The position numbers and the translations under genes were made by a program. The notes beneath the pieces were generated by a model, which did no database searches, was not told the origin of the DNA, and saw nothing but the letters and a program-made list of their open reading frames with translations. From assembly GCF_000724625.1 (NCBI RefSeq), contig NZ_CP007139.1, forward strand, positions 1,488,001 through 1,552,000: a DNA stretch of 64,000 bases, read 5' to 3'. Positions 1 to 64,000 of this stretch are shown here, in pieces. Numbering within the stretch: the stretch's first letter is position 1; every line of letters begins with the position of its first letter. Source of the DNA: Fimbriimonas ginsengisoli Gsoil 348. Lineage in GTDB: Bacteria > Armatimonadota > Fimbriimonadia > Fimbriimonadales > Fimbriimonadaceae.

Positions 1-1
1 G

Positions 2-181
2 TTCAACGCCTGCGCCTTGGACGCCACTCCGCCTCGGAGCAATATCCGCTGGTACCACGGACACTGCGTGGGCAAGCTCGACATGGAGCTTGAGCGGGAG
101 CTCTCGACCCATGTCGAGCCGCTTCCCAACCCGTTTCGACGAAAAAAGGTGGAGCCTCCCAGCCTCGGGCTTCCGCTATAA
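2..181 (+). CDS. C-terminal fragment of an unknown protein (cut by window edge)
   Basis: An open frame enters from the left edge and stops at TAA 179-181, giving 59 residues including WYHGHCVGKLDMELERELS. The composition is compatible with a real coding tail and no better frame covers the stretch, but no domain is recognisable. The opposite-strand open frame over the same bases is arginine/serine-rich and looks like a shadow. It lies 110 bp upstream of a response regulator in the same direction, so it could be the end of a partner gene, but this cannot be shown. Confidence 0.35.
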   Translation, partial: FNACALDATPPRSNIRWYHGHCVGKLDMELERELSTHVEPLPNPFRRKKVEPPSLGLPL

Positions 182-291
182 GTTTCACCACTCTAAGATC
201 GCGCGAACGCGATGAAATACACGGAAGTCTAATGGCCCGATGGCGGCCAAGGCCGCGCTTTCCCTGAAATTTTTCCGTTGGTTGTGCAGTC

Positions 292-732
292 ATGAGCAGT
301 TCCGTAGATCGATGGGTCCTAGTGGTCGAGGACAATCCAGACGACGAACACTTGGTTCGCCGCGCGTTCACTTCATCGAGTCGCACGGAGACCCTTCTAG
401 TGGCTCGGAATGGAGAGGAGGCGCTGCAAGTTCTTAGGAAGCGCCATTCACCGGCGCTCGTTCTCCTCGACCTCAAGTTGCCTCGGCTGTCTGGGGTCGA
501 TGTGCTCATGGCGATGAAAGACGACTGTAGACTTCGCACCGTGCCCGTGGTCGTTCTCACTTCCTCAGTCGAGATGACCGACGTAGGCGCTTGCTACGAC
601 CTCGGCTGCAGCGCCTTCGTCCGCAAGCCTATCGATTACGACCAGTTCATGAGCGTCTTTTCTTCAACCCTCGGCTTCTGGCTCGGCACAAACCTAACCC
701 TCTGCACCCCGGCTGCCGTTGCAAGCGATTAG
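292..732 (+). CDS. Single-domain response regulator (CheY/Rcp1-like)
   Basis: A 146-residue protein that is essentially one receiver domain. The acidic pocket is E13-D14, the phosphoacceptor is D60 (in LLDLKLP), the switch threonine is T90 and the conserved lysine K112 (RKP). No output domain follows; only about 20 residues remain after the fold. The VEDNPDDEHLVRRAF start resembles the Rcp1-type receivers that pair with phytochrome-like or hybrid kinases. The partner kinase is not in the window; the incomplete gene upstream is too short to judge. Expected role: a phosphorylated diffusible output or phosphate shuttle in the cytoplasm. Confidence 0.92.
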   Translation: MSSSVDRWVLVVEDNPDDEHLVRRAFTSSSRTETLLVARNGEEALQVLRKRHSPALVLLDLKLPRLSGVDVLMAMKDDCRLRTVPVVVLTSSVEMTDVGACYDLGCSAFVRKPIDYDQFMSVFSSTLGFWLGTNLTLCTPAAVASD

Positions 733-1634
733 GATTGCGTGTGAAGGGACACGGAATATCGTAGATAGTCGCGGAGCGCGACCCGGGCGCTGAACTCAAA
801 GCCAAAATCGCGTTCGATCTTTCCCACGTCGAAGTGGTTAGGAGTCTCGGAGAATCCCCGATCTTCGGCGATCACCGAGCGGTTAGATCCCACCATCGAA
901 ACCGCCTCCAACGCGATCTCCTCCCACGTTGTGTATTCGCGGGCCACCGCAACATACACCTCTCGGTTGGCTTCGGAATGAAGCACCGCCGCATACAGCT
1001 TCGCTAGGTCGGTGGCCGCGATGAACTGCCGTCCGTCGTGTTTGGCGACCACGATCTCCTCGCCTCGAATCACTGCGTCGACGATCTCCCTGAAGCGACG
1101 ATCGCAATTCACCGGCGCGCCTTCGGCCACGGGAACGCCGACCGTGGGACCGGGGCGGATGGTATTGCAGCGCATCTCCGATTGATAGGAAAATGCCGAA
1201 AGAAAAGCCTCCCCCGCCGCTTTCGTGGCTCCGTAGAAGTCGGTGGGCGTCAGGCGTTGCGTCTCGTCCATCGCGGGCCGAAACGGGCGGTGCACCGCCG
1301 TCGACGAGGTGTAAATCAGGTGCGCGACGCCGGCCTCGGCCGCCGATTCGAAAACGTTGGCGGCCGCTCGGGTGTCCTTGAGTTGCAGCTCCGTCGGCTC
1401 CTCGTCCCAACAGATCGCGTTGTGGATGCAGGCGTCATGACCCTTAAGGGCGCTTCGAACCAGCTCGTATTCTTGAAGGTCACCCTCGACGATCGAAACC
1501 CCGCGAGTCTCGAGAAAACTCGGGATCTTTCGGCGATTTCGCGCGAGAATCGTGACCTCGTCGCCCCTACCCACCAGCTCGACGACGATATGCGAGCCGA
1601 TAAACCCCATCCCGCCGGTAACGAAAACCTTCAT
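729..1634 (-). CDS. NAD(P)-dependent epimerase/dehydratase (extended SDR)
   Basis: 301 residues with the Rossmann nucleotide-binding signature GGMGFIG at residues 7-13 and the catalytic YxxxK pair as Y134/K138 (YGATK), the hallmark of extended short-chain dehydrogenases such as UDP-sugar epimerases and dihydroflavonol-reductase-like enzymes. Length is normal for the family. The substrate cannot be read from sequence. It converges on the response regulator, the two stops overlapping by 4 bp, and has no obvious operon partner. Confidence 0.88.
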   Translation of the reverse strand: MKVFVTGGMGFIGSHIVVELVGRGDEVTILARNRRKIPSFLETRGVSIVEGDLQEYELVRSALKGHDACIHNAICWDEEPTELQLKDTRAAANVFESAAEAGVAHLIYTSSTAVHRPFRPAMDETQRLTPTDFYGATKAAGEAFLSAFSYQSEMRCNTIRPGPTVGVPVAEGAPVNCDRRFREIVDAVIRGEEIVVAKHDGRQFIAATDLAKLYAAVLHSEANREVYVAVAREYTTWEEIALEAVSMVGSNRSVIAEDRGFSETPNHFDVGKIERDFGFEFSARVALRDYLRYSVSLHTQS

Positions 1635-1803
1635 GACGTTCGATGATGGCCGCTCGCCAACTTCGACGAAAGGGCGAGCCGCTTCGTCTCCCGATCTTTG
1701 CGACTTCGCGCCTTTGCGTGACCCGCATTCAAATCCAACTCATCGGCAGCTTCGACGAAACCGAGCGACCTAGCCTTCGCGTGACCCGAGTGCATTTCCC
1801 AAC

Positions 1804-2161
1804 TTACCGAGAGTTGTAAGCCACCGCCTCGCGCAGCAACTCTCGCAATGCGGATTCATCGACCGGATCTCCTTCCTTATAGTCGATCGCCCGCGTCGCC
1901 TTCGCTTCCAGCCCGGCGTTAAAGAGGCCGTTCGGGTCGGCAAGGGAAGCCCCCCTTGAAAAAGTTGATCTTCACATGATCCTTGAACGCGCCCGCCGCG
2001 CAGACCATCCCATTCCTCGACCATACCGGCGTGTTCCACTTCCACTCCTCGGTAACGCCCGGGGCTACCTCTTTGATAAGCTCGCGAATCCGGGCGATCC
2101 GCTCGCCACGCCAGTCCGCCAAGGAGGCGATCTCCCTATCGATTTGTTCCGAGGGTGTCAT
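1804..2161 (-). pseudogene. DUF1801 (YdhG-like) protein with a frameshift
   Basis: The N-terminal frame starts at ATG 2161 (MTPSEQIDREIASLADWRGE) and reads through WKWNTPVW and VKINFFKG, a typical DUF1801 sequence. It then runs out of frame at a run of six C (six G on the coding strand) at 1950-1955. Dropping one base restores ASLADPNGLFNAGLEAKA and a normal C-terminus ending LREAVAYNSR at the stop 1804-1806. The corrected protein would be about 118 aa, the usual length. A homopolymer indel is either a real recent mutation or a sequencing error. Function of the family is poorly defined. Confidence 0.75.
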
Positions 2162-2221
2162 GAGAATGACTTTATGATAACCTGACCCCGCCGGTCCGAA
2201 ACCGGCGGTAACCTGCGCCCA

Positions 2222-2968
2222 ATGCGTACCTTGCCGATCATTTTTGCCCTCGCCGTATCTGCGAACGCGCTTGCCGGATCTCCCACTCGGCAGGAACCGA
2301 ATCCCGCGGTCGTTCCCGTTCCCCAACCGGGTATGGAGAGGCGGCACCAAGAGAAGGTCGCCCTGATCTCGCGCGAGAAATTCGACCTGCTGATGATCGG
2401 GGATTCCATCACTCAGAACTTTGAGAAGCCCGAGTTTCAGCCCGTATGGCAGCAGTTCTTCGCGCCCCGGCATGCGATTAACCTGGGCTACAGCGGAGGG
2501 CGAACGGAGAACACCCTTTGGAACCTTAAAAATGGCGAGCTCACCGGTCAATCGCCGAAGGTCGTGACGCTGATGATCGGCACAAACAACGCCGACGAGC
2601 GGAACTACCGCACGCACCACACCGCCGAGCAGATCGCGGGCGGAATCGAGGCGATCGTTGCCCTGCTTCGCAAAGAGCTGCCCGATACCAAGATCCTCCT
2701 GCTCGCCTGCTTCCCCTACGGCGAGCAGCCGGCCGGCAACCACCGCGGCATGGAGCTGATCCGCACGGGGATGTTGATCAAGCCATTAGCGGACAACCGA
2801 CACGTCTTCTTCTGCAACGTAAACAACGCGTTCCTGAACCCTGACGGGTCGATGAACAAGGATCTCGTTCCCGATTACCTCCACCCAAACCCCGCCGGCG
2901 CTCTCCTCTGGGCCAAGGCGATGGAGACGACCCTAAGCCGCTTGATGGGAGATAAGCCGCGGGGTTAG
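2222..2968 (+). CDS. Exported SGNH/GDSL-type esterase or acetylhydrolase
   Basis: 248 residues with an N-terminal signal peptide (MRTLPIIFALAVSANALAG). SGNH block I is GDSIT with nucleophile S62, a block II glycine sits in GYSGGRTEN, block III is GTNN, and block V is DYLHP with D218/H221. This set matches the platelet-activating-factor acetylhydrolase-like branch of SGNH hydrolases. It probably deacylates a carbohydrate or lipid ester in the periplasm; the substrate is unknown. It is divergent from the DUF1801 gene with about 60 bp between starts. Confidence 0.88.
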   Translation: MRTLPIIFALAVSANALAGSPTRQEPNPAVVPVPQPGMERRHQEKVALISREKFDLLMIGDSITQNFEKPEFQPVWQQFFAPRHAINLGYSGGRTENTLWNLKNGELTGQSPKVVTLMIGTNNADERNYRTHHTAEQIAGGIEAIVALLRKELPDTKILLLACFPYGEQPAGNHRGMELIRTGMLIKPLADNRHVFFCNVNNAFLNPDGSMNKDLVPDYLHPNPAGALLWAKAMETTLSRLMGDKPRG

Positions 2969-3972
2969 CGTTTGAGCTCGACTAATGGGATCGAGATGAG
3001 CTGCCCCGACGGTGCGCCGTTGCAGGCAACGTAGAGGCGGTCCCCGTGGACGGTCAGCGAGTTGCCGCTAAGGCCGGGCGGCAAGTCCACCAGCTTCGTC
3101 CGCTCGCCGACCTTTTCACCGTAGGGCGTCCGGAAGATCGCCCAGTCGTTGTGAGAACCGGCGGCGAGCCACAGGAGCTCTTTATCCCGTTCGATCACGT
3201 CAACCGGCACGAGTCCGTCAACGGGCAACACCGGCTCCGCCTTGCCGTCGTGCAAGAGATAAGACCGGCCCGGAAGCAGAATGAACGCCGAGGAGCCAAC
3301 CACCCTGGTGTTCCAAACCGCGTTGATCCCGGGCAGCAGCTTTAGGGGCTTCCACGTCGCGCCGTCGAACCGGTAGCAGTCCACGGCCTTGTTCGCCTCC
3401 GGTGCCCCCGCCCCCCATTGCTCCACCCAAAACGCATACAACGCGTCCGGGAGCGGGACCACACTGAGAACCTCACCGAAAGAGTCTTTGCCCGCCGCGC
3501 CGAACTCCTTTTTCCAGATGCTCCCATCCGTGCTGGAGAGGACCGCGCCCGAAGTGTCCGAAACCCCCGCGTACAGGCGGCCCCGCCATTGGGCGAAATC
3601 GAAAACATGAACCGCTTTCGGCAGGTTCCGATACTTGGTCCAGGTCTGCCCCTGGTCCTGGGAGAGATACCAATTCCCCCAGTCCCAATTCTCCATCGCG
3701 TCGATCCCCGGAACGATGATCGACTTGCCGAACTTCCGGATCATCCGAATTCCCTGGTCCTGAACGCTGAACACCTTCTGAGCCGCCGGCGCCTTATCCC
3801 GCCACACGTAAATGTCACCGCCGTCGCTCACGGTAGGCGGCGGCGAATCGAGGAAGATCAGCCGGTCCTCCAGCGCAAACACACGCGTGCAGCACCCGAA
3901 AGCCGGCTTCCCCGTAAAATCCACCCGCCAATTCGCCTGCAGCAGAACCGCCGCCAAAAGCGCACCCAGCAC
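2965..3972 (-). CDS. Exported beta-propeller-like protein with Asp-box-type motif
   Basis: 335 residues beginning at a GTG with a hydrophobic leader (LGALLAAVLLQA). The body has WYLSQDQGQTW, an Asp-box-like S-x-D-x-G-x-T-W motif seen in sialidase/BNR propellers, and repeated short blades of the form RLYAG and LSSTDGSIW. No catalytic sialidase arginine triad can be recognised, so an enzymatic role is not claimed. It converges on the SGNH hydrolase, overlapping by 4 bp at the stops. Likely periplasmic or surface-exposed. Confidence 0.7.
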   Translation of the reverse strand: MLGALLAAVLLQANWRVDFTGKPAFGCCTRVFALEDRLIFLDSPPPTVSDGGDIYVWRDKAPAAQKVFSVQDQGIRMIRKFGKSIIVPGIDAMENWDWGNWYLSQDQGQTWTKYRNLPKAVHVFDFAQWRGRLYAGVSDTSGAVLSSTDGSIWKKEFGAAGKDSFGEVLSVVPLPDALYAFWVEQWGAGAPEANKAVDCYRFDGATWKPLKLLPGINAVWNTRVVGSSAFILLPGRSYLLHDGKAEPVLPVDGLVPVDVIERDKELLWLAAGSHNDWAIFRTPYGEKVGERTKLVDLPPGLSGNSLTVHGDRLYVACNGAPSGQLISIPLVELKR

Positions 3973-4063
3973 AAAGGCAGGTTACTGTAACTCCAAGGCC
4001 GATGCCCACCACCTGTCTGCCCCCGGCGTTAACCGCCTTTCCCACGTCTAGCACGGTGGAGAC

Positions 4064-4458
4064 TTGATCCAGCTCCGAAATTTCGAATCGTTGCCCCTGC
4101 CGCCCGCAGTCCGGGACATCTTACTGACGAAGCTGCCCAAAAGCGAACTCGACCCTTGGGCCATCGAGGCAATTGTCGTCGAAGTCGCTCGCGAGCACAT
4201 CGTTTCTTGCCGCAAGGCAGCGACCCGACTCGGATACAAAGGCTACGAATCCGCCAAGCCTTTTTCGAGCGCCACGGACTGACGAGTGAATACATGCTCG
4301 ATATGGTCGAAGAGGACTTCACCACCCTAGAAACCCCACGGGCCAAGACCGAGTGCTCGTTGTCTCCGACACAACCCTGCTTAACTACCTCATCCTCATC
4401 GGCGCCCAGGATGTCTTGCCGGTGTTGTTTGGCTCCGTCCCGGTGCCGATGCGAGTAG
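4064..4458 (+). pseudogene. Decayed UPF0175-like antitoxin
   Basis: Starts at TTG 4064 behind GGTGGA. The first frame gives LPPAVRDILLTKLPKSELDP and then a helix AIVVEVAREHIVSCRKAATR; it hits a stop at 4280-4282. A missing T in the T-run at 4261-4265 separates it from the next frame, which continues FFERHGLTSEYMLDMVEEDF and reads to 4458. Joined, the order matches UPF0175-type antitoxins (short HTH-like domain followed by a hydrophobic toxin-binding tail). It lies directly before a truncated PIN-toxin start. Family assignment is by eye. Confidence 0.55.
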
Positions 4459-4470
4459 CGCTTCGTGAGA
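4353..4470 (+). pseudogene. Truncated PIN-like (DUF3368-type) toxin N-terminus
   Basis: From GTG 4353 the frame reads VLVVSDTTLLNYLILIGAQD followed by VLPVLFGSVPVP, which is the conserved opening of DUF3368/PIN-like toxins: first catalytic Asp in SDT, then the LNYL-LIG helix. After about 38 residues the similarity ends and the remaining reading frame looks random, so the other acidic residues of the PIN active site are absent. Together with the preceding antitoxin-like frame this is the residue of a toxin-antitoxin pair, probably non-functional. The large TIR-STAND gene begins about 200 bp further on. Confidence 0.6.
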
Positions 4471-4682
4471 AAGGAGCTTGCAGACACTTAGGTAGTTGGT
4501 TTATGCGATATCCATCACGCACTTAAGCTTTTGGATTACATGTTTCGGTCGACACCTGACGATGGAGTCCTTGCATACGCATAGCTCAATAAGGATTGTG
4601 GTCGTTCTGAAGGAGAAGTAGGCACCATTGACCCGTGGAATTGTCAGTGTTGATGGCATAAATATGCTATCACTGTTCTGTC

Positions 4683-7643
4683 ATGTCGTCACCGAACGAT
4701 CCCCTCATCTTTATCTGCTATTCCCAACATGGAAAGGGGCCGGATTGGAAAAGTAGAGTGCTCGAAGCCTTCCGGACTTTCGAAGCGAACGACCTTATTT
4801 GCTTGTGGCACGACAATTTGACCCCGGTGGCGATCAATTGGGACAAGCACATCATTGAACAACTGGTGAAGGCGAAGATCGCCATCGTCCTGCTCACTCC
4901 GGAAGCACTTCGGTCGGATTACATCGTCAAGAAAGAGCTTCCGATGCTAAAGGAAATGTACGACGCGGAACGGATTCAGATTATCCCGCTGCCCTGCGAA
5001 CCGTGCGACTTAGGCACTCATTCCTGGTTGAACGGTTGCCAGGCACCGAACAGCCTGAAGCCACTCGACGGAGATGAGGAAGAAAAGAAGCGCTCACTTC
5101 AAGAACTGGTAGTACGGGTCACTCAGCGGTTGACCGAAATCGCCTTAGAGCAAGGCGGGATTTCCGATCGACATACACCCCTTGATCCGAAATGGGTGAG
5201 CTTAGACAAATTGCGACTCGACGGTGATCGCAAGCGAGATGTGGGTCGACTCATCGGCCGTGACCAAGAAATCGCCCTGCTGAATCTAGCATTTGCCCGT
5301 TCCGATGTAAAGACGCAAGTGTTGGTGGCACCAGGCGGAGCGGGAAAGACGATGCTCACGCGTTACTGGCTTGAGACGCTTCAGGCGAAGAATTGGAAAG
5401 GGGTTGAACGCGTTTACGCATGGAGCTTCTATAGCCAAGGTACGAGAGAAGAGCTTCAAGCTTCGGAGCAGCCTTTCTTCGAAGACGCGGTGAAGTTCTT
5501 CGAGGTAGAGAACGATGCGACTCTCTCTCCCACGGATCGGGGGCGCAGGCTAGCTCAAGCGATCGCCGAGAAACCCACATTGCTGATTTTGGACGGTATC
5601 GAACCTCTCCAGGTACCAAAGGGTGAGGCAAAAGAGGGACGGTTGCGGGCATCCGGGATCCGGAGCATGCTCAGCCATCTGGGCAACTTTAGTAGCAAGG
5701 ATAAATGGTCTGGCTTGTGTCTCATTTCGACGCGGGAAGAGATCGTCGATCTCCAGGCGACCCAAAGGGGAAGGGCCGATATGTGGGGAGAGGTCCTTTC
5801 GGTCGAGCTCCCACCTCTTAGCGATGAGGCGGGCGCCGAACTGCTTCACAGCGTCGGTGTGAATCGCCTTGGGGTTCGACCGATCAATTGCGATCACGAA
5901 AAGCTGCGGGACATGACCCGCCGAGTCAACGGCCACGCCCTTACGCTGTTCCTCTACGGACAGTATTTGCGCCGAGTTAATCAGGGCGATATTAGTGGGG
6001 CATCGCTCATCCAATTCTCGGAAGAAGACACAGACAACAAGAGGAACGGTACTTCGTTTCGACTATTTCAGACTCTGGAAGCGTGGTTTGCCGGAAGTGG
6101 TGAGGGAACCGAATTTCGCCAACTTGCCATCCTACGCATGATGGGACTTTTCGATCGTCCCGTTTTAATGAGCTGCCTCGAGCACTTAATGCAGGCACCT
6201 CCGATCGAAGGGCTGACCGAGCCGATGTTCGTACGACACAAGGGGGTTGCCCATGACGAGGTAAAGGTACAGCCGATCGAACGGGCGAAGTTTAATCTGG
6301 CCCTGCATCACCTCATCGACTTTGGCCTCGTGTTCTACGCAAACGCGGATGACGAGATAACCACCTTGGACTGCCATCCGCTGGTCCGGGAGTATTTCGC
6401 GGAGCGGCTTAGGACGGATGATCTGGAGGCATGGAAGCAAGCCAATTTGCGGCTGGGTCACTATTACGAGGATCTGGTCGATGAACCTTATCCCAAGGAC
6501 CATGCGAAGCTAGACCTGATTTTTCAGGCGCTTGTTTTCTATGCAAGGGCCGGGATGCCCAAGAAGAGCTATCGAACGTTCAAGCTTCGTATCCTTGCCG
6601 ACGACTATTACGCCACAAAGGGACTGGGAATGCAAGCCGAAGTTTGGGTGGCCTGCAAGACGATCTTACGGCACAACGAAGAACAGATCGATCTCGTGGG
6701 TAAGGCGGATATTCTTCAGCAATTAGGTTATACGGAGCGCTCATTGGGAATGCTTTCGGATGCAATTAAGTCCTTTAATGCATGCTTAGAGATTCGTGAG
6801 GCGAACTATACAGGGTCGAAAGGGGAGGCAAACCTCATTTCGATCGTCGCCGGATTGCTAGGAGTTACGCAGCTCTATTCGGGGGATCTCAGAGGTGGGC
6901 TTTTGAACACGACAAAGGCTGTGAAATTTTCCCAGGGCGCGGAAGACACGCCGAAATACATGTATTCGCTGTCGAGTAAGGGCAAGGTGGAGCATTACCT
7001 CGGCCAGTTCGGCTTAGCGTGCGAAAACCTCCAGAAGGCCTATGAGATGAGTAAAGCTCCGCAGAACCAGCGTGAGCCTTCGAATTGCTCTAACGCTTGT
7101 TTCCGTTGGGGCGAATTGCTTCTTTGGAAGAAAGCGTATGCCGAAGCCCTGGAAGTTGCGGATGATGGTCTGGCGTTTGTCGAGCGAACCGGACTCGGTC
7201 CGATGTTCAAGGCGCTCCTGCAAGTCAACCGAGCTTACGCAATGATGGCCGGGGCCTACCGAAAAGAAGTCGACGCGATCGTGAAAGAACTCCTCGATAC
7301 AGCGCTTCAGAATTTCCGTCGCGGAGGGCTGGATAACGAGACGATCAGGGGTCACCTTGCCTTGGCCCATTACTACGACTGGAGTGGGAATCCGGTCGAG
7401 GCACGTTTCGATCTCGATGAAGCGTGGAGCATGGCGGAACTTGGGCAAATGAGACTGCACATGGCGGATGTCCTACTTCTTCGCGCCCGCCTCTTTGCCG
7501 ATCAACCGGAGCGTCCGTGGGGCGATCCGGAAATGCATTTATTCGATGCCCGCAAACTCATCCTGGAATGCGGCTACCGGCGTCGAGAGGCAGAGTGGAA
7601 TGAATTAGCGGAGCGGCTTAGGGTGCAGGAAACCTGCATTTAA
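4683..7643 (+). CDS. TIR-STAND NTPase with TPR region, probable anti-phage/cell-suicide sensor
   Basis: 986 residues. Residues about 7-150 form a TIR-type domain (FICYSQHGKG, LWHDN, IAIVLLTPEAL) with a glutamate E85 in SDYIVKKEL at the place of the NADase catalytic Glu. A STAND ATPase follows: Walker A PGGAGKT 217-223, VYAWSFYSQGTREE near 244-257, Walker B LLILDG 300-305, and a CLISTREE sensor segment near 346-353. The C-terminal ~350 residues are helical repeats of TPR character. Architecture is that of bacterial NLR-like defence proteins: ligand sensed by repeats, oligomerisation by ATPase, NAD depletion by TIR. Base composition is visibly less GC-rich than its neighbours, and it sits beside toxin-antitoxin debris and a tRNA, suggesting acquisition. 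Confidence 0.85.
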   Translation: MSSPNDPLIFICYSQHGKGPDWKSRVLEAFRTFEANDLICLWHDNLTPVAINWDKHIIEQLVKAKIAIVLLTPEALRSDYIVKKELPMLKEMYDAERIQIIPLPCEPCDLGTHSWLNGCQAPNSLKPLDGDEEEKKRSLQELVVRVTQRLTEIALEQGGISDRHTPLDPKWVSLDKLRLDGDRKRDVGRLIGRDQEIALLNLAFARSDVKTQVLVAPGGAGKTMLTRYWLETLQAKNWKGVERVYAWSFYSQGTREELQASEQPFFEDAVKFFEVENDATLSPTDRGRRLAQAIAEKPTLLILDGIEPLQVPKGEAKEGRLRASGIRSMLSHLGNFSSKDKWSGLCLISTREEIVDLQATQRGRADMWGEVLSVELPPLSDEAGAELLHSVGVNRLGVRPINCDHEKLRDMTRRVNGHALTLFLYGQYLRRVNQGDISGASLIQFSEEDTDNKRNGTSFRLFQTLEAWFAGSGEGTEFRQLAILRMMGLFDRPVLMSCLEHLMQAPPIEGLTEPMFVRHKGVAHDEVKVQPIERAKFNLALHHLIDFGLVFYANADDEITTLDCHPLVREYFAERLRTDDLEAWKQANLRLGHYYEDLVDEPYPKDHAKLDLIFQALVFYARAGMPKKSYRTFKLRILADDYYATKGLGMQAEVWVACKTILRHNEEQIDLVGKADILQQLGYTERSLGMLSDAIKSFNACLEIREANYTGSKGEANLISIVAGLLGVTQLYSGDLRGGLLNTTKAVKFSQGAEDTPKYMYSLSSKGKVEHYLGQFGLACENLQKAYEMSKAPQNQREPSNCSNACFRWGELLLWKKAYAEALEVADDGLAFVERTGLGPMFKALLQVNRAYAMMAGAYRKEVDAIVKELLDTALQNFRRGGLDNETIRGHLALAHYYDWSGNPVEARFDLDEAWSMAELGQMRLHMADVLLLRARLFADQPERPWGDPEMHLFDARKLILECGYRRREAEWNELAERLRVQETCI

Positions 7644-7767
7644 GCTTAGCTAAAGCCCCGGCGAGGCCAAAAGAAGACTGTTGGTGACTCTATGTCCCGG
7701 GCCTTTCGACACTCTATAGAGCATCGCACCAAGCTTGGTTTTCCCCGAGGAACCTAGAAAAAGAGTT

Positions 7768-7843
7768 TGGTGGAGAATAGGGGACTCGAACCCCTGACCC
7801 CCTCCATGCCATGGAGGTGCTCTCCCAACTGAGCTAATTCCCC
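7768..7843 (-). tRNA. tRNA-Ala (anticodon GGC)
   Basis: Read on the minus strand it begins GGGGAATTAGCTCAGTTGGG. The acceptor stem contains the G3:U70 pair that is the alanine identity element. The anticodon loop is ATGGCAT with anticodon GGC, the T-loop is GTTCGAGTC, and the CCA end is encoded (7768-7770). Confidence 0.95.
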
Positions 7844-7935
7844 AATATTCAGGCGGGCGGCGCGGAAGTACTCCGCTCAAGGCAACCCAGCCGACTCCCC
7901 GCTTTCGCGGAAAGTTGAGTGTACCCGCCTGACGG

Positions 7936-8844
7936 ATGAGCGTCAAGGGACCCAAGACCGCAACCCGTCGGCTACAAGCCGAGTTGGCAATGAGAACCAT
8001 GGCAGCGACCTTCGATGAAACTGCGCTTCCGCCCTCTCAGGCGGATACGGTCGAGCTTCCGGGCCGCGCCGTCACGTTTTGCGATCGGCGGCATGCGCGG
8101 GGTTTTTGGATGCCGACCCACACCCATGAGGAAGCACACGCCGCTTTCGTATTGGAGGGGCGTATCCAAACCTTCACCCGCCAATCCACCACAACGTCGG
8201 ACCCGGCCACATTGCTGTTCGTCCCCCGAGGCGAGACGCACGCCACCCAATACCACGACCCGGTTCGGGCGCTCTACATCACTTTCCACGCTCCCTGGTG
8301 GGAGCGCTTCGGCCCCGCCGGCGGAGCCCTCCACGAGCCGCGAGAATACGAAGACGGGCCGCCACTCGCCTTGGCGAAACGCCTACATAAAGAGTTCCAG
8401 TCGCGCGACAACCTGACCCCGTTCATGCTCGAGGGGCTCACCTTGGAGCTTCTCGTGGCGATGTCCCGGTCCCGCCCGGTGACCGAAGAAGCGCGAGCTC
8501 CGAGATGGCTCCAAAACGCCCGCGACCACCTCCACTCCCATCCGAACGAGCCGCTTTCGATCGAGGCGCTTGCCACCGAAGTCGGCGTCCATCCGGGCCA
8601 CCTTATGCGGAGTTTCCGCCGTCACTTCCATTGCACGATGGGGGAATACGTACGACGACTCCGGGTGCGGCAAGCCCGGCAGATGCTAACCACCGGCGAC
8701 TCGACCTTAGCCGAGATCGCGGTCGAGCTCGGGTTCTGCGACCAGAGCAGCTTCTGCAAGACATTCAAGCGGATGACCGGCTTGACGCCAACCGAAATGC
8801 GAAATGCCGAGAATGTGAGCCACACCCAAACGATGTTCCCCTGA
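7936..8844 (+). CDS. AraC-family transcriptional regulator
   Basis: 302 residues. The N-terminal half has a cupin-like ligand domain (MPTHTHEEAHAAFVLEG, then LFVPRGETHATQYHD). The C-terminal ~100 residues hold the double helix-turn-helix: LSIEALATEVGVHPGHLMRS for the first and LAEIAVELGFCDQSSFCKTF for the second, then KRMTGLTPTEMR. This is the canonical AraC/XylS DNA-binding unit. The start is uncertain: ATG 7936 has no clear ribosome site and ATG 7990 is an alternative that leaves the cupin intact. Target genes are unknown; the next two genes run in the same direction. Confidence 0.88.
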   Translation: MSVKGPKTATRRLQAELAMRTMAATFDETALPPSQADTVELPGRAVTFCDRRHARGFWMPTHTHEEAHAAFVLEGRIQTFTRQSTTTSDPATLLFVPRGETHATQYHDPVRALYITFHAPWWERFGPAGGALHEPREYEDGPPLALAKRLHKEFQSRDNLTPFMLEGLTLELLVAMSRSRPVTEEARAPRWLQNARDHLHSHPNEPLSIEALATEVGVHPGHLMRSFRRHFHCTMGEYVRRLRVRQARQMLTTGDSTLAEIAVELGFCDQSSFCKTFKRMTGLTPTEMRNAENVSHTQTMFP

Positions 8845-8897
8845 TACAAGACCGCCGGCAGGATCGATCCTAAGCTAAAGAACCTACCGGCGACACC

Positions 8898-9209
8898 ATG
8901 AGAACTCACTTCGCGACCCTCTCCACCTTCACCGTACTGGCGCTTGCGATCGCAAGTGCGACCGCCTTTCACAACCGTCGAACCCACTTGGCCGCTCAAG
9001 TTGGCGGCCACAGCGTCACAGCCAGCGTCGAAGGCAGTGCCACGTTGCGGGCAAATCGCGAGGAAGCGGTTATCTCCAGCGATTTCGGCACCTTGACGAT
9101 CCTGCCCACCCAGGTACTGCGGGACGGCAAGATATTCGCCAAGGTTCGTGCGTCGTCTCCGATCGAGATCGAGTTCGCCGAACATCGGCTATCGGTGACC
9201 GCGAGGTGA
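8898..9209 (+). CDS. Small exported protein of unknown function
   Basis: 103 residues with a signal-type N-terminus (LSTFTVLALAIASATAF) followed by a beta-rich domain without cysteines (HSVTASVEGSATLRANREEA ... GTLTILPTQVLRDGKIFAKV). No family recognised. Its stop overlaps the GTG start of the next gene (GTGA), so the two are probably translated together, suggesting that the small periplasmic protein and the membrane protein act in one process. Confidence 0.7.
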   Translation: MRTHFATLSTFTVLALAIASATAFHNRRTHLAAQVGGHSVTASVEGSATLRANREEAVISSDFGTLTILPTQVLRDGKIFAKVRASSPIEIEFAEHRLSVTAR

Positions 9210-9826
9210 CGAAGCTTAGGCTTATTTCGCTCTTTCTCAAAGCCGGAATCGCCGTTCCTTTCTTCTATTTCGGCATCCAACTCATCGCGGCGCCGTTCTT
9301 CCCGGGGTACAGCTTCATTCGGAATGTGGCCAGCGAGCTTGGGTCGGATCGGAGCCCGTTAGCGTCGTTCTTCAACGTGGGGATCTTCGTACAAGGGGTC
9401 CTCATGCTGATCGCGGCGTGCGGCTTTTGGCTCGGCAGCCGGCGAACCGGCGTGCCCTGGGGGCTCGCCGCCCTAATCTCTGCGGCGGTGTTCATGGGGG
9501 GACTGCAAAGTATGTGGGCCGCCCACTTTCCAATGCCGGATCCTCGACATGGCGGGCATCCGCTCTTTCTCGCGTTCATGATCGCGATGCCGTTCCTGCT
9601 CGGAACCTTTATCTGGAAATACGGCCGTACGAAAGCGCTACGCACCTACGTGGCCGCCGCCCTCCTCGTCATGGCCGCCATAGTCCTGGTCAATTCAGGC
9701 GTTCTGAAAATCGACGCGAGCCAGGTGGAGGGGCTCAAGCAGAGGGTGTTGACCCTGACGATCTTTCCGCTCGTCGCGGTCGCCGCGCGGATCCTGGATC
9801 GCGTTATGCAGGAAAACCTCGAATAA
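9206..9826 (+). CDS. DUF998-like integral membrane protein
   Basis: 206 residues, starting at GTG 9206 that overlaps the previous stop. About six hydrophobic helices are visible (from GIAVPFFYFGIQLIAAPFF through LTLTIFPLVAVAARIL). The motif SFIRNVASELGSDRSPLASF followed by FNVGIFVQG matches the N-x-x-S-x-LG / FN-x-G pattern of DUF998 proteins. Function of that family is unknown. Ends just before tRNA-Ser on the opposite strand. Confidence 0.75.
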   Translation: MTKLRLISLFLKAGIAVPFFYFGIQLIAAPFFPGYSFIRNVASELGSDRSPLASFFNVGIFVQGVLMLIAACGFWLGSRRTGVPWGLAALISAAVFMGGLQSMWAAHFPMPDPRHGGHPLFLAFMIAMPFLLGTFIWKYGRTKALRTYVAAALLVMAAIVLVNSGVLKIDASQVEGLKQRVLTLTIFPLVAVAARILDRVMQENLE

Positions 9827-9832
9827 TTATTC

Positions 9833-9923
9833 TGGAGGAGAGCACGGGAATCGAACCCGAGACGGGGTAAACCGCCCCAACTGTTTAGCAAACAGCGCCC
9901 GTCACCATCAGGGCTTACTCTCC
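9833..9923 (-). tRNA. tRNA-Ser (anticodon GCT)
   Basis: On the minus strand it starts GGAGAGTAAGCCCTGATGG. The anticodon loop is TTGCTAA with anticodon GCT. It has the long variable arm expected of serine tRNAs, the T-loop GTTCGATTC and an encoded CCA (9833-9835). The discriminator base appears to be U rather than the usual G, which is slightly unusual. Confidence 0.9.
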
Positions 9924-10061
9924 TTAGGGTCATTTGTTGGCACGTATAGTAACAGCCCTACCCATCTAAACATGATGGGCAGAAGGCGTCACCTTCCACT
10001 CAAGATCACACTCATTGACGTTCCTCTTTCACATTCGAATATCTCCTAACTCTTGAGAGAT

Positions 10062-10140
10062 TGGCGGCCACGACGGGACTCGAACCCGCAACCGACGCAT
10101 AGACAGTGCGCCCATCTAATCCGATTGAAAATACGTGGCC
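10062..10140 (-). tRNA. tRNA-Asp-like gene (anticodon GTC) with weak D-arm
   Basis: Minus strand: a perfect 7-bp acceptor stem GGCCACG/CGTGGCC, T-arm GCGGGTTCGAGTCCCGT, anticodon stem GCGCA/TGCGT with loop CTGTCTA (anticodon GTC), and encoded CCA (10062-10064). The D-arm (TATTTTCAATCGG...) does not form a convincing stem and position 37 is U. It may be a functional divergent tRNA, a pseudo-tRNA, or a gene damaged by one indel in the T-run. Confidence 0.6.
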
Positions 10141-10227
10141 GAAGAATGGCGATTAACCTCATGCTCTAAGAGGGACATGTCCCCCATTAGGCGGAGATTC
10201 AGGTTCAAACGAGGGTCGGACGCAAAG

Positions 10228-10266
10228 AAAAGCGGCCCGGTCCTCGATGGGGACCGGGCCGCTTTT
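10228..10266 (-). terminator. Strong intrinsic terminator (near-symmetric)
   Basis: A 16-bp perfect inverted repeat, arms AAAAGCGGCCCGGTCC and GGACCGGGCCGCTTTT with a 7-nt loop. It ends in T-residues on both strands, so it can terminate in either direction. It lies 18 bp downstream of the 37-codon ORF on the minus strand. Confidence 0.88.
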
Positions 10267-10284
10267 CCTAAATTCTGTTTAGTC

Positions 10285-10398
10285 TTAGCTACGCCCAGTC
10301 CCTGAAGTATCACTCTCAACGGACACCGCGAAGCGATCGCGACTCAAGAAAAGAGCGATGGGAGCTAACGCAGCCGAGGTGACAGTGACCGGGTTCAT
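10285..10398 (-). CDS. Putative 37-aa small protein (or ORF within a small RNA)
   Basis: ATG 10398 to TAA 10285, sequence opening MNPVTVTSAALAPIALFLSR. A ribosome site AAGGAAAA lies 8 nt upstream. The ORF sits in a compact unit: a near-consensus promoter 25-50 bp upstream and a strong hairpin terminator 18 bp downstream, giving a transcript of roughly 190 nt. The mid-part (AALAPIALFL) is hydrophobic and the end is polar. No known leader peptide (no run of one amino acid codon) is apparent, so attenuation is not obvious. It may be a small protein or a non-coding RNA with an incidental ORF. Confidence 0.5.
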   Translation of the reverse strand: MNPVTVTSAALAPIALFLSRDRFAVSVESDTSGTGRS

Positions 10399-10422
10399 GG
10401 GTAAATTTTCCTTAACGTCGAC

Positions 10423-10451
10423 ATTATGACCAAGAAAAACCATCTTGTCAA
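10423..10451 (-). promoter_or_regulatory. Near-consensus sigma70 promoter
   Basis: On the minus strand TTGACA (10451-10446), 17-bp spacer, CATAAT (10428-10423). The -35 box is perfect and the -10 differs from consensus at one base. It drives the 37-codon unit ending at the terminator at 10228-10266. Predicted transcript starts near 10416. Confidence 0.8.
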
Positions 10452-10494
10452 CAGAAAGTGCGATTTCTTGAAATTCCTTAGTCGATAAACCCTA

Positions 10495-11664
10495 TCAAGG
10501 TAGGCGGTAAACCTTACTTAGACGCTTCGCAAACTCGTTCTCCGGACCGAGTTTCTTTCCTTTGAACTTCGGATCCGGATGCGCATCGAAAAGCTGATGA
10601 TACGAGTAAACCGTCGACCCCTGGGTTCCCGCTAAAGCGAGCCCAAGCGCCTTTTCGAAATCCGCAGGCTGAGGCGTCACGACGACCGTCGACCCGGCCA
10701 AAAACGGAGTCACTTCGACGTGAGCATGGAGGATGGGCTTACCCGTGGGAAAGATGCCGGCAAACCCCTTGACCGCGTTATCCGTCCACTGCGGGGTGAA
10801 TACGCCGCTCTTCCCCAGTAGCCGCGCGTTCTGCTCCCGCTGCTGCCAGATCGCCCCTTGAATCATGCGGTCGTATCCGAGAGAGGCGATCCCCTTAAAA
10901 TCGAAGCCGCACTCGTCGGCATACGTGTCGGGGTTCATGAGGTTCAAGCTGTCGAACCGCTCCGTCACGAGATCGTGGATCGCGTACGACTGGCCCTGCG
11001 GCAGCCGTTGCGATGCGTGAAGAAGGATCTCGTGGAGCCCCGTCATCCCTTCGGCCCGGTGACGCTTCCATAGCAGATCTCCTTCTGGCGCACCCGGGTG
11101 CTTTCGGTTGAAGTCGGCGAGAGCGGCGGCGTTGTAGTCCGGCGCCACGTCCCCATGCTCCATCCCTTCCGCCACCGTTCCCTCACACGCTTCCAGCCCG
11201 TCGAGGTCGCGGCATAGCGTGACCACGTCGTGCATCAGCGATGAGAACCATGCGCGGTAGCCAGGGTGCCATGCAGAAAGCGGATGCCCCTTGATTCCGC
11301 CAAGGTCGACTTCGTACGGTTGACCGTTCTTTCGCAATACCCGCCAGTCCGGGTGGGCGGTGGCGATCCGTTCGTATTGGTTCAACCGGAAAGACGCCAC
11401 CACTTTGATCCCTTGAGCATGGGCCGCCGCGATCAGCTTCGGGAGGAAGTTCTTCTCCTTGCTGGCGGCCAGATCCTGCTGCCGCCATGCCCCGGGCAAC
11501 TCGGTAAAGTAAAACGCGCCGAAAACAGGGGAAAACGCAAAGACAAAGATCGTGTCGACTCCCCACCGCTTGCAATCCGCCACGATGCGCGGAACCGAGA
11601 CCGCCGGGTCAAGCATCTCAAGCGGTAAGAAGCCGGGGTCGACCCGGAGCCCTTTCATCTTCAT
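10495..11664 (-). CDS. Putative glycoside hydrolase-like TIM-barrel protein
   Basis: 389 residues without a signal peptide. It has features of glycosidase barrels: a strand-helix repeat beginning RIVADCKRWGVDTIFVFAFS, then AAAHAQGIKVVASFRLNQYE, then HPDWRVLRKNGQ and LDGLEACEGTVAEGMEHGD, where acidic residues could act in catalysis. Similar sequences are annotated as hypothetical glycosyl hydrolases related to families 10/GHL. The sugar target and catalytic pair are not established. It is divergent from the cca gene. Confidence 0.6.
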   Translation of the reverse strand: MKMKGLRVDPGFLPLEMLDPAVSVPRIVADCKRWGVDTIFVFAFSPVFGAFYFTELPGAWRQQDLAASKEKNFLPKLIAAAHAQGIKVVASFRLNQYERIATAHPDWRVLRKNGQPYEVDLGGIKGHPLSAWHPGYRAWFSSLMHDVVTLCRDLDGLEACEGTVAEGMEHGDVAPDYNAAALADFNRKHPGAPEGDLLWKRHRAEGMTGLHEILLHASQRLPQGQSYAIHDLVTERFDSLNLMNPDTYADECGFDFKGIASLGYDRMIQGAIWQQREQNARLLGKSGVFTPQWTDNAVKGFAGIFPTGKPILHAHVEVTPFLAGSTVVVTPQPADFEKALGLALAGTQGSTVYSYHQLFDAHPDPKFKGKKLGPENEFAKRLSKVYRLP

Positions 11665-11690
11665 TGTGCCGAAAGTATAGGAGTCCTAAC

Positions 11691-13037
11691 GTGCATCCCG
11701 CCCTAGCAGCAATACGAGAGATTACTTTTGGCACTCCCTTCCAAGGCGATCTTTACGTCGTGGGGGGTGCCGTCCGAGACGAGCTGCTTGGAATCATCCA
11801 CGGAGCCGACTTCGACCTCGTGACCCGAAGCGATTCGGCCGAGCTTGCCCGGCTACTCTTCGATCGAGGCGTGTCGGAGATCGCCCCTGTCACCTACGAG
11901 AGGTTCGGAACTGCGATGGTTCGAGTCCAAGGAGTCGACATCGAGATCGTCACGGCTCGCCGCGAAAGCTACGACGAGAACTCGCGCAAGCCGCACGTGG
12001 AACCCGCGACGTACGAGGAAGATGCCTCCCGCCGCGACTTCACCGTGAACACTCTCATGCGATCGATCGACGATTGGGAGCTGCGCGATCCGCTCGGCAT
12101 CGGCATCGCCGACCTCCAAGCCAAGGTCCTAAGAACCCCGCTCGCGCCCGAGGCGACCTTCCACGACGATCCTCTGCGCATGCTGCGCGCGGTCCGCTTT
12201 CGGTGGAAGCTCGGCTTCCAGCCCGCACCCGGACTGTATGAAGCGATCCGGCAGACTCGAGACCGCCTTCGAATCATCTCCGCGGAGCGGATCCGCGACG
12301 AGCTCATAAAGATGCTCGCCCTGCCAACCGGTCCCGACTGCCTGGACGACCTCCGCGAGCTCGGACTTCTCGAAATCTTCGCCCCGGAGCTGTTGCCAAT
12401 GGTCGGCTGCGAGCAAGGAAGCTTCCACCACCTCGACGTGTGGAACCATTCGTTGCTCGTGCTACGAAATGCCGGAACGGGCGATCTCGTGCTGTCGTTG
12501 GCGGCGCTCCTCCACGACGTCGGCAAGCCGCCCACCCGGTTTATCGACGAAGAAGGAAACACCCGGTTCTTCGGCCACGAGGCGGTCGGCGCCAAGATGA
12601 CCGAAGAGCTGCTTCGGCGATTAAAGTTTCCTCAACGCGAGGTAGACGCGATATCGCTGCTCGTGAAGAACCACATGCGCCTCGGCTCCTCGCCGGAGTT
12701 CACCCCCGCCGCCGCTCGGCGGCTGATCCGAGATCTCGACGGCGACCTGGAGCGTCTGCTCCAGTTGGTGGAAGCCGACGCCAACGGCCTCAAGGCCGGC
12801 GTCCGCGTAATGGACCTGGGCCCCATCCGCAAGCGCATCGCCGAAGTCCAGCAAGCCACCCCCCGATCCACTCTGGACAGCCCCCTCTCCGGCCAAGAGA
12901 TCATGGAAATCACCGGCCTAACCCCCGGCCCGGAAGTCGGCCGCCTGAAACAAGCCCTCACCGAAATGGTCATCGAGGGCGACCTCGCCCCCGGCGACAA
13001 AGCTAGCGCGACCGCCTGGCTGCGTGACTCCCCGTAG
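11691..13037 (+). CDS. cca: CCA-adding enzyme / poly(A) polymerase family nucleotidyltransferase with HD domain
   Basis: 448 residues from GTG 11691, chosen because AGGAG lies 8 nt upstream; an upstream TTG frame adds only unlikely residues. The head domain has GGAVRD (25-30) and the metal-binding D40/D42 in GADFDLV, with the neck motif DDPLRMLRAVRF. A C-terminal HD phosphohydrolase domain carries LLHDVGK (H275 D276) and further His residues (FFGHEAV, KNHMRLG). It repairs or builds the 3'-CCA of tRNAs; the HD domain adds 2',3'-cyclic phosphodiesterase/phosphatase activity in related enzymes. The tRNAs in this window already encode CCA, so repair is the likely main job. Confidence 0.92.
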   Translation: MHPALAAIREITFGTPFQGDLYVVGGAVRDELLGIIHGADFDLVTRSDSAELARLLFDRGVSEIAPVTYERFGTAMVRVQGVDIEIVTARRESYDENSRKPHVEPATYEEDASRRDFTVNTLMRSIDDWELRDPLGIGIADLQAKVLRTPLAPEATFHDDPLRMLRAVRFRWKLGFQPAPGLYEAIRQTRDRLRIISAERIRDELIKMLALPTGPDCLDDLRELGLLEIFAPELLPMVGCEQGSFHHLDVWNHSLLVLRNAGTGDLVLSLAALLHDVGKPPTRFIDEEGNTRFFGHEAVGAKMTEELLRRLKFPQREVDAISLLVKNHMRLGSSPEFTPAAARRLIRDLDGDLERLLQLVEADANGLKAGVRVMDLGPIRKRIAEVQQATPRSTLDSPLSGQEIMEITGLTPGPEVGRLKQALTEMVIEGDLAPGDKASATAWLRDSP

Positions 13038-13216
13038 CGTCGGCGCCCCGCCGATGATCTCCCGTGCCGTCGGCGTCGGAGTTGACACGGGCCGCTCGCC
13101 TAATGCCAATTAGATCTTGCGACAATGCCTTTGCCCCCTTTGCGATTCAAGCTTTCTTCGACCGACTCTGCCCGTTCTTTGCGTTCTTGGCGAGAAATCC
13201 CTTTCCGGAGTTTCTC

Positions 13217-14023
13217 TCAAAGAACGATATCCAACGCTTCCAGATCGTTTTCCAACGGCCGACCGGGCGCGAAGCGCCCGTGAAGCTCCGCCACTTGCGC
13301 ACGGTACGCCCCCACAAGGCGGGCGAGCGCCCCCTTCATTTCCTCAACATCCAGAGGAACATAGGAGGCCCGCAAGACGGCCAGCAACAGCTCGCTCCCA
13401 CGTTGCTCGATCCTCGACAGAGCAATGCTTTGGGCCGGACGTCCCCCGAGCCAATCGTCCGCCATCGCCATATTCAGGCGTAGCTCATCAAGCAGCGACT
13501 GAGCGTATGCCAACTCGCCGCGCTGGATGCGCCGGTACGCTTCGTGAGCAGCCGCAAGACCCTTGCCGATCGACCGGTCGATCTCATTCGGATCGGGCTC
13601 AAAGCGGAGCCGCTGCGACCGCTCGACGACTTCCCAAACAATCCCCTCCGGATCGTACAGGATCTCCGTCGGGAGCGATAGCCACGGCGTCGGCGCAAGC
13701 GCCTCCTCGTTCAGATAGTAGACATCGACCTTCAGAAACGGCCGGAAATGCGATACGCAGTGGGCAGCGTTCTCCACCCACTCGTTGAACAAGAACCCTG
13801 GCCAGTTCCGCGGAAGCTCCAGGCGACGGGTCACGAAATCTAGATAGCGGCCCGGCCGAACCACGACTTTCAGGTCGATGTCCGAGTACGCGTCCGCCGT
13901 CCCTGCCGGGATCGACCCGGCGAGAAACAGCCCGACCACCCCCTGCTGCCGAATGAGATGGCTACGTATCGCCGGGAGCAATCGGTCGCGGGCTCCGGCC
14001 AGTTCGCTTTCTTTAAATCGCAC
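13217..14023 (-). CDS. Nucleotidyltransferase-fold protein (ANT/MNT-like)
   Basis: 268 residues. The pol-beta-type signature is LAGSIPAGTADAYSDIDLKV: G36-S37 followed by D48/D50 as the two metal aspartates. A third acidic residue may be in LKVDVYYL. A helical C-terminal half (IGKGLAAAHEAYRRIQRGEL ...) follows. The pattern is that of aminoglycoside-nucleotidyltransferase-like or minimal nucleotidyltransferases. No resistance role can be inferred from sequence alone. Its start region overlaps a possible upstream extension of the VIT/VWA gene, which is why that gene is given a later start. Confidence 0.8.
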   Translation of the reverse strand: MRFKESELAGARDRLLPAIRSHLIRQQGVVGLFLAGSIPAGTADAYSDIDLKVVVRPGRYLDFVTRRLELPRNWPGFLFNEWVENAAHCVSHFRPFLKVDVYYLNEEALAPTPWLSLPTEILYDPEGIVWEVVERSQRLRFEPDPNEIDRSIGKGLAAAHEAYRRIQRGELAYAQSLLDELRLNMAMADDWLGGRPAQSIALSRIEQRGSELLLAVLRASYVPLDVEEMKGALARLVGAYRAQVAELHGRFAPGRPLENDLEALDIVL

Positions 14024-14122
14024 GACTGCAGAGATTATGCTGAGATTGAACCCTTAGATCACACCCAGGCACTCAGCTACCGTTCGAGCGTTGCACCGTA
14101 TGCCGCGCCTTGGAGAAAAGCC

Positions 14123-16405
14123 GTGATCACCGCCCTAACTCTCGCTCTCTTTCAGTTCGTTCAAACGACTCACCCCTCGGTCTCAGATTGCGGTCAAATG
14201 GCGCTCTTTCCCAAGGGCCAGCCGGAGGTGCTCGCCGCATTAAAGGGAACGAGCGTCGATGCGAAGATTCAGGGGTTCGGCGCCCGCGTCACCCTTGTGC
14301 AGACCTTCCACAACCCGAGCCAAAGCGCCGTCGAGGCGGTCTACACCTTCCCCCTTCCTCACGATGCCGCGGTCGACCGGATGCGCATCCAGGTCGGGAG
14401 CCGAATTATCGAAGGCGAGCTCAAGCGCCGCGAGGATGCCCGCGCCATCTACGACGCCGCCAAGAACGCCGGCCAGACCGCTGCCTTGCTCGACCAGGAA
14501 ACGGATAACGTCTTCACCCAGTCGATCGCCAACCTGACTCCCGGCGCCGACGTGAAGGTGGAGATCAGCTACGTGCAGCTCTTAAAGTACGAGAACGGCC
14601 AATTCGAATTCGATTTCCCAATGGTCGTCGGCCCGCGTTACATGGGGGCGTCCACTCCTCACCCCGACAAGATCAGCCCCGTCTACGCACCCAAAGGAAC
14701 GCGTTCCGGCGCGGACATCGACCTCCACGTGAACCTCGACGCGGGAGCGCCGATTCAGAGTTTGACGTCCGTGCTGCACAAAGTCGAGGTCCGGCGAGAC
14801 GGCGACGGCAGCGCCCAGGTCTCACTTTCGAAACATGACGAGATCCCGAACCGCGACTTTATCCTCCGCTACGCGGTCGCCACCGACTCCGTTCAATCCG
14901 CGTTCCTCACCCACTACGAACCGGAGCGGGGCGGCTTCTTCACGATGATCCTTCTGCCTCCCAAGGCGCCGACGGCCCAGCAGGTCGCGCCCAAGGAACT
15001 GGTCTTCGTCATGGACCAAAGCGGCAGCCAACAGGGATTCCCACTTGAGAAATCGAAAGAGCTGACACTCAAGCTGATCGACCAAATGGGTCCCAACGAT
15101 ACATTCAATGTGCTCGGATTCTCCGACAACGTCACCAGCCTCTGGCCCGAAACCCGGCCCAATACCGCGGAGAACCGCCGCATTGCCTCCGACTTCGTCC
15201 GCAAAATGCAAGTTACGGGTGGGACGGAGTTGCAAAAGGCGGTAGTGGCCGCCCTCTCTCCAACCCCAGACCCCAAACGCCTGCGGTACGTCGTATTCAA
15301 TACGGACGGATTCGTCGGTCAAGAGAAAGAGATCCTCGACGACATCAAGATGTACCGGGGCAATAGCCGCATGTTCGTCTTCGGCATCGGCAACGGGGTC
15401 AACCGTTCGCTTGTCGACGCAATGAGCACCGAAGGGTGCGGCGACTCCGAAGTCGTCACCCTTGCCGAACGGGCCGACTCCGCCGTCGAGCGGTTCGCCC
15501 GCCGGAGCAGGAATCCGATCTTGACTCACCTTACGGTGAGCGGCACGGGCCTCGCCGACATTCTGCCCTCGCCGCTGCCGGACGTACTCTCGGACAAGCC
15601 GATCGTCGTCTACGGCCGATACGACCAGCCTGGAACCGGAGAGATTCAGTTGAACGGAATCTACGAAGGAAAGCCGTGGCAGAAGACGCTAAAGGTCAAT
15701 CTGTCCGGCAAAAACGACGACGCGGACCCCCTGATGCGCCTCTGGGCGCGACGCCAGATCACCAATTTGGAGCGAAACGACTACCTCACCCAGTTGCGGG
15801 GGGAATCGACGGAGCGGCTGAAAGACCGCGTCACCCAGGTTGCCCTCAAGTACGGGATCATGAGTTCCTACACCTCGTTCGTCGCCGTAGAGAAGCGGGT
15901 CGTCAACATCGGAGGAAAGCAGCGAACGGTGCGGGTTCCAGTGGACATGACGGAGGGCGTTAATCTAGCCCCGGCTTCCCAAGCCTCAGTTAACCTCTCC
16001 TTCGGCGCAAGCCTAAGCGCCGCCGCCCCGCAAGGCGCTGCCGGCGGCGGAGTTAACGGCCGAAATATTGCCGTTCCGGGCGTCACGAGGCGGATCCGGC
16101 TAGCCAAATCCGCCGCAACGGGCTCAATCGCCGGCTCTTTGGCCGAGAAGGAGGTCACGCCAACGGATTCGTTCACGGCCAAAACGGATGCCCAGGTCCG
16201 GAACGCGACCGGCGTGATCCGCGTCCAGATCGGTCTGAAGAACCTCTCCCCGGCAATTCTGTCCAAACTCCAAAGCATGGGATTCAAGCTCGACGCCAAA
16301 CTGGACGACCTCAAGGTTGTTCTTGGCACCCTCGACACCAAGCACCTGAAAGAGATCGCCGCCCTCGAGGAGGTGAGGATGATCTTGAGTGATAAGGAAG
16401 GTTAA
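14123..16405 (+). CDS. Exported VIT and VWA domain protein
   Basis: 760 residues from GTG 14123, chosen because GGAG lies 8 nt upstream and it exposes a signal peptide (ITALTLALFQFVQTTH). Order: a VIT domain (residues about 35-160, with AVYTFPLPHDAAVDRM and GELKRREDARAIYD), a von Willebrand A domain with the MIDAS motif DQSGS (D298, S300, S302) and FNTDGFVGQE. A C-terminal region with a Gly/Ala-rich linker ends in a small folded part LSKLQSMGFKLDAKLDDLKV. Same architecture as bacterial inter-alpha-trypsin-inhibitor-like proteins, which bind metal-dependent partners at the envelope. It is followed by a further VWA gene on the other strand. Confidence 0.9.
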   Translation: MITALTLALFQFVQTTHPSVSDCGQMALFPKGQPEVLAALKGTSVDAKIQGFGARVTLVQTFHNPSQSAVEAVYTFPLPHDAAVDRMRIQVGSRIIEGELKRREDARAIYDAAKNAGQTAALLDQETDNVFTQSIANLTPGADVKVEISYVQLLKYENGQFEFDFPMVVGPRYMGASTPHPDKISPVYAPKGTRSGADIDLHVNLDAGAPIQSLTSVLHKVEVRRDGDGSAQVSLSKHDEIPNRDFILRYAVATDSVQSAFLTHYEPERGGFFTMILLPPKAPTAQQVAPKELVFVMDQSGSQQGFPLEKSKELTLKLIDQMGPNDTFNVLGFSDNVTSLWPETRPNTAENRRIASDFVRKMQVTGGTELQKAVVAALSPTPDPKRLRYVVFNTDGFVGQEKEILDDIKMYRGNSRMFVFGIGNGVNRSLVDAMSTEGCGDSEVVTLAERADSAVERFARRSRNPILTHLTVSGTGLADILPSPLPDVLSDKPIVVYGRYDQPGTGEIQLNGIYEGKPWQKTLKVNLSGKNDDADPLMRLWARRQITNLERNDYLTQLRGESTERLKDRVTQVALKYGIMSSYTSFVAVEKRVVNIGGKQRTVRVPVDMTEGVNLAPASQASVNLSFGASLSAAAPQGAAGGGVNGRNIAVPGVTRRIRLAKSAATGSIAGSLAEKEVTPTDSFTAKTDAQVRNATGVIRVQIGLKNLSPAILSKLQSMGFKLDAKLDDLKVVLGTLDTKHLKEIAALEEVRMILSDKEG

Positions 16406-16417
16406 CGGCCGGCCCCC

Positions 16418-16452
16418 TCCCATCCATCGCGGTCGACGATGGATGGGGGATG
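16418..16452. terminator. Hairpin between VIT/VWA gene and small exported gene
   Basis: Inverted repeat with arms CCCATCCATC and GATGGATGGG about 15 bp after the stop of the VIT/VWA gene. There is no T-run, so termination is probable but not certain. Confidence 0.5.
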
Positions 16453-16541
16453 GGCCTTAGAGAAATTAAAGGTACCGCGCGCGATCTCGCTCGTCTAACT
16501 CTTCAGAAACCCCGCAAATTTAACGGGAAAGGAGAGAAAAT

Positions 16542-16859
16542 ATGAGCACACTAACCGTAAAAATTGCCAGCGCAGTTTTGGCCGCTTCGGTCGTCGCGCT
16601 CCCGGTGATGGCTCCCGCGCAGTCCTCGGCCTATCGGCACCGCCAACAGACGAAGAACACGTGGCGCAACCTCGGGTACGCCGGCGGCGCGCTCGGTGTG
16701 TACGGCCTGTTGACCCACAACAACACTCTCGCGATCGGCGGCCTCGCCGGCGGCGCGTACTCGGCATGGCGCTACGAGCAGGATCGTAAGAGCCAGAACG
16801 CTATGAGAGGACGCGCCCTACGCTATTGGCGATGGCACCACCGCCACCACCACCGGTAA
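16542..16859 (+). CDS. Small exported Gly-rich, His/Arg-tailed protein
   Basis: 105 residues with a strong ribosome site (GGAAAGGAGAG) and a signal peptide (KIASAVLAASVVALPVMAPA). The mature part has a glycine-zipper-like stretch LGYAGGALGVYGLLTHNNTL-AIGGLAGGAY and ends in a basic, histidine-rich tail WRWHHRHHHR that might bind metal. Function unknown. It lies between the VIT/VWA and VWA genes and may belong to the same envelope system. Confidence 0.75.
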   Translation: MSTLTVKIASAVLAASVVALPVMAPAQSSAYRHRQQTKNTWRNLGYAGGALGVYGLLTHNNTLAIGGLAGGAYSAWRYEQDRKSQNAMRGRALRYWRWHHRHHHR

Positions 16860-16912
16860 TTGACTCCGCGCCGAAGCTTCCAGAAGGAGAGCCTGGAGGC
16901 TCGGCAACGTGG

Positions 16913-17060
16913 CACGGGCGGCCCGCCCGTGGGTCTCAGGGGCGGCCCGCCCCTGAGTGATTCACCCGACCAGGGTGATCGTGAGGGTTCATCGGCTGGG
17001 AGCCGATGCTACGTTTACACGACCAGGATGGTCGTGATACGCACGGGCTGGAAGCCCGTG
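16913..17060. repeat. Cluster of six palindromic units (7-bp arms, 5-nt loop)
   Basis: Successive perfect hairpins share one geometry but not one sequence: CACGGGC-GGCCC-GCCCGTG, CAGGGGC-GGCCC-GCCCCTG, TCACCC-GACCA-GGGTGA, CATCGGC-TGGGA-GCCGATG, CACGACC-AGGAT-GGTCGTG, CACGGGC-TGGAA-GCCCGTG. Most arms begin CA and end TG. Same family as the elements at 37.3, 39.6, 41.0 and 47.8 kb. Confidence 0.85.
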
Positions 17061-17070
17061 CCACGGTAGG

Positions 17071-18459
17071 CTACGGGCCTTTTTTGCCTTGATCCAAATG
17101 GACCATGGTGCCCATGAGGGTCTTCTCGGCTTGGCCCGCATCGCCGGTCTGCAATGCCCGAAGCGCCATCGTGACCTCCTGAGCTTCTGCCGTTCTCCCC
17201 TCGTTGACCAGCAGCATCTGCGTCTTTTGCAGCTCTTGCACCGCCCCCATGGTCGTGATCATCCCGGTCTTCAGACCCATGATCGTCTTCTCGACCGCTC
17301 GAGAAGCCACCGCGACCTGCGCCGCGCTTTGCACCCGAGGGTTCACCGGACCGGAATAGCGAGCCGTATCCGACGTGAACTCGAGAACCAGGTCCAGGTC
17401 GACGGTTTCCGTGCGGCCGGTGCTCAGGTCGTCGTACGTCAGCTTCCCCGCTCCGACGCGATACCAGCCGAGCGGGTGGTTGGCGAAGTCGAGGTCGAAA
17501 ACCTGCTGAATGCTCGAACCACGCTCCAGGTCGGCGAGCTGCGTCTCCACCTCGCCGTTCGGCCCCGGCTGCGGAGATCGCAACGTAACCCACCGCGCCG
17601 TCTTCAAACTCAGCTTGATGTTGCGTGCCGCCGCCGTCATCATCTTGTCGAGCTCCACCCGGAAAACCTCGGGGATCATCTGGGGCTGGGGAATGTAGTA
17701 GTAATTTCCTCCCGCCCGCTTGGCCATGCTGGCCAGCAGCTCCTCGTTGTAATCCGGGCCGAAACCGAGGAAGGTGCAGGTGATGCCGCGGTTCTTAATC
17801 TCCCCCGCGTGCGCCACAAGGGCCGAAAAATCCTTGATCCCTGCCGTAGGATCGCCGTCCGTCAACACCACAAGCCGCGTCGCGCGGCCCGGCTCGTTCA
17901 CGCCGATCACCTGCTGCATACCTAGCGCAAGGCCGTCGTACAGGTTCGTCGTGTTCCCCGGCATCAGCCGCTGGATCCCTTCCTTGATCGGCTGCTTGTT
18001 CGTCACCCGCTGAGGCGGCATCAGCACGTCGACCGTTTCTTCGAAGGTCACGATGCTGAGAATGTCGTTCGGCCCCAACATGTCGACCACATAGGCGCAA
18101 GCCTGCTTCACGTAGTCGAGTGGCGGTCCTTCCATCGAACCCGACCGGTCGATGACGAGGCACAGATTGAGCGGAGTCCGGGTTCCGGTACCGAAGCCCG
18201 CGCCGGGCAGCGCCGGACCGTCGCCAGCGGCCGAGATCTCAACGAGGAATTGCTCACGAGCGGGGCCGTTCGCCATCGTCGCCTCGCGGCTCGCGATCAG
18301 CTCCACCGATACCGATGGCCCGCCCCTCGGCATCGCGGTCATGGCCGTCGTCTTCAGCGGATCGAACCCAGTCATCGCTTGGGTTCGGTTCGGATCGCCC
18401 ACGGTGGGCGCGCTGGTGAGCTGGGTCTTGTTGAGGTCGAGGCGGCGAGTGGGGTCCAT
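17071..18459 (-). CDS. VWA domain protein with Thr-rich N-terminal tail
   Basis: 462 residues, no signal peptide, so probably cytoplasmic. The N-terminal ~45 residues are unstructured and contain several Thr motifs (KTQLT, RTQAMT, KTTAMTAM). A VWA domain follows with an intact MIDAS D104-R-S106-G-S108, TNLYDGLALGM and VVLTDGDPTAGI. The C-terminal third is beta-rich then helical (VASRAVEKTIMGLKTGMITT). The gene is 18 bp from the stop of an FHA-domain gene on the same strand, giving a vwa/fha/fha/nnr run. The Thr tail resembles the phosphothreonine docking segments that FHA domains read, which is an inference. Confidence 0.88.
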   Translation of the reverse strand: MDPTRRLDLNKTQLTSAPTVGDPNRTQAMTGFDPLKTTAMTAMPRGGPSVSVELIASREATMANGPAREQFLVEISAAGDGPALPGAGFGTGTRTPLNLCLVIDRSGSMEGPPLDYVKQACAYVVDMLGPNDILSIVTFEETVDVLMPPQRVTNKQPIKEGIQRLMPGNTTNLYDGLALGMQQVIGVNEPGRATRLVVLTDGDPTAGIKDFSALVAHAGEIKNRGITCTFLGFGPDYNEELLASMAKRAGGNYYYIPQPQMIPEVFRVELDKMMTAAARNIKLSLKTARWVTLRSPQPGPNGEVETQLADLERGSSIQQVFDLDFANHPLGWYRVGAGKLTYDDLSTGRTETVDLDLVLEFTSDTARYSGPVNPRVQSAAQVAVASRAVEKTIMGLKTGMITTMGAVQELQKTQMLLVNEGRTAEAQEVTMALRALQTGDAGQAEKTLMGTMVHLDQGKKGP

Positions 18460-18477
18460 GGGCGTAAGCGTTCGTGG

Positions 18478-20013
18478 TTAAGCGGGTTCTACTCTAAAGG
18501 TAGTCGATCCGACTTTGATAAGGTCACCGGGGCCGGCGGTCGCCTGGGAGACGCGTTGACCATTAAGATAAGTTCCGTTGGTGCTTCCAAGGTCCTGCAC
18601 CGATACGCCTCCCACCCCCGGCGATACCGCGGCATGGCGGCGCGAGGCGTTCGCATCGTGAGGCATTCGGATACCGGCTCCCTCCCGACCGATCTCCACA
18701 GGCCCGCCGACCGGATAGCGTTGGCCGAGCAGCGGCCCATCCATCGCGAGAAGAGCATATCCGCCCATCCCCGCCATTCCACTGCCGTAAGCGACGGTCT
18801 GTTGGGGACCTGCCGGTTGGAACGCCTGGGTGGGCGTTCCCGGTTGAGGCATTCCCGGTTGAGGCATTCCCGGCTGAGGCATGCCCGGTTGAGGCATGCC
18901 CGGATTGGGCATCATCTGAGTCTGCGCCCCCGGCATAGGCCCCCCTTGCATCGGCATGCCCGGCATCGCGCCGGGCATCTGCCCGGGCATCGACGTAGGG
19001 TAGGCGCCCGGCTGCGCCGGCTGAGCGGCAGCATACGGCTGCTGCATCGGATACGCCTGGCCGCGATAAGCCTCCGGTCCCGCGACCGGGGCGGCCTGGT
19101 TCTTCATGAGGAACTGAAGCACAAAGCTGCCAATCTGGATCTGAGCCCCGTGCATGAGCAGCGCCGACTGCACGCGCTGACCGTTAACGATGGTGCCGAT
19201 CGGCGAACCGCCGTCGGTGATCACGTAGTTCGGGCCTTGACGTTGGATCGACGCGTGAATCGGGGCGACGTTCCCGTCGCCGAATAGCGGCACGTGAGCC
19301 CCTTCGCTCCGGCCGATGAAGGTTTGGGCGGAGTCGATCGACCACTCCTTCCCTTCGTTGCGGCCAAGCGACAGCCGAAGCCAAGCGCTCCGCGACCAAC
19401 GCTCGACGAGACCGATAAAGAGGCCGATGGCCGCCCCCATCACGATGGTCATCACCGCACGTCCCGGCGTGCCCACTTCACCACCTTGCTGCCCTCGAGC
19501 GGCGAGGGTGAACTGTCCAATCGCCGAGCTAAGGGGATCGAAGATTGCTCCCGCCACCGCGCCACCGAGAGCACCTCCGATCGCGCCTTGAACGAGCTTC
19601 TTTACGTTCAAGGAACTGGCGCCGATCGCGGCTCCCAATGCCGCACCGATGATTGTGAACGCGAGAGTGCGCGGCAGCATCAGTAGAATCGGATTGCCGC
19701 TCGCCACCGCACTATTTAACATGGACGACGTAATCGCACCCGCGATGCCATGGCCCAGCGTGCAACCGATCGCGCCAAACAGCCCGCCAAGGGCAAGCCC
19801 CCGGATCGTATGTTGTTTGCCTCCCCGGGTGTAACCATCGAGCCCGCCGACGGCTAACCCGATCGCCAGCCCCAGGAAGAGGACGAAGCCGGCCTCCCAC
19901 CTGTCCCATGCCGCCATGTCCGACAGGTTCTTCGGCGCGAACGGCTCAAAGAGCACGAAGATGAGCAGGCCCGCGAGCCCCCCCGCAAGGAACTTTGCGA
20001 ATAGCCTTCCCAT
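18478..20013 (-). CDS. Membrane protein with two FHA domains
   Basis: 511 residues. The N-terminal ~210 residues hold several small hydrophobic, glycine-zipper-like helices (LAGGLAGLLIFVLFEPF, FVLFLGLAIGLAVGGLDGY, GAIGGALGGAVAGAIFD). A first, divergent FHA domain lies at about 232-302 (TFIGRSEG, HASIQ, GTIVNG). A proline/glycine/methionine linker with tandem GMPQP repeats follows, then a canonical FHA domain at about 437-508 (EIGREG, SRRHAA, GSTNGTYLNG). A ribosome site AAAGAAG precedes ATG. FHA domains bind phosphothreonine, so this should be a membrane-anchored reader of Ser/Thr kinase signalling; no kinase gene is in the window. Confidence 0.9.
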   Translation of the reverse strand: MGRLFAKFLAGGLAGLLIFVLFEPFAPKNLSDMAAWDRWEAGFVLFLGLAIGLAVGGLDGYTRGGKQHTIRGLALGGLFGAIGCTLGHGIAGAITSSMLNSAVASGNPILLMLPRTLAFTIIGAALGAAIGASSLNVKKLVQGAIGGALGGAVAGAIFDPLSSAIGQFTLAARGQQGGEVGTPGRAVMTIVMGAAIGLFIGLVERWSRSAWLRLSLGRNEGKEWSIDSAQTFIGRSEGAHVPLFGDGNVAPIHASIQRQGPNYVITDGGSPIGTIVNGQRVQSALLMHGAQIQIGSFVLQFLMKNQAAPVAGPEAYRGQAYPMQQPYAAAQPAQPGAYPTSMPGQMPGAMPGMPMQGGPMPGAQTQMMPNPGMPQPGMPQPGMPQPGMPQPGTPTQAFQPAGPQQTVAYGSGMAGMGGYALLAMDGPLLGQRYPVGGPVEIGREGAGIRMPHDANASRRHAAVSPGVGGVSVQDLGSTNGTYLNGQRVSQATAGPGDLIKVGSTTFRVEPA

Positions 20014-20018
20014 CTTCT

Positions 20019-21293
20019 TTAGCCCTCGTAGCGGAAGCGCACCGCGCCGAATTGGACGCTGTCGCCGTGCCGCAGGGTCGTCCCGCCGTTGAGTTGGACG
20101 CCGTTCACGTACGTGCCATTCGTGCTGCCAAGATCGGTCAAAGTCACCTCGTTGCCCGATCGGAACAGCTTCGCATGCTGGCGAGAAACCGTTGTCTCAC
20201 CTACCAAACTAAGCCCGAGCCCCACTTCGCGACCGACTACGGTCTCTCCTTCCGGCAGAATCATTGCGTCGCCGGCGTCGGACGTTAGGCGGGGCTCGCC
20301 TACGGACACTGCGGTAGACGCGGCGAAGGGGGCGATTGGATCGGGCGCCGCTCCATCCAAGATGATTTTCTGCGGAGGGTCCTGCTTCTTCGGCATCGGA
20401 GCAGGTACCGGATCGTACTGCTGCCCCTGAGTGGCATCTCCCGGTTGAGGAATATCCACCCCGAGTTGAGTCAACTTGCTCTGGACGAGCTCCGGATTCT
20501 GCTTTGCATATTTGAATGCCAAGTAAATCACGCCGCCGGCGACAGCGATGCCGACAAGATAGACGACAAGCGACCCAATCGGGTTAGCCGACTCCGCCGG
20601 CTTCCCACTAGCCTGCGCCCCCGCCGGCGCGGCGGCCGGCGTCGACGAAGCCGGGACCGCCGGCTTATCCGAACTTGCCGGGGCCGCAGTCCCGACGACC
20701 GCCACGTCCTCCGGCACGGAGATGACGGCAGAGGGAATCGGAGTGGTCCTCGTGAGCGGCGCGTCCAGCAACTGGGTGACCGACTTACTCGTGCCGTCCT
20801 TCGCCTTGTATCTCGCCGTGATCTTCAGCGACCCGGGTTTGATTCCAAAGAAGTCGATCTTCCCGTTGGTCGAAGGATCGAGCAGCTCTTTCTGCTCCCG
20901 AACGCCGTCGTCGAGGGAGACCTCGCCTGCCGCTAAGGGCTGGCCGGAGTGCTCGACCTTCACCGACACCTGGCCGATAAGCTTGTACGACTCGGGCGCG
21001 ACCTGCCAATTCCCAGTCTTGCGAACCGCTCCTACCGTCGTCCCCGCCAGATTTCCGGTCGTCTTGTCCACCACGTACAGGGCGTCCGAGTCCTTTTTCC
21101 CCTTAAAAGACATCGGCATGATCGATCGGTCGCTCCGGACGCTGTCCGGAGCCGGCTTCCCGGGGGGACCGGTCGTGGTCCAAGCCTCCCTTGGCCCGTC
21201 GGCTCCAAAGTTCAGCGTCACGTCGTCTTGAGCTTGCGCGAGGGCGGCAGCTCCGAGAAGGAAGAGCGTAATCAGCAGGGCTTTTGGTCGCAC
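20019..21293 (-). CDS. Exported/membrane FHA domain protein
   Basis: 424 residues from a GTG. Signal peptide (ALLITLFLLGAAALAQA), then an extracytoplasmic beta-rich region (DVTLNFGADGPREAW ... ), an Ala/Pro-rich linker, one transmembrane helix (IGSLVVYLVGIAVAGGVIYL) and a C-terminal cytoplasmic FHA domain (VVGREVG, VSRQHAKLF, GSTNGTYVNGVQLNGG). Topology therefore puts a sensor-like part outside and a phosphothreonine reader inside. It lies 5 bp from the next FHA gene, and its start overlaps the end of nnr by about 20 bp, consistent with one transcript. Confidence 0.88.
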   Translation of the reverse strand: MRPKALLITLFLLGAAALAQAQDDVTLNFGADGPREAWTTTGPPGKPAPDSVRSDRSIMPMSFKGKKDSDALYVVDKTTGNLAGTTVGAVRKTGNWQVAPESYKLIGQVSVKVEHSGQPLAAGEVSLDDGVREQKELLDPSTNGKIDFFGIKPGSLKITARYKAKDGTSKSVTQLLDAPLTRTTPIPSAVISVPEDVAVVGTAAPASSDKPAVPASSTPAAAPAGAQASGKPAESANPIGSLVVYLVGIAVAGGVIYLAFKYAKQNPELVQSKLTQLGVDIPQPGDATQGQQYDPVPAPMPKKQDPPQKIILDGAAPDPIAPFAASTAVSVGEPRLTSDAGDAMILPEGETVVGREVGLGLSLVGETTVSRQHAKLFRSGNEVTLTDLGSTNGTYVNGVQLNGGTTLRHGDSVQFGAVRFRYEG

Positions 21294-22819
21294 GACGAAA
21301 TGATTCTACAGCGAGCTTTGGGTAAAGCCTCCGCCACTTGGCTCGCGGAGTAGCCGGTCGGCCCAATTTCCATGGCGCACAGATCGGCGGCGGCGCCGTG
21401 CCAATACATCGCGCAGCTCGCCGCGTAGTAGCCGGGCAGGTCCTGCGCCATCAAAGTCCCGATCACGCCGCCAAGCACGTCTCCCATCCCGCCCGACGCC
21501 ATCCCGGGGTTACCGGTGTCGTTCACCAGGATCGGCTGGCCCGGTTCCCCTACCAAGGAATACGGCCCTTTTAAGAGTACGCACTGGTTGAACCGCTCCA
21601 CCGCCAGCCGTACCGTTCGAAATCGGTCGGATTGAATCTCCGCGATGCTGGTGTGGAGCAGCCGGCTCATCTCGCCCGGATGCGGAGTAAGGACGCACTC
21701 CGCGCTTGGCAGCTTCACTCCGTGGCTCACCGCGTTCAGCGCATCCGCGTCGATGACGCACGGCTTGGTCCACTCCGCCCAGACTTTTTCCAGGAACTCC
21801 AAAATCGACGGCTCTTGAGTGAGCCCTGGGCCGAATACCGCCGCGTCGTACTTCCCGGCCCGCTGCAAGAGGAACCGGGCGGCGTCCCCGCTGACCGTCC
21901 CCGAGTTTTCCGGAAGGGGCAAGAGCATCGCCTCGGGAACGTTAGCGGCCACCGCCGTGCAAACGTCCGCGATCCCCGCCACCGTGACCAGCCCGGCCCC
22001 GCTCCGAACCGCGGCGCGCGCCGCAAGCGAGGCGGCCCCGCGCATGTTTTGGCTCCCCGCCACGATGAGAACCGATCCGTTATCCCCTTTGTGGCTCGCC
22101 CGGAGTCGCTCCGGCAAGAGGTTTGCCACCCATTCCCGGTCGAGCACCCGTGCGTAGGTCGGCTCCCGTAGCAGTACGTTCGGATAACCGATCTCGGACA
22201 CCGTCCAGAATCCCGAGTGCTCTAGCCCAGTCCCCTCGAAAAGGAACGGCTTGGGGAGGCCGAAGGTGACCGTGCGCAACGCCCAGATGCTTTCGCCGAG
22301 CTCCTCACCGGTGTCGCAGGCGATGCCGCTGGGCACGTCTACCGCCACAACCGGGACCCCGCTCCGGTTGATCGCCTGAATCGCCTCCTTAACCGCCCCC
22401 TTCACCTCGCATTTAGCGCCGGTCCCGAGAAGGGCGTCGACGATGAGGTCGAGAGAGGCGAGGCCGTCTAATTTTCGCGACCAGCGGGCATCGTCGATGA
22501 AGATTGGCTCGACCCCTTGTCGCTGGGCCACCCGCATCTGCTCGGCCGCGTCTTGCCGGAGATCCTTCGCCTCCGCCGCGACGAGACAGCACACCCCGAA
22601 CCCGGATTCGGTCGCCAACCGGGCGACTACAAAGCCGTCCCCGCCGTTATTTCCCTTCCCGCAAAAGACGGCAAGCCTCCCCCCTTGGGGAAGCAAGGTG
22701 CGGACGGCGTCGAAGACGGCCAGCCCGGCCCGTTCCATCAGCACCTTGGCGGGAATTCCAAATTCCTCGCTCGCACGGCGGTCGATTTCCCGGCTATGTT
22801 CAGCGTTGGCGATCCACAT
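21272..22819 (-). CDS. nnr: Bifunctional NAD(P)H-hydrate epimerase / ADP-dependent dehydratase
   Basis: 515 residues. The N-terminal YjeF_N epimerase has FCGKGNNGGDGFVVARLA and VDVPSGIACDTG. The C-terminal ribokinase-like dehydratase has KGDNGSVLIVAGS, CVLTPHPGEMSRLLH and the nucleotide loop NPGMASGGMGDVLGG. The fusion is the standard bacterial Nnr form that converts damaged NAD(P)HX back to NAD(P)H. The gene heads the minus-strand run nnr-fha-fha-vwa; a functional link with the FHA genes is not implied by known biology. Confidence 0.95.
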   Translation of the reverse strand: MWIANAEHSREIDRRASEEFGIPAKVLMERAGLAVFDAVRTLLPQGGRLAVFCGKGNNGGDGFVVARLATESGFGVCCLVAAEAKDLRQDAAEQMRVAQRQGVEPIFIDDARWSRKLDGLASLDLIVDALLGTGAKCEVKGAVKEAIQAINRSGVPVVAVDVPSGIACDTGEELGESIWALRTVTFGLPKPFLFEGTGLEHSGFWTVSEIGYPNVLLREPTYARVLDREWVANLLPERLRASHKGDNGSVLIVAGSQNMRGAASLAARAAVRSGAGLVTVAGIADVCTAVAANVPEAMLLPLPENSGTVSGDAARFLLQRAGKYDAAVFGPGLTQEPSILEFLEKVWAEWTKPCVIDADALNAVSHGVKLPSAECVLTPHPGEMSRLLHTSIAEIQSDRFRTVRLAVERFNQCVLLKGPYSLVGEPGQPILVNDTGNPGMASGGMGDVLGGVIGTLMAQDLPGYYAASCAMYWHGAAADLCAMEIGPTGYSASQVAEALPKARCRIISSCDQKPC

Positions 22820-22927
22820 CGGCGTCGGTAGGAAGCACCACGGCTGCCCGTGATTCCTAATCTACGCCTTCTCCCCGCCGGCAGTTTCTCGCCGTAGGCC
22901 AGCAGCCCCCATACCAGACCTCCGGAG

Positions 22928-22973
22928 CCCCCTCTCCCTCCTCGGGATGCATGCATCCCGAGGAGAGAGGGGG
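22928..22973. repeat. Long palindrome CCCCCTCTC...GATGCATGCATC...GAGGGGG
   Basis: A near-perfect inverted repeat of about 46 bp centred on ATGCAT. A diverged relative with the same arms and an ATGCATG centre occurs at 25510-25555. Downstream are GCTACGGCGAAGCCGTGTAGC-type hairpins. Probably a dispersed intergenic repeat. Confidence 0.75.
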
Positions 22974-23036
22974 TTGGGGGGTGAGGGAGCTACGGCGAAG
23001 CCGTGTAGCCGGCACCTACGTGTGCCGCCACTACCA

Positions 23037-23312
23037 CTAGTTCCGGCGGCCCGACTGCGAGGCCGCCGCTTTGGCCCGCGCCGCGGCGCCCGGGTCGGCG
23101 GCGGGAGGGCCGCCCATGTGGGCTTTCATGGCTGCCTTCTGCGACTCCGGGATGTTCATGTTGTCGACCATCTCTTGCCGCTTCGCGTCGGCGGCGGCGG
23201 ATTCCGCCGGGTTGACCGTGCGATTGTCGCTCTCGCCGCTGCAGCCGGCGACGGCGGCAACGATGAGCGATAGAGCGAAGACCGCGCCCGAAAATTTCAT
23301 CTTGTTATTCAT
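23037..23312 (-). CDS. Small lipoprotein
   Basis: 91 residues from ATG 23312 (MNNKMKFSGAVFALSLIVAA), a lipoprotein signal peptide with lipobox VAGC. The mature part is polar and helical (NPAESAAADAKRQEMVDNMN, then IPESQKAAMKAHM) and ends in an Ala/Gly/Arg-rich tail. The longer upstream frame lacks signs of coding. It is 80 bp downstream of the prepilin-like gene on the same strand and could be co-transcribed. Function unknown. Confidence 0.8.
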   Translation of the reverse strand: MNNKMKFSGAVFALSLIVAAVAGCSGESDNRTVNPAESAAADAKRQEMVDNMNIPESQKAAMKAHMGGPPAADPGAAARAKAAASQSGRRN

Positions 23313-23392
23313 CTCTACTGGCAAAAAATAGTGGAGCCCCTCCCGCCCAAAAAGAATGGCGGGAGGAAGGCTTGAGTGAGAGCTAGACTTGG

Positions 23393-24298
23393 TTAGAACG
23401 GCTCTTGCGGGTAGTACCAGCCGTACGTCCAGCTCGCTGAAGTGATGCCGCCGCGCTTCACGTAGATGTTCTGGTACCACTTGAGAGCGCCTCGCGCCAC
23501 CGACTTCGCGTGGCCGTCGGCATATCCGAAGACTCCCTGGCCAGCGTATCGGTACCGCGGGTGAGCCGCGCACTCCCAATTTCCGTCGCTGAAGCCGTTC
23601 TGGCAGTCCGTGTCGTACTTCGGAGAGTAGACCGGTGAGCCTTTTTGTTGCGACGTATCTCCGTCACGGTAGACCGTGCTGGCGTCGCCCGGAGTGTGGG
23701 CGATGGAATCGATGTACTGGAACTGCCAATCCACGAACCACGGGTAGTTCCACTTGTTACCGGGGCTGTTCAGCCCTTTGGTCGCAATGAGAACCTTGTC
23801 CGCCGGGGCGTCCAGTTCGGTCTGCGACATGGAAGGGAGCACCTGTCCGTTTCCGTTGAACCATGGCTGACCGCCATCGTAGTTCGCGGCGCAAATGAGT
23901 CGGTTGACGCCAAAGTAGTAGCCTTCGACGCTAGCATCCTTCAGGTTCAGCGACGGCCCTGCAACGTCGCGGAAGATTCCGTCTTTGCCGGTGGAAACGG
24001 TAATGCCGTGCGAGTCGACCGCCTGGTCGCCATTCTTTACGTATGGGAAGATCGTGGTCGTCCAAGTAATGTGAGGATACGCAGGATCGCCATCGCCGTA
24101 TTCTGCCATCGGGAAAGCATCGTCGGAGTCTCCGCTGTACATGAGGAGCCCGAGGCTCGATTGCTTCATGTTGCTGAGGGTCTGAGTCTTCTTAGCGGCA
24201 AGCTTCGCCTGGGCGAAAACCGGGAACAGGATAGCGGCAAGGATCGCGATAATGGCGATAACAACAAGCAATTCAATGAGCGTAAAAGCTCGCTTCAT
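23393..24298 (-). CDS. Prepilin-like exported protein (DUF1559/SBP_bac_10 type)
   Basis: 301 residues from ATG 24298 with AGAGGT 9 nt upstream. Type IV prepilin leader MKRAFTLIELLVVIAI; cleavage is expected after the alanine before F. The following FPVFAQAK segment and TLSNMKQSSLGLLMYSGDSD are typical of the large prepilin-like families in Armatimonadota and Planctomycetes. The C-terminus has FGYADGHAKSV, the H-x-G/ADGH signature of DUF1559-like proteins. Such proteins are thought to form surface pseudopili or matrix fibres. The gene lies just after a LacI regulator on the same strand. Confidence 0.9.
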   Translation of the reverse strand: MKRAFTLIELLVVIAIIAILAAILFPVFAQAKLAAKKTQTLSNMKQSSLGLLMYSGDSDDAFPMAEYGDGDPAYPHITWTTTIFPYVKNGDQAVDSHGITVSTGKDGIFRDVAGPSLNLKDASVEGYYFGVNRLICAANYDGGQPWFNGNGQVLPSMSQTELDAPADKVLIATKGLNSPGNKWNYPWFVDWQFQYIDSIAHTPGDASTVYRDGDTSQQKGSPVYSPKYDTDCQNGFSDGNWECAAHPRYRYAGQGVFGYADGHAKSVARGALKWYQNIYVKRGGITSASWTYGWYYPQEPF

Positions 24299-24312
24299 GG
24301 GTAAATACCTCT

Positions 24313-25386
24313 TCATTGAGCAGATGGGGCTCCCCGAGCCAATGGTCGGGGAGACGGACGAGACGTGGAATCCCTGACGTCGAGCGTGCAGGGGAAAAGA
24401 TACGAATAGGGAGAGGGGGTTCGCCCCTCGATTAAGTCGATAAGAAGTTGTGCGGCCACCTCCGCCATTTCCCGGACCGGCTGCTTCACAGCCGTTAGCC
24501 GCGGCGTGGTGGTATCGCAATAGAGGGTGCTGTCGTAACCAACGACGCTTAGCTCCTCCGGAACGGAGATTCCGGCCCTAGCCGCTTGGGTGAGGATGCT
24601 CCCCGCCAAGCCCTCGTGCCAGGCGAACACCGCCGTGTGCGGCGGATTCGTGGCGAACCACTCCGCAACCGGAGCCGCCGCCACCGGCCACACCACCACG
24701 TCCTCGTCGCCAAACGGCAATCCATGACGCTCCATCGCGGCGCGAAATCCTGCGAGTCTCGCCGACGCGTCGGGGGCGGTCTGCCACCCAAGGTCGAGCG
24801 CAAAAAGAATCCGGCGATGCCCAAGGGCGACCAGATGGTCCACGACGAGCGCGGCGCCCCCTTCGTTGTCGCAAGTCACCGACGGGTAAGCCTCGGGATC
24901 GGAGGGAACCGGGGAGTTGAGCGCCACGACCCGGAGCGGCGAGTGCCGAAACTCCTCGATCAGTAGCGGATCGTCCGGCATCTTGCACCAGATCACACCG
25001 TCCAGGCGCCCATCGCTCAGCGCTCTCACCGGCTGGATTTCAGGAATTTCCGGCAGGATCGTGAGCCGGTAGTGCTGCTGAAAGAGAACGTGCGAGACCC
25101 CGTCGAGCAAATGGACATAGTAGAGCGGCCCATCCGCGATCCGTTGCATCTGCTCCCAGATCAGGCCGATCGTGTGCGTCCGGCTGGTCCGGAGAGAACG
25201 CGCCAACGCGTTAGGGCTGTAACGAAGCTTTTCCGCCGCCTCCCGGATCGCCTCCGCCCGGACGGTGCTGACCCGAACGTTCTTCCCACGGCCATGCAAG
25301 ACCTTGGAGACCGCCGCGATCGACACGCCGGCCGCGTCCGCGACCTCCTTCAAGGTCGACCCCGTGCTTCGGTTAGGTGTTTCCAT
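24313..25386 (-). CDS. LacI-family transcriptional regulator
   Basis: 357 residues. The N-terminal HTH is at about 11-32 (TLKEVADAAGVSIAAVSKVL), then the hinge-helix region LRYSPNALARSLRTSRT, and a periplasmic-binding-like sugar domain (TIGLIWEQM, VALNSPV, DNEGGAALVVDHLVALGHRR, VPEELSVVGYDSTL). A ribosome site GGGAGGG precedes ATG. It lies directly upstream of the prepilin-like gene; sugar-responsive control of nearby carbohydrate genes is plausible but unproven. Confidence 0.92.
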   Translation of the reverse strand: METPNRSTGSTLKEVADAAGVSIAAVSKVLHGRGKNVRVSTVRAEAIREAAEKLRYSPNALARSLRTSRTHTIGLIWEQMQRIADGPLYYVHLLDGVSHVLFQQHYRLTILPEIPEIQPVRALSDGRLDGVIWCKMPDDPLLIEEFRHSPLRVVALNSPVPSDPEAYPSVTCDNEGGAALVVDHLVALGHRRILFALDLGWQTAPDASARLAGFRAAMERHGLPFGDEDVVVWPVAAAPVAEWFATNPPHTAVFAWHEGLAGSILTQAARAGISVPEELSVVGYDSTLYCDTTTPRLTAVKQPVREMAEVAAQLLIDLIEGRTPSPYSYLFPCTLDVRDSTSRPSPRPLARGAPSAQ

Positions 25387-25509
25387 AAACCCTCCCTACC
25401 CCAAAACTCCGCTCAGCATTATCGCCTTCATTTCGATCACCGCCCCAGCGTCTGATCGATGGATTAATCATATCCGATAAAACCTTAAATCACAACCCGC
25501 CTTCCGGAG

Positions 25510-25555
25510 CCCCTCTCCCTCCTCGGAATGCATGTGCCCGACGAGGGAGAGGGGT
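25510..25555. repeat. Diverged copy of the 22.93-kb palindrome
   Basis: Arms CCCCTCTCCCTCCTCGG and CGACGAGGGAGAGGGG around ATGCATG. It is followed by CCGCTGGTCTCCAGACCGG and a TCGGCG-AGGG-CGCCGA hairpin that recurs near 29.91 kb. The stretch 25387-25708 holds these repeats and no supported gene other than the regulator's promoter region. Confidence 0.7.
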
Positions 25556-25708
25556 TGGGGTGAGGAAGTCCGGTCCGGATACGTTCGGCCCGGTGGACCG
25601 CTGGTCTCCAGACCGGCCTCCCTGTTCTCAAACGGCATACCTTCGGTACCCGGAATCATCGGCGAGGGCGCCGACGCTACGGGCCGCTGCCGGTACAATC
25701 ACCTCCTC

Positions 25709-26338
25709 ATGGACGAGGGACATATCGGCGTCGACGAATCCGGCAAGGGAGACTTTTTCGGCCCCCTCGTGGTCGCCGCCTGCTTCGTCGGCCCCGAACA
25801 CCTGGCCGAACTGGACGGCGTTAAAGACTCGAAGAAGCTCACCGACAAACAGTCGATCGGCCTCGCCATACGGATTAAGGCCGTCTGCCCCCATTCGATC
25901 ATCGCCATCGGTCCCGCCAAGTACAACGAGCTGTACGCGAAATTCAAGAACCTCAACTCGCTGCTCGCATGGGGCCACGCCCGGGCGATCGAAAACGTCC
26001 TCGAGCTCCAGCCCAGCAAGATGGTGATCTCCGACCAGTTCGCCGCCGGCGGCGCGGCGGTCAAACGCGCCCTCTACGAAAAAGGAAAGGAGATCGAATT
26101 CCGCTCGATGGTTCGTGCCGAGGCCGACATCGCCGTCGCCGCCGCCTCCATCCTCGCCCGGGCCGAGTTCCTGCGCCGCCTCCAGAGGCTGGGAGAAGAG
26201 TTCGGCGTCCCGCTCCCCAAAGGAGCGACCAACGTCATTCCGACCGGACGCGTCTTCGTTGCCAAGCACGGCCGCGAGGCGCTGGGCAACGTCGCCAAAC
26301 TCCATTTCAAAACCACTCAGCAAGTTCTGGCTGGGTAG
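25709..26338 (+). CDS. rnhC: RNase HIII-like ribonuclease H without the N-terminal TBP-like domain
   Basis: 209 residues from ATG 25709 (CCTCCTC upstream; no strong SD). The catalytic start is DESGKGDFFGPL (D9 E10), where the G-K-G-D form marks RNase HIII rather than HII. The remaining acidic residues are in DSKKLTD, ISDQFA and RAEADIAVAAASILAR. Normal RNase HIII is about 300 aa with an N-terminal substrate-binding domain of ~80-90 aa; here that domain is absent and the upstream frame (25532-25708) lies over repeat sequence. It removes RNA from RNA-DNA hybrids. tRNA-Gly follows 12 bp downstream. Confidence 0.85.
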   Translation: MDEGHIGVDESGKGDFFGPLVVAACFVGPEHLAELDGVKDSKKLTDKQSIGLAIRIKAVCPHSIIAIGPAKYNELYAKFKNLNSLLAWGHARAIENVLELQPSKMVISDQFAAGGAAVKRALYEKGKEIEFRSMVRAEADIAVAAASILARAEFLRRLQRLGEEFGVPLPKGATNVIPTGRVFVAKHGREALGNVAKLHFKTTQQVLAG

Positions 26339-26350
26339 AATTAACGAAAC

Positions 26351-26424
26351 GCGGGCGTAGCTTAGTGGTAAAGTTCCAGCCTTCCAAGCTGGCCATGCGG
26401 GTTCGATTCCCGCCGCCCGCTCCA
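26351..26424 (+). tRNA. tRNA-Gly (anticodon TCC)
   Basis: Begins GCGGGCGTAGCTTAGTGGT. Anticodon loop CTTCCAA gives TCC, T-loop GGTTCGATTCC, 7-bp acceptor stem closed by CGCCCGC, encoded CCA. Confidence 0.95.
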
Positions 26425-26472
26425 CTTATTCCCGATCTCGGGCAAGCAGTGGTAGAATCGAAACAGCCCCGA

Positions 26473-26547
26473 GCGGGCGTAACTCAGTGGTAGAGTTCTT
26501 GCTTCCCAAGCAAGCTGTCGCGCGTTCGAATCGCGTCGCCCGCTCCA
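26473..26547 (+). tRNA. tRNA-Gly (anticodon CCC)
   Basis: Begins GCGGGCGTAACTCAGTGGT. Anticodon loop TTCCCAA gives CCC. The acceptor stem matches the previous tRNA-Gly, and CCA is encoded. It forms the left edge of the decayed island at 26.55-28.65 kb, a common integration position. Confidence 0.95.
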
Positions 26548-26709
26548 AATTTTGACTCACAAAGCCTCAACCAGAACGGTTGCTTTGCTCTGCTTCAGGG
26601 GTAAGTGAGGGTGTTTTAGGTTCAAATTACGCCTAAAACTATGGTAACCGAGGCAGTCTAAAACCGAGTGCGCTTGGTTCAAGCCGCTCTCAAAAGCCCT
26701 CAAACTCTG

Positions 26710-26844
26710 CTACCTCCGCAGTTGTGCCGAGCCAACGAACGGGTCAAGGACGGTGCCACCTTTGGCGGATGCGAGACACACCAAATGGCGCATGAGCGTG
26801 TGATGATCTGCACGAGCGGGTTTGTACGGGTGGGTGACGCGGTT
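26710..26844 (-). pseudogene. Scrap of a DNA methyltransferase
   Basis: A minus-strand frame reads NRVTHPYKPARADHHTLMRH and then LVCLASAKGGTVLDPFVGSA before a stop at 26710. It corresponds to the C-terminal H-P-x-x-K-P and D-P-F-x-G-S-G (motif I) region of beta-class adenine/cytosine DNA methyltransferases. The catalytic remainder is missing on both sides, so this is a remnant. Confidence 0.6.
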
Positions 26845-26863
26845 GGAAGAGTTTAATAGGACG

Positions 26864-27643
26864 ATGACCACTGAAGGCATTTGCGGGATTTGCGGTAGGA
26901 AGCGCCCCCTATCGTTTGAACATTTGCCGCCGCAATCGGCATTCAACAAGCAAACGGCTCGAATCGAGACCTTTGAAGAGGCGATGCAACATCATCCACT
27001 TGACCCAACGGGTGGCAAGATCAAGCAGGGCGGAGTTGGGCTTCACACGCTGTGTACCGACTGCAATAGCAAGACAGGCGCTCTGTACGTGAACGAATAC
27101 ACCTCATGGGCGAATCAGGCAGCGCAGTTACTTGGCCTCGATGATTCGCCAAAAGAACCGCAGGTCTTTAAGGGCTACCCTGGTCGATTCCTTAAGCAGG
27201 TCGTGACGCTCTTTATGTCGGTGGACCATCCAAGGCTGATTCAGAGGCACCCAGACTTTTACCACTACCTCATGCTAAAGAACCGTACGCGGTTGCCGAG
27301 GGGCATAAGGATTTACGCATACCTTAACCCTTCGACTAAGGGGCGAACAAGTAACAACCAAGCGATTACGAATATTGAGACGCATAAGCACTTCTTCTTC
27401 TTGGAGTTCGCGTTCTTCCCATTCGGATTCGTCCTTACTGAGAAGTCACCACCCCCAGACGATAGGCTCGTTGATATTACGGAGTTGGCACGCTACAGCT
27501 ATGACGACTATGCCGAACTTCCTCTATTCTTGCCTTCATTCCCTGTGATCTCCCAATTTGCGGGTATCTATCATCCTATGGACGAGGTGCGCAACATTCG
27601 GAAACCTGTCCAGGATGGTGACGAAGATAGTGGACCCGCCTAG
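26864..27643 (+). CDS. HNH-type nuclease-like zinc protein
   Basis: 259 residues from ATG 26864. The N-terminus has CGICGRKRPLSFEHLPPQSA with a second pair in LCTDCNSKTGALYVNEY. This is a C-x2-C ... EH ... C-x2-C-N pattern, typical of HNH/zinc-ribbon endonucleases found in defence and mobile elements. The rest (about residues 80-259) is an uncharacterised domain (FLKQVVTLFMSVDHPRLIQR ... ). Base composition is lower in GC than the chromosome, and its neighbours are a methyltransferase scrap and a broken integrase, so it was probably acquired. Activity is inferred only from the motif. Confidence 0.65.
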   Translation: MTTEGICGICGRKRPLSFEHLPPQSAFNKQTARIETFEEAMQHHPLDPTGGKIKQGGVGLHTLCTDCNSKTGALYVNEYTSWANQAAQLLGLDDSPKEPQVFKGYPGRFLKQVVTLFMSVDHPRLIQRHPDFYHYLMLKNRTRLPRGIRIYAYLNPSTKGRTSNNQAITNIETHKHFFFLEFAFFPFGFVLTEKSPPPDDRLVDITELARYSYDDYAELPLFLPSFPVISQFAGIYHPMDEVRNIRKPVQDGDEDSGPA

Positions 27644-27749
27644 TCTTCGTCTTGGAAGTCCTTAGCTCACGGCCACGATTCCCGATCGAGGCGCAAGGAT
27701 AACTCCTAACGCTAACTGCTTCGCTAAGCCTGTTCTTTACCGCTCTTTT

Positions 27750-28034
27750 CTAATCGTCAGGCGCACGGGCTTGATTGGTGACGCTCTTGTGAGAGGTGGA
27801 CGTGTTGGGAGGTTTGGTTGGGCGGTCGTAATCCCTACGAACCAGAGGCACCACCTGGCTGGCGGCAATCGCAAGCATGAGAATCACGGCACCGACAGTC
27901 TTAAGGGTGCTGTTGCGAGTCCGCGAACGCACGACGGCCTTTTGAAGGTCGTGCGGCAGGTTCAGTATTGTTTTGTCGTCGAGGCCGTCCCGAGAGGCGG
28001 CATTTACTGCTGAAGTGAAGAGGGCAGGGTCCAT
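27750..28034 (-). CDS. Small single-pass membrane protein of unknown function
   Basis: 94 residues with AGGA 8 nt before ATG. A soluble N-terminal helix (AVNAASRDGLDDKTILNLPH) leads to one transmembrane helix (LKTVGAVILMLAIAASQVVPL) and a polar tail. No family recognised. It lies within the decayed island. A short convincing ribosome site and the membrane segment are the only support. Confidence 0.5.
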   Translation of the reverse strand: MDPALFTSAVNAASRDGLDDKTILNLPHDLQKAVVRSRTRNSTLKTVGAVILMLAIAASQVVPLVRRDYDRPTKPPNTSTSHKSVTNQARAPDD

Positions 28035-28258
28035 TTGAGGGTCCTAACCCGCGCCATTCTAGGGCTCTATCCTGGCTTGGGTATGGGGGTTCGTGTGTGT
28101 GTGTGTCGAGTCTTCATTGTCGTTTTCCATTCGGGCAGTTCTTGCCCGCTCATATAGTATACGTCTGTCGTGTAGCCTTCGTGCTCTCTCTTGCACTTGC
28201 AACCGCTATCTTCCCGCAAAAGTTGCATCTGGGGCTTGCTCACCCCTCACGTGATAGG
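28035..28258. other. Intergenic stretch within the island, no feature seen
   Basis: Short plus-strand ORFs here have poor codon statistics and no recognisable motif. A GTGTGTGTGTG dinucleotide run is present at about 28095. Confidence 0.6.
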
Positions 28259-28645
28259 TCATGTTTTTGGGATATGGGGCACCAGCAAAGCCCTCGGCTG
28301 TCGGCTCGTGAGTGCTGCCTGAGACATGATTAAGCCCCTCAGGGACGATGCTGAGGGGCCTACAGTGGCATTGCCGAGAACTGCCGCCGTCACCATTGAA
28401 TCATCAGCGTTGGTGTAGAAGCTCAGCAACGTCTCAACCTCCTCGTGACCACTGATCTTGATTAGGATTGTTGGGCCACAAGCTCAACTTTGGCACCCTC
28501 GGCAATAAGCCCCGGTGCATTTGATGAGACATGTTCGTCTCAGGTCATGGAAGGTCGGACGAGAGGCAAGGCGCCTGCGCGCAACCCGATTACTCAACTC
28601 AGCCTCGTCCATTGGCACCTTAGATCCGGAGAGGAGATATCGGCA
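28259..28645 (-). pseudogene. Frameshifted tyrosine recombinase (integrase) C-terminus
   Basis: Three minus-strand frames join into an integrase tail: RRRLASRPTFHDLRRTCLIK (28484-28645, HxLR motif), then GLIAEGAKVELVAQQS, then LIKISGHEEVETLLSFYTNA (H of SGH, catalytic Tyr in FYTN) running to a stop at 28259. Two frameshifts and stops separate the parts, and the N-terminal half is not visible. The order HxLR...GH...Y matches the lambda-integrase catalytic set. It marks the right end of the decayed island that begins after tRNA-Gly(CCC). Confidence 0.75.
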
Positions 28646-28719
28646 CTAGGTCAAAAGACTAAGTCACACCCGATTCATTGATGCATTGGACCCATTCGTA
28701 GTAAAAATTGCGTACGCGA

Positions 28720-28995
28720 ATGGATTACCGTATCCCCCCGTTCGAGATGGATCGTCTTGTCCGAGTCGTTCGGCGGGAGGATATGGGGGATGACCGGATC
28801 GCGGCCAGCTTAGCCCGAGTGGATGGACTGCCGGAGCCGGAGCCGAGCAACCTTATCACCGGACCGGACTGCTCGCACCGCCCTCTCATCATGCAGGACG
28901 GGACTCTCTTCAACAGTCGCGGCATCCACGCCCTTCCGCAAGGCATTTGGCCGGCCCGGCGCGTCGAGGGAGTCTGGGTCGCGAAGATTCAGTAG
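28720..28995 (+). CDS. Hypothetical 91-aa protein
   Basis: ATG 28720 (MDYRIPPFEMDRLVRVVRRE). No clear ribosome site and no family. It keeps GC-rich third positions typical of native genes, unlike the island just before it, and it lies at the point where the chromosome-like composition resumes. Could be an island-boundary gene or spurious. Confidence 0.35.
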   Translation: MDYRIPPFEMDRLVRVVRREDMGDDRIAASLARVDGLPEPEPSNLITGPDCSHRPLIMQDGTLFNSRGIHALPQGIWPARRVEGVWVAKIQ

Positions 28996-28997
28996 CC

Positions 28998-29876
28998 CTA
29001 CTGCTTCACGCTTCCCGACCTGGGAAGCCGTCTCAGCGAACGAACCACCCTCCGCTCCACGCCGTGCGACGGAACGGAGAGGATCGTCCCCCGGGCGCCA
29101 CCCCGCGTCCACCCCGAATAGCGGCCGAAAATCGGCGCGAGCAACTCATCCTTCCCTTCGGCGAGATAGAAGCTCCCATTGAGGGTCCCCCAGTTTCCGT
29201 CTCCCGTCCCATCGGTGACCGGCGTCAGGTCGGACGGCGACGTGCCCACCCATAGCCGATACAGCGCGAGCTTCGGTTTCTCCCGCTCCTTCCCGCTCCA
29301 ATTCTCCAGAAAGGCGTTTAACATCCCACCAAAGGTGGTTACCGACTCGTGCCCGTCGTTCGGATTCGAGATCGTCGCCTCGTGCACCCATCTTCTGAGC
29401 CGGTCGTCCTCGAAGTAGAGCCGAGTGAGCGTGTTCTCCTTGGTGGCGTCCTGCTCCTTGGTCACATAGAACCGATACGTTTTGCCCCGTTTCCAGTCGT
29501 AATCGAGGTGGGTATGCGCGCCCGTCCCTTCCCCGCCGAACCGGCTGAAGACCGTCCGCCCTTCCGCCTCGGTAACTCGCGGGTGAAGCTTCTCGTTCGT
29601 ATCCCAAATCGAGAAGATCATGTTATGGCGGCCGCCGCCCGGGTCCTGAATCCCGGTGTACCCGCCCGCGGGATTACCCGGCCACCAGTTGCAGCCGCAG
29701 TAATAGATCGTGTCCCCCGTCTCCAGAACCTCGATCTCACCGTAAAGCGCGGTGATTTTCGCCCCACCCGGCTTCGGCTTCCAAATGAGATGCTGGGCTT
29801 GCGCTACCGGAAGTAAGGCAAGTCCCAGCATGAGGGCCAGGGCGGAGCGAACGGAAGGCATAAAAGAGGATAGCAT
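28998..29876 (-). CDS. Exported DUF3472-like protein
   Basis: 292 residues from ATG 29876 (AGGA 9 nt upstream; ATG 29861 is an alternative). Signal peptide SALALMLGLALLPVAQA. The body has WPGNPAGGYTGIQDPGGGRH and IFSIWDTNEK, the tryptophan-rich opening pattern of DUF3472. Later there is GGEGTGAHTHLDYDW and a beta-rich C-terminal half (GNWGTLNGSFYLAEGK). Function unknown; many members are carbohydrate-associated exported proteins. It lies 60 bp downstream of the sortilin-like gene, with a TCGGCA-AGGG-CGCCGA hairpin between them. Confidence 0.75.
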   Translation of the reverse strand: MLSSFMPSVRSALALMLGLALLPVAQAQHLIWKPKPGGAKITALYGEIEVLETGDTIYYCGCNWWPGNPAGGYTGIQDPGGGRHNMIFSIWDTNEKLHPRVTEAEGRTVFSRFGGEGTGAHTHLDYDWKRGKTYRFYVTKEQDATKENTLTRLYFEDDRLRRWVHEATISNPNDGHESVTTFGGMLNAFLENWSGKEREKPKLALYRLWVGTSPSDLTPVTDGTGDGNWGTLNGSFYLAEGKDELLAPIFGRYSGWTRGGARGTILSVPSHGVERRVVRSLRRLPRSGSVKQ

Positions 29877-29936
29877 TGCCTCAAATCCTGCGCTTTCAGT
29901 GCGCCGGATCATCGGCAAGGGCGCCGACGCTACGAC

Positions 29937-32894
29937 CTACTCTCTAACCTTCCAGGCTTGACTCACCGTTTTATCCCCGACTTGCAGCTCGAGCGTGTAC
30001 TCGCCAGCCGCAATGTAGGTCGGCCGGGTACTCGCCAGAGGATCGGCCAAAACGTCCTGAACCGTCTTGACCTCCTTTCTTGGCGCGGCCGGATTCCCCG
30101 GAGAGATTTGCAGGTCGATCTCGCCGAAGTTATATCCCCGCAAGGCGTCGAAGCTCTTCTCCTTCACTAGCTTGCCGGCCTTGTCCTTGATGCGAATAAA
30201 TGCCTTGCCCGGCTCCTTCGTGTAGAAATTCACCTTGACCGTCGGCGGCTTCGGCGGCTCCGTGTTCCATCGCTCGCGCCGGTCGTAGCCCCAGGTGGAA
30301 AGGCGGATCGCGTTATCCACTTCGAACAGCGTCAGATCCTTCTTGCGAAGCTCCGGCGTCAGATCCCAAACCAGCTTCAGCGGCAGCGCCCAGACGCTCC
30401 GCGCATGGGTCGCGATCACCATTTCGTTCTCGCGCGGCTGGATCGCGATGTCGTGAACCGGCGTGTGCGGCAGTCCGCCCTGCAGTGCTTCCCAAACCAC
30501 GCCTCCGTCGTAGGAAACGTACACGCCCATGTCGGTCCCCACGTACAGCAGATCCTTGCGGCCCGGATCTTCCCGAATTACGTTGATCGGCTCCGCGGGC
30601 AAATTGCCGACGATCGACCTCCACGTTCTTCCGCGATCCGTCGACTTCCAAAGGTACGGCGAGAAGTCGTCCTCGCGATACCCGTTCTGTGACACGTAAA
30701 CCGTGTTCGCGTCGTACTTCGACGCCACTACGCGCGACACCCACTTATCGTGCTGCGGCGTCGGAATCGCCTTCCAGGTCGCCCCGCCGTCCGCCGTCAT
30801 CTGCACGTTCCCGTCGTCGCATCCCACGTAGATCAGGCCGAACTGGAACGGGCTCTCGCTGATATCCTTGATCGTCGAATACGGCACGTCGCCGTTCGGC
30901 TTGTTCTTGGTGAGATCGGGCGAGATCGGAGTGTAGTTGCGCCCCTGGTTGAACGATCGGTACAGCCGCTGGGCGCCGCAATACACGATGTCCGGATGGT
31001 GCGTCGAGATGAAAATCGGCGAGATCCAGTTGAAGCGCGCATCCGGGTCCCCCTTGGGCGGCGCCGGGCGCGCCCGCCACCGTTCGTTCGTTGCCTGGTT
31101 GATCGCCGAGTGCTCCCCGAACTGATACGCCACGTAAACGACGTCCCCGTCGTTGCGTGGGTCCACCGCGACCGCGCTACCGTCGCCGCCGAAGATCGAT
31201 TTCCACTGGTTCGGATCGCTCTGCCCCGGTACGTAGCTGCTCGGCCCACGCATCGTGCCGTTGTCTTGGAGGCCGATGTAAACGTTGTAAGGCCGCTTGT
31301 TGTCGACGGCGATCGTCGTCGCCTGCCCGACACCGAGGTTGTTGATCGGCTTCACGGTCTTTCCGCTGTCGTAGCTCAGGTACAACCCGCCATCGTTCCC
31401 CGCCCAGACCTTGCTGGTGTCGCGAGGGTCGAACCACGCCGCATGAAAGTCGACGTGGGCCTTCCGGAAGACATACTCCCAGGTCTTGCCGGCGTCCACC
31501 GAGCGAAGCAATGGAAGCCCGGTAACGAACACCTCGTCCGCATTGGTCGGATTAACAAAAACCCGATCGTAGTAGTAGCCGCCGATGGTGCCGAAGTTTC
31601 CGGTCATCGCCTTGCTCCAGGTTTTTCCCCCGTCGTCGCTTCGATACAGTTCCTCGCCGGTCGTGCCCGGGTCGAAGGTCGCCGGATATTTATCCTTCAG
31701 CCGATCCTTGAGCTGCTGAAAAGTCGACTTCTTCTCCTTGATATCCTTGATCACGTCTTCGGCTTTAACCTCGCCGTTCGTGGCTTGCCGAAGGAAGGCG
31801 TTTAGGATCGAAGGGTCCAACTGAACGATCAGGTCGTCGTTCAAGTTCAAGAATCGCCGAGCCGTGAGCCGTCCCGATGGAACGCGCTCGTCCATCCCCT
31901 CCCAGTCACGCGGGTCGACCGCTTGGTTGTCTACGAACGCATACATCCGGCTCGGGTTGCTGGGCGCCTGGGCCAGCGCGATTCGCCCCGCTGCGTCCCC
32001 CGAAGGCAAGGTGGTGATTTTCGACCAGATCTTCCCTCCGTTGATGCTGCGGAAGACACCGCTCCCCGGCCCGCTTTCCCGGAAGTTCCAAGCGCGGCGG
32101 TCGCGATCGTACATCGCCGCGGTCAGAATCTCTGGGTTGCGGGGGTCCATGACGATGTCCGTACCGCCGGTGTACTCGTCGACCTTGAGGATCTGCTCCC
32201 AGGTCTTACCCCCGTCCGTGGTCTTATAGATCCCGCGCTCCGGGTTCTGGCTGTATAGGTGACCCATTGCCGCCACGTACACCACGTTTTCGTTCTTGGG
32301 ATTGATGATCACCTGGCTGATGTGGTGACTCTCTGGGAGCCCCATGTTCGTCCAGGTCTTACCGCCGTCCGTACTCTTGAAGATGCCGGTGCCGGAGTAG
32401 CTCGTGCGCTGGTTATTCGCCTCGCCGCTCCCCACCCAGATCGTCTTTCCATCGTGGCTAAGCGCGAAGGAGCCAATGCCGAAGGCGCTTTGGCCATCGA
32501 AAAGGCTCGTCCAAGTCGTCCCGTCGTCAACGGTTTTCCAAAGCCCGCCGGTGGCGTAAGCCACGAAAAGCTGCCTCGGATCGTCCTTCGGGGACTTGAT
32601 ATCGAGCACGCGTCCGCCCTGAACCTCCGGGCCGATGTTGTGCCAATTGAGCCCTCCGAATGGACTCTGCGCCTCTAGATCGAGCCGCTGCTGATAGGCG
32701 CGCATCCGCTCCGCCGCTGGCATCCCTTTCACCGGGTACGGGTGGAACTTCTGCCGCTCTTGAGCTTTGGTGAGCCGCTGGTTGCCCTCCTGTCCCGCCG
32801 CCTCATCCGGATCGGCCTGAGCAAACGCCCGAGTGGTGAAAGAAACGAGACAAACGACGGCAAGCGCCGACACAATCAATGGCCTACGATACAT
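29937..32894 (-). CDS. Large exported sortilin/VPS10-like beta-propeller protein
   Basis: 985 residues from ATG 32894 with a signal peptide (PLIVSALAVVCLVSFTTRAFA). Numerous Asp-box blades are visible: TVDDGTTW, STDGGKTW, TTDGGKTW, RSDDGGKTW, SVDAGKTW, STDRGRTW. This is the arrangement of VPS10/sortilin-type propellers and of exported BNR glycosyl-hydrolase-like proteins. No catalytic sialidase residues are evident. The C-terminal ~130 residues form a separate beta-domain (KVNFYTKEPGKAFIRIKDK ...) resembling an immunoglobulin-like attachment. Probably periplasmic or outer-surface; role unknown. Confidence 0.85.
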   Translation of the reverse strand: MYRRPLIVSALAVVCLVSFTTRAFAQADPDEAAGQEGNQRLTKAQERQKFHPYPVKGMPAAERMRAYQQRLDLEAQSPFGGLNWHNIGPEVQGGRVLDIKSPKDDPRQLFVAYATGGLWKTVDDGTTWTSLFDGQSAFGIGSFALSHDGKTIWVGSGEANNQRTSYSGTGIFKSTDGGKTWTNMGLPESHHISQVIINPKNENVVYVAAMGHLYSQNPERGIYKTTDGGKTWEQILKVDEYTGGTDIVMDPRNPEILTAAMYDRDRRAWNFRESGPGSGVFRSINGGKIWSKITTLPSGDAAGRIALAQAPSNPSRMYAFVDNQAVDPRDWEGMDERVPSGRLTARRFLNLNDDLIVQLDPSILNAFLRQATNGEVKAEDVIKDIKEKKSTFQQLKDRLKDKYPATFDPGTTGEELYRSDDGGKTWSKAMTGNFGTIGGYYYDRVFVNPTNADEVFVTGLPLLRSVDAGKTWEYVFRKAHVDFHAAWFDPRDTSKVWAGNDGGLYLSYDSGKTVKPINNLGVGQATTIAVDNKRPYNVYIGLQDNGTMRGPSSYVPGQSDPNQWKSIFGGDGSAVAVDPRNDGDVVYVAYQFGEHSAINQATNERWRARPAPPKGDPDARFNWISPIFISTHHPDIVYCGAQRLYRSFNQGRNYTPISPDLTKNKPNGDVPYSTIKDISESPFQFGLIYVGCDDGNVQMTADGGATWKAIPTPQHDKWVSRVVASKYDANTVYVSQNGYREDDFSPYLWKSTDRGRTWRSIVGNLPAEPINVIREDPGRKDLLYVGTDMGVYVSYDGGVVWEALQGGLPHTPVHDIAIQPRENEMVIATHARSVWALPLKLVWDLTPELRKKDLTLFEVDNAIRLSTWGYDRRERWNTEPPKPPTVKVNFYTKEPGKAFIRIKDKAGKLVKEKSFDALRGYNFGEIDLQISPGNPAAPRKEVKTVQDVLADPLASTRPTYIAAGEYTLELQVGDKTVSQAWKVRE

Positions 32895-33365
32895 GTATGC
32901 CCCGATTCTAACGCGTATTGTGTGGAGAGTGGTTAGCGGTTGGCAGTTGGCAGCTCGGAAACCCGGGCCAACCCCGAAGGGGTGAAATCTGCCAGCCCAG
33001 AGCATGAGCCCTGGGTAACGGGACCGATTAGTTTTCAAGCCCTGAAAGAGGGTGGGGCACTGTGATGTACAGCTCTTAGGGACCCCAAGAGAATCGAAGC
33101 CCCGACCGACCCAAATCGCCTAAGGGGCGGCCCTATCCCTCTCCGCTCGCGAGAGGGGTCGGTGAACCTGAGGAACGAAGGTGAACCGGGGGAGAGGGAC
33201 TCCCGTCCATCAACGCCAACAGTCTATTCCTAATATCCTTAGGTGCTCAACAACACCCTGAACACGTTGACCCATCCTCTTGCAGGCTCGGTTGCTACAT
33301 CTCCTCCTCACCTGGGTCGACGAAGGAGACTCCCTGCAAATACGAAGATGCCCCTCTAAAACCCT
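32895..33365. other. 470-bp intergenic region, no gene seen
   Basis: Contains a TCTCCGCTCGCGAGAGGGG hairpin-type repeat near 33140-33158 and the shared GGGGGAGAGGGA motif near 33190. No open frame here has coding character. Separates the sortilin-like gene from the nucleotidyltransferase pair. Confidence 0.6.
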
Positions 33366-33866
33366 TCACCCCTCAAATCCCTCGTCCCGCAACCGCTTCA
33401 ACGCCATAAGCTCCATGACGTGCAAGCGGTCCTTCTCGCGTTCGCTTGAGGACTTCAAGGCAATCAGGTCGTCTAGACTCGCCAGCCGAACCGGATACCC
33501 CGCAACCGTAACCACCTCGGACCGCTCCCACAGCCCGTCGAAGTTATCGACGCCCGGAAGCTGAACCACCAGATCGAGACGGCCGGCGTCCGTTTGAAAG
33601 AGCGACCACGGCCCCCGGATACATTTTTCGTCCCATACCCACGCCGCCCCCGGCGCCAGCCGCACCGGACGCGGATTCAGCGGCGCCAAAGCCTCCACCA
33701 CCCGGCGACGATTTTCGGAATCGAACGAGATGGCAAGGTCGGTGTCGCCGGTGATGATGGCGCCACCGTGCAAGATCACGGCCATACCGCCGATAAGGAC
33801 ACATTTGAGCTCGGCTGCCGAAAGCGCCTTAAGCAGAGCGGGCAGATCGGGCGGTTCGCGTAGCAT
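33366..33866 (-). CDS. Nucleotidyltransferase (DUF6036/AbiEii-like), partner of a small upstream gene
   Basis: 166 residues. The nucleotidyltransferase signature is VLIGGMAVILHGG (G26-G27), then GDTDLAISFD with D41/D43. The third acid is probable in GRLDLVVQLPGV. A small helical C-terminus (LDDLIALKSSSEREKDRLHV) is characteristic of DUF6036/AbiEii-type proteins, which often act as toxins or antitoxins. Its start overlaps the preceding gene by 38 bp, so they are translationally coupled. Confidence 0.75.
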   Translation of the reverse strand: MLREPPDLPALLKALSAAELKCVLIGGMAVILHGGAIITGDTDLAISFDSENRRRVVEALAPLNPRPVRLAPGAAWVWDEKCIRGPWSLFQTDAGRLDLVVQLPGVDNFDGLWERSEVVTVAGYPVRLASLDDLIALKSSSEREKDRLHVMELMALKRLRDEGFEG

Positions 33867-34029
33867 TCTGAAGTTGAATCACCCACTCCGCCAGCGATCG
33901 GTGCTTGGCCACCCGCTCGTCGAGCGACAGCTCGAGATTCGATCGCAACAACTCCAGATCGATACCATTCTCGTCTTGCACGTCACGGTATTCGTAGCCA
34001 TCCCACGCCAGGAAGGGTTTGTGCGCCAT
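33829..34029 (-). CDS. Small partner of the nucleotidyltransferase (possible TA component)
   Basis: 66 residues, ribosome site GGAGCTGACAC before ATG 34029. Sequence DVQDENGIDLELLRSNLELS followed by LDERVAKHRSLAEWVIQL is a short helical protein of a type commonly seen just upstream of nucleotidyltransferase genes (S-x-x-ERV-x-x-H). Two-gene organisation with a 38-bp overlap suggests one functional unit. The toxin/antitoxin assignment is an inference. Confidence 0.65.
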   Translation of the reverse strand: MAHKPFLAWDGYEYRDVQDENGIDLELLRSNLELSLDERVAKHRSLAEWVIQLQNATRTARSARSA

Positions 34030-34044
34030 GTGTCAGCTCCTATA

Positions 34045-34467
34045 TTACGACGTCTTCGCGGCCTCGGACTTCACCATCCGCACCATTCCGGTTAAGCCCA
34101 GGCTCTTTCCCATCGAGAGCTCGCGTCCGAAGATGTCGTAAACGATCTCGTCCGGTACCGATTGAACGTCTTCAACCGGCTCGCCGGAAAGACCCTGGTC
34201 GAGGATACGCGCCAAGGCCATCGCTGAGATACCTTGGGGATTGTCGACGGCGAAGCGATACCGCTTTCCTCGAGAGAACGGCTCCGAGTCCACATACACC
34301 TCGCTCTCGCATCCCGGAACCCGCGTAGTCGGATTGCGGGGCAGCTCCTCCGGTGAGGGATTTCGGAACTCCTCGCCCAGCTCGATCAGCGCCTGGATCC
34401 GGTCGTTACGGTCGGTGAAGAACGACAGGTCCTCCAAGATCGACTTCAATTTTTCCGGCATCGGCAT
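34045..34467 (-). CDS. sufE: SufE-family sulfur acceptor
   Basis: 140 residues with the SufE fold: N-terminal LSFFTDRNDRIQALIELGEE, then the sulfur-accepting cysteine C53 in RVPGCESEVYV, and C-terminal SMGKSLGLTGMVRMV. SufE takes the persulfide from the SufS cysteine desulfurase during iron-sulfur cluster assembly. No other suf genes are nearby. It is immediately upstream of the small helical gene on the same strand, with a 15-bp gap. Confidence 0.92.
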   Translation of the reverse strand: MPMPEKLKSILEDLSFFTDRNDRIQALIELGEEFRNPSPEELPRNPTTRVPGCESEVYVDSEPFSRGKRYRFAVDNPQGISAMALARILDQGLSGEPVEDVQSVPDEIVYDIFGRELSMGKSLGLTGMVRMVKSEAAKTS

Positions 34468-34563
34468 CGAATCTATTGTGACGCCCAGAACTTTCTATCC
34501 GCCGGACCGCTCTACCGATTGAAGTCCAACCGCAAGTGAAATGTGGCGGACAATGAGGTGCAA

Positions 34564-35421
34564 ATGCTCAGTGCGGTGCTTTCCCTCGTCCTCGCGCAAC
34601 AGGGCCGGCAGATCGAGAATCTTCCGTTCGAAATGCCCGAAGCGATCTTTCCCGGTCAGCGGGAGGTCGTCCTCGGTGTGCTGCCATATCGCGAGACGAT
34701 CATGCAGTTGATATACAGCAAGGATCTCCCTTCGACCGCCGACATGAAGGGGATCAACCCGCCGGTGTGGGACGAGTATCCGCTCGGGTTCGTCAAGTGG
34801 AGCGTCAAGCCGGACAGCTTTGCCGGAAAACCGTGCATGTCGCTTCGAATGGAGGGACTCTTCGTTCCGAGCTACAACTTTAAGTTCAAAGGCGGCACCA
34901 AGCAGGTACGGACCTCGCTCGACGTGCGGGGGGTCTCCCAATGGTGGGTCACTTCCGACGGCACCATTCTTCGCCAATACGAACAGCGAATGGACAAACG
35001 CGGAATCCGATCCGCCAACTGCACATACGGCAAAGACTCGGTGACGGTGCAAGTGGACAACTACGGCGCCCGGTCCGCCACCGAGCTGTTTCCCAGCGAC
35101 ATGGATCAGCTCCAACTCCAGTTCAAGCCGATGATTGTCGAAGGCAAAGTCGTAATGCCGGAGAAGGAGTACCTGGTGTACGACCCATTCACGAGCGGCT
35201 TCATCAAGCGAACCGCCAAGGTCGCCGGCCGCTTCAATGGCAACTACCTTCAGCTCCCATTCGAGGGGAACCACGTCGACTTCAGCGGCCTCATTCCGGG
35301 CACCGTCAAGGCGTACATCAGCAAAGAGGGAGACCTGGTGAAGATCGATCTCCCGCACGACCGTTACTGCGTGATGAACTCCACTCCCCCCGGGAAGGAA
35401 GGGCAAAAGGTCGGCGGATGA
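34564..35421 (+). CDS. Exported protein, first of a tandem paralogous pair
   Basis: 285 residues from ATG 34564 (GAGG 6 nt upstream), leader MLSAVLSLVLAQQ. The body is beta-rich with no recognised family: IFPGQREVVLGVLPYRETIM, WDEYPLGFVKWSVKP, QWWVTSDGTILRQYE, LQLQFKPMIVEGKVVMPEKE, and a C-terminal YISKEGDLVKIDLPHDRYCV. The next gene has the same blocks in the same order, so they arose by tandem duplication. They are joined by an ATGA stop/start overlap and are likely co-translated. Confidence 0.75.
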   Translation: MLSAVLSLVLAQQGRQIENLPFEMPEAIFPGQREVVLGVLPYRETIMQLIYSKDLPSTADMKGINPPVWDEYPLGFVKWSVKPDSFAGKPCMSLRMEGLFVPSYNFKFKGGTKQVRTSLDVRGVSQWWVTSDGTILRQYEQRMDKRGIRSANCTYGKDSVTVQVDNYGARSATELFPSDMDQLQLQFKPMIVEGKVVMPEKEYLVYDPFTSGFIKRTAKVAGRFNGNYLQLPFEGNHVDFSGLIPGTVKAYISKEGDLVKIDLPHDRYCVMNSTPPGKEGQKVGG

Positions 35422-36266
35422 TCGGAACCCTGGTTGCTCTCGCGGCACTGTCCCAGGGACGCCAGGTCGTGGGAATCACCCCCGTCACCTTCGACGTCGC
35501 CTACCTTCCCGGCCAGCGCGAGATCGTCGTCGGGGCAAAGCCATACCGGGACACCGTTATGGCGATCCAGTACAGCGGCGAGTCGGCCCCTCTTTCCGGT
35601 GGCGGCCGCATTCAGGCCCCGGTCTGGGAGGAGCACGCGGAAGGCTACGTTCGGTGGTCGCTCCAGCCGTCCGACCTCGACGGCATCAAATGCCTCCTTC
35701 TAAAGACGGAAGGGATCACGAAGCCGAAATTCCACGGCGTTCAGGTCATGGTTCAGGCGATCCGCAACTATTGGCTAACCTCCGAAGGGCAGATCCTAAA
35801 GCAGTTCGACCTGCAGAGCGACCCGCTCGGCGCCCGCGCCGCCACTTCGATTTTTCACGAAGACTCAGTGGACATTGAGGTGACGGAGGGCAAAGACACG
35901 CGAAAAACCACCCTCTACCCCGGCGACGCGATGTCACGCATCCAATCCCAGTTCAAGCCGATGATGCAAGGGACCAAGGTCGAAATGGACGAAAAGCGAT
36001 TCGCCGTCTTCAATCCGTTCCGAGGCGGCTACGACGAATACACGGTAAAGCGCAGCGGCCGCTTCGCCGGCCCCTACATGCAGATCCCATTCAAGGGCGA
36101 AAGCTTCGATATCGTCGGCCCCAAGGCCAAGCAGCGAGCGTTCGTCAGCGAAGAAGGAGACCTCGTCAAAGTCGAACTCCCCAAAAACCGCTTCCTCGTC
36201 CTAACCACCGCCCCCGCCAGCCGCGAAACCCCGTACTGGACCGTCCCCGCCAAGGGCGGTGGCTAG
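35418..36266 (+). CDS. Exported protein, second of the tandem paralogous pair
   Basis: 282 residues from ATG 35418, overlapping the previous stop. The leader is MIGTLVALAALSQG. It shares with its neighbour YLPGQREIVVGAKPYRDTVM, VWEEHAEGYVRWSLQPSDLD, NYWLTSEGQILKQFDLQSD, FKPMMQGTKVEMDEKRF and FVSEEGDLVKVELPKNRFLV. Divergence is substantial, so the duplication is old and both copies are retained. Function unknown. Confidence 0.75.
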   Translation: MIGTLVALAALSQGRQVVGITPVTFDVAYLPGQREIVVGAKPYRDTVMAIQYSGESAPLSGGGRIQAPVWEEHAEGYVRWSLQPSDLDGIKCLLLKTEGITKPKFHGVQVMVQAIRNYWLTSEGQILKQFDLQSDPLGARAATSIFHEDSVDIEVTEGKDTRKTTLYPGDAMSRIQSQFKPMMQGTKVEMDEKRFAVFNPFRGGYDEYTVKRSGRFAGPYMQIPFKGESFDIVGPKAKQRAFVSEEGDLVKVELPKNRFLVLTTAPASRETPYWTVPAKGGG

Positions 36267-36302
36267 GCTTGCTCCTCCTAACCCAACGGCCGGCACGAAC
36301 TG

Positions 36303-36815
36303 ATGAAGTCAGTTCCTCCCGCGATAGGAAAGGATAGACACGTGGCGTCGCCCGAAGATTGGAGGCCGGAGGCTTGGCTGAGACTGATGCTGAGTAGGGA
36401 ATATTTGAGGGAGAGCCAGCTAGAACAAGCCCGCTCGATTGCGGACGCAACCGGCGAGAGAGATCTCACTCCGATACTTCTCTCGCTAGGTTTCATCGGG
36501 GAGCGCGAACTGGCGCTTGCGATGTCGCTCCGGATGGGTTGCGCCTTCGCGGACCTTGAAAAGGTGCCGGTAGACTCCACGGCACTGGCGTTGATTCCTC
36601 GAGAAATCGCCCAAACCTGGCTCGCGCTGCCACTCAAGAAGGATGGTAACAACCTTTGGGTGGCGATGGCAGATCCTTCGGATCGGGAAGCGATCGAAAA
36701 GCTTCACGAGTGCTGCGGCTGCCGCATCATCCCGGTGGCCGCGGCCGCCAGTGCCATCGCCATGGCAATCACCCGAGGGTATTCGACGCCCGAAGACGGT
36801 GGGGCATCCCGATGA
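36303..36815 (+). CDS. Stand-alone GspE/MshEN-type N-terminal domain (copy 1)
   Basis: 170 residues that correspond only to the N-terminal domain of type II secretion/type IV pilus ATPases: LLSLGFIGERELALAMSLRM, GCAFADLEKVPVDSTALALI, PREIAQTWLALPLKKDGNNL and WVAMADPSDREAIEKL. No ATPase follows. Such MshEN/T2SSE_N domains bind c-di-GMP in some proteins. Joined to the next gene by an ATGA overlap; the second gene is a paralogue. Likely cytoplasmic adaptors. Confidence 0.8.
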   Translation: MKSVPPAIGKDRHVASPEDWRPEAWLRLMLSREYLRESQLEQARSIADATGERDLTPILLSLGFIGERELALAMSLRMGCAFADLEKVPVDSTALALIPREIAQTWLALPLKKDGNNLWVAMADPSDREAIEKLHECCGCRIIPVAAAASAIAMAITRGYSTPEDGGASR

Positions 36816-37294
36816 GACGTACTCGAAATTCTGCTCCCGAGCCGGACCACGACAACTTACGCTGGGCCGCCTGGGTGCGCCTGTTTCGGAACCTCGGATA
36901 CCTAAGTGACGAGCAGATCGAAGAAGCTCGGGAGGTAGCGAAAACGACAAGGGCGAAGGACATCCGCGAAACGTTGTTGTCCATCGGCATGTTCGGGGAT
37001 CGCGCATTTCTACAATCGAAAGCGCAGGAGATGGGCTACGCCTTCGCTGATTTCGACCGAATCATCCCCGATCCGGATGCGATCTCCGCGGTCCCACCCC
37101 ACCTCGCCCGCGCCGGACGGGCGTTTCCACTAAAGAAGCAAGGCAACAACCTGTGGGTGGCCTTGGCCGACCCTTCCAACCTTCTGGCAATGGATGCAAT
37201 CCGAGCGGCAAGCGGGCTCCGCGTGATCCCAGTTCTGGCCGTCCCCGAACAGATCGACGCTGCCATCCAACGCGAGTATCCGATTCCCGAGTGA
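36812..37294 (+). CDS. Stand-alone GspE/MshEN-type N-terminal domain (copy 2)
   Basis: 160 residues from ATG 36812. It has the same block order as copy 1: LLSIGMFGDRAFLQSKAQEM, GYAFADFDRIIPDPDAISAV, PPHLARAGRAFPLKKQGNNL and WVALADPSNLLAMDAI. A stretch RLFRNLGYLSDEQIEEAREV is the helix that in MshEN domains contributes to c-di-GMP binding. No ATPase domain is attached, so its likely role is as a ligand-sensing or adaptor unit for a pilus or secretion machine encoded elsewhere. Confidence 0.8.
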   Translation: MRRTRNSAPEPDHDNLRWAAWVRLFRNLGYLSDEQIEEAREVAKTTRAKDIRETLLSIGMFGDRAFLQSKAQEMGYAFADFDRIIPDPDAISAVPPHLARAGRAFPLKKQGNNLWVALADPSNLLAMDAIRAASGLRVIPVLAVPEQIDAAIQREYPIPE

Positions 37295-37303
37295 GGCGTC
37301 AGC

Positions 37304-37375
37304 CGGACCGCTGGTCTCCAGACCGGCTTCACACGACCAGGATGGTCGTGATACACACGGGCTGGAAGCACCGTG
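37304..37375. repeat. Palindromic units of the 7+5+7 family (partly degenerate)
   Basis: CCGCTGGTCTCCAGACCGG, CACGACC-AGGAT-GGTCGTG, and CACGGGC-TGGAA-GCaCCGTG with one inserted base. Same orientation and order as the last two units at 16913-17060. Confidence 0.75.
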
Positions 37376-37415
37376 CCACAGGCGAATCATGCTATAAGCG
37401 GCAAGGGACCGCCGA

Positions 37416-39551
37416 ATGTTGATTGCCGCCTCTCTCCTCCTCGCTGCCATGACCACGTCCGATCTGCCCCCCTACCAACCGAAACCATCCCAGGGCGATT
37501 GGCTCGTCGCCACAACCTCGGAGAAGGCCGATGTCTACCGAACGCAAGACGGTCTGGCCATCTCTAACGGCCTCGTCTCCCGAATCTTCAAGTTCGCTCC
37601 GAACGCCGGAACCGTCGCCCTGAACGACCTCATGACCGGCACCGCTCTGCTGCGCGCCACCGGCCCCGAGGCGGTTCTCAACATCGACGGCAAAGACGTT
37701 CCGATCGGTGGCCTCCAAGGCCAACCAAACCGCGCCTTCCTCCTCGACGAGTGGGTGAAAGAGCTCAAGCCGATCGCCGGCGCCCTGACCTTCAAAGGTT
37801 ACGAGATCGGCGTTCCGGTAGCGCGACTGCCATGGGTCCACAATCGCCCCGCCCCCAACGCTGCTTGGCCCCCTAAAGGAAAGGCGCTCACCCTCAAATA
37901 CGCCAACGGCGCCATCGAAGCCGATATCCGATACGAGATCTACGACGGCATTCCGCTCATCGGCAAGCACATCAAGATCCGCAACGTGGGATCCAAGCCG
38001 TTCCATCTGACCGGCTTCGAGACCGAGCGGCTAAGCCTTGTCGAAGGCGAATCGAGCGTCGACCCCAGCGCCGAGTGGCGAAAGCCGCCTGTCACCGTCG
38101 TGACCGACTACAGCTTCGCCGGAATGGCGATGGGCGCCTCCAATCGGTGCGCCCGCTGGGAAACCGAGCCGGAGTACGGCACTCAAGTCAATTACGACCT
38201 TAAGACCCCCTGCCGGCTGGTGGTAAAGCCGCCCTTGGGTCCGGACGCGGTGGTCGCTCCCGGCCAAACCTTCGACACGTTCTGGACCTTCACCCTCGTG
38301 CACGACTCTACCGAGCGCGAGCGCCAAGGCCTCGGCGTGCGCCGGATGTACCGCACCCTCGCTCCCTGGGCTACCGAAAACCCGCTCATGCTCCACCTCA
38401 CCTCCGTCGACCCGGAGGTTGTCCACCGCGCGATGGACCAAGCGGCAGACGTCGGCTTCGAGATGGTGATCTTCTCGTTCGGCAGCGGCCTGGACATGGA
38501 GGACGTCTCGCCCCCGAACATCCAAAAGTTCAAAGACTTCGCCGAGTACGCCCATAGGAAAGGGCTGCAGGTCGGCGGCTACTCCCTTCTCGCCAGCCGG
38601 CATATCGACGATGCGAACGACGTGCTGAACCCCAAAGACGGCAAGCCGGGCGGCGCGGTTTTCGGCTTTTCACCGTGCCTCGGAAGCGAGTGGGGGATCC
38701 GCTACTTTAAGCACCTGCGGACCTTCCTCACCGAGACCGGATTCGACCTCCTTGAGCACGACGGCAGCTACCCCGGCGACGTCTGCGCCTCCACCAAACA
38801 TCCGGGGCATCGAGGGCTGGAAGATTCACAGTGGACCCAGTACCGCACGATCGCCGACTTCTACCACTGGTGCCGTGACCGTGGCCTCTTCCTGAACGTG
38901 CCGGACCACTACTTCCTCGCCGGCAGCAACAAAACCGGCATGGGATACCGCGAGACGAACTGGTCTCTCCCCCGCCTCCAACAGCACATCCACGCCCGCC
39001 AAAACTTGTTCGACGGAACCTGGGAGAAGACGCCGAGCATGGGCTGGATGATGACTCCCCTTGTCGAATATCAAGGGGGCGGCGCCGCCGCTACGATCGA
39101 GCCCTTAAAGGAACACCTGCAGGATTACTCGCTGCACCTCATGAACAACCTCGGCTACGGTGCGCAGGCGTGCTACCGCGGGCCGCGCCTGTACGATTCG
39201 CCCGAGACGCGCGCGATGGTCAAACGGTGGGTCGACTGGTTCAAGAAGCACCGGGCGATCCTCGAGTCCGACGTGATCCACGTCCGCCGCGCCGACGGCC
39301 GCCAACTCGACGCCGTCCTCCACGTGAACCCGTCCCTCGAGACAAAGGGCATGGCCGTAATCTACAACCCCCTCGACGGCCCACTGAAAGGCGACGTGGT
39401 CCTGCCCTTGTACTACACCGGCCTAAAGGATCGGGCAAAAATCAGCCTCGACGACGGCCCAGAAAGGCCCCGCCGCCTCGACCGCAAGTCGAAGCTAACC
39501 CTGACCGTGGAGGTTCCGGCAAAGAGTTGCGTATGGGTGACGATCCGATAA
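37416..39551 (+). CDS. Exported GH36/alpha-galactosidase-like glycoside hydrolase
   Basis: 711 residues, short leader (MLIAASLLLAAMT). The N-terminal half is a beta-sandwich (ISNGLVSRIFKFAPNAGTVA, VGSKPFHLTGFETERLSLVE). The C-terminal half is a TIM barrel with FEMVIFSFGSGLDME, GLQVGGYSLLASR, FDLLEHDGSYPGD (possible catalytic Asp at the D-x-x-x-x-D type site) and LNNLGYGAQACYRGP. This is the alpha-galactosidase-like clan D architecture, but the exact family and sugar are unclear. It runs co-directionally with the following TlpA-like gene. Confidence 0.72.
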   Translation: MLIAASLLLAAMTTSDLPPYQPKPSQGDWLVATTSEKADVYRTQDGLAISNGLVSRIFKFAPNAGTVALNDLMTGTALLRATGPEAVLNIDGKDVPIGGLQGQPNRAFLLDEWVKELKPIAGALTFKGYEIGVPVARLPWVHNRPAPNAAWPPKGKALTLKYANGAIEADIRYEIYDGIPLIGKHIKIRNVGSKPFHLTGFETERLSLVEGESSVDPSAEWRKPPVTVVTDYSFAGMAMGASNRCARWETEPEYGTQVNYDLKTPCRLVVKPPLGPDAVVAPGQTFDTFWTFTLVHDSTERERQGLGVRRMYRTLAPWATENPLMLHLTSVDPEVVHRAMDQAADVGFEMVIFSFGSGLDMEDVSPPNIQKFKDFAEYAHRKGLQVGGYSLLASRHIDDANDVLNPKDGKPGGAVFGFSPCLGSEWGIRYFKHLRTFLTETGFDLLEHDGSYPGDVCASTKHPGHRGLEDSQWTQYRTIADFYHWCRDRGLFLNVPDHYFLAGSNKTGMGYRETNWSLPRLQQHIHARQNLFDGTWEKTPSMGWMMTPLVEYQGGGAAATIEPLKEHLQDYSLHLMNNLGYGAQACYRGPRLYDSPETRAMVKRWVDWFKKHRAILESDVIHVRRADGRQLDAVLHVNPSLETKGMAVIYNPLDGPLKGDVVLPLYYTGLKDRAKISLDDGPERPRRLDRKSKLTLTVEVPAKSCVWVTIR

Positions 39552-39562
39552 CCCCGCCGTGG

Positions 39563-39604
39563 CACGGGCGGCTCGCCCATGGGTATCTCGGCGGCCCGCC
39601 CGAG
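39563..39604. repeat. Degenerate palindromic units of the 7+5+7 family
   Basis: CACGGGC-GGCTC-GCCCATG (one mismatch) and a CTCGGCGGCCCGCCCGAG hairpin follow the GH36-like gene. These are decayed relatives of the 16.9-kb units. Confidence 0.6.
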
Positions 39605-39790
39605 TGAAAACCGGCGCGAACCCAAATCGTCCAACGCGGCCCAAACCATCCCTTTTGCGAGTAACTCCGGAAAAAAGATTCCTCGCCAGCCAAGCAATCA
39701 ATCAGATCACTATGTTTTGGGACAATCGGCCACGCGCGGTGCGACAATAAGAGTAAGCAAGAATAGCCGGCCTGCCCGGGAGAGCTCACT

Positions 39791-40999
39791 ATGAAATTCG
39801 TTTTGAAAACCGCCGTCCTCGCCGCCCTCATGGTCGGCCTCTTTGGCTTCGTTGGGACCGACGACCCCGCGAAGGCCTTGCAGGAGCTTCGCAAATTCTC
39901 GACCGATACGTTCACGGCGGCGCGCGCGAACGGCCCCGACGCCATCCGCGAGGCGCAAACCAAGATTCTCGCGAAGGCAAAGGAAGCGGTAAGTGGCGTC
40001 GACGCAAGCAAAGTCGAGCCGAAAGACGGATTGGTTTGGGCGCAGTTGTTCCAAGCCGCACGCCAACCTGCCGACGAGCGAGCGGCAGCCGAGCGGTTCT
40101 TGACCTCTTCGCCTTCCGCCGACGAGAAGTTCTCCGCGCAAACGATGATCGTCTCCTCCTACTATTCCGAGAAGAACGGCGACGGCATCTATAACGCAAT
40201 CGAGCAGATCGAACCGGCAACTCCCACGCAAATCTCCACTGTCGTCGCCATTACCGCCGCCTACTCCGACCTGATCGCCAAAGCGAAAGGGCTCGACGCG
40301 ACCATCGCGCTGCTGAACAAAGTCGAGGCGCGCCTGGACACCAAGGCAACCGACGAAAAGGCTCGCCAGGGCGCCGAAGCCGGTGTTTACAACACTGCGT
40401 CCGCCAAGATGGAACTCCTCCGAGATGCCGGTCAAACCGACCGCGCGCTTAAAGAGCTGGACGCTTCCATGCTTCGCGTCGACGAAAAGAGCCAATCCGG
40501 TAGCAGAATCAAGACCCTGCGAAACCAGCTAACCGTAGTCGGCGCCCCCGCTCCCGTACTGAATATCGAGCGTGGCTACGGCGACTTCCCCGGTCTCGAC
40601 AAGATGAAAGGGAAAGTGGTCGTCCTCGACTTCTTCGCCCACTGGTGCGGCCCGTGCAAAGCCGCCTTCCCCGAGATGAAGACGATGTATGCCGACCTTC
40701 ATGCAAAGGGCCTCGAAATCGTTGGTCTGACCACTTATTACGGCTACTACAAAGCCGAAAGGGGGATCACCAAAGACGCCGAATACGCCAAGATGGCCGA
40801 CTTCGTGAAGGAGTTCGACCTTCCGTGGGCGGTCCAATACGGCGACCGAACGAACTTCGTCAACTACGGCGTCACCGCCATCCCTCACGTCGCCGTCATC
40901 GACAAGAAAGGTGTGGTGCGAAACATCAAAATCGGCTACGAACCCGAAAAATTCCCCGCCTTCCGATCCATGATCGAAAAGCTCCTCGCCGAAAAGTAG
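39791..40999 (+). CDS. Exported thioredoxin-fold (TlpA/ResA-like) protein
   Basis: 402 residues, GGGAG upstream. A signal peptide (FVLKTAVLAALMVGLFGF) and a long helical N-terminal half (AKALQELRKFSTDTFTAARA; repeat-like, TPR-like) precede a C-terminal TlpA-type thioredoxin domain: KGKVVVLDFFAHWCGPCKAA with the redox pair C286/C289, then VGLTTYYGYYKAERG and a cis-Pro in YGVTAIPHVAVID. This indicates a periplasmic thiol-disulfide reductase, with the N-terminal half probably binding partners. Confidence 0.88.
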   Translation: MKFVLKTAVLAALMVGLFGFVGTDDPAKALQELRKFSTDTFTAARANGPDAIREAQTKILAKAKEAVSGVDASKVEPKDGLVWAQLFQAARQPADERAAAERFLTSSPSADEKFSAQTMIVSSYYSEKNGDGIYNAIEQIEPATPTQISTVVAITAAYSDLIAKAKGLDATIALLNKVEARLDTKATDEKARQGAEAGVYNTASAKMELLRDAGQTDRALKELDASMLRVDEKSQSGSRIKTLRNQLTVVGAPAPVLNIERGYGDFPGLDKMKGKVVVLDFFAHWCGPCKAAFPEMKTMYADLHAKGLEIVGLTTYYGYYKAERGITKDAEYAKMADFVKEFDLPWAVQYGDRTNFVNYGVTAIPHVAVIDKKGVVRNIKIGYEPEKFPAFRSMIEKLLAEK

Positions 41000-41006
41000 A
41001 ACGTGG

Positions 41007-41101
41007 CACTGGCATCTTGCCAGTGGGTCCCAGGGGCATCCTTGCCCCTGGACCTCCACACGACCTAGAAGGTCGTGATACACACGGGCTGGAAGCCCGT
41101 G
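41007..41101. repeat. Cluster of four palindromic units
   Basis: CACTGGC-ATCTT-GCCAGTG, CAGGGGC-ATCCTT-GCCCCTG, CACGACC-TAGAA-GGTCGTG and CACGGGC-TGGAA-GCCCGTG fill the gap between the TlpA-like gene and the ABC permeases. All arms are different; geometry is conserved (one unit has a 6-nt loop). Confidence 0.85.
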
Positions 41102-41145
41102 CCACCTACAGCGACCAATCCCCATAAACGGCTAATCTCAGAATC

Positions 41146-42042
41146 GTGACGCAGAAGGGACGTGGGCTGTTCATCGTTAGCTTCCTCGCGCCCGCGGTGC
41201 TGATTTACGGGTTCTTCGTCGTTTGGCCCCTGATTCAAGCCTTCGCATTTTCCACCTACCGTTGGCGGGGCATCTCCGCGCATAAAAAATTTGTCGGCGC
41301 GGAAAACTTCGTCAAGCTCTCGCACGACGAGGCGTTCGGAAAGGCGATCCGGAATAACCTCACCTTGCTCGTCGTCGGCGGCATCGTCATCATCGGGATC
41401 TCCGTCGCCCTCGCCCACGCCATGCAGGCGCGCGGAACGATGCCGAAGGCGCTCCGGTCGGTGATCCTGCTTCCGCAGATGATCTCGCTGGTGGTGGTGG
41501 CCATCCTCTGGACCTTCATCTTCAATCCGAACTTCGGGTTGCTCACCGCCGGCCTGAAAGCGGTCGGTTTGGGGGGCTGGGTGCACACCTGGCTTGGGGA
41601 CCCGAAGACCGCGTTGCCGAGTGTAGGAATCGCCTTCGTCTGGTATGCGGTGGGGTTCTACACGATGCTTTTCGCAACTGCATTGAAGTCGCTTCCCGAA
41701 GAAGTGGGGGAAGCCGCCTCCTTGGACGGGGCGATCGGCCTGCGACGTTTTTGGCAGGTGACGTGGCCCATGCTCTGGTCCGTAAAGCGGATTGCCGTCG
41801 TCCACCTCACGATCACGGTTGTGAACGTTTTTGCGCTCGTCTTCTTGATGACCCAAGGCGGGCCCGACCGGGCCACCGAGGTTTTGCTGACCTACCTGTA
41901 CGAGAGCGCGTTTAGGAACTCGCAGTTCGGCTATGCCACCGCGATCGCGGTCGTCAACTTCGTGCTGGTCATGATTCTAAGCGGATTGATCCTCGTCGCC
42001 TTCCGCCGCGACCCCCAGGAGCCGAGGAAGGTGCAGCCGTGA
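41146..42042 (+). CDS. Sugar ABC transporter permease (MalF-like)
   Basis: 298 residues from GTG 41146. About six transmembrane helices (LFIVSFLAPAVLIYGFFVVW ... LVMILSGLILVAF). The EAA loop that contacts the ATPase is EEVGEAASLDGAIGLRRFWQ. Typical MalF/UgpA-type subunit. Overlaps the next permease gene by a GTGA junction. No substrate-binding protein or ATPase is next to the pair. Confidence 0.9.
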   Translation: MTQKGRGLFIVSFLAPAVLIYGFFVVWPLIQAFAFSTYRWRGISAHKKFVGAENFVKLSHDEAFGKAIRNNLTLLVVGGIVIIGISVALAHAMQARGTMPKALRSVILLPQMISLVVVAILWTFIFNPNFGLLTAGLKAVGLGGWVHTWLGDPKTALPSVGIAFVWYAVGFYTMLFATALKSLPEEVGEAASLDGAIGLRRFWQVTWPMLWSVKRIAVVHLTITVVNVFALVFLMTQGGPDRATEVLLTYLYESAFRNSQFGYATAIAVVNFVLVMILSGLILVAFRRDPQEPRKVQP

Positions 42043-42854
42043 AGCGAATCGCCGCCCTTTTCACCGGGGTTTGCGTCCTGGTCATTCTCGTTCCGATCCT
42101 TTGGGTGCTTTTGTCTTCCCTGAAGACGGGAGACCAGATCGTCGGCCATCCCTGGTCCCTCCCCACGACTCCGCACTGGGTCAATTACGTGAACGCTTGG
42201 CAAACCGCAGGCATCGGGCGCGCCTTCGGCAACAGCCTTCTGGTGACGCTCGGCACGCTGGCGCTGCTCCTCCCTTCCGGAGCGATGGCGGCCTACGTCT
42301 TGGCGCGTTACGAGTTTCCCGGACGGGGCCTCCTGTTCGGCGGCTTTCTCGGCGGCATGATGTTTCCGCACTTCCTAGTCATCGTTCCGCTCTTCTTCTT
42401 GATGAAAAGCCTCGACCTTTTGGACACGCGGACCGGGTTGACCATCGTGTACGTCGCCTATTCGCTCTCCTTCACGGTGTTCGTACTGACCGGCTTCTTC
42501 CAAACCCTGCCCAAGGAGCTTGGCGAGGCCGCGATGATCGACGGGGCTGGCCACGCGGGGACGTTCTGGCAGGTGATGCTTCCGCTTGCCAAGCCGGGCC
42601 TCATCGTCGTGGGCATCTTCAACGCGATCGGGCTTTGGAACGAGTACGGCTTGGCCTTGGTGCTTATCCCCAGCGCCGCCAATCAAACCCTGCCGCTAGG
42701 AATCGCGAACCTGACGATGACGCAGCAATACCAGAGCGACTGGGGCGCCCTGTTCGCGGGCTTAGTCATCGTCATGCTCCCCGTCGTGATCGTCTACGCC
42801 ATCTTCCGAGACCGCATTCACGAGACGATGCTGGCCGGCGCCGTAAAGGGCTAA
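42039..42854 (+). CDS. Sugar ABC transporter permease (MalG-like)
   Basis: 271 residues, about six transmembrane helices, with the EAA motif LGEAAMIDGAGHAGTFWQVM. The N-terminal LFTGVCVLVILVPILWVLLS is typical of MalG/UgpE. It forms the membrane dimer with the upstream MalF-like protein. The cognate binding protein and ATPase must be encoded elsewhere (shared MsmK-type ATPases are known in other bacteria). Confidence 0.9.
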   Translation: MKRIAALFTGVCVLVILVPILWVLLSSLKTGDQIVGHPWSLPTTPHWVNYVNAWQTAGIGRAFGNSLLVTLGTLALLLPSGAMAAYVLARYEFPGRGLLFGGFLGGMMFPHFLVIVPLFFLMKSLDLLDTRTGLTIVYVAYSLSFTVFVLTGFFQTLPKELGEAAMIDGAGHAGTFWQVMLPLAKPGLIVVGIFNAIGLWNEYGLALVLIPSAANQTLPLGIANLTMTQQYQSDWGALFAGLVIVMLPVVIVYAIFRDRIHETMLAGAVKG

Positions 42855-42889
42855 ACCCCGGAGCGCGGACGTCCCGCCCGCCCTTCAGA

Positions 42890-42980
42890 CCCCGGGCGTC
42901 TCGCCCGAACCGGGTGTACGGTGTAGACCGGGAGCTAACACAGCGCGGTCGCGCCCGGACCTCGGGGCGTCTCGCCCGTC
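42890..42980. repeat. GGGCG-TCT-CGCCC palindromes
   Basis: CGGGCG-TCT-CGCCCG at 42893-42907 and GGGCG-TCT-CGCCC near 42965-42978. The 3-nt loop form is a third variant of the intergenic palindromes. The stretch 42855-43058 has no gene. Confidence 0.65.
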
Positions 42981-43058
42981 CCACTTGCGGTAAAATGGAA
43001 GCTTAACCGGACCGGAGCCACATCGGCGTGAAGCGCGGGCCATCTTTAAGGCAGCAAA

Positions 43059-43625
43059 ATGAGAGTTCTTATTGCGGACGACGATCCCATTATCCGACTG
43101 GATCTCAAGCAGATGCTTGAGAACCTAGGATACGACGTGGTCGCGGAGGCCGGCGACGGCCAGCAGGCCGTCGATCTTGCACGCGAAACCAATCCAGACG
43201 TGTGCATCCTGGATGTGAAGATGCCGGTGATGGATGGCATCGAAGCGGTGAACATTATCACCGACGAAAACATCGCGCCCACCATTCTTCTTACGGCTTA
43301 CTCCGACCGGGAGTTGGTCGACCGCGCAAAGGCGGCCGGCGTTTTCGCATACCTCGTGAAGCCGTTCAAGCCGAGCGACCTCCCTCCATCCATCGAGGTG
43401 GCGCGGAGCCGGTTTGAGCAGAACATGCACCTGAACAACGAGGTCACCACCCTTCAGGAGCGGCTCGAGGCGCGAAAATTGGTTGACCGGGCGAAGGGAA
43501 TCCTCATGGACGAGCACAAGCTCAACGAGTCAGAGGCCTACCGGCGAATCCAGATCCAGTCGATGAACCTCCGCAAGACGATGCGCGAAGTCGCCGAAGC
43601 GATCATCCTCGCCAAATCGGTCTAA
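43059..43625 (+). CDS. Response regulator with ANTAR RNA-binding output domain
   Basis: 188 residues, AAGG 8 nt upstream of ATG. Receiver domain with D7-D9, phosphoacceptor D52 (ILDVKMP), T79 and K101 (VKPF). The C-terminal ANTAR domain (RLEARKLVDRAKGILMDEHK, then EAYRRIQIQSMNLRKTMREV) binds two-hexaloop RNA antiterminators in related AmiR/NasR/EutV proteins. It probably controls transcription elongation of metabolic operons. The gene ends 12 bp before a strong terminator. No sensor kinase is adjacent. Confidence 0.93.
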   Translation: MRVLIADDDPIIRLDLKQMLENLGYDVVAEAGDGQQAVDLARETNPDVCILDVKMPVMDGIEAVNIITDENIAPTILLTAYSDRELVDRAKAAGVFAYLVKPFKPSDLPPSIEVARSRFEQNMHLNNEVTTLQERLEARKLVDRAKGILMDEHKLNESEAYRRIQIQSMNLRKTMREVAEAIILAKSV

Positions 43626-43637
43626 AGAGACCCATCC

Positions 43638-43687
43638 AAATGGCAAAGAGGGCTCGGGCGTTTCCGCTCGAGCCCTCTTTGCCATTT
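43638..43687. terminator. Strong near-symmetric terminator
   Basis: 19-bp perfect inverted repeat (AAATGGCAAAGAGGGCTCG / CGAGCCCTCTTTGCCATTT) with a 12-nt loop, 12 bp after the ANTAR gene. It can terminate that gene and the minus-strand mini-lipoprotein transcript. Confidence 0.85.
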
Positions 43688-43737
43688 AGTCAACCAACCC
43701 CGGTGATCTTTGCGACCAATTTGGAAGGGACTTTGTC

Positions 43738-43778
43738 GTACGTTTTGTACACCCCCCTCACCAGTGTACAAAACGTAC
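43738..43778. promoter_or_regulatory. 15-bp inverted repeat, possible regulatory element or terminator
   Basis: GTACGTTTTGTACAC and GTGTACAAAACGTAC separated by 11 nt. Each arm is itself partly palindromic (GTAC at both ends; TTGTACA). It lies downstream of the mini-lipoprotein gene on the minus strand. It could be an operator, a second terminator or a mobile remnant. Confidence 0.5.
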
Positions 43779-43807
43779 AAGGAACGAGGAGGCTCCGCCT
43801 TTGCCGG

Positions 43808-43957
43808 TTAAGGGTTGTTCGAGGACTGCGAACTAGCGCTCCGCGGACTCGCGTGACTTCCCGGCGTCCCGTCTCCCCCGCCATCGCCGCCGCATCCCAC
43901 GAGAGAGAGGACCAGACCTAGACAAATAAAACACAGTGCCTTCGAGCGAATTTTCAT
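43808..43957 (-). CDS. Mini-lipoprotein (49 aa)
   Basis: ATG 43957 (MKIRSKALCFICLGLVLSLV) with an unusually strong ribosome site GGAGGTGAT 7-9 nt upstream. The lipobox is LVGC; in-frame ATGs at 43963 and 43966 are alternatives. The mature part is only 28 residues, Gly/Ser-rich (CGGDGGGDGTPGSHASPRSA). Stop TAA at 43808. Too short for most gene callers; similar to small entericidin-like or spacer lipoproteins, but no family is claimed. Confidence 0.65.
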   Translation of the reverse strand: MKIRSKALCFICLGLVLSLVGCGGDGGGDGTPGSHASPRSASSQSSNNP

Positions 43958-44170
43958 TTGCATCATCACCTCCGGCCCCCCGTTCGCCTCGCTGCCCTTT
44001 TGACAAGGAACCAGGCAAAGAAGGCGGCCTTCCGGGCGGTTCGACTTTGCCCGGCCCCGATGGGTTCGATAATCCGGCCTTTGAAGGCGTCAATATTTTC
44101 GCCCACGTTGTGACTCGGTAGCGGCTGGAAGCGTTCCTGCGAAGCGGGCGATGTGGTGCGATAATTGGCC

Positions 44171-44668
44171 ATGCAGGAAATCCTTTGGGCGCCTTGGCGG
44201 CTGCAATATATCGAGAAGCCTTCGGTCCCCGGGGGTACGGGCGACATCTTCCTGGACCTTCCCGCCGCCGGCGACGACAAGAAAAACCTGATCCTCTACC
44301 GAGGAACCACCGGGTTCGTGATGATGAACGCCTTTCCCTACACCAACGGCCATCTCCTGATCGCCCCATTCCGGCAGGTCGCCGAGATCGACGGGCTCAA
44401 CGAGGCCGAACTCTGCGAAATCAACATGCTGCTCGCAAAGTGCGTCCGTTGGGTCCGCGCCGCCTACAACCCGGATGGGTTTAACGTGGGGGTCAACATG
44501 GGTTCGGCGGCGGGGGCCGGAATCCCGGTCCATATCCACTGGCACGTGGTGCCGCGATGGGCGGGTGACACGAACTTCATGACCTCGGTAGGGGAGGTGC
44601 GAGTGATGCCGCAAACGCTCGAAGACAGCTATGCTCGTTTGGCCGAGGTGATCGCGCGTGACGTTTGA
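44171..44668 (+). CDS. HIT-family hydrolase/phosphorylase
   Basis: 165 residues from ATG 44171. The histidine triad is H121-I-H123-W-H125-V-V within VHIHWHVVPRW. N-terminal WAPWRLQYIEKP is typical of the AP4A phosphorylase-like branch. An FPYTNGHLLIAPF segment matches the HIT core. Acts on nucleoside polyphosphates or nucleotidyl adducts. Its stop overlaps the GTG start of the UDG gene. Confidence 0.92.
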   Translation: MQEILWAPWRLQYIEKPSVPGGTGDIFLDLPAAGDDKKNLILYRGTTGFVMMNAFPYTNGHLLIAPFRQVAEIDGLNEAELCEINMLLAKCVRWVRAAYNPDGFNVGVNMGSAAGAGIPVHIHWHVVPRWAGDTNFMTSVGEVRVMPQTLEDSYARLAEVIARDV

Positions 44669-45314
44669 AGAGCTCCGCGCCGAAGCTCAAGGGTGCCTTG
44701 CCTGCAACCTGTCGAGCCGACGGACCAACGTCGTCTTCGGTGAAGGAAACATCCTATCCCCCCTCGTCCTCATCGGCGAGGGGCCTGGCGACACCGAAGA
44801 CAAGACGGGGCGTCCCTTCGTCGGTAAGGCCGGGCAACTGCTGGACAAAGCGCTGGCCGAGGCCGGAATCGAACGCTCCTCCGTCTACATCACCAATACC
44901 GTGAAGTGCCGGGCTGCGGATTGGAGCACCGGCCGCCCTATGAACCGAGCGCCGACCGAGGAGGAAACCTTGGCCTGCCGTCGTTGGCTAGTCCCGCAAC
45001 TCGGCCTTATCAAGCCGAAGGTGATCCTCTGCATCGGCGCGCCCAGCGCGAAGAACCTGATCAAGAAGAACTTCATGATCACCAAGGAGCGCGGCCAGTA
45101 CTTCCCCTCCGAGTTTGCCAAGACGGCAATCGCTACCCTGCACCCCGCCTATATCCTGCGCCAGCAGAATATTTCCGGCGACGGCGGCTTCTCTCTTCTG
45201 GTCGCCGACATTCAAAAGGCTTGGGAAGCCGCCCAGCGACTGGTGGAGAAAGACGCTATGGGCAAAGCCGATAAGATGGTGATCGAGGCGGAGGAGCAAG
45301 GCACCTTGTTTTGA
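44658..45314 (+). CDS. Family 4 uracil-DNA glycosylase (4Fe-4S)
   Basis: 218 residues from GTG 44658, overlapping the HIT gene. Cluster cysteines C13 and C16 (GCLAC), plus two more in VKCRA and LACRRWL. Motif A is [20 protein letters not shown], motif B is LHPAYILRQ. Excises uracil from DNA during base excision repair. Pairing with a HIT protein has no known meaning; dUTPase lies 310 bp downstream in the same direction, so uracil avoidance genes are clustered. Confidence 0.94.
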
Positions 45315-45627
45315 GCGTGCCCAGCAGAAGTTAGGGCATTGTGTCCAAGTTTCGGACGAGCGGCAAACAGTCGAAGGCTCCACTTCTCAACTCAATCGTG
45401 AGCACCCCATCTCTTGTCAGGAAAGTGCTGATCCTGAGCCAGCGTCGAAGAGGCGATATCTCAAAGCTAAGGGCGAAGCGAAGCGGAGCCCTGGTAGAGA
45501 GCCGACCAAACCTCCGAGCCCTGAAAGCGGCGACATCAACCTAACAATACAGGAGCCCTCGAATCCACCCAATACAATGCGGCAGCATCGCCGCGAGAAG
45601 CGACGATTTCGACTTATACTCTCGGCG
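45315..45627. other. 312-bp region without a supported gene
   Basis: Short open frames here lack a ribosome site and recognisable motifs. It probably carries the promoter for dut. Confidence 0.55.
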
Positions 45628-46059
45628 ATGAATCCGACCGTCCTTGTTGCGCTTTCCGAACAGGCTACGATGCCGAGGTATCAAACCTCGGGGTCGGCGG
45701 GGATGGACGTTTGCTGCGCGGAAACGTTCTCCCTCAAGCCGCTAGAGCGACGGCTCGTGAAGACGGGGCTCAGGATCGCCATACCTGAGGGATTCGAGGC
45801 TCAGGTGAGGCCGCGATCCGGCCTGGCCCTCAAGAGCGGGATCGCCATGGTGAACTCGCCTGGGACCATTGACTCAGACTACCGGGGGGAAGTGGGACTC
45901 ATCTTGATCAATCTCGGTTCCGACGTCGTCCAATTCAGCCAAGGCGAAAGGGTGGGCCAGCTCGTCATCGCACCGGTGGCGAGGGCCGTGCTTCAAGTCG
46001 TCCAGGAGCTAGATGAGACAGAACGTGGAGCAGGCGGATTCGGGAGTACAGGGGTTTGA
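45628..46059 (+). CDS. dut: dUTP diphosphatase
   Basis: 143 residues from ATG 45628. All five trimeric dUTPase motifs are present: AGMDV (24-28), [28 protein letters not shown] with catalytic D82 and Y85, [11 protein letters not shown], and the P-loop-like tail [10 protein letters not shown]. Converts dUTP to dUMP, preventing uracil incorporation. It is in the same direction as the UDG gene. Confidence 0.96.
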
Positions 46060-46060
46060 A

Positions 46061-47026
46061 ATGAGCCGGCGAGAAGACGACTTACATGCCGACCTCGCTC
46101 GAGCGAACCTCCTGCGCTTGCGCGGAGAATTCGCCCCAGCCGAGCAGATTTGCCTACGCGTGCTCGAACAATTTCCGGAAAGCGCCGCCGCCCACACCCT
46201 GCTCGGCGACATCGCGTTCTCCCAGGACAAAGCCGCGGAGGCGGTGGAGCACTACCAGATCGCTCAAGGGCTAGATCACCTGGCCCCGGACATTCCTCGC
46301 AAGCTCGAGGATGCGAAAGTGCTCCTCCAAGTCCGCGAGACCGCATCGACCGAGGAGCAACTCGGCCTCCCTCCTACGCGGCCGATCCCCTGGACCGCCA
46401 TCGTCTTCGCCCTGCTCGCGGTTTTCTCCATCGTAGGAGCGGTCGTCGTAGGAATCAACGCTTCGTCCTCCAAGGTCGCCAAGCAAACGAACGGGGTTGC
46501 GGCTCCGATTTCGGCCACCGACGAGACGCTGGCCACGGCGCCCGCCGTCAAACCCGCCCCGAGCAGCGACACCAAGACGAAGCCGCCCGCGACGGTTCCG
46601 GAGACGGTGCCGGCCACGATCTCTGCAAACCAGCCCCCTCTCGAAGACCGGAACCTGCTCCAGACCATTCAGCAGCGGAGTCAGGAAGGAACCCATCTAA
46701 TCGAGGTAACGACTGACCCCCGCACGAAGACGGCGACCCTGACCTATTCGGTCGCCGCCCAAGAAGACCCGCGCCGATTGGGAGCCGAGCTGGCGAAAGC
46801 CACTCTCGACCAGAACCTCGAAACGTTGAGCGTCACGTTGCGCGGGGTACGAGACGAGCGGATCGTGTACATGGCCGACGTACCGCGGACTCGCTATGCC
46901 GACACGCTCGTGGATACCTGGAGCCAGGGTCACCCCGAGGTGGATGCCTGGATTCCATACGTTATTCAAAACGAGTGGCCAACCCGTAGCCCCGATTCAT
47001 CGGAGAACCCGCCCAAGACGCCATAA
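46061..47026 (+). CDS. Membrane protein with TPR-like N-terminus
   Basis: About 321 residues from ATG 46061; ATG 46013 has a better ribosome site (AGGAG) but would overlap dut by 47 bp. The N-terminal ~100 residues contain TPR-like helices (LLRLRGEFAPAEQICLRVLE, AAHTLLGDIAFSQDKAAEAV). A single transmembrane helix follows (TAIVFALLAVFSIVGAVVVG), then a Pro/Thr-rich linker and a C-terminal domain (TATLTYSVAAQEDPRRLG). Domain order suggests a cytoplasmic scaffold and a periplasmic output. Function unknown. Confidence 0.72.
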   Translation: MSRREDDLHADLARANLLRLRGEFAPAEQICLRVLEQFPESAAAHTLLGDIAFSQDKAAEAVEHYQIAQGLDHLAPDIPRKLEDAKVLLQVRETASTEEQLGLPPTRPIPWTAIVFALLAVFSIVGAVVVGINASSSKVAKQTNGVAAPISATDETLATAPAVKPAPSSDTKTKPPATVPETVPATISANQPPLEDRNLLQTIQQRSQEGTHLIEVTTDPRTKTATLTYSVAAQEDPRRLGAELAKATLDQNLETLSVTLRGVRDERIVYMADVPRTRYADTLVDTWSQGHPEVDAWIPYVIQNEWPTRSPDSSENPPKTP

Positions 47027-47036
47027 TCGTGGCGTC

Positions 47037-47768
47037 ATGCGCCTTTCGGTCCAGCTTTACACCCTCCGCGATGCTCTGTCGCAGGATCTGCCCGGTACGC
47101 TCGCCAAGGTCCGAGAGATCGGGCTCGAGTACGTCGAACTTGCGGGAACGTACGACCGCTCCGCGGATGAGTGGAAGGCGCTCCTCGCCAAAAACGGCCT
47201 CACTGCCAGCGGTTCCCACATCGGTATCGACGCGTTGTCTTCGGACCTCGACGCGGTCATCGCGGACGCCAAGACGATCGGCTTTAAGTACGTGATCCTT
47301 CCCTGGATCGGCAACGACGTTTATGCGGATGGCTGGGAAAAAGTCGCGAAGCGGCTGGAACCGATCGGCCGGAAGCTGAAGGAAGCCGGACTCACGCTGG
47401 CCTATCACAACCATGCTTTCGAGTTCGAGAACGGCGGTCTTGACACCTTTTACACCTCCGCGGACGCCGACCTCGTAAAGGCGCAGCTAGACCTCGCATG
47501 GGTCCAGATCGGCGGCGCCGACCCGGCCGCCTATATCCGCAAATACGCCGGCCGAGTGCCGCTGGTCCACCTGAAAGACTTCGACCCGGCGCTCACGCCG
47601 CAGTGGCGGCCGGCGGGCGAAGGAAAGGTCGACTGGGACGGCGTCCTCGCCGCCTGTCAGGAAGTGGGAGTCGAATTCGGCTCACTGGAGCTCGACGAAT
47701 CCCCCATCGATCCGATCGAAGCGGTGCGAAAGAGCTTCGACTACTTCCACGCCAAAGGCCTGCGGTAA
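47037..47768 (+). CDS. Sugar phosphate isomerase/epimerase (AP-endonuclease-2 fold)
   Basis: 243 residues from ATG 47037. The TIM barrel has FTL-type strands QLYTLRDALSQDLPGTLAKV and ITGLEYVELAG-like EIGLEYVELAGTYD. Metal ligands probable in AYHNHAFEFE, QLDLAWVQIGG, VHLKDFDPA and GSLELDESP. This is the xylose-isomerase-like/IolE family; the sugar is unknown. It lies 11 bp after the TPR protein on the same strand. Confidence 0.88.
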   Translation: MRLSVQLYTLRDALSQDLPGTLAKVREIGLEYVELAGTYDRSADEWKALLAKNGLTASGSHIGIDALSSDLDAVIADAKTIGFKYVILPWIGNDVYADGWEKVAKRLEPIGRKLKEAGLTLAYHNHAFEFENGGLDTFYTSADADLVKAQLDLAWVQIGGADPAAYIRKYAGRVPLVHLKDFDPALTPQWRPAGEGKVDWDGVLAACQEVGVEFGSLELDESPIDPIEAVRKSFDYFHAKGLR

Positions 47769-47773
47769 CGTGG

Positions 47774-47868
47774 CACGGGCTTCCGGCCCGTGTGTATCAC
47801 GACCATCCTGGTCGTGTGAACGGTCCAAGGGCAGGATGCCCTTGGGACCCACTGGCAAGATGCCAGTG
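47774..47868. repeat. Cluster of four palindromic units (reverse orientation)
   Basis: CACGGGC-TTCCG-GCCCGTG, CACGACC-ATCCT-GGTCGTG, CAAGGGC-AGGAT-GCCCTTG and CACTGGC-AAGAT-GCCAGTG. Order is broadly the inverse of that at 41007-41101, so the whole block appears as an inverted relative. Confidence 0.85.
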
Positions 47869-47912
47869 CCACCGGTGGGACCCAAATTCGTCGGGGGCTC
47901 GTCGTACGTTAC

Positions 47913-48737
47913 GTGTACTCACGTGGTGGTGGCAGCGGTAAGTTTCGACTCGTGATCGCGGGAGCGATCGCACTGATCAGCGTCTTTTCCTACTATCGGA
48001 TGAGCCAGCCGAACCCGATCACGGGGCGGGCTCAGCATATCGACACGACCCATCAGCAGGAAGTGGCGATGGGGCTGCAGGCGGCGCCGGAGATGGCCGC
48101 ACAGTTCGGAGGAGAAGATACCGATCCGAAGGCTCGGGCGCTCGTCGAACAGATCGGCAACGAGATCGTCGCGAATTCAGAGGCGAAGAACACCGATTGG
48201 AACTGGCAGTTCCATGCCCTGGCCGATCGCGATACGGTCAACGCGTTCGCTTTACCGGGCGGACAGGTATTCGTTACCCACGGCCTCCTCAAGAACCTTG
48301 GCTCTCGCGGCCAACTGGCTGGCGTGCTCGGACATGAGATCGGGCATGTGCTGGCGAGGCATTCGGCGGAACAGATGGCGAAGACCCGCCTCGTCCAGGG
48401 TCTCGGAGCCGCCGGAACGGTGGCGACCACCGATCCCAACAACCCCAACACCTACCGAAACGGCATGGCCGCCCAAGCAATCGCCCAATTGATTACCCTT
48501 CGATTCAGCCGAAACGACGAATTGGAAGCCGACAAACTCGGAGTGCGCCTGATGTCGGAAGCCGGCTACGATCCTCGAGCGATGGTCCGCGTAATGGAGG
48601 TTCTCCAACGAGTCGGCGGCAGCCACGGCCCCGAGTTCTTCCAAACCCACCCCAATCCCCAGAACCGCTCGGGAAAGATCGAAGCCGAAATCAAGCGAGA
48701 GTTCCCCAACGGCGTGCCGACGGGGTTGAAGCAGTAG
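47913..48737 (+). CDS. M48-family zinc metallopeptidase
   Basis: 274 residues from GTG 47913. N-terminal anchor FRLVIAGAIALISVFSYYRM, then the catalytic helix LGHEIGHVLARHS with H141-E142-H145 and the third ligand in NDELEADKLGV. The DTVNAFALPGGQVFVTHGLL segment precedes the motif as in BepA/Oma1-like enzymes. Likely periplasmic envelope quality control. The start codon lies close to the palindrome cluster. Confidence 0.92.
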   Translation: MYSRGGGSGKFRLVIAGAIALISVFSYYRMSQPNPITGRAQHIDTTHQQEVAMGLQAAPEMAAQFGGEDTDPKARALVEQIGNEIVANSEAKNTDWNWQFHALADRDTVNAFALPGGQVFVTHGLLKNLGSRGQLAGVLGHEIGHVLARHSAEQMAKTRLVQGLGAAGTVATTDPNNPNTYRNGMAAQAIAQLITLRFSRNDELEADKLGVRLMSEAGYDPRAMVRVMEVLQRVGGSHGPEFFQTHPNPQNRSGKIEAEIKREFPNGVPTGLKQ

Positions 48738-48789
48738 CGGCAGATAGCCGACAAGCTGTCCTAGCCCTGAAATAAGAAGGCGAAGGAGC

Positions 48790-48877
48790 GCGAGCTTTAG
48801 CTCGCATGCGGGGTCGACTTCAGTCGACGTCTCGACCTCGGGCTAAAGCCCGGCGGAGCATGCGGACTGAAGTCCGC
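48790..48877. repeat. Palindromic units, 6-bp arms with 4-nt loop class
   Basis: GCGAGC-TTTA-GCTCGC, GTCGAC-TTCA-GTCGAC, CGGGC-TAAA-GCCCG (5-bp arms) and GCGGAC-TGAA-GTCCGC occupy the gap between the M48 gene and the FG-GAP protein. The loops are T/A-rich and follow TKWA/TRAA. Confidence 0.8.
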
Positions 48878-48961
48878 GCTCCAATTACGAGGTGATCGGT
48901 AACGCGCTCGCGGGATCGCTGGATGAAAGCGGTGGTGGGCCACCGCTGTCTAAATCGGAGG

Positions 48962-51823
48962 CTACTTGGGGATCTCCCGGATGGAGTGGCTGAGGCCCCA
49001 GTCTCGGATGTGGCCTAGGTCGTCGAAGTCGCCGGTGGGCCAGGGGGTGCAGCCGTTGCCGTAGAAGGAGAGGTGGAGCTCGTCGTTCCCGTACCGTAGG
49101 GCATAGAGGATGTTGTCGTGGAAGAAGCATGCGCCCGTCGCCGATGGAGAGCGGTAGCTGGGTTGCTCATAGCGGCGGATGAGCCAGCCGCCCATGTCGG
49201 CGTACGGCACCTGCATCGTGATGTACTGCTCCTTCAGCTCGCCGCCCGGGGCGACTCCGCTGCCGATTAGGTAAATGCGGCCGTCGGGCGAGAATCCAGG
49301 CTCGGGGCTCCACAACAAGGTCATTCGCCGGCGCGCATAAACTCCTGCCACCCACTGCCGCGAGATGAGACGCTCACTGCCGGAATCGGGGAGCCGATAG
49401 CGGACGATCTCGGTCAAACCGCCATGGTCGGGGCCGTCGCCCTGGATGCGCCCGATCCAGACGTCGGTGCCGTCGCCCCCGGTGGAACCGGTGACCGCGC
49501 CGACCGGCGCCTCGCTGCGGAGGGCGAGCGAGTGGATGTCGCCCATCGTAATCCCCGAGCTCGCAAGATTGAAGTAAGCAATGTCTACGGGAAGCGCTTT
49601 ACCACGCCAGAGCAGCAAAACCAGACGGTTGTCGACGGCAAGCACAGTCGGCTGGGCGCCAGCCGTTCGGGGAAGCAGGTTCGGCTCGTGGAGAAGCGGA
49701 CGCCGCGGATCTTCCATCGTCACCGCGCGCAGTACGGTCCCTTTCGCGGTGGGATAAACGACGTAGGTGATCCCCTTTATGTAGGCGACAGTCGGATCGC
49801 CGGTGACGCCCGCACTTTGGTCGGCGAGCTCGTCCGACCATCGGTTCGCCTCCCCGGGTCGATTGGAGCCGGTCCAGGTGCGGACCACGATGCCCCCGTC
49901 TTGGGCATAGACCAGGATCGGACGGTCGCCGTGGAGGGCCACGGCGGGGGCGGAGGTCGCTCGCCCAACCGGAAAGAGTGGCCCAGGATCGGTGCCGTGG
50001 GTGTAGTTCAGATCGCCGTGTACATCCTTTTCGCCGAAGATCCCGTTCCAGTTCCAATCGACCAGCGTCGTCTTACCGTCCGGCCCCGGCTTGATCTTGA
50101 ACCGATAGGGACCCTCGGACAAAAAGTGGACGGTTGCGATCGGGAACGGGAGGATCTCGTCGAGGTGCTCCTCGTTCAGTACAAGGGAGGCGCGGGCGCC
50201 GTCGGAATACCGCACGTTCTCCCCGCTACCATCCAGGCCATACGAATAGGTGTAACTCATCAGACTGGGGTAGAGCGCGCAGCCGGTGTCGCTGTTGTAG
50301 CTGGGGCTCCCATAAAACCCGTCGTGAGCAAGGTCGAGCTGGTGGCCGAACTCGTGGATGAACTCTTGCCAGTGGCCGTTGAAGTGCCCGCGGTCGCCGT
50401 TGATCGCGGAAACGAGCGGACCGCCGTTTTCGGCAAACATGGTGTGGACGATGCCGCGGTGCTCGTGCCGGGGGAAATGGCCGTCGAAATCGCCCATGAC
50501 GACGTTGTGGTCCTTATTGGGCCAGGGCGTGGGGTAGATGAAGTGGATGGCGATGCCGGTGGTGCCGTCGGGATTCTTCAGCGGAATCGAGGCGAAGTAC
50601 TGAGCGACGCGGTTCATCTGTTGCTGTAGCCCACCGAGGTCGACGTCTTCGAACCGCTCGATCTCCACGACGACGTCGCGGTGGCCCACCTTGCAGCCAA
50701 GCGCCTTTAGATCGAGCCCACCGGGATTCACTCGGCCCATCTTCCAAAAGTCGGGAAGGCCGTCGTTGGCGGAGCATAGGAACCCTTTGGCGGCGTCGGT
50801 TTTGTCGTAAGAGAAGTGGATGTAGATGTCTTGGGCGCCCCACCGCTCGCGCCCTTCGTGGTGGCGGATCAGGTCGTCTTTGCCGTTTCCATCGATATCG
50901 GCGACATCCCAGGTGCCGTCGCTCTTTGCAGCTTCAGTGTCCGGAAGCTCCGTTAGATCGACAAAGTCGGTGGCGACTCCGCTGGTGTACAGGCGACGGC
51001 CGACGAGGATATCGGAGAAGGGACGGCCGCGGAACCTGCCAGCCACGAGATGGTCGTCGGGAGAGTGCGTTCCGAGGAGCCGGGGTGGGGCGAGCGCGTC
51101 TTTGGCGACGGCGGCCAGCCAGACATTGCCGCTACTGTCCAGGTAGGCGAGCTGCCCTTTATCGCCGACCTTGACATCTTTGAAGTTGCCTGCGGCGAGC
51201 TGACGGACGCCGGGAAGGGTGGTCTTCAGGGGCTTGGCGACGAAACGGGGCGGGTTACCCGGACTGGTGGCGAGCTTCAAATTGAGAGGACGGTTGTAGA
51301 GGAGAAGGAGCCGGCCGTCTTTCCCAAGGAGCATCACATCGGTATGGAAGTCACCGTCGAAGTCCGCGACGGCGACTTTGAGCGGCGCCTCCGGAATATC
51401 TCGCGGGTCGATCTTGCCGACCTCTTCGATCCGCTGGTACAGCTTGCCGTCGGGAATCCCCTGCGAAGCGAGCCGGAGGGTTCCGTCGGCGAAGATGGTG
51501 AGAACGTCTTTAGCCGGGGGCACCCGGATGAAGTTGCCGGCGGCACAAGCGACGAGCCCTTTCCCGATCGAATCGTGAACGCGGCCGCTGGGGTTCGGCT
51601 TCCCTAGAGGGTCGGTGTGGGACACTTCGATGTTGCTGTCGTCGCCCGGCCCGACGGCGATGAGGTCGGCACGGCCATCCCCGTCGGCATCGCCCGCCAA
51701 GGCGTTCCACGGGCTAGATCCGAAGGCGCTCCTCCAGAATTGCGATGGCGACATGCCGAACGAATCGGCGACAGGGGGTGGTGCTCCGAGAGCCAGAAGG
51801 CCGAGGAGGGCCAGCGCATTCAC
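48962..51823 (-). CDS. Exported FG-GAP/propeller protein with a zinc metalloprotease motif
   Basis: 953 residues, leader ALALLGLLALGAPPPVADSF. N-terminal VCBS/FG-GAP-like Ca-binding blades (GDADGDGRADLIAV, VADFDGDFHTDVMLL, VADIDGNGKDDLIRHHE). A metalloprotease-like core has FIHEFGHQLDLAHDGFYGS: HExxHxLDLAHD, close to metzincin HExxHxxGxxH with L in the Gly place, plus LMSYTYSYG as a Met-turn-like segment. The C-terminal half is a second propeller (FNLASSGITMGDIHSLALRS). Probably a secreted protease or adhesin. Confidence 0.8.
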   Translation of the reverse strand: MNALALLGLLALGAPPPVADSFGMSPSQFWRSAFGSSPWNALAGDADGDGRADLIAVGPGDDSNIEVSHTDPLGKPNPSGRVHDSIGKGLVACAAGNFIRVPPAKDVLTIFADGTLRLASQGIPDGKLYQRIEEVGKIDPRDIPEAPLKVAVADFDGDFHTDVMLLGKDGRLLLLYNRPLNLKLATSPGNPPRFVAKPLKTTLPGVRQLAAGNFKDVKVGDKGQLAYLDSSGNVWLAAVAKDALAPPRLLGTHSPDDHLVAGRFRGRPFSDILVGRRLYTSGVATDFVDLTELPDTEAAKSDGTWDVADIDGNGKDDLIRHHEGRERWGAQDIYIHFSYDKTDAAKGFLCSANDGLPDFWKMGRVNPGGLDLKALGCKVGHRDVVVEIERFEDVDLGGLQQQMNRVAQYFASIPLKNPDGTTGIAIHFIYPTPWPNKDHNVVMGDFDGHFPRHEHRGIVHTMFAENGGPLVSAINGDRGHFNGHWQEFIHEFGHQLDLAHDGFYGSPSYNSDTGCALYPSLMSYTYSYGLDGSGENVRYSDGARASLVLNEEHLDEILPFPIATVHFLSEGPYRFKIKPGPDGKTTLVDWNWNGIFGEKDVHGDLNYTHGTDPGPLFPVGRATSAPAVALHGDRPILVYAQDGGIVVRTWTGSNRPGEANRWSDELADQSAGVTGDPTVAYIKGITYVVYPTAKGTVLRAVTMEDPRRPLLHEPNLLPRTAGAQPTVLAVDNRLVLLLWRGKALPVDIAYFNLASSGITMGDIHSLALRSEAPVGAVTGSTGGDGTDVWIGRIQGDGPDHGGLTEIVRYRLPDSGSERLISRQWVAGVYARRRMTLLWSPEPGFSPDGRIYLIGSGVAPGGELKEQYITMQVPYADMGGWLIRRYEQPSYRSPSATGACFFHDNILYALRYGNDELHLSFYGNGCTPWPTGDFDDLGHIRDWGLSHSIREIPK

Positions 51824-52068
51824 CTAGCGAAGGTACCTGGTAAAGAAAAGGGACGCCGCCGTCCCCACCCCCTGCAGAACACCGTGCAAAGGTATCCCGA
51901 GCCCGAAGGGCTCTTCAGAACTTAGCCGCGGGTCGAAGACCCGGGGTAAGAGCCCACCCTCTCTCCCCGACCCCGGCAGGCGGTCGCAGAACCTACCGCA
52001 AACTGTTTTCCGCTACCGGATCGCGAACTTGCGTTCGGCGGGGCCGCTCTGGAGAGCGGCGGTCCGGG

Positions 52069-54567
52069 TTAGGGCTGCATGAGTTTTTCGATCTTGCGGA
52101 TGTAGCGGCCGACTAGCTCGCGGCTTTCTTCTTCTTCGGGGGACTCGGCGTAGACGTGGAAGACCGGCTCGACGGCGTCGGGGAGCACGAGGACCCAGGA
52201 GTCGTCTTCGAAGATCTTGATGCCGTCGAGCAGCTCGACGTGCCGACCGTCCCGGGTCTCCTCGGAGATTCGGCGCATGACGGAGCCCTTGGCATCCCAT
52301 GGAACCTTGACTTGCTCGTAAGCAAGCTTGAAGACGGGTAGCTCCGCGGAAACCTCGCGGATCGAGAGACCGGTTCGCTGCAGCATCACCGCCAGCATTC
52401 CGAACGAGAACGCCGCGTCGAAGCCCGGATGAAGCTCGGGGAAGATGAAGCCTCCGCGCTCGTCCCCCGCAAAGGTTGCGCCGCCGGTAAGCGAGCTGTC
52501 CATCAGGGAGCGAACGTCCGATTTCGTCCGCACCACCTCGGCCCCTTCCTTCTTTAGCGCCTCTTCGAGGAGGGTGGGGGCGGTGACGGAGATGGCGATC
52601 TTGGCGCTTGGTACGGTTTTGGCAATGAGCGTTCCCAGGGTGGCCAAGAGGGTGTTGCCGTGAACCTGCTCTCCGCGCTCGTCGACGATGGTCAGCCGTT
52701 CGCCTTCCTCCGTGAAGAGGACTCCCATGTCGTAACCCAGCGTCCCGACAATCTGGGAGAGATTCTTGACGTGCCGGTCCACCTCCTCGCCGGTCCTCGG
52801 CGCAAGCTTGGCATCGTTGAAACCGTTCAATGAGATCGACTCGATCCCAAGCTGCGCGATCATCGCGGGGAAGATCCCGGAGAGAGAAGAGTAGCCGTAG
52901 TCGCAGACCACACGGAGGCGCCGGCCGGCGGGCTCAGGGTGGAGGAGGCGGAAGTAGTCGGCCTGATACTCTTCGACGGCGCGGCTGACGAACTCCATGA
53001 TTCCCAGATCGTCGGGATCGGCCCGCTTGAAATCTTCGCGGAAGAACGCGTTCTCGACCTTCCGCTCCATGGCGCGGCTGAGATACGCGCCGCGAGAATC
53101 GAGCATTTCGATAAGGGTAACGCGGCTATTGCCCGGGAGCTTGCGAACGCCCAGCGCGCCCGCCGCGCCGCTAGTTTTGACGAAATGCCGGGCGATTGGC
53201 AACGCCGCGCTCCGCATGTCGAGCACGTCGCATCCCACGCTCAGCAGCGAGGAGATAAGCGCGCGCTTGATCATCCGCGAGGAGCGGGTGGAGTCGCGGA
53301 AAGTGATGATCCGGCTCCCTTGAGGAAACAGCGAGCCGAAGGCGGAGCCGAGCCGGCAGGCGAAGTCGGGGGTGATCTCGATATTGCTGAGTCCAGCAGC
53401 GCCGAGCTCGCGGAAGAGGTTGCCGCGCCACTTATTGCCCCAGACGAGCGACATCGTGACGGTCGATCCACGCTCGACGATCTTGTCGGGCCAGAGCTTG
53501 ACGCGGGGGCGGATATTGCAGCCGACGTCGACGAGACAACGGTCGCCGATCACCGCGTCTTCCCGGACCACGCTATCTCGCTTGACGGTGGCGCGAGAGC
53601 AAACGATGGCGGAGTGAACGCCGACGTTTGGGCCGATGTACGCCGAATCCCAGACGATGGAGCGCTCGACGTTCGCCCCTTCCTCGATGAACGCGTTGTC
53701 GCCGACCACCGCGTACGGACCGATCCGGGCACCCTTCTTCACCTTGACGTTCCGGCCAAGACAGATCGGGGGGACCAGCGTCGCGGTGTCGTCGACTACC
53801 GTGTTGGGGCCGATGTGCACCCCTTTCACGGATTCACGGCCGAGGATCGGCAGGTCGACCCGGCCGGCGAGGAGGTCTTCCTGGGCTTCGCGATATTGGC
53901 CGAGGGAGCCGACGTCGGTCCAGTACTCCTCCATCACGTAGCCGTACATCGGCAGGCGCTCCTGCAGCAGCTTGGGGAAAATGTCGCTGCTCCAATCGTA
54001 GTTGTGGTTCTCCTCCATGAAGCGGAAGATCTCCGGCTCCAGGATGTACATCCCAGTGTTGACGGTATCCGAGAAGACCTCGGACCAGCTCGGCTTCTCC
54101 AAGAAGCGGACCACCCGGCCGTCGTCGTCGGTAATGACCACGCCAAACTCGAGCGGGCTGGGAACGCGATACAAAATCAGGGTTGCGAGGCTCTTCTTGC
54201 TTCGATGGAACTCGAGCGCCTTGGTGAGATCGCAGTCGGTCAGGGCGTCGCCGGAAACGATGACGAAGGGCCCGTCGTTGAGCAGCGCCTCCGCCTTTTT
54301 GACGCTCCCGGCGGTGCCAAGCGGGACATTCTCCACGCTGTAGTGCATCTTCACGCCGAAGTCCGATCCGTCGCCGAAATAGCTCTGGATCTCGTCGGCC
54401 AAGTAGTACAGGGTGGAGACGACTTCGGTGATGCCGTGCCGCTTGAGGAGCGTGAGGATATGCTCCATGATCGGCTGGTTGCAGATCGGCACCATCGGCT
54501 TGGGCCGATTCGCCGTAACCGGCCGCAGCCTCGACCCTTCGCCGCCCGCCATCACCACTGCCTTCAT
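52069..54567 (-). CDS. Sugar-nucleotidyltransferase/LbH/phosphomannomutase-like fusion
   Basis: 832 residues from ATG 54567 ([20 protein letters not shown]). The N-terminal NTP-transferase has the G-G-E-G-S-R-L-R-P loop, then [13 protein letters not shown] and [12 protein letters not shown] left-handed beta-helix follows at about 250-370 ([20 protein letters not shown] repeats). The last ~450 residues are a phosphomannomutase-like domain that lacks the T-x-S-H-N-P phosphoserine loop: the equivalent region near residue 474 reads [18 protein letters not shown]. The mutase part is therefore probably inactive. Likely makes an NDP-sugar (mannose-1-phosphate guanylyltransferase-type). Confidence 0.85.
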
Positions 54568-54647
54568 GGCTCTATTGTCGCACGTCGAGTAAGGCGCAAG
54601 TCGCAATCGGAGCGTAAGGTGTACTGTGACGGTACTCCCTTGCCGCC

Positions 54648-55286
54648 ATGTTGAATTTCCTGTTAAATCTCGCCGTCGCCGTCACCCTTCAGAGCCCTCC
54701 ATCCGTTTCCGAGGGGGCGCTGCAACGATTGAAGCAAGGGAACGAGAGGTTCGCGACCCATGCGATGACTCACCAAAACTTGGACGAGGCGATCAGAGCA
54801 TCGACCTCCGTGAAGCAGACTCCGTTCGCCGCGATCGTTTGCTGCTCCGACTCGCGGGTCGCGCCCGAGCTTGTCTTCGACCAAGGGTTGGGCGATCTCT
54901 TCGTGGTGCGCGTCGCCGGCAACGTTGTCGACGATAACGGGATGGGCTCGCTCGAGTACGCGGTAGAGCATCTCCACGTCAAGTTGATCGTGGTCTTAGG
55001 GCATGCGAAGTGTGGCGCGGTGTCGGCGGCGCTCAGCTCCTCGGGCCATCCGATGGCGTCGGATTCTTACATACCCGCGCTGCTCAAATGGATTGCGCCC
55101 GCGGTTCGAAAGGCCAGGGAACAGAAAGGAGACCCGCTCGGGAACGCAATCGTGAACAACGAGCAAATCGGGGCGTGGAGAATTCGGCACGCCAAGGGAG
55201 CGTTGGGGAAGGCGATCCGGCGAGGCGAGCTCAAAGTCGCGAGCGGCGTCTACGACCTGTCTAGCAGCCGGGTGCGCTTCGACTAG
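54648..55286 (+). CDS. Beta-carbonic anhydrase with an N-terminal leader
   Basis: 212 residues. Zinc ligands C66 and D68 in [10 protein letters not shown], and H119/C122 in [25 protein letters not shown] matches the beta-CA core. It starts with a hydrophobic segment [15 protein letters not shown] resembling a signal peptide, so it may be exported, unlike many cytoplasmic beta-CAs. Catalyses CO2 hydration. Confidence 0.9.
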
Positions 55287-55975
55287 CTCCCGGACGAACC
55301 GGTGAGGACGTATTCGCCGCGGACGACCTTGAATTTCGGAACCAAGTGCGTTCGGTCGAACGACAGGTAGGAGTGGCGCAGGATGGACCAGAAGCGGGTC
55401 GTCTCGGGGTCGCCTTGTCCGGCGAGCCAGCCCCAGTTTTGATCGGTCATGCGGGTGGGATAAAGGTCGACTCGGATCGGCGGCCGGGCGCCGGCGGACA
55501 GAAGATAGATCTCCTGGATCGCGTCATCCCCCATCGCGAGGCAACCGGCGCTTACGCAGTTTCCGTGGATGAAGATGTCGAATCCAGGCGGCCCGCTGGC
55601 GTGAGCTCGGTCACGGGCGTTGGGATAGTTGAGCCTGAGCGAAAGAAGAAACCGAGATCTGGGATTGAGGCCGGCGACCGTATAGAATCCCTCCGGCACT
55701 TGGAGGTCACCCTCCCGCCGCTTGGGTCCAAGGGCGCCCGAGAGGGCTTGAACCGCATAGGTCTTGAAGAGCCGGAACGGCCCGCGGCTAGGCGCAACCC
55801 AGAGCTCCAAGCGCCGTTCGCGTTTGAGGCCGCGCAGGTAGATGCGCGAGGGCGGGTAGATGAGTCCGCGAGCCTTTAGGTCCCTGCGGAGCACCGCCTC
55901 TTTGGCGTGCCGAGCGACGGCGACCCGGTCGTCGGAACGAAGAATTGCTATTGCGACCAATCCGAGAAAGGTCAT
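55283..55975 (-). CDS. L,D-transpeptidase (YkuD)
   Basis: 230 residues from ATG 55975 with a hydrophobic leader (MTFLGLVAIAILRSDD). The catalytic region FDIFIHGNCVSAGCLAMGDD gives H137 and nucleophile C145, the YkuD H-x-x-x-x-S-x-G-C form. Cross-links peptidoglycan or anchors proteins to it. Its start overlaps the stop of the upstream CARDB gene by 4 bp (ATGA-type junction). Confidence 0.9.
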   Translation of the reverse strand: MTFLGLVAIAILRSDDRVAVARHAKEAVLRRDLKARGLIYPPSRIYLRGLKRERRLELWVAPSRGPFRLFKTYAVQALSGALGPKRREGDLQVPEGFYTVAGLNPRSRFLLSLRLNYPNARDRAHASGPPGFDIFIHGNCVSAGCLAMGDDAIQEIYLLSAGARPPIRVDLYPTRMTDQNWGWLAGQGDPETTRFWSILRHSYLSFDRTHLVPKFKVVRGEYVLTGSSGS

Positions 55976-58323
55976 TGGGCCACCTTTGCGGGGATTACCT
56001 TGATCTCCGCCAAACGGCCGGGAGTCCGGCCTCGGTTGACGATGCGGAGGAACCGGAAACGACGCGGTTTGCCACGATAAGCGACTGAGACGCGATTCGC
56101 AGAAAGGGGATCGCGGCGGTTGTGGTAGCTCCAATTGGCGTCGACCTCTTGAGTCCAGCGTTGCGCCTCCTCCGGCCGCTGTCCGGTTGAATATGTGACC
56201 AGGTCGTACGCCGTCCAGACGGAGCCAGGATCGGCGACGAGGTCAACTTCACCAACCGTCCGGTCGCGGCCGAGATCGATCTCTACCCAATCGCCCGGCT
56301 TTCCGCCGAGAGCGGCTTCCGTCTCGTTCGACCCATCGATCAGCGCCGCGAGCTTGGCCGGCACGCTGCCCGCCGAGTCCGAAACGATTCGATCCGCGGC
56401 GAGATTGGTTTCGCTCTCCAGCGGAAGCGAGGGGAGCGCGACACGAAGATCCATGATCGCGGCGACCCGGTTGCCGCGGCTGGCGGTGTCGATGAGCTGC
56501 CAATTCTTAAGCCAGGTCCACTCCGTCACGCCATTTGCCGTCGCCTTGATAAGCAGAGCGCCATTGCCGCCGGTGGGGTCAAGCTTCGCGAAGGGGCTGG
56601 AATCGCCGCCCGGGAGGAGCGCCGTACCTCCTTTGGTCGTGGTGAGCGTCACTCGCGACGTCGCGTCCTTCGCAATCTTGCCGTCTTGAGTCTGGAAGAT
56701 TTGAAGCTCGGCTCCATCCAGGCCCTCGCCGGCTTGGTTTTGTACATGCAGGAGTACGGTTTTCGGCAAAACCGGAGCAGGTCCCCCGAAAGCGGCGTTT
56801 AGCGTGGCCACGTCGGTGGCGGAAAGGAGGCCGGTCGGCTCGATCGGGATCGCCTCGAACATCGGATTCGAGAAAGCCTCGTATGGGAGCCCGACTTGAC
56901 CTGGGACGAGACCCTCGTAGCGGGTGTCGCCGTAGCCCATCAAACCGGGAAACCGGTCCTGCCCTCCGCGGTTGGATAGCAGATTGTTCTCCGGAGAGAC
57001 GCTTTCGGCCCCATAGCTGGGGGCGCCGATGGTCATCGCGAGCGACCTCAGGAATCGGGTCGGATCGGTCGACGCGACTTGCACGACGGCGTCGCCGAGC
57101 GATGCGTCGCCCACGGACCCGAGATCGGCGACCATAACCCGATTGACGAGCACCCGCTCGCGTACACCGTCCGGCGCAAAGGAGAATCGGCTTTGGGCCA
57201 GGTAGACGTCGTTGAAAAGGCGCACTTGGCCCTGGACCCAGTCCTCCGCGCTTTGAGGCGCAAGTTGGGCAGCGGTAGCTTTGCTGACGGCCACAGTGAT
57301 TCCGCGCCCGCTGGTGACGACCGATAACCCGTCGTTCCTCGGGTTCGCGTCCGGCCCGGACGGGCGGATGCGTAACGCCACTGAGCCGAATCGGTGGTCC
57401 GATTTATCGTTTCGGTAAGCGGCCTGCGTGGAAAGAGTCGCCTCCTCGCCAGGAGCCAAAGGTTTCGAGACGTCCTGAGGGACGCCGGGCTTATCTTCCA
57501 CGTACCAGGTAGCGGAAAAACCGGGCGAGGAAGCGGTGCCTACATTCTTAACGTGGGCGACGAAGGTGGCCAACTCACCCGGGTTTCCTTTCCTCTCGAT
57601 GGCGACCACGCTGAGGTCCGCGCCGGTTTTGGGGGCGGCGTCCTCTAGCTCGAGCTCGAGGCGGGGGCGACCGCTATTAGCCTGTCCCGATCCGAATTGG
57701 ACCGGCGCATCGAATGCGAGGGCGAAGCCGTAGTTGGCAAACGGGTGGTCGACCATCTCCTGAACCGTCGATTGAAGCCCTTCGATCCGGGTTTCTTTGG
57801 TGTCCGAGGTTGCCTGCGCGCCTTCAATCTTCGCGGTATCGGCAGAGCCTTGCGCGCCGAGTTGCTGCCAGCCCGCACCTCCGTCGCCGGCGATACGGTA
57901 TCGCCAGGTGGCCGCACCCCGAGGTACCTCGGGCGTTTCGGGCTTCACCGTTCCGGCAGGGCGGTTCATAAATCCCGACAGGGTTTGGTATGGTCCTTCA
58001 CCCCACGGGACCAACACTCGGGACGCGGATCGAAGGACGGCCTTCTCCGCCCCGGTTGGGCTTAGGATCAGAGTTGCTTTGCGTACGTGCTGGTTGGGTC
58101 CAACGACGCGATCGAGATCGCCGAATCGAATAAGAACCGTTCGCGAAGGGCCTCCGCTGAGTACGGAGTCTCCCCCTAGGCTGTCATTCGAGGCCGTCGC
58201 ATCGAGAGTCGTGTCCGAAAAATCCCACAGCGGCACGCCGTGGGCCACGCCCCCTCGCACGAGGGTCACCGTTTCCGATCCGCCCTGGAGAGCAAGAAGC
58301 GCCGCGAGAGCAAAGGAGATCAT
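55972..58323 (-). CDS. Large exported CARDB-type protein with a discoidin-like C-terminus
   Basis: 783 residues, leader ISFALAALLALQGGSE. Mid-region GADLSVVAIERKGNPGELAT and VAHVKNVGTASSPGFSATWY match CARDB/Ig-like cell-adhesion repeats. The C-terminal ~170 residues (LIDGSNETEAALGGKPGDWV, EIDLGRDRTVGEVDLVADPG) resemble an F5/8-type carbohydrate-binding fold. No catalytic motif seen. Likely binds polysaccharide on the cell surface. Overlaps the L,D-transpeptidase start, so they are probably co-transcribed. Confidence 0.75.
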   Translation of the reverse strand: MISFALAALLALQGGSETVTLVRGGVAHGVPLWDFSDTTLDATASNDSLGGDSVLSGGPSRTVLIRFGDLDRVVGPNQHVRKATLILSPTGAEKAVLRSASRVLVPWGEGPYQTLSGFMNRPAGTVKPETPEVPRGAATWRYRIAGDGGAGWQQLGAQGSADTAKIEGAQATSDTKETRIEGLQSTVQEMVDHPFANYGFALAFDAPVQFGSGQANSGRPRLELELEDAAPKTGADLSVVAIERKGNPGELATFVAHVKNVGTASSPGFSATWYVEDKPGVPQDVSKPLAPGEEATLSTQAAYRNDKSDHRFGSVALRIRPSGPDANPRNDGLSVVTSGRGITVAVSKATAAQLAPQSAEDWVQGQVRLFNDVYLAQSRFSFAPDGVRERVLVNRVMVADLGSVGDASLGDAVVQVASTDPTRFLRSLAMTIGAPSYGAESVSPENNLLSNRGGQDRFPGLMGYGDTRYEGLVPGQVGLPYEAFSNPMFEAIPIEPTGLLSATDVATLNAAFGGPAPVLPKTVLLHVQNQAGEGLDGAELQIFQTQDGKIAKDATSRVTLTTTKGGTALLPGGDSSPFAKLDPTGGNGALLIKATANGVTEWTWLKNWQLIDTASRGNRVAAIMDLRVALPSLPLESETNLAADRIVSDSAGSVPAKLAALIDGSNETEAALGGKPGDWVEIDLGRDRTVGEVDLVADPGSVWTAYDLVTYSTGQRPEEAQRWTQEVDANWSYHNRRDPLSANRVSVAYRGKPRRFRFLRIVNRGRTPGRLAEIKVIPAKVAQ

Positions 58324-58356
58324 GAACGGATTGTGCCCGATGTTGCCGACTCTCTT

Positions 58357-59400
58357 TTAAACTTCTCCCCTTTCCCGCGGCCATTGGAACCGCGGGTGTC
58401 TTTCCGGCGAATCGTTTCCCTCGACGATGTCCGCGAGGATCCGACCGGTCCAGGGGCCGAGTTTGAAGCCGTGGCCGCTGCAGGCGCTAGCAAAAACGGT
58501 TTTCGACCCGAGCCGTCCGATCCGGAAATCCTCGTCCGGGGTGGACGTGTAGAGGCAAGTGGCGACGTGCTCCACCCTGAGGGACTCGACGCCGAAGCGG
58601 CGGTGGACCGCCGAGGAGATCTGATCGAGGTCTGATTGGGTGGGGATGCGCTCCGTCTGGTTGGGATCGAACTCCGGTCCCGGTAGATGGGCGCCGACTT
58701 TCTGGCCCAGGTCGTCGGAGGGAAAACCGTACGTTAGCGACTCATCGTCGATCCAAACCGGGCCGGGGATCGTTGCCTGTACGTAGCCGTAGGTCTGGAG
58801 AGTCACCCGAACGTCGAGGTCGGGGACGTATTCGCGGATCCATGCGCCAGGGGCGAGGACCACGGCGTCGTGCTCCCGCTCCAGCTTCGCCACGTCGGCC
58901 GCTTCGCCGCTGTGGAATTCGACGCCGTAAGAGCGGGCCAGGTCGTGGGACACCCGCAATGCCGCCGCCGCGTCGACCGCGCCGGCCTCGGGCGTGAAGA
59001 CCGCCACTTCGTTTGTCTCCATACGAACCTGGGGGATCAGCTCCTTCGCCTGAACGCCATTCAGAACCGAGTGGGGGACGGCGAGCGATTGCAGCGCGTC
59101 CACCATCGATACCACGCGGGGGGCATCGCGCCGCCCGAAGTAAAGTAGGCCGACTTCGTTTACCAGCGTTTGGCCCGAATCGCGCTCTAGATCGCCCCAA
59201 AGCGGATATGCCTCAGCCATGCACTGCGTGTAGAAAGCATCCGGATAGGCGCGCCTAACGATTCTAGTGCGGCCGTGGGAGCTACCTCGATTGGCGAATA
59301 GGGGGAATCGTTCGTAGACTTCCACCCGATGCCCCCGCTTTCCCAGGAAGCGGGCGGCGCTCAGCCCAACGATCCCCGCGCCTACGACCGCGACCTTCAT
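58357..59400 (-). CDS. FAD-dependent oxidase of the sarcosine/N-methyltryptophan oxidase family
   Basis: 347 residues. Dinucleotide fold VVGAGIVGLSAARFLGKRGH, then SSHGRTRIVRRAYPD, the ATCLYTSTPDEDF segment whose C282 is at the position of the covalent flavin cysteine in SolA/MSOX, and SACSGHGFKLGPWTG. Oxidises a secondary N-methyl amino acid to imine plus H2O2. No other amine-catabolic gene is near. Confidence 0.9.
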   Translation of the reverse strand: MKVAVVGAGIVGLSAARFLGKRGHRVEVYERFPLFANRGSSHGRTRIVRRAYPDAFYTQCMAEAYPLWGDLERDSGQTLVNEVGLLYFGRRDAPRVVSMVDALQSLAVPHSVLNGVQAKELIPQVRMETNEVAVFTPEAGAVDAAAALRVSHDLARSYGVEFHSGEAADVAKLEREHDAVVLAPGAWIREYVPDLDVRVTLQTYGYVQATIPGPVWIDDESLTYGFPSDDLGQKVGAHLPGPEFDPNQTERIPTQSDLDQISSAVHRRFGVESLRVEHVATCLYTSTPDEDFRIGRLGSKTVFASACSGHGFKLGPWTGRILADIVEGNDSPERHPRFQWPRERGEV

Positions 59401-59468
59401 GTCCCAAGGTTAGCAGGGGAGCGCCGGAACCGCAAAGCACCGAGACGGTATCCTATAGGGCGCGACAG

Positions 59469-59544
59469 GGGGGTATAGCTCAGTCGGTAGAGCATCGGAC
59501 TTTTAATCCGTGTGTCCTGGGTTCGAGTCCCAGTGCCCCCACCA
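59469..59544 (+). tRNA. tRNA-Lys (anticodon TTT)
   Basis: Begins GGGGGTATAGCTCAGTCGGT. Anticodon loop CTTTTAA gives TTT, T-loop GGTTCGAGTCC, encoded CCA. It is close upstream of the blaI-type gene. Confidence 0.95.
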
Positions 59545-59560
59545 CCTCGTCGCAGGCCCG

Positions 59561-59616
59561 CTAAAAAATTAACAAACACCCTTGCGGATTCGGCTTCCCG
59601 GTGTTAATATTTTAGC
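59561..59616 (+). promoter_or_regulatory. Promoter and dyad operator of the BlaI-type gene
   Basis: Inverted repeat CTAAAAAATTAACAAACACC / GGTGTTAATATTTTAG around a promoter with TTGCGG (59582-59587), 17-bp spacer and TAATAT (59605-59610). A strong ribosome site GGAGG precedes the TTG start. The AT-rich dyad overlapping the -10 is where a BlaI-type repressor would bind; autoregulation is inferred. Confidence 0.65.
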
Positions 59617-59628
59617 GGAGGATCTCTC

Positions 59629-60015
59629 TTGAAGCAGCCGGCCGGCTATCTCAGCAAGCGTGAACAACAGATCATGGAGCTCGTGTACCAGCGCGAGCAC
59701 CTCACTGCCGGCGAGGCGTCGGAGCTCTTACCCGGAGCTCCCTCAAACTCGACGGTGCGAACCCTCCTCCGAATTTTGGAGGAGAAAGGACACCTTCGCC
59801 ATATCGAAAAGGACGGACGGTACACGTATGTGCCGGTCCGGCCTCGCCAATCGGCAGCTCGCTCCGCCTTGGATGGGGTCATCAAGACTTTCTTCCGGGG
59901 CTCGGTAGGCGATGTCGTCGCGACGCTGCTCACCGAAGAGGGTTCGAAGCTCAGCCTGGATGAGCTGGACCGGCTGCAGTCGATGATTCAGGAGGCCCGC
60001 GAGGAGGGGCGATGA
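59629..60015 (+). CDS. BlaI/MecI/CopY-family repressor
   Basis: 128 residues from TTG 59629. Winged-helix domain SKREQQIMELVYQREHLTAG and NSTVRTLLRILEEKGHLRHI, then a C-terminal dimerisation/cleavage region. In known systems the partner protease inactivates it. Overlaps the M56 gene by ATGA, and a matching operator sits in its own promoter, so the pair forms an inducible regulatory unit. Confidence 0.92.
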   Translation: MKQPAGYLSKREQQIMELVYQREHLTAGEASELLPGAPSNSTVRTLLRILEEKGHLRHIEKDGRYTYVPVRPRQSAARSALDGVIKTFFRGSVGDVVATLLTEEGSKLSLDELDRLQSMIQEAREEGR

Positions 60016-61430
60016 CCGAGTTTGTACTCGCCGTTCTTCTCCGAAGTGTTCTGCTTGGGATGGCCGGGTTGGCGCTGATCGCTTTCATGAGAGGGCGTTC
60101 GGCATCGGTTCGGCACGCGGTGGCGGCGGGAACGCTCGTCGCGATCCTGGCCTTGCCGCTGCTCAGCGCGCTTCTTCCGAAGCGATCCATTGCGGTATTG
60201 CCGGCGATCGTGCCCCCGTCTTCGGTCAAGACCCCCACGCCGTCGGATGTCGCGGTCTCCATGACCGAGGCTGCCGACGTCGAGAAGCCCCGGGACTGGC
60301 ATGGCCCCGCGGTCGGATTGTGGGGAGTGGGGACCACTCTGCTCCTGGTGCGATATGGCTTCTCTCTCTTTGTGGTGGAAGGCTGGGTTCGTCGTGGAAG
60401 GAAGGTTCGGGGACTGGTTTTGGAGTCCCCGGAGGTCGCCGTGCCGATGACGGCATGGCTGGGGCGGCACGTGGTGCTGCTTCCATCGGAATGGCGGAGC
60501 TGGTCCGCCGGTCGGCGGCGCTCCGTGCTTCGGCACGAATTGGCGCACGTGCGAAGGGGAGACTGGTTCACCCAGGCGGTGGGGCAGATCGCCTCGGCTT
60601 TGTTCTGGCCGAATCCGTTCGTTTGGGCGGTTTGCCGGCGGCTAAGGGATTTAGCCGAGTTGGCGGCCGACGATCTGGTGCTCACCTCGGGGGTCGCTCC
60701 CTCGCGTTACGCTCAAGACTTGCTGGAGATCGCGCAGGGGGTCCAGGCGACTTCCCCGGCGTTGGCGCTTCCGTTTGCCCGAAAGGGCGAAGTCGCCCGG
60801 AGGATCGAAATGGTATTGAAAACGAAAGTACAACGCGGCGCGGTCACCCTCGCCGGTCTCATCATGGGCGGCCTCGTGCTCGCCGGTCTCTCGATTCCGA
60901 TCGCAACGTGGGCGCCGTCGCCCCGTCAGGGGGCGGCGCCCGTGGCCAAGCCGGGGGTTGAGCCGACTCAGATCAACCTTTCCTGTGCCCTTCTCGCTCC
61001 GGGAGCGGTCCTGGCGGAGAAGCGACGACCCGCTTCGAGTGGGCCGGCGGCGGTCGCCCTTTCGATGCAGCTTAAGGAAGCCGAGCGGCTCGTTAAAAGT
61101 GGGCAGGTTTCGCGGAAGATCGTTTCCGCCCCGACGCTAAGGACCCTTTCGGGAATGACCGCGAAAGTGACCATCGGAACCAACGAAGCCGAGGGCTCGA
61201 CGATCGAAATCACTCCTACCTACAATTCCGACCGAAGCATCTCGATGCACGTCCGAGTTGTGACGAAGTCGAAGGGTAAACCGGACGACGAGACGTCCGC
61301 GGACCTGCGAGTTCAAGCCGGCAATGCCGCTCTGCTTCTGCGGCCATCGGCACCGGGCCGAGCGAGAGAAATTCGCGCGATCATCAGGCCCTCGGTCGTC
61401 GAGTCGGTCAAGCCTTTACCGGAGCGGTAA
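60012..61430 (+). CDS. M56 (BlaR1-like) membrane protease with a secretin-like C-terminal domain
   Basis: 472 residues. Several transmembrane helices in the first ~130 residues (VLLGMAGLALIAFM, WGVGTTLLLVRYGFSLFVV). The M56 zinc site is RHELAHVRRGDW with H175-E176-H179 and AELAADDLVL. A further transmembrane helix (LAGLIMGGLVLAGLSIPIAT) leads to an outer domain that is not a beta-lactam-binding domain: VSRKIVSAPTLRTLSGMTAK, then IEITPTYNSDRSISMHVRVV resembles secretin-family beta-repeats. It should cleave the upstream repressor on an envelope signal of unknown nature. Confidence 0.85.
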   Translation: MTEFVLAVLLRSVLLGMAGLALIAFMRGRSASVRHAVAAGTLVAILALPLLSALLPKRSIAVLPAIVPPSSVKTPTPSDVAVSMTEAADVEKPRDWHGPAVGLWGVGTTLLLVRYGFSLFVVEGWVRRGRKVRGLVLESPEVAVPMTAWLGRHVVLLPSEWRSWSAGRRRSVLRHELAHVRRGDWFTQAVGQIASALFWPNPFVWAVCRRLRDLAELAADDLVLTSGVAPSRYAQDLLEIAQGVQATSPALALPFARKGEVARRIEMVLKTKVQRGAVTLAGLIMGGLVLAGLSIPIATWAPSPRQGAAPVAKPGVEPTQINLSCALLAPGAVLAEKRRPASSGPAAVALSMQLKEAERLVKSGQVSRKIVSAPTLRTLSGMTAKVTIGTNEAEGSTIEITPTYNSDRSISMHVRVVTKSKGKPDDETSADLRVQAGNAALLLRPSAPGRAREIRAIIRPSVVESVKPLPER

Positions 61431-61682
61431 TCGCACGGAGCATATCGACGGTTCCCGGGATCCTTCGCAGATTGCGGGATCACGGGGCAGCCGGGATGGG
61501 GGATCGATACGGCTCCCTTCTTCAGATCCAGCCTGATGGGCCCGGACTCGGCGAGCGCCTTGTGCAGGGCGTCATGGGAAAACGCTTGGACATCGCGGGC
61601 ATCGATCCTAAGATTGATGCCCGGTCCGACGATTACCATCGGCAAGAACAACATCCACACATTATTGCAGAATGTCTGCCGA
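61431..61682. other. Region between convergent M56 and prcB genes, possible decayed fragment
   Basis: A 115-codon minus-strand frame spans 61313-61660, with LPMVIVGPGINLRIDARDVQ. It overlaps the M56 gene end by >100 bp and does not continue into an alpha-subunit-like sequence. It may be a remnant of a hydrolase. No supported gene. Confidence 0.4.
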
Positions 61683-62444
61683 TTACCTACTCAGAATCTG
61701 GGACGTAACCTCTCTCAAGGTCACCTCGGGAATTTCACGATTGCCGTGGCGATCGAGCACTCTGGTCACCGGAAGCGTCTTGTTAAAGCCGCCGGTGGCG
61801 CTGTCTAGGTCGGCGGCAATGTCGAGCATTACCAGGCCGTCTTCCAGGACCTCCCCCATCGGGCGCGTCTCGAAACGGCCCTTTTGGCGGGCGATGTACT
61901 CGAAGACGCCTCGGATCCGCTCGGAGCCGGAGCCCGCACAGGCATAGCTGCCGTTTTGGAATCGGGCGCCGGCGCCATCGAAGAAATAGACGCCGAAATC
62001 GTCCTTCTTGGGATCGTAGGCGGCGACGATCGGGAGGAAGAGGCCGATTCCCTGCATCGCCATCGGGGCGTTGCCGGCGAGGGCGCGGGAGATTTCCGTC
62101 AGCTTCCCTTCCAGCGACATCTCTTGCAAGACGGTGCGTCGGTAGTACTTGAACGAATGCTTGAGGAACCGGCACACCTCGATCGAGCGGGCGAACGCGC
62201 CGCTGATCGCCACGACCGTCCGGTCGTCGAGCGCCATGATCTTTTCCGCCTGATCGTACATGATCAGGTTCCCCGCCGTCGCCCGTCGGTCGGCTAGGGT
62301 CAAGACGCCACCGTCGAACCGAAGCGATAGCACGGTGGTGCCATGCACTTCGAAAGCCGGATCGATGTCCCGGGCGTGGACGGGGCGTGACGATTCCAGG
62401 GCAGGAACCGCCACGCCTCGCACGAGATCCGCGAAGTCTGTCAC
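61683..62444 (-). CDS. prcB: Proteasome beta subunit
   Basis: 253 residues with a 35-residue propeptide ending in FEVHG. The catalytic threonine is T36 (HGTTVLSLRFDGGVLTLADR), released on autocleavage. The core contains MYDQAEKIMALDDRTVVAIS and PKKDDFGVYFFDGAGARF as in actinobacterial/UBact-type 20S beta subunits. It follows the ubact gene by a 4-bp ATGA overlap and would be degraded-substrate-facing with an alpha ring. No alpha-subunit gene follows it; the next gene is convergent. Confidence 0.94.
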   Translation of the reverse strand: MTDFADLVRGVAVPALESSRPVHARDIDPAFEVHGTTVLSLRFDGGVLTLADRRATAGNLIMYDQAEKIMALDDRTVVAISGAFARSIEVCRFLKHSFKYYRRTVLQEMSLEGKLTEISRALAGNAPMAMQGIGLFLPIVAAYDPKKDDFGVYFFDGAGARFQNGSYACAGSGSERIRGVFEYIARQKGRFETRPMGEVLEDGLVMLDIAADLDSATGGFNKTLPVTRVLDRHGNREIPEVTLREVTSQILSR

Positions 62445-62623
62445 TCGCCCGATCGCTGGCGGTAGCGCTTCGCCTGGTCCGGGTCCACCTTTTTCATTCG
62501 GCGGAGAAGTTCGTTCCCGCCTTCCGGTTTCCGCACGTCGGGTGCGGAGGGGCCGCTCTCATCGCCCAGCTTTCGGCTGGGCTCCGGGGCCAAGGGTCTA
62601 GTCAGTCGGTCGCCGTCGGTCAT
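62441..62623 (-). CDS. ubact: UBact-type prokaryotic ubiquitin-like protein
   Basis: 60 residues, mostly disordered and polar (RLTRPLAPEPSRKLGDESGP) with the conserved C-terminal helix NELLRRMKKVDPDQAKRYRQ and ending RSGE. The terminal Glu means no deamidation is needed before ligation, as in UBact, whereas actinobacterial Pup often ends in Gln. It overlaps both neighbours: the upstream dop-type stop (ATGA) and the downstream prcB start. Marks proteins for the proteasome. Confidence 0.93.
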   Translation of the reverse strand: MTDGDRLTRPLAPEPSRKLGDESGPSAPDVRKPEGGNELLRRMKKVDPDQAKRYRQRSGE

Positions 62624-64000
62624 CCTTTTACTCCTCGCAGAAGTTCGATAAAGCTTCCTACGTTCTCAGTTTGCGCCAGTTCCGCGGGATATGCGGCATC
62701 GGGGGGAAGATCGACTTCAATCGGCCCATCTTGCCCATTAAACGTGAGGGTCCGCCAGCAAACGCCGCGGAGGTACGCGTCGAAGCGTCGGACCGCCAGA
62801 CCGCGGGCCAAAGCCCGGGTCGGCTCATCGACCCCTTCCAAACTCGCCAGTAGCTCCGCTCGCTCCGGATCGGGCGACACCTCGCCCATCTCGACCAAGG
62901 CGGCGTGAAGGCTCTCCTCGGGATTCGCGTTGTGATACTCGAGATCGTAGGATCGAAGGGCTGGATCTCGCCAGTCCGTTCCCTCTTCCTCCATCACCTG
63001 CTCAAGCACGTGCAGCTTGGCCGCCCAGTCCACCTCACGTCGGAAGGCGGTCATGTTCGCCCGCCGAAGGTCGTCGAGAAGGGCGCGAGAGGAGTCGATC
63101 GTCCAGCGCATCTCCTCGTCAAGGTCGAGCGTCGCTTCCGCGGCGGCGAAGTACGACTCGAGGATTTCGTAGGCGTCCGTCCAACTCCGGCCCGCCAGCT
63201 CGACTCGAAACGCGTACTTCTCGTCCCGCGAAATCGCCTGAAATGCCCGTACAGGGTCGACGAAGCTCCACTTCGGCGCCGTCTCCGCCTCGCAAAGGTG
63301 AAGGGCAAGCTTCACCAACCCGACCTTGCGCGCGGTGGCGGCGGGGATCATATTGGCGTCGCCACAGATGACGTGAAGCCGAATCCACTGCGAAGCATCG
63401 GCATGCGGCTCGTCGCGAGTGTTAAAAATCGGGCGGCGAAAAAGCGTCTCCGCGTTGGCGGCTTCGGTGAAGAAGTCAGCCCGCTGGCTGAGCTGATAAG
63501 TCGTGCTGGGGCCGTGTTCGGCGCCGACCTTCCCCGCTCCGACGAGCACTTGGCGCGCCACCAGCATTGGCAAAAGGTCTTTAAAGAGCCGGTCGAACCC
63601 AACTTCCCGGGGGACCAGGTACCCCTCGTGGGTGCCATAGCTGGCGCCGTGGAAATCGGTGTTGTTCTTGTAAACCTTGGCTTCCCGTCCTTCGCGCTTG
63701 GAATAGGCGCGCGCCGCGTTTAGGACGGCGAGCTGCCCCGCGCAATCGTGCCGGGCTAGGGCGTGAATCGAGAGGCACTCCGGAGTCGAATACTCCGGGT
63801 GTCCGTGATCGTTGTAGAAGCGGGCGCCGTTAGGCAGCACGCGGTCGGACCGCACTTCGTGAGCTTCGCCAAACTTTCGGCCGGAATCGTATTTCGCGTC
63901 GACCGGGTCGAACGCGAGGCGATCGAGTTTAAAGCCGCGAAGATCGGAGCGGGGGGATTCGTAACGGTAGTCCCAACCGACATGGCACTCGCCCGGGTAA
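62620..64000 (-). CDS. Dop/PafA-family ligase or deconjugase (5' end beyond the window)
   Basis: At least 460 residues; the frame is open to the right edge, so the N-terminus is missing. Family motifs: WDYRYESPRSDLRGF, NGARFYNDHGHPEYSTPE, YKNNTDFHGASYGTHEGYL, GAGKVG, YQLSQRADFF, NTRDEPHADASQW and GDANM. Several of these (DHGHPEYSTPEC, KNN-D-x-x-GASYG) look closer to Dop than to PafA, and the gene order (this gene, then the tag, then prcB) matches dop-pup-prcB. Ligation versus removal therefore cannot be fixed from sequence; Dop-like is favoured. ATP-dependent glutamate-chemistry enzyme. Confidence 0.9.
   Translation of the reverse strand, partial: YPGECHVGWDYRYESPRSDLRGFKLDRLAFDPVDAKYDSGRKFGEAHEVRSDRVLPNGARFYNDHGHPEYSTPECLSIHALARHDCAGQLAVLNAARAYSKREGREAKVYKNNTDFHGASYGTHEGYLVPREVGFDRLFKDLLPMLVARQVLVGAGKVGAEHGPSTTYQLSQRADFFTEAANAETLFRRPIFNTRDEPHADASQWIRLHVICGDANMIPAATARKVGLVKLALHLCEAETAPKWSFVDPVRAFQAISRDEKYAFRVELAGRSWTDAYEILESYFAAAEATLDLDEEMRWTIDSSRALLDDLRRANMTAFRREVDWAAKLHVLEQVMEEEGTDWRDPALRSYDLEYHNANPEESLHAALVEMGEVSPDPERAELLASLEGVDEPTRALARGLAVRRFDAYLRGVCWRTLTFNGQDGPIEVDLPPDAAYPAELAQTENVGSFIELLRGVKG

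Follow-up and report, generated by a model that had tools for sequence, protein, structure and literature searches.

The short palindromes that recur between genes of Fimbriimonas ginsengisoli Gsoil 348 are very probably REP elements, the non-autonomous mobile DNA of a RAYT/TnpA-REP (HUH, Y1) system. They are identified by their geometry, copy number, subtype pairing, compensated arms, boundaries and placement, together with a RAYT gene bounded by the repeats. Unless stated otherwise, coordinates are those of the window, the 64,000-nt stretch of DNA analysed, which spans bases 1,488,001-1,552,000 of a genome contained in one contig of 5,231,762 bp. The genome sample comprises 1.5 Mb taken in stretches, with genes called by a simple hexamer-based finder; the remainder of the genome was searched by pattern and model.

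Hairpin geometry and the two-hairpin unit

A sequence-only reading of the window had described palindromes of 7-bp arms around a 5-nt loop at five loci (16.9, 37.3, 39.6, 41.0 and 47.8 kb). All five are present, and the loci were placed correctly, although the elements reach slightly further than was thought (16909-17064, 37332-37379, 39559-39604, 41003-41105 and 47770-47872). The window holds 24 exact 7-5-7 palindromes, compared with 5.7 +/- 2.2 in shuffles. In the genome sample, exact palindromes of the form CA-N5, 5-nt loop, N5-TG number 161 in 155.6 kb of intergenic DNA and 21 in 1,344 kb of coding DNA, a 66-fold per-base enrichment. The proposed restriction to intergenic gaps is thus almost, though not fully, exact, 21 units lying in predicted coding sequence. 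Loops of 3, 4, 6, 7 or 8 nt yield just 1-7 CA...TG palindromes each in the same intergenic DNA. A genome search with the pattern CACGGGCTGGAAGCCCGTG, allowing up to three mismatches, returned 205 sites, and the reversed control returned 2. Hairpins do arise more readily at a GC content of about 61%, but the probability that these are chance palindromes of GC-rich DNA is effectively nil: dinucleotide-shuffled intergenic sequence, named beforehand as the test, gives 0.4 where 161 are observed.

The constant geometry stands in a finer form. The first and last bases of the loop pair with each other in 148 of the 161 intergenic palindromes, so the true hairpin has an 8-bp stem and a 3-nt loop, and the exact 7-5-7 description was dropped in its favour. 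On the pyrimidine-rich strand the loop is chiefly TCC, CCC or TCT. Several different arms exist, as had been noted, but they do not vary freely; they form a small set of approximately eight to nine position-specific alleles (CACGGGC, CATCGGC, CACGACC, CACTGGC, CAAGGGC, CAGGGGC, CATGGGC and two minor ones), each present in at least 2 copies. Stem covariation is 0.50, whereas shuffles give 0.13 and slid controls do not exceed 0.13. Because units were selected by the pairing of their first seven pairs, the eighth pair serves as an unbiased test of covariation. It is formed in 32/33 and 30/33 distinct sequences at its two positions (62/66 together), by several pair types and with 12 two-sided changes at each position, which bears out the expectation of compensated arms. 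Such compensation could reflect either selection that keeps the hairpin recognisable or the copying of one arm from the other when hairpins are repaired.

The repeat unit is 47 nt long and consists of a GTGG or GTAG foot, an 8-3-8 hairpin, a 5-nt linker and another 8-3-8 hairpin, the second hairpin lying 24 nt downstream of the first; across the sample the hairpin pitch is 24 or 28 nt. There are 74 tagged (GTGG/GTAG) two-hairpin units in 1.5 Mb, and a covariance model finds at least ~172 two-hairpin units in the genome, a floor in that part of the candidates was scored. Combinations of first arm, linker and second arm are linked within subtypes: alpha (CAYGGGC, TGTAT, CACGACC), beta (GTAG CATCGGC, AACCC, CACGACC), gamma (CACTGGC, GGTCC, CAAGGGC or CAGGGGC) and delta (CACGGGC, GGTAT or similar, CTCGGGC or CAGGGGC). 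No unit among 56 has identical arms, where 8.2 would be expected from a common pool; selected avoidance of identical arms was rejected as the cause, since first and second arms are drawn from separate sets and common descent suffices. The last four bases of the linker are usually GTNN, and the second hairpin of the relative G023 has a complete GTAG foot of its own, which gives the unit the look of two tagged hairpins arranged head to tail. Beta hairpins (GTAG CATCGGC tccca GCCGATG) also occur alone, without a second hairpin, for example at 50332, 467539 and 1776436 of the source genome.

The elements in the window, with scores from the covariance model R1, are as follows.

16909..16955, + strand: delta two-hairpin REP, GTGG CACGGGC ggccc GCCCGTG ggtct CAGGGGC ggccc GCCCCTG; 60.9 bits
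16965..17012, - strand: beta two-hairpin REP, GTAG-tagged; outer hairpin CATCGGC tggga GCCGATG intact (16990-17008), followed by CTAC; inner hairpin decayed; 39.0 bits
17018..17064, - strand: alpha two-hairpin REP, CACGACC aggat GGTCGTG atacg CACGGGC tggaa GCCCGTG CCAC; 70.7 bits
37332..37379, - strand: alpha two-hairpin REP, solo; outer hairpin with one additional base; 61.5 bits
39559..39604, + strand: delta two-hairpin REP, solo, decayed; 42.5 bits
41003..41050, + strand: gamma two-hairpin REP, left half of an inverted pair, GTGG CACTGGC atctt GCCAGTG ggtcc CAGGGGC atcctt GCCCCTG; 60.3 bits
41059..41105, - strand: alpha two-hairpin REP, right half, partner of 41003-41050; 68.5 bits
47770..47816, + strand: alpha two-hairpin REP, left half of an inverted pair; 69.7 bits
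47826..47872, - strand: gamma two-hairpin REP, right half, partner of 47770-47816; 68.7 bits

The cluster at 16,909-17,064 thus reads delta, beta', alpha'. An Rfam scan of the five loci gave no family above the gathering threshold. Elsewhere in the window, a marginal Rfam match to Acido-Lenti-1 RNA (39.2 bits against a cut-off of 37) lies at 32970-33015 (-), within the start of a long ORF; positions 9833-9924 (-) match the Rfam selenocysteine tRNA barely above threshold and are called tRNA-Ser(gct) by ARAGORN, the likelier assignment; and positions 4683-7643 (+) encode a protein of 986 aa that has a TIR domain and matches TPR weakly.

Paired elements, placement and alternative explanations

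Neighbouring units face each other in 22 of 25 pairs, and 15 of these facing pairs are 8-10 nt apart. The facing pairs are alpha-gamma (14), beta-gamma (6), delta-alpha (1) and delta-delta (1). A single homodimer among 22, where ~7 would be expected at random (p = 0.003), suggests that the pair is probably passed on as a whole, like REPINs and BIMEs. Alpha and gamma, sometimes with beta between them, make up a REPIN-like element of ~103 bp with GTGG...CCAC ends. At positions -2/-1 of the foot AC, CC and AA are preferred, and the sequence is mixed further out; this two-nucleotide preference directly before the foot marks the element boundary.

Where the clusters lie would also suit RNA-level 3' elements, that is, terminators or mRNA stabilisers selected for gene expression. 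The median distance of a cluster from the upstream stop codon is 10 nt, convergent gaps hold 37 clusters (15.6 expected) and divergent gaps 5 (22 expected), and the 16.9-kb element, folded as DNA, folds far better than its shuffles (z = -8.6). REPs in general are, however, described as lying in the same kind of place (PMC3733652). Of 79 clusters, 1 has five Ts within 12 nt of its outermost hairpin, so that the T run of an intrinsic terminator is mostly absent, and nothing in a terminator calls for a GTGG foot, a constant 24-nt pitch, inverted pairs of unlike units or a transposase to match. Selection for gene expression is therefore an unlikely origin, although a secondary RNA-level role of the hairpins is possible. 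Less likely still is that the palindromes are operator-like sites of one host DNA-binding protein that organises the nucleoid or chromosome. The many palindromes across the genome fit such a protein, as does the binding of gyrase, IHF and Pol I by REPs elsewhere (PMC2817692), but the presence of several strictly compensated arms points to structure rather than to one duplex sequence, and same-genus relatives are nearly without the elements.

As mobile REP elements, the repeats would be expected to undergo single-strand recognition, cutting and movement, as worked out for other REPs. RAYT would bind the foot and hairpins on single strands exposed by replication and cut at a dinucleotide set by the foot; a GTAG/GTGG foot directs cutting at CT or CC (PMC8266576). 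The element would then be copied or moved to new intergenic sites, most often right after stop codons. The family is mostly absent from same-genus relatives, and no insertion polymorphism is readable at orthologous sites for this reason.

RAYT transposases and their host genes

The source genome encodes 13 PF01797 proteins. A linked RAYT, which the sequence-only reading had proposed looking for, is present at 2.2356 Mb (locus L016) and scores above the cut-off of NF047646, the NCBIfam model for REP-associated tyrosine transposases (83.7 bits versus 80). It is bounded on both sides by inverted two-hairpin REPs (GTGG-CACTGGC... and ...GCCCGTG-CCAC, 739 bp from GTGG to CCAC), the REPtron feature of a RAYT between its own repeats, here inverted. 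A second RAYT (L079) has a perfect 28-bp inverted repeat starting GTGGCGCCGGCTTCCAGCC at both ends, a related GTGG repeat. The beta subtype (GTAG CATCGGC) has no RAYT that is clearly its own. The RAYTs of L011 and L013 were considered as partners of the CATCGGC hairpin and rejected: they belong to ~650-bp elements with ~100-bp terminal inverted repeats, and the hairpin lies ~240 bp outside. These elements (L011 1321-1971, L013 1319-1971) are 98.5% identical, carry a 150-aa IS200-like transposase and are apparently recent copies.

Four RAYT queries, run in one scan of bacterial genomes, yielded 80 homologues, which belong to Planctomycetota, Verrucomicrobiota, Acidobacteriota, Armatimonadota and other groups. 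Of 156 flanks, 81 have a tagged hairpin no more than 200 bp from the RAYT edge, compared with 9/699 control windows, and the hairpin sequence differs between species. The feet at these flanks are GTRG, not the CnGA of TnpA-Y1 class 3 (PMC6006769). The strict 7-5-7/5/7-5-7 pitch is found with other arms at ten RAYT loci (Planctomycetota, Fimbriimonadaceae, Acidobacteriota), almost always no more than 60 bp away from the gene, and the same two-hairpin pitch with other arms occurs in relatives as well. The geometry is thus a rule carried across phyla. The earlier suggestion that the palindromes follow a rule and are not a copied repeat therefore holds between lineages; within the source genome each unit is a copy of one of a few subtypes, whose arms, linker and position are fixed. 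Both the AlphaFold core of a RAYT homologue and profile comparison match 4er8, TnpA-REP bound to a REP hairpin. Across 61 related genomes, RAYT and repeats co-occur in 8, where ~6 are expected, with no clear association, so repeats may outlive their transposase or use others.

The L016 RAYT lies in frame inside a 559-aa zinc alcohol dehydrogenase ORF (PF08240 at 24-123, RAYT at 259-361, PF00107 at 444-515). Most relatives have the gene uninterrupted (best identity 72%), with a short variable loop at the insertion point; a small insertion at this site in G033 was considered as a REP and rejected, its sequence being an unrelated acidic loop. Such residence is widespread, in that 42 of the 80 homologues lie inside ORFs that extend at least 60 residues in frame on each side. 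By Pfam and NCBIfam, the same host family is found on both sides of the RAYT for ValRS, AlaRS, CarB, MetH, IspG, Sua5, the exonuclease VII large subunit, a menaquinone biosynthesis enzyme, a GH38 mannosidase, a helicase and restriction-modification genes; additional hosts are FabZ, DnaE and DUF1156 anti-phage genes. The interrupted housekeeping genes of Planctomycetota and Verrucomicrobiota include the following loci.

valS: L097, L101, L102
ispG: L112, L118, L126
carB: L141, L149, L159
metH: L122, L123, L140
fabZ: L114, L115, L120

CarB is interrupted again in Armatimonadota relatives, apparently at another place. DUF1156 anti-phage and restriction-modification/DNA-methylase genes of distant phyla also carry an in-frame RAYT (L137, L155, L165, L167, L170, and L106, L116, L156, L163, L168), and the ValRS ORF of L097 (1673-5584) contains, besides its RAYT, the REP-like peptides HGQDGRDT/HGQDARAT and GSTGFQP elsewhere in the protein.

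The interrupted copy is the only one above the cut-off for valS and the only one for ispG, in three genomes each, and the only complete one for carB in several; these genomes are mostly draft MAGs, so "only" holds for the available sequence. A tree of 82 RAYTs clusters by host gene (26 label changes versus 44.3 when shuffled, with 0/200 shuffles as low) and has several separate origins, so the guest seems to have been long retained and to have entered many genes. No intein domain was listed when the RAYT insertions were scanned with Pfam. In a predicted FabZ-RAYT fusion the RAYT core is mostly above pLDDT 90; the FabZ part, for which there were no aligned sequences, gave no model, and the prediction is thus no test of host folding.

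The transposase that probably mobilises these REPs, a RAYT, lies hidden in frame in ordinary, often essential genes of several phyla. More specifically, it is likely that the RAYT group serving two-hairpin REPs has its usual home in host genes, in their frame and orientation and between REP hairpins that are translated along with it, and that it persists in the only copies of valS, ispG and carB in several lineages. If so, the host protein must tolerate or remove a guest of ~200 residues, an intein-like lifestyle without an intein, and residence in genes the cell cannot discard suggests how a transposase escapes loss. No description of in-frame RAYT genes was found in a search of the open-access literature. 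A 2018 family survey excluded proteins that were longer than expected, taking them for gene fusions or annotation errors (PMC6006769), and in-frame RAYTs may be among them.

Relation to known REP systems

The palindromes had been thought to match no named family. They do: they are GTAG-superfamily REPs in REPIN/BIME-like inverted pairs with a RAYT link (PMC3733652, PMC6006769, PMC2817692), having a GTAG/GTGG foot rather than the foot of CGTC-tagged REPs, a high copy number, a mostly extragenic location, a RAYT flanked by its own repeats and two inverted REPs as a unit. The closest known system is the GTAG superfamily (PMC3733652), in particular the mostly GTGG-tagged GTAG-20 of Opitutus terrae. 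Shared features include the foot, stems of 6-9 bp, short loops, heterodimers of unlike stems, intergenic positions near 3' ends, RAYT association and occasional in-frame occurrence inside genes, which was already known (PMC3733652). However, head-to-head dimers predominate in GTAG families (PMC3733652), whereas the unit here is head-to-tail, with two hairpins at a fixed 24-nt pitch. A text search of PMC3733652 did not find Armatimonadota.

REP/BIME elements of E. coli (Y and Z REPs) and REPINs of Pseudomonas are alike in their inverted pairs of unlike REPs, RAYT partner and high copy number, but the E. coli REP is a single long bulged hairpin, whereas each unit here has two perfect short hairpins. 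Rickettsia palindromic elements (RPE) are similarly palindromic insertions read in frame in functional proteins; as described in the literature, they carry no RAYT gene and are unrelated in sequence. Inteins with homing endonucleases and IStrons likewise place a DNA-processing enzyme within a conserved gene, either in frame or removed by splicing, but RAYT insertions differ from both in being bounded by REP hairpins. The REP/REPIN kind is itself known; novelty lies in the two-hairpin unit and in the phylum, which extend the RAYT/REP system to Armatimonadota and provide, in the compensated arms, loops and feet, a natural set for testing how RAYTs read DNA.
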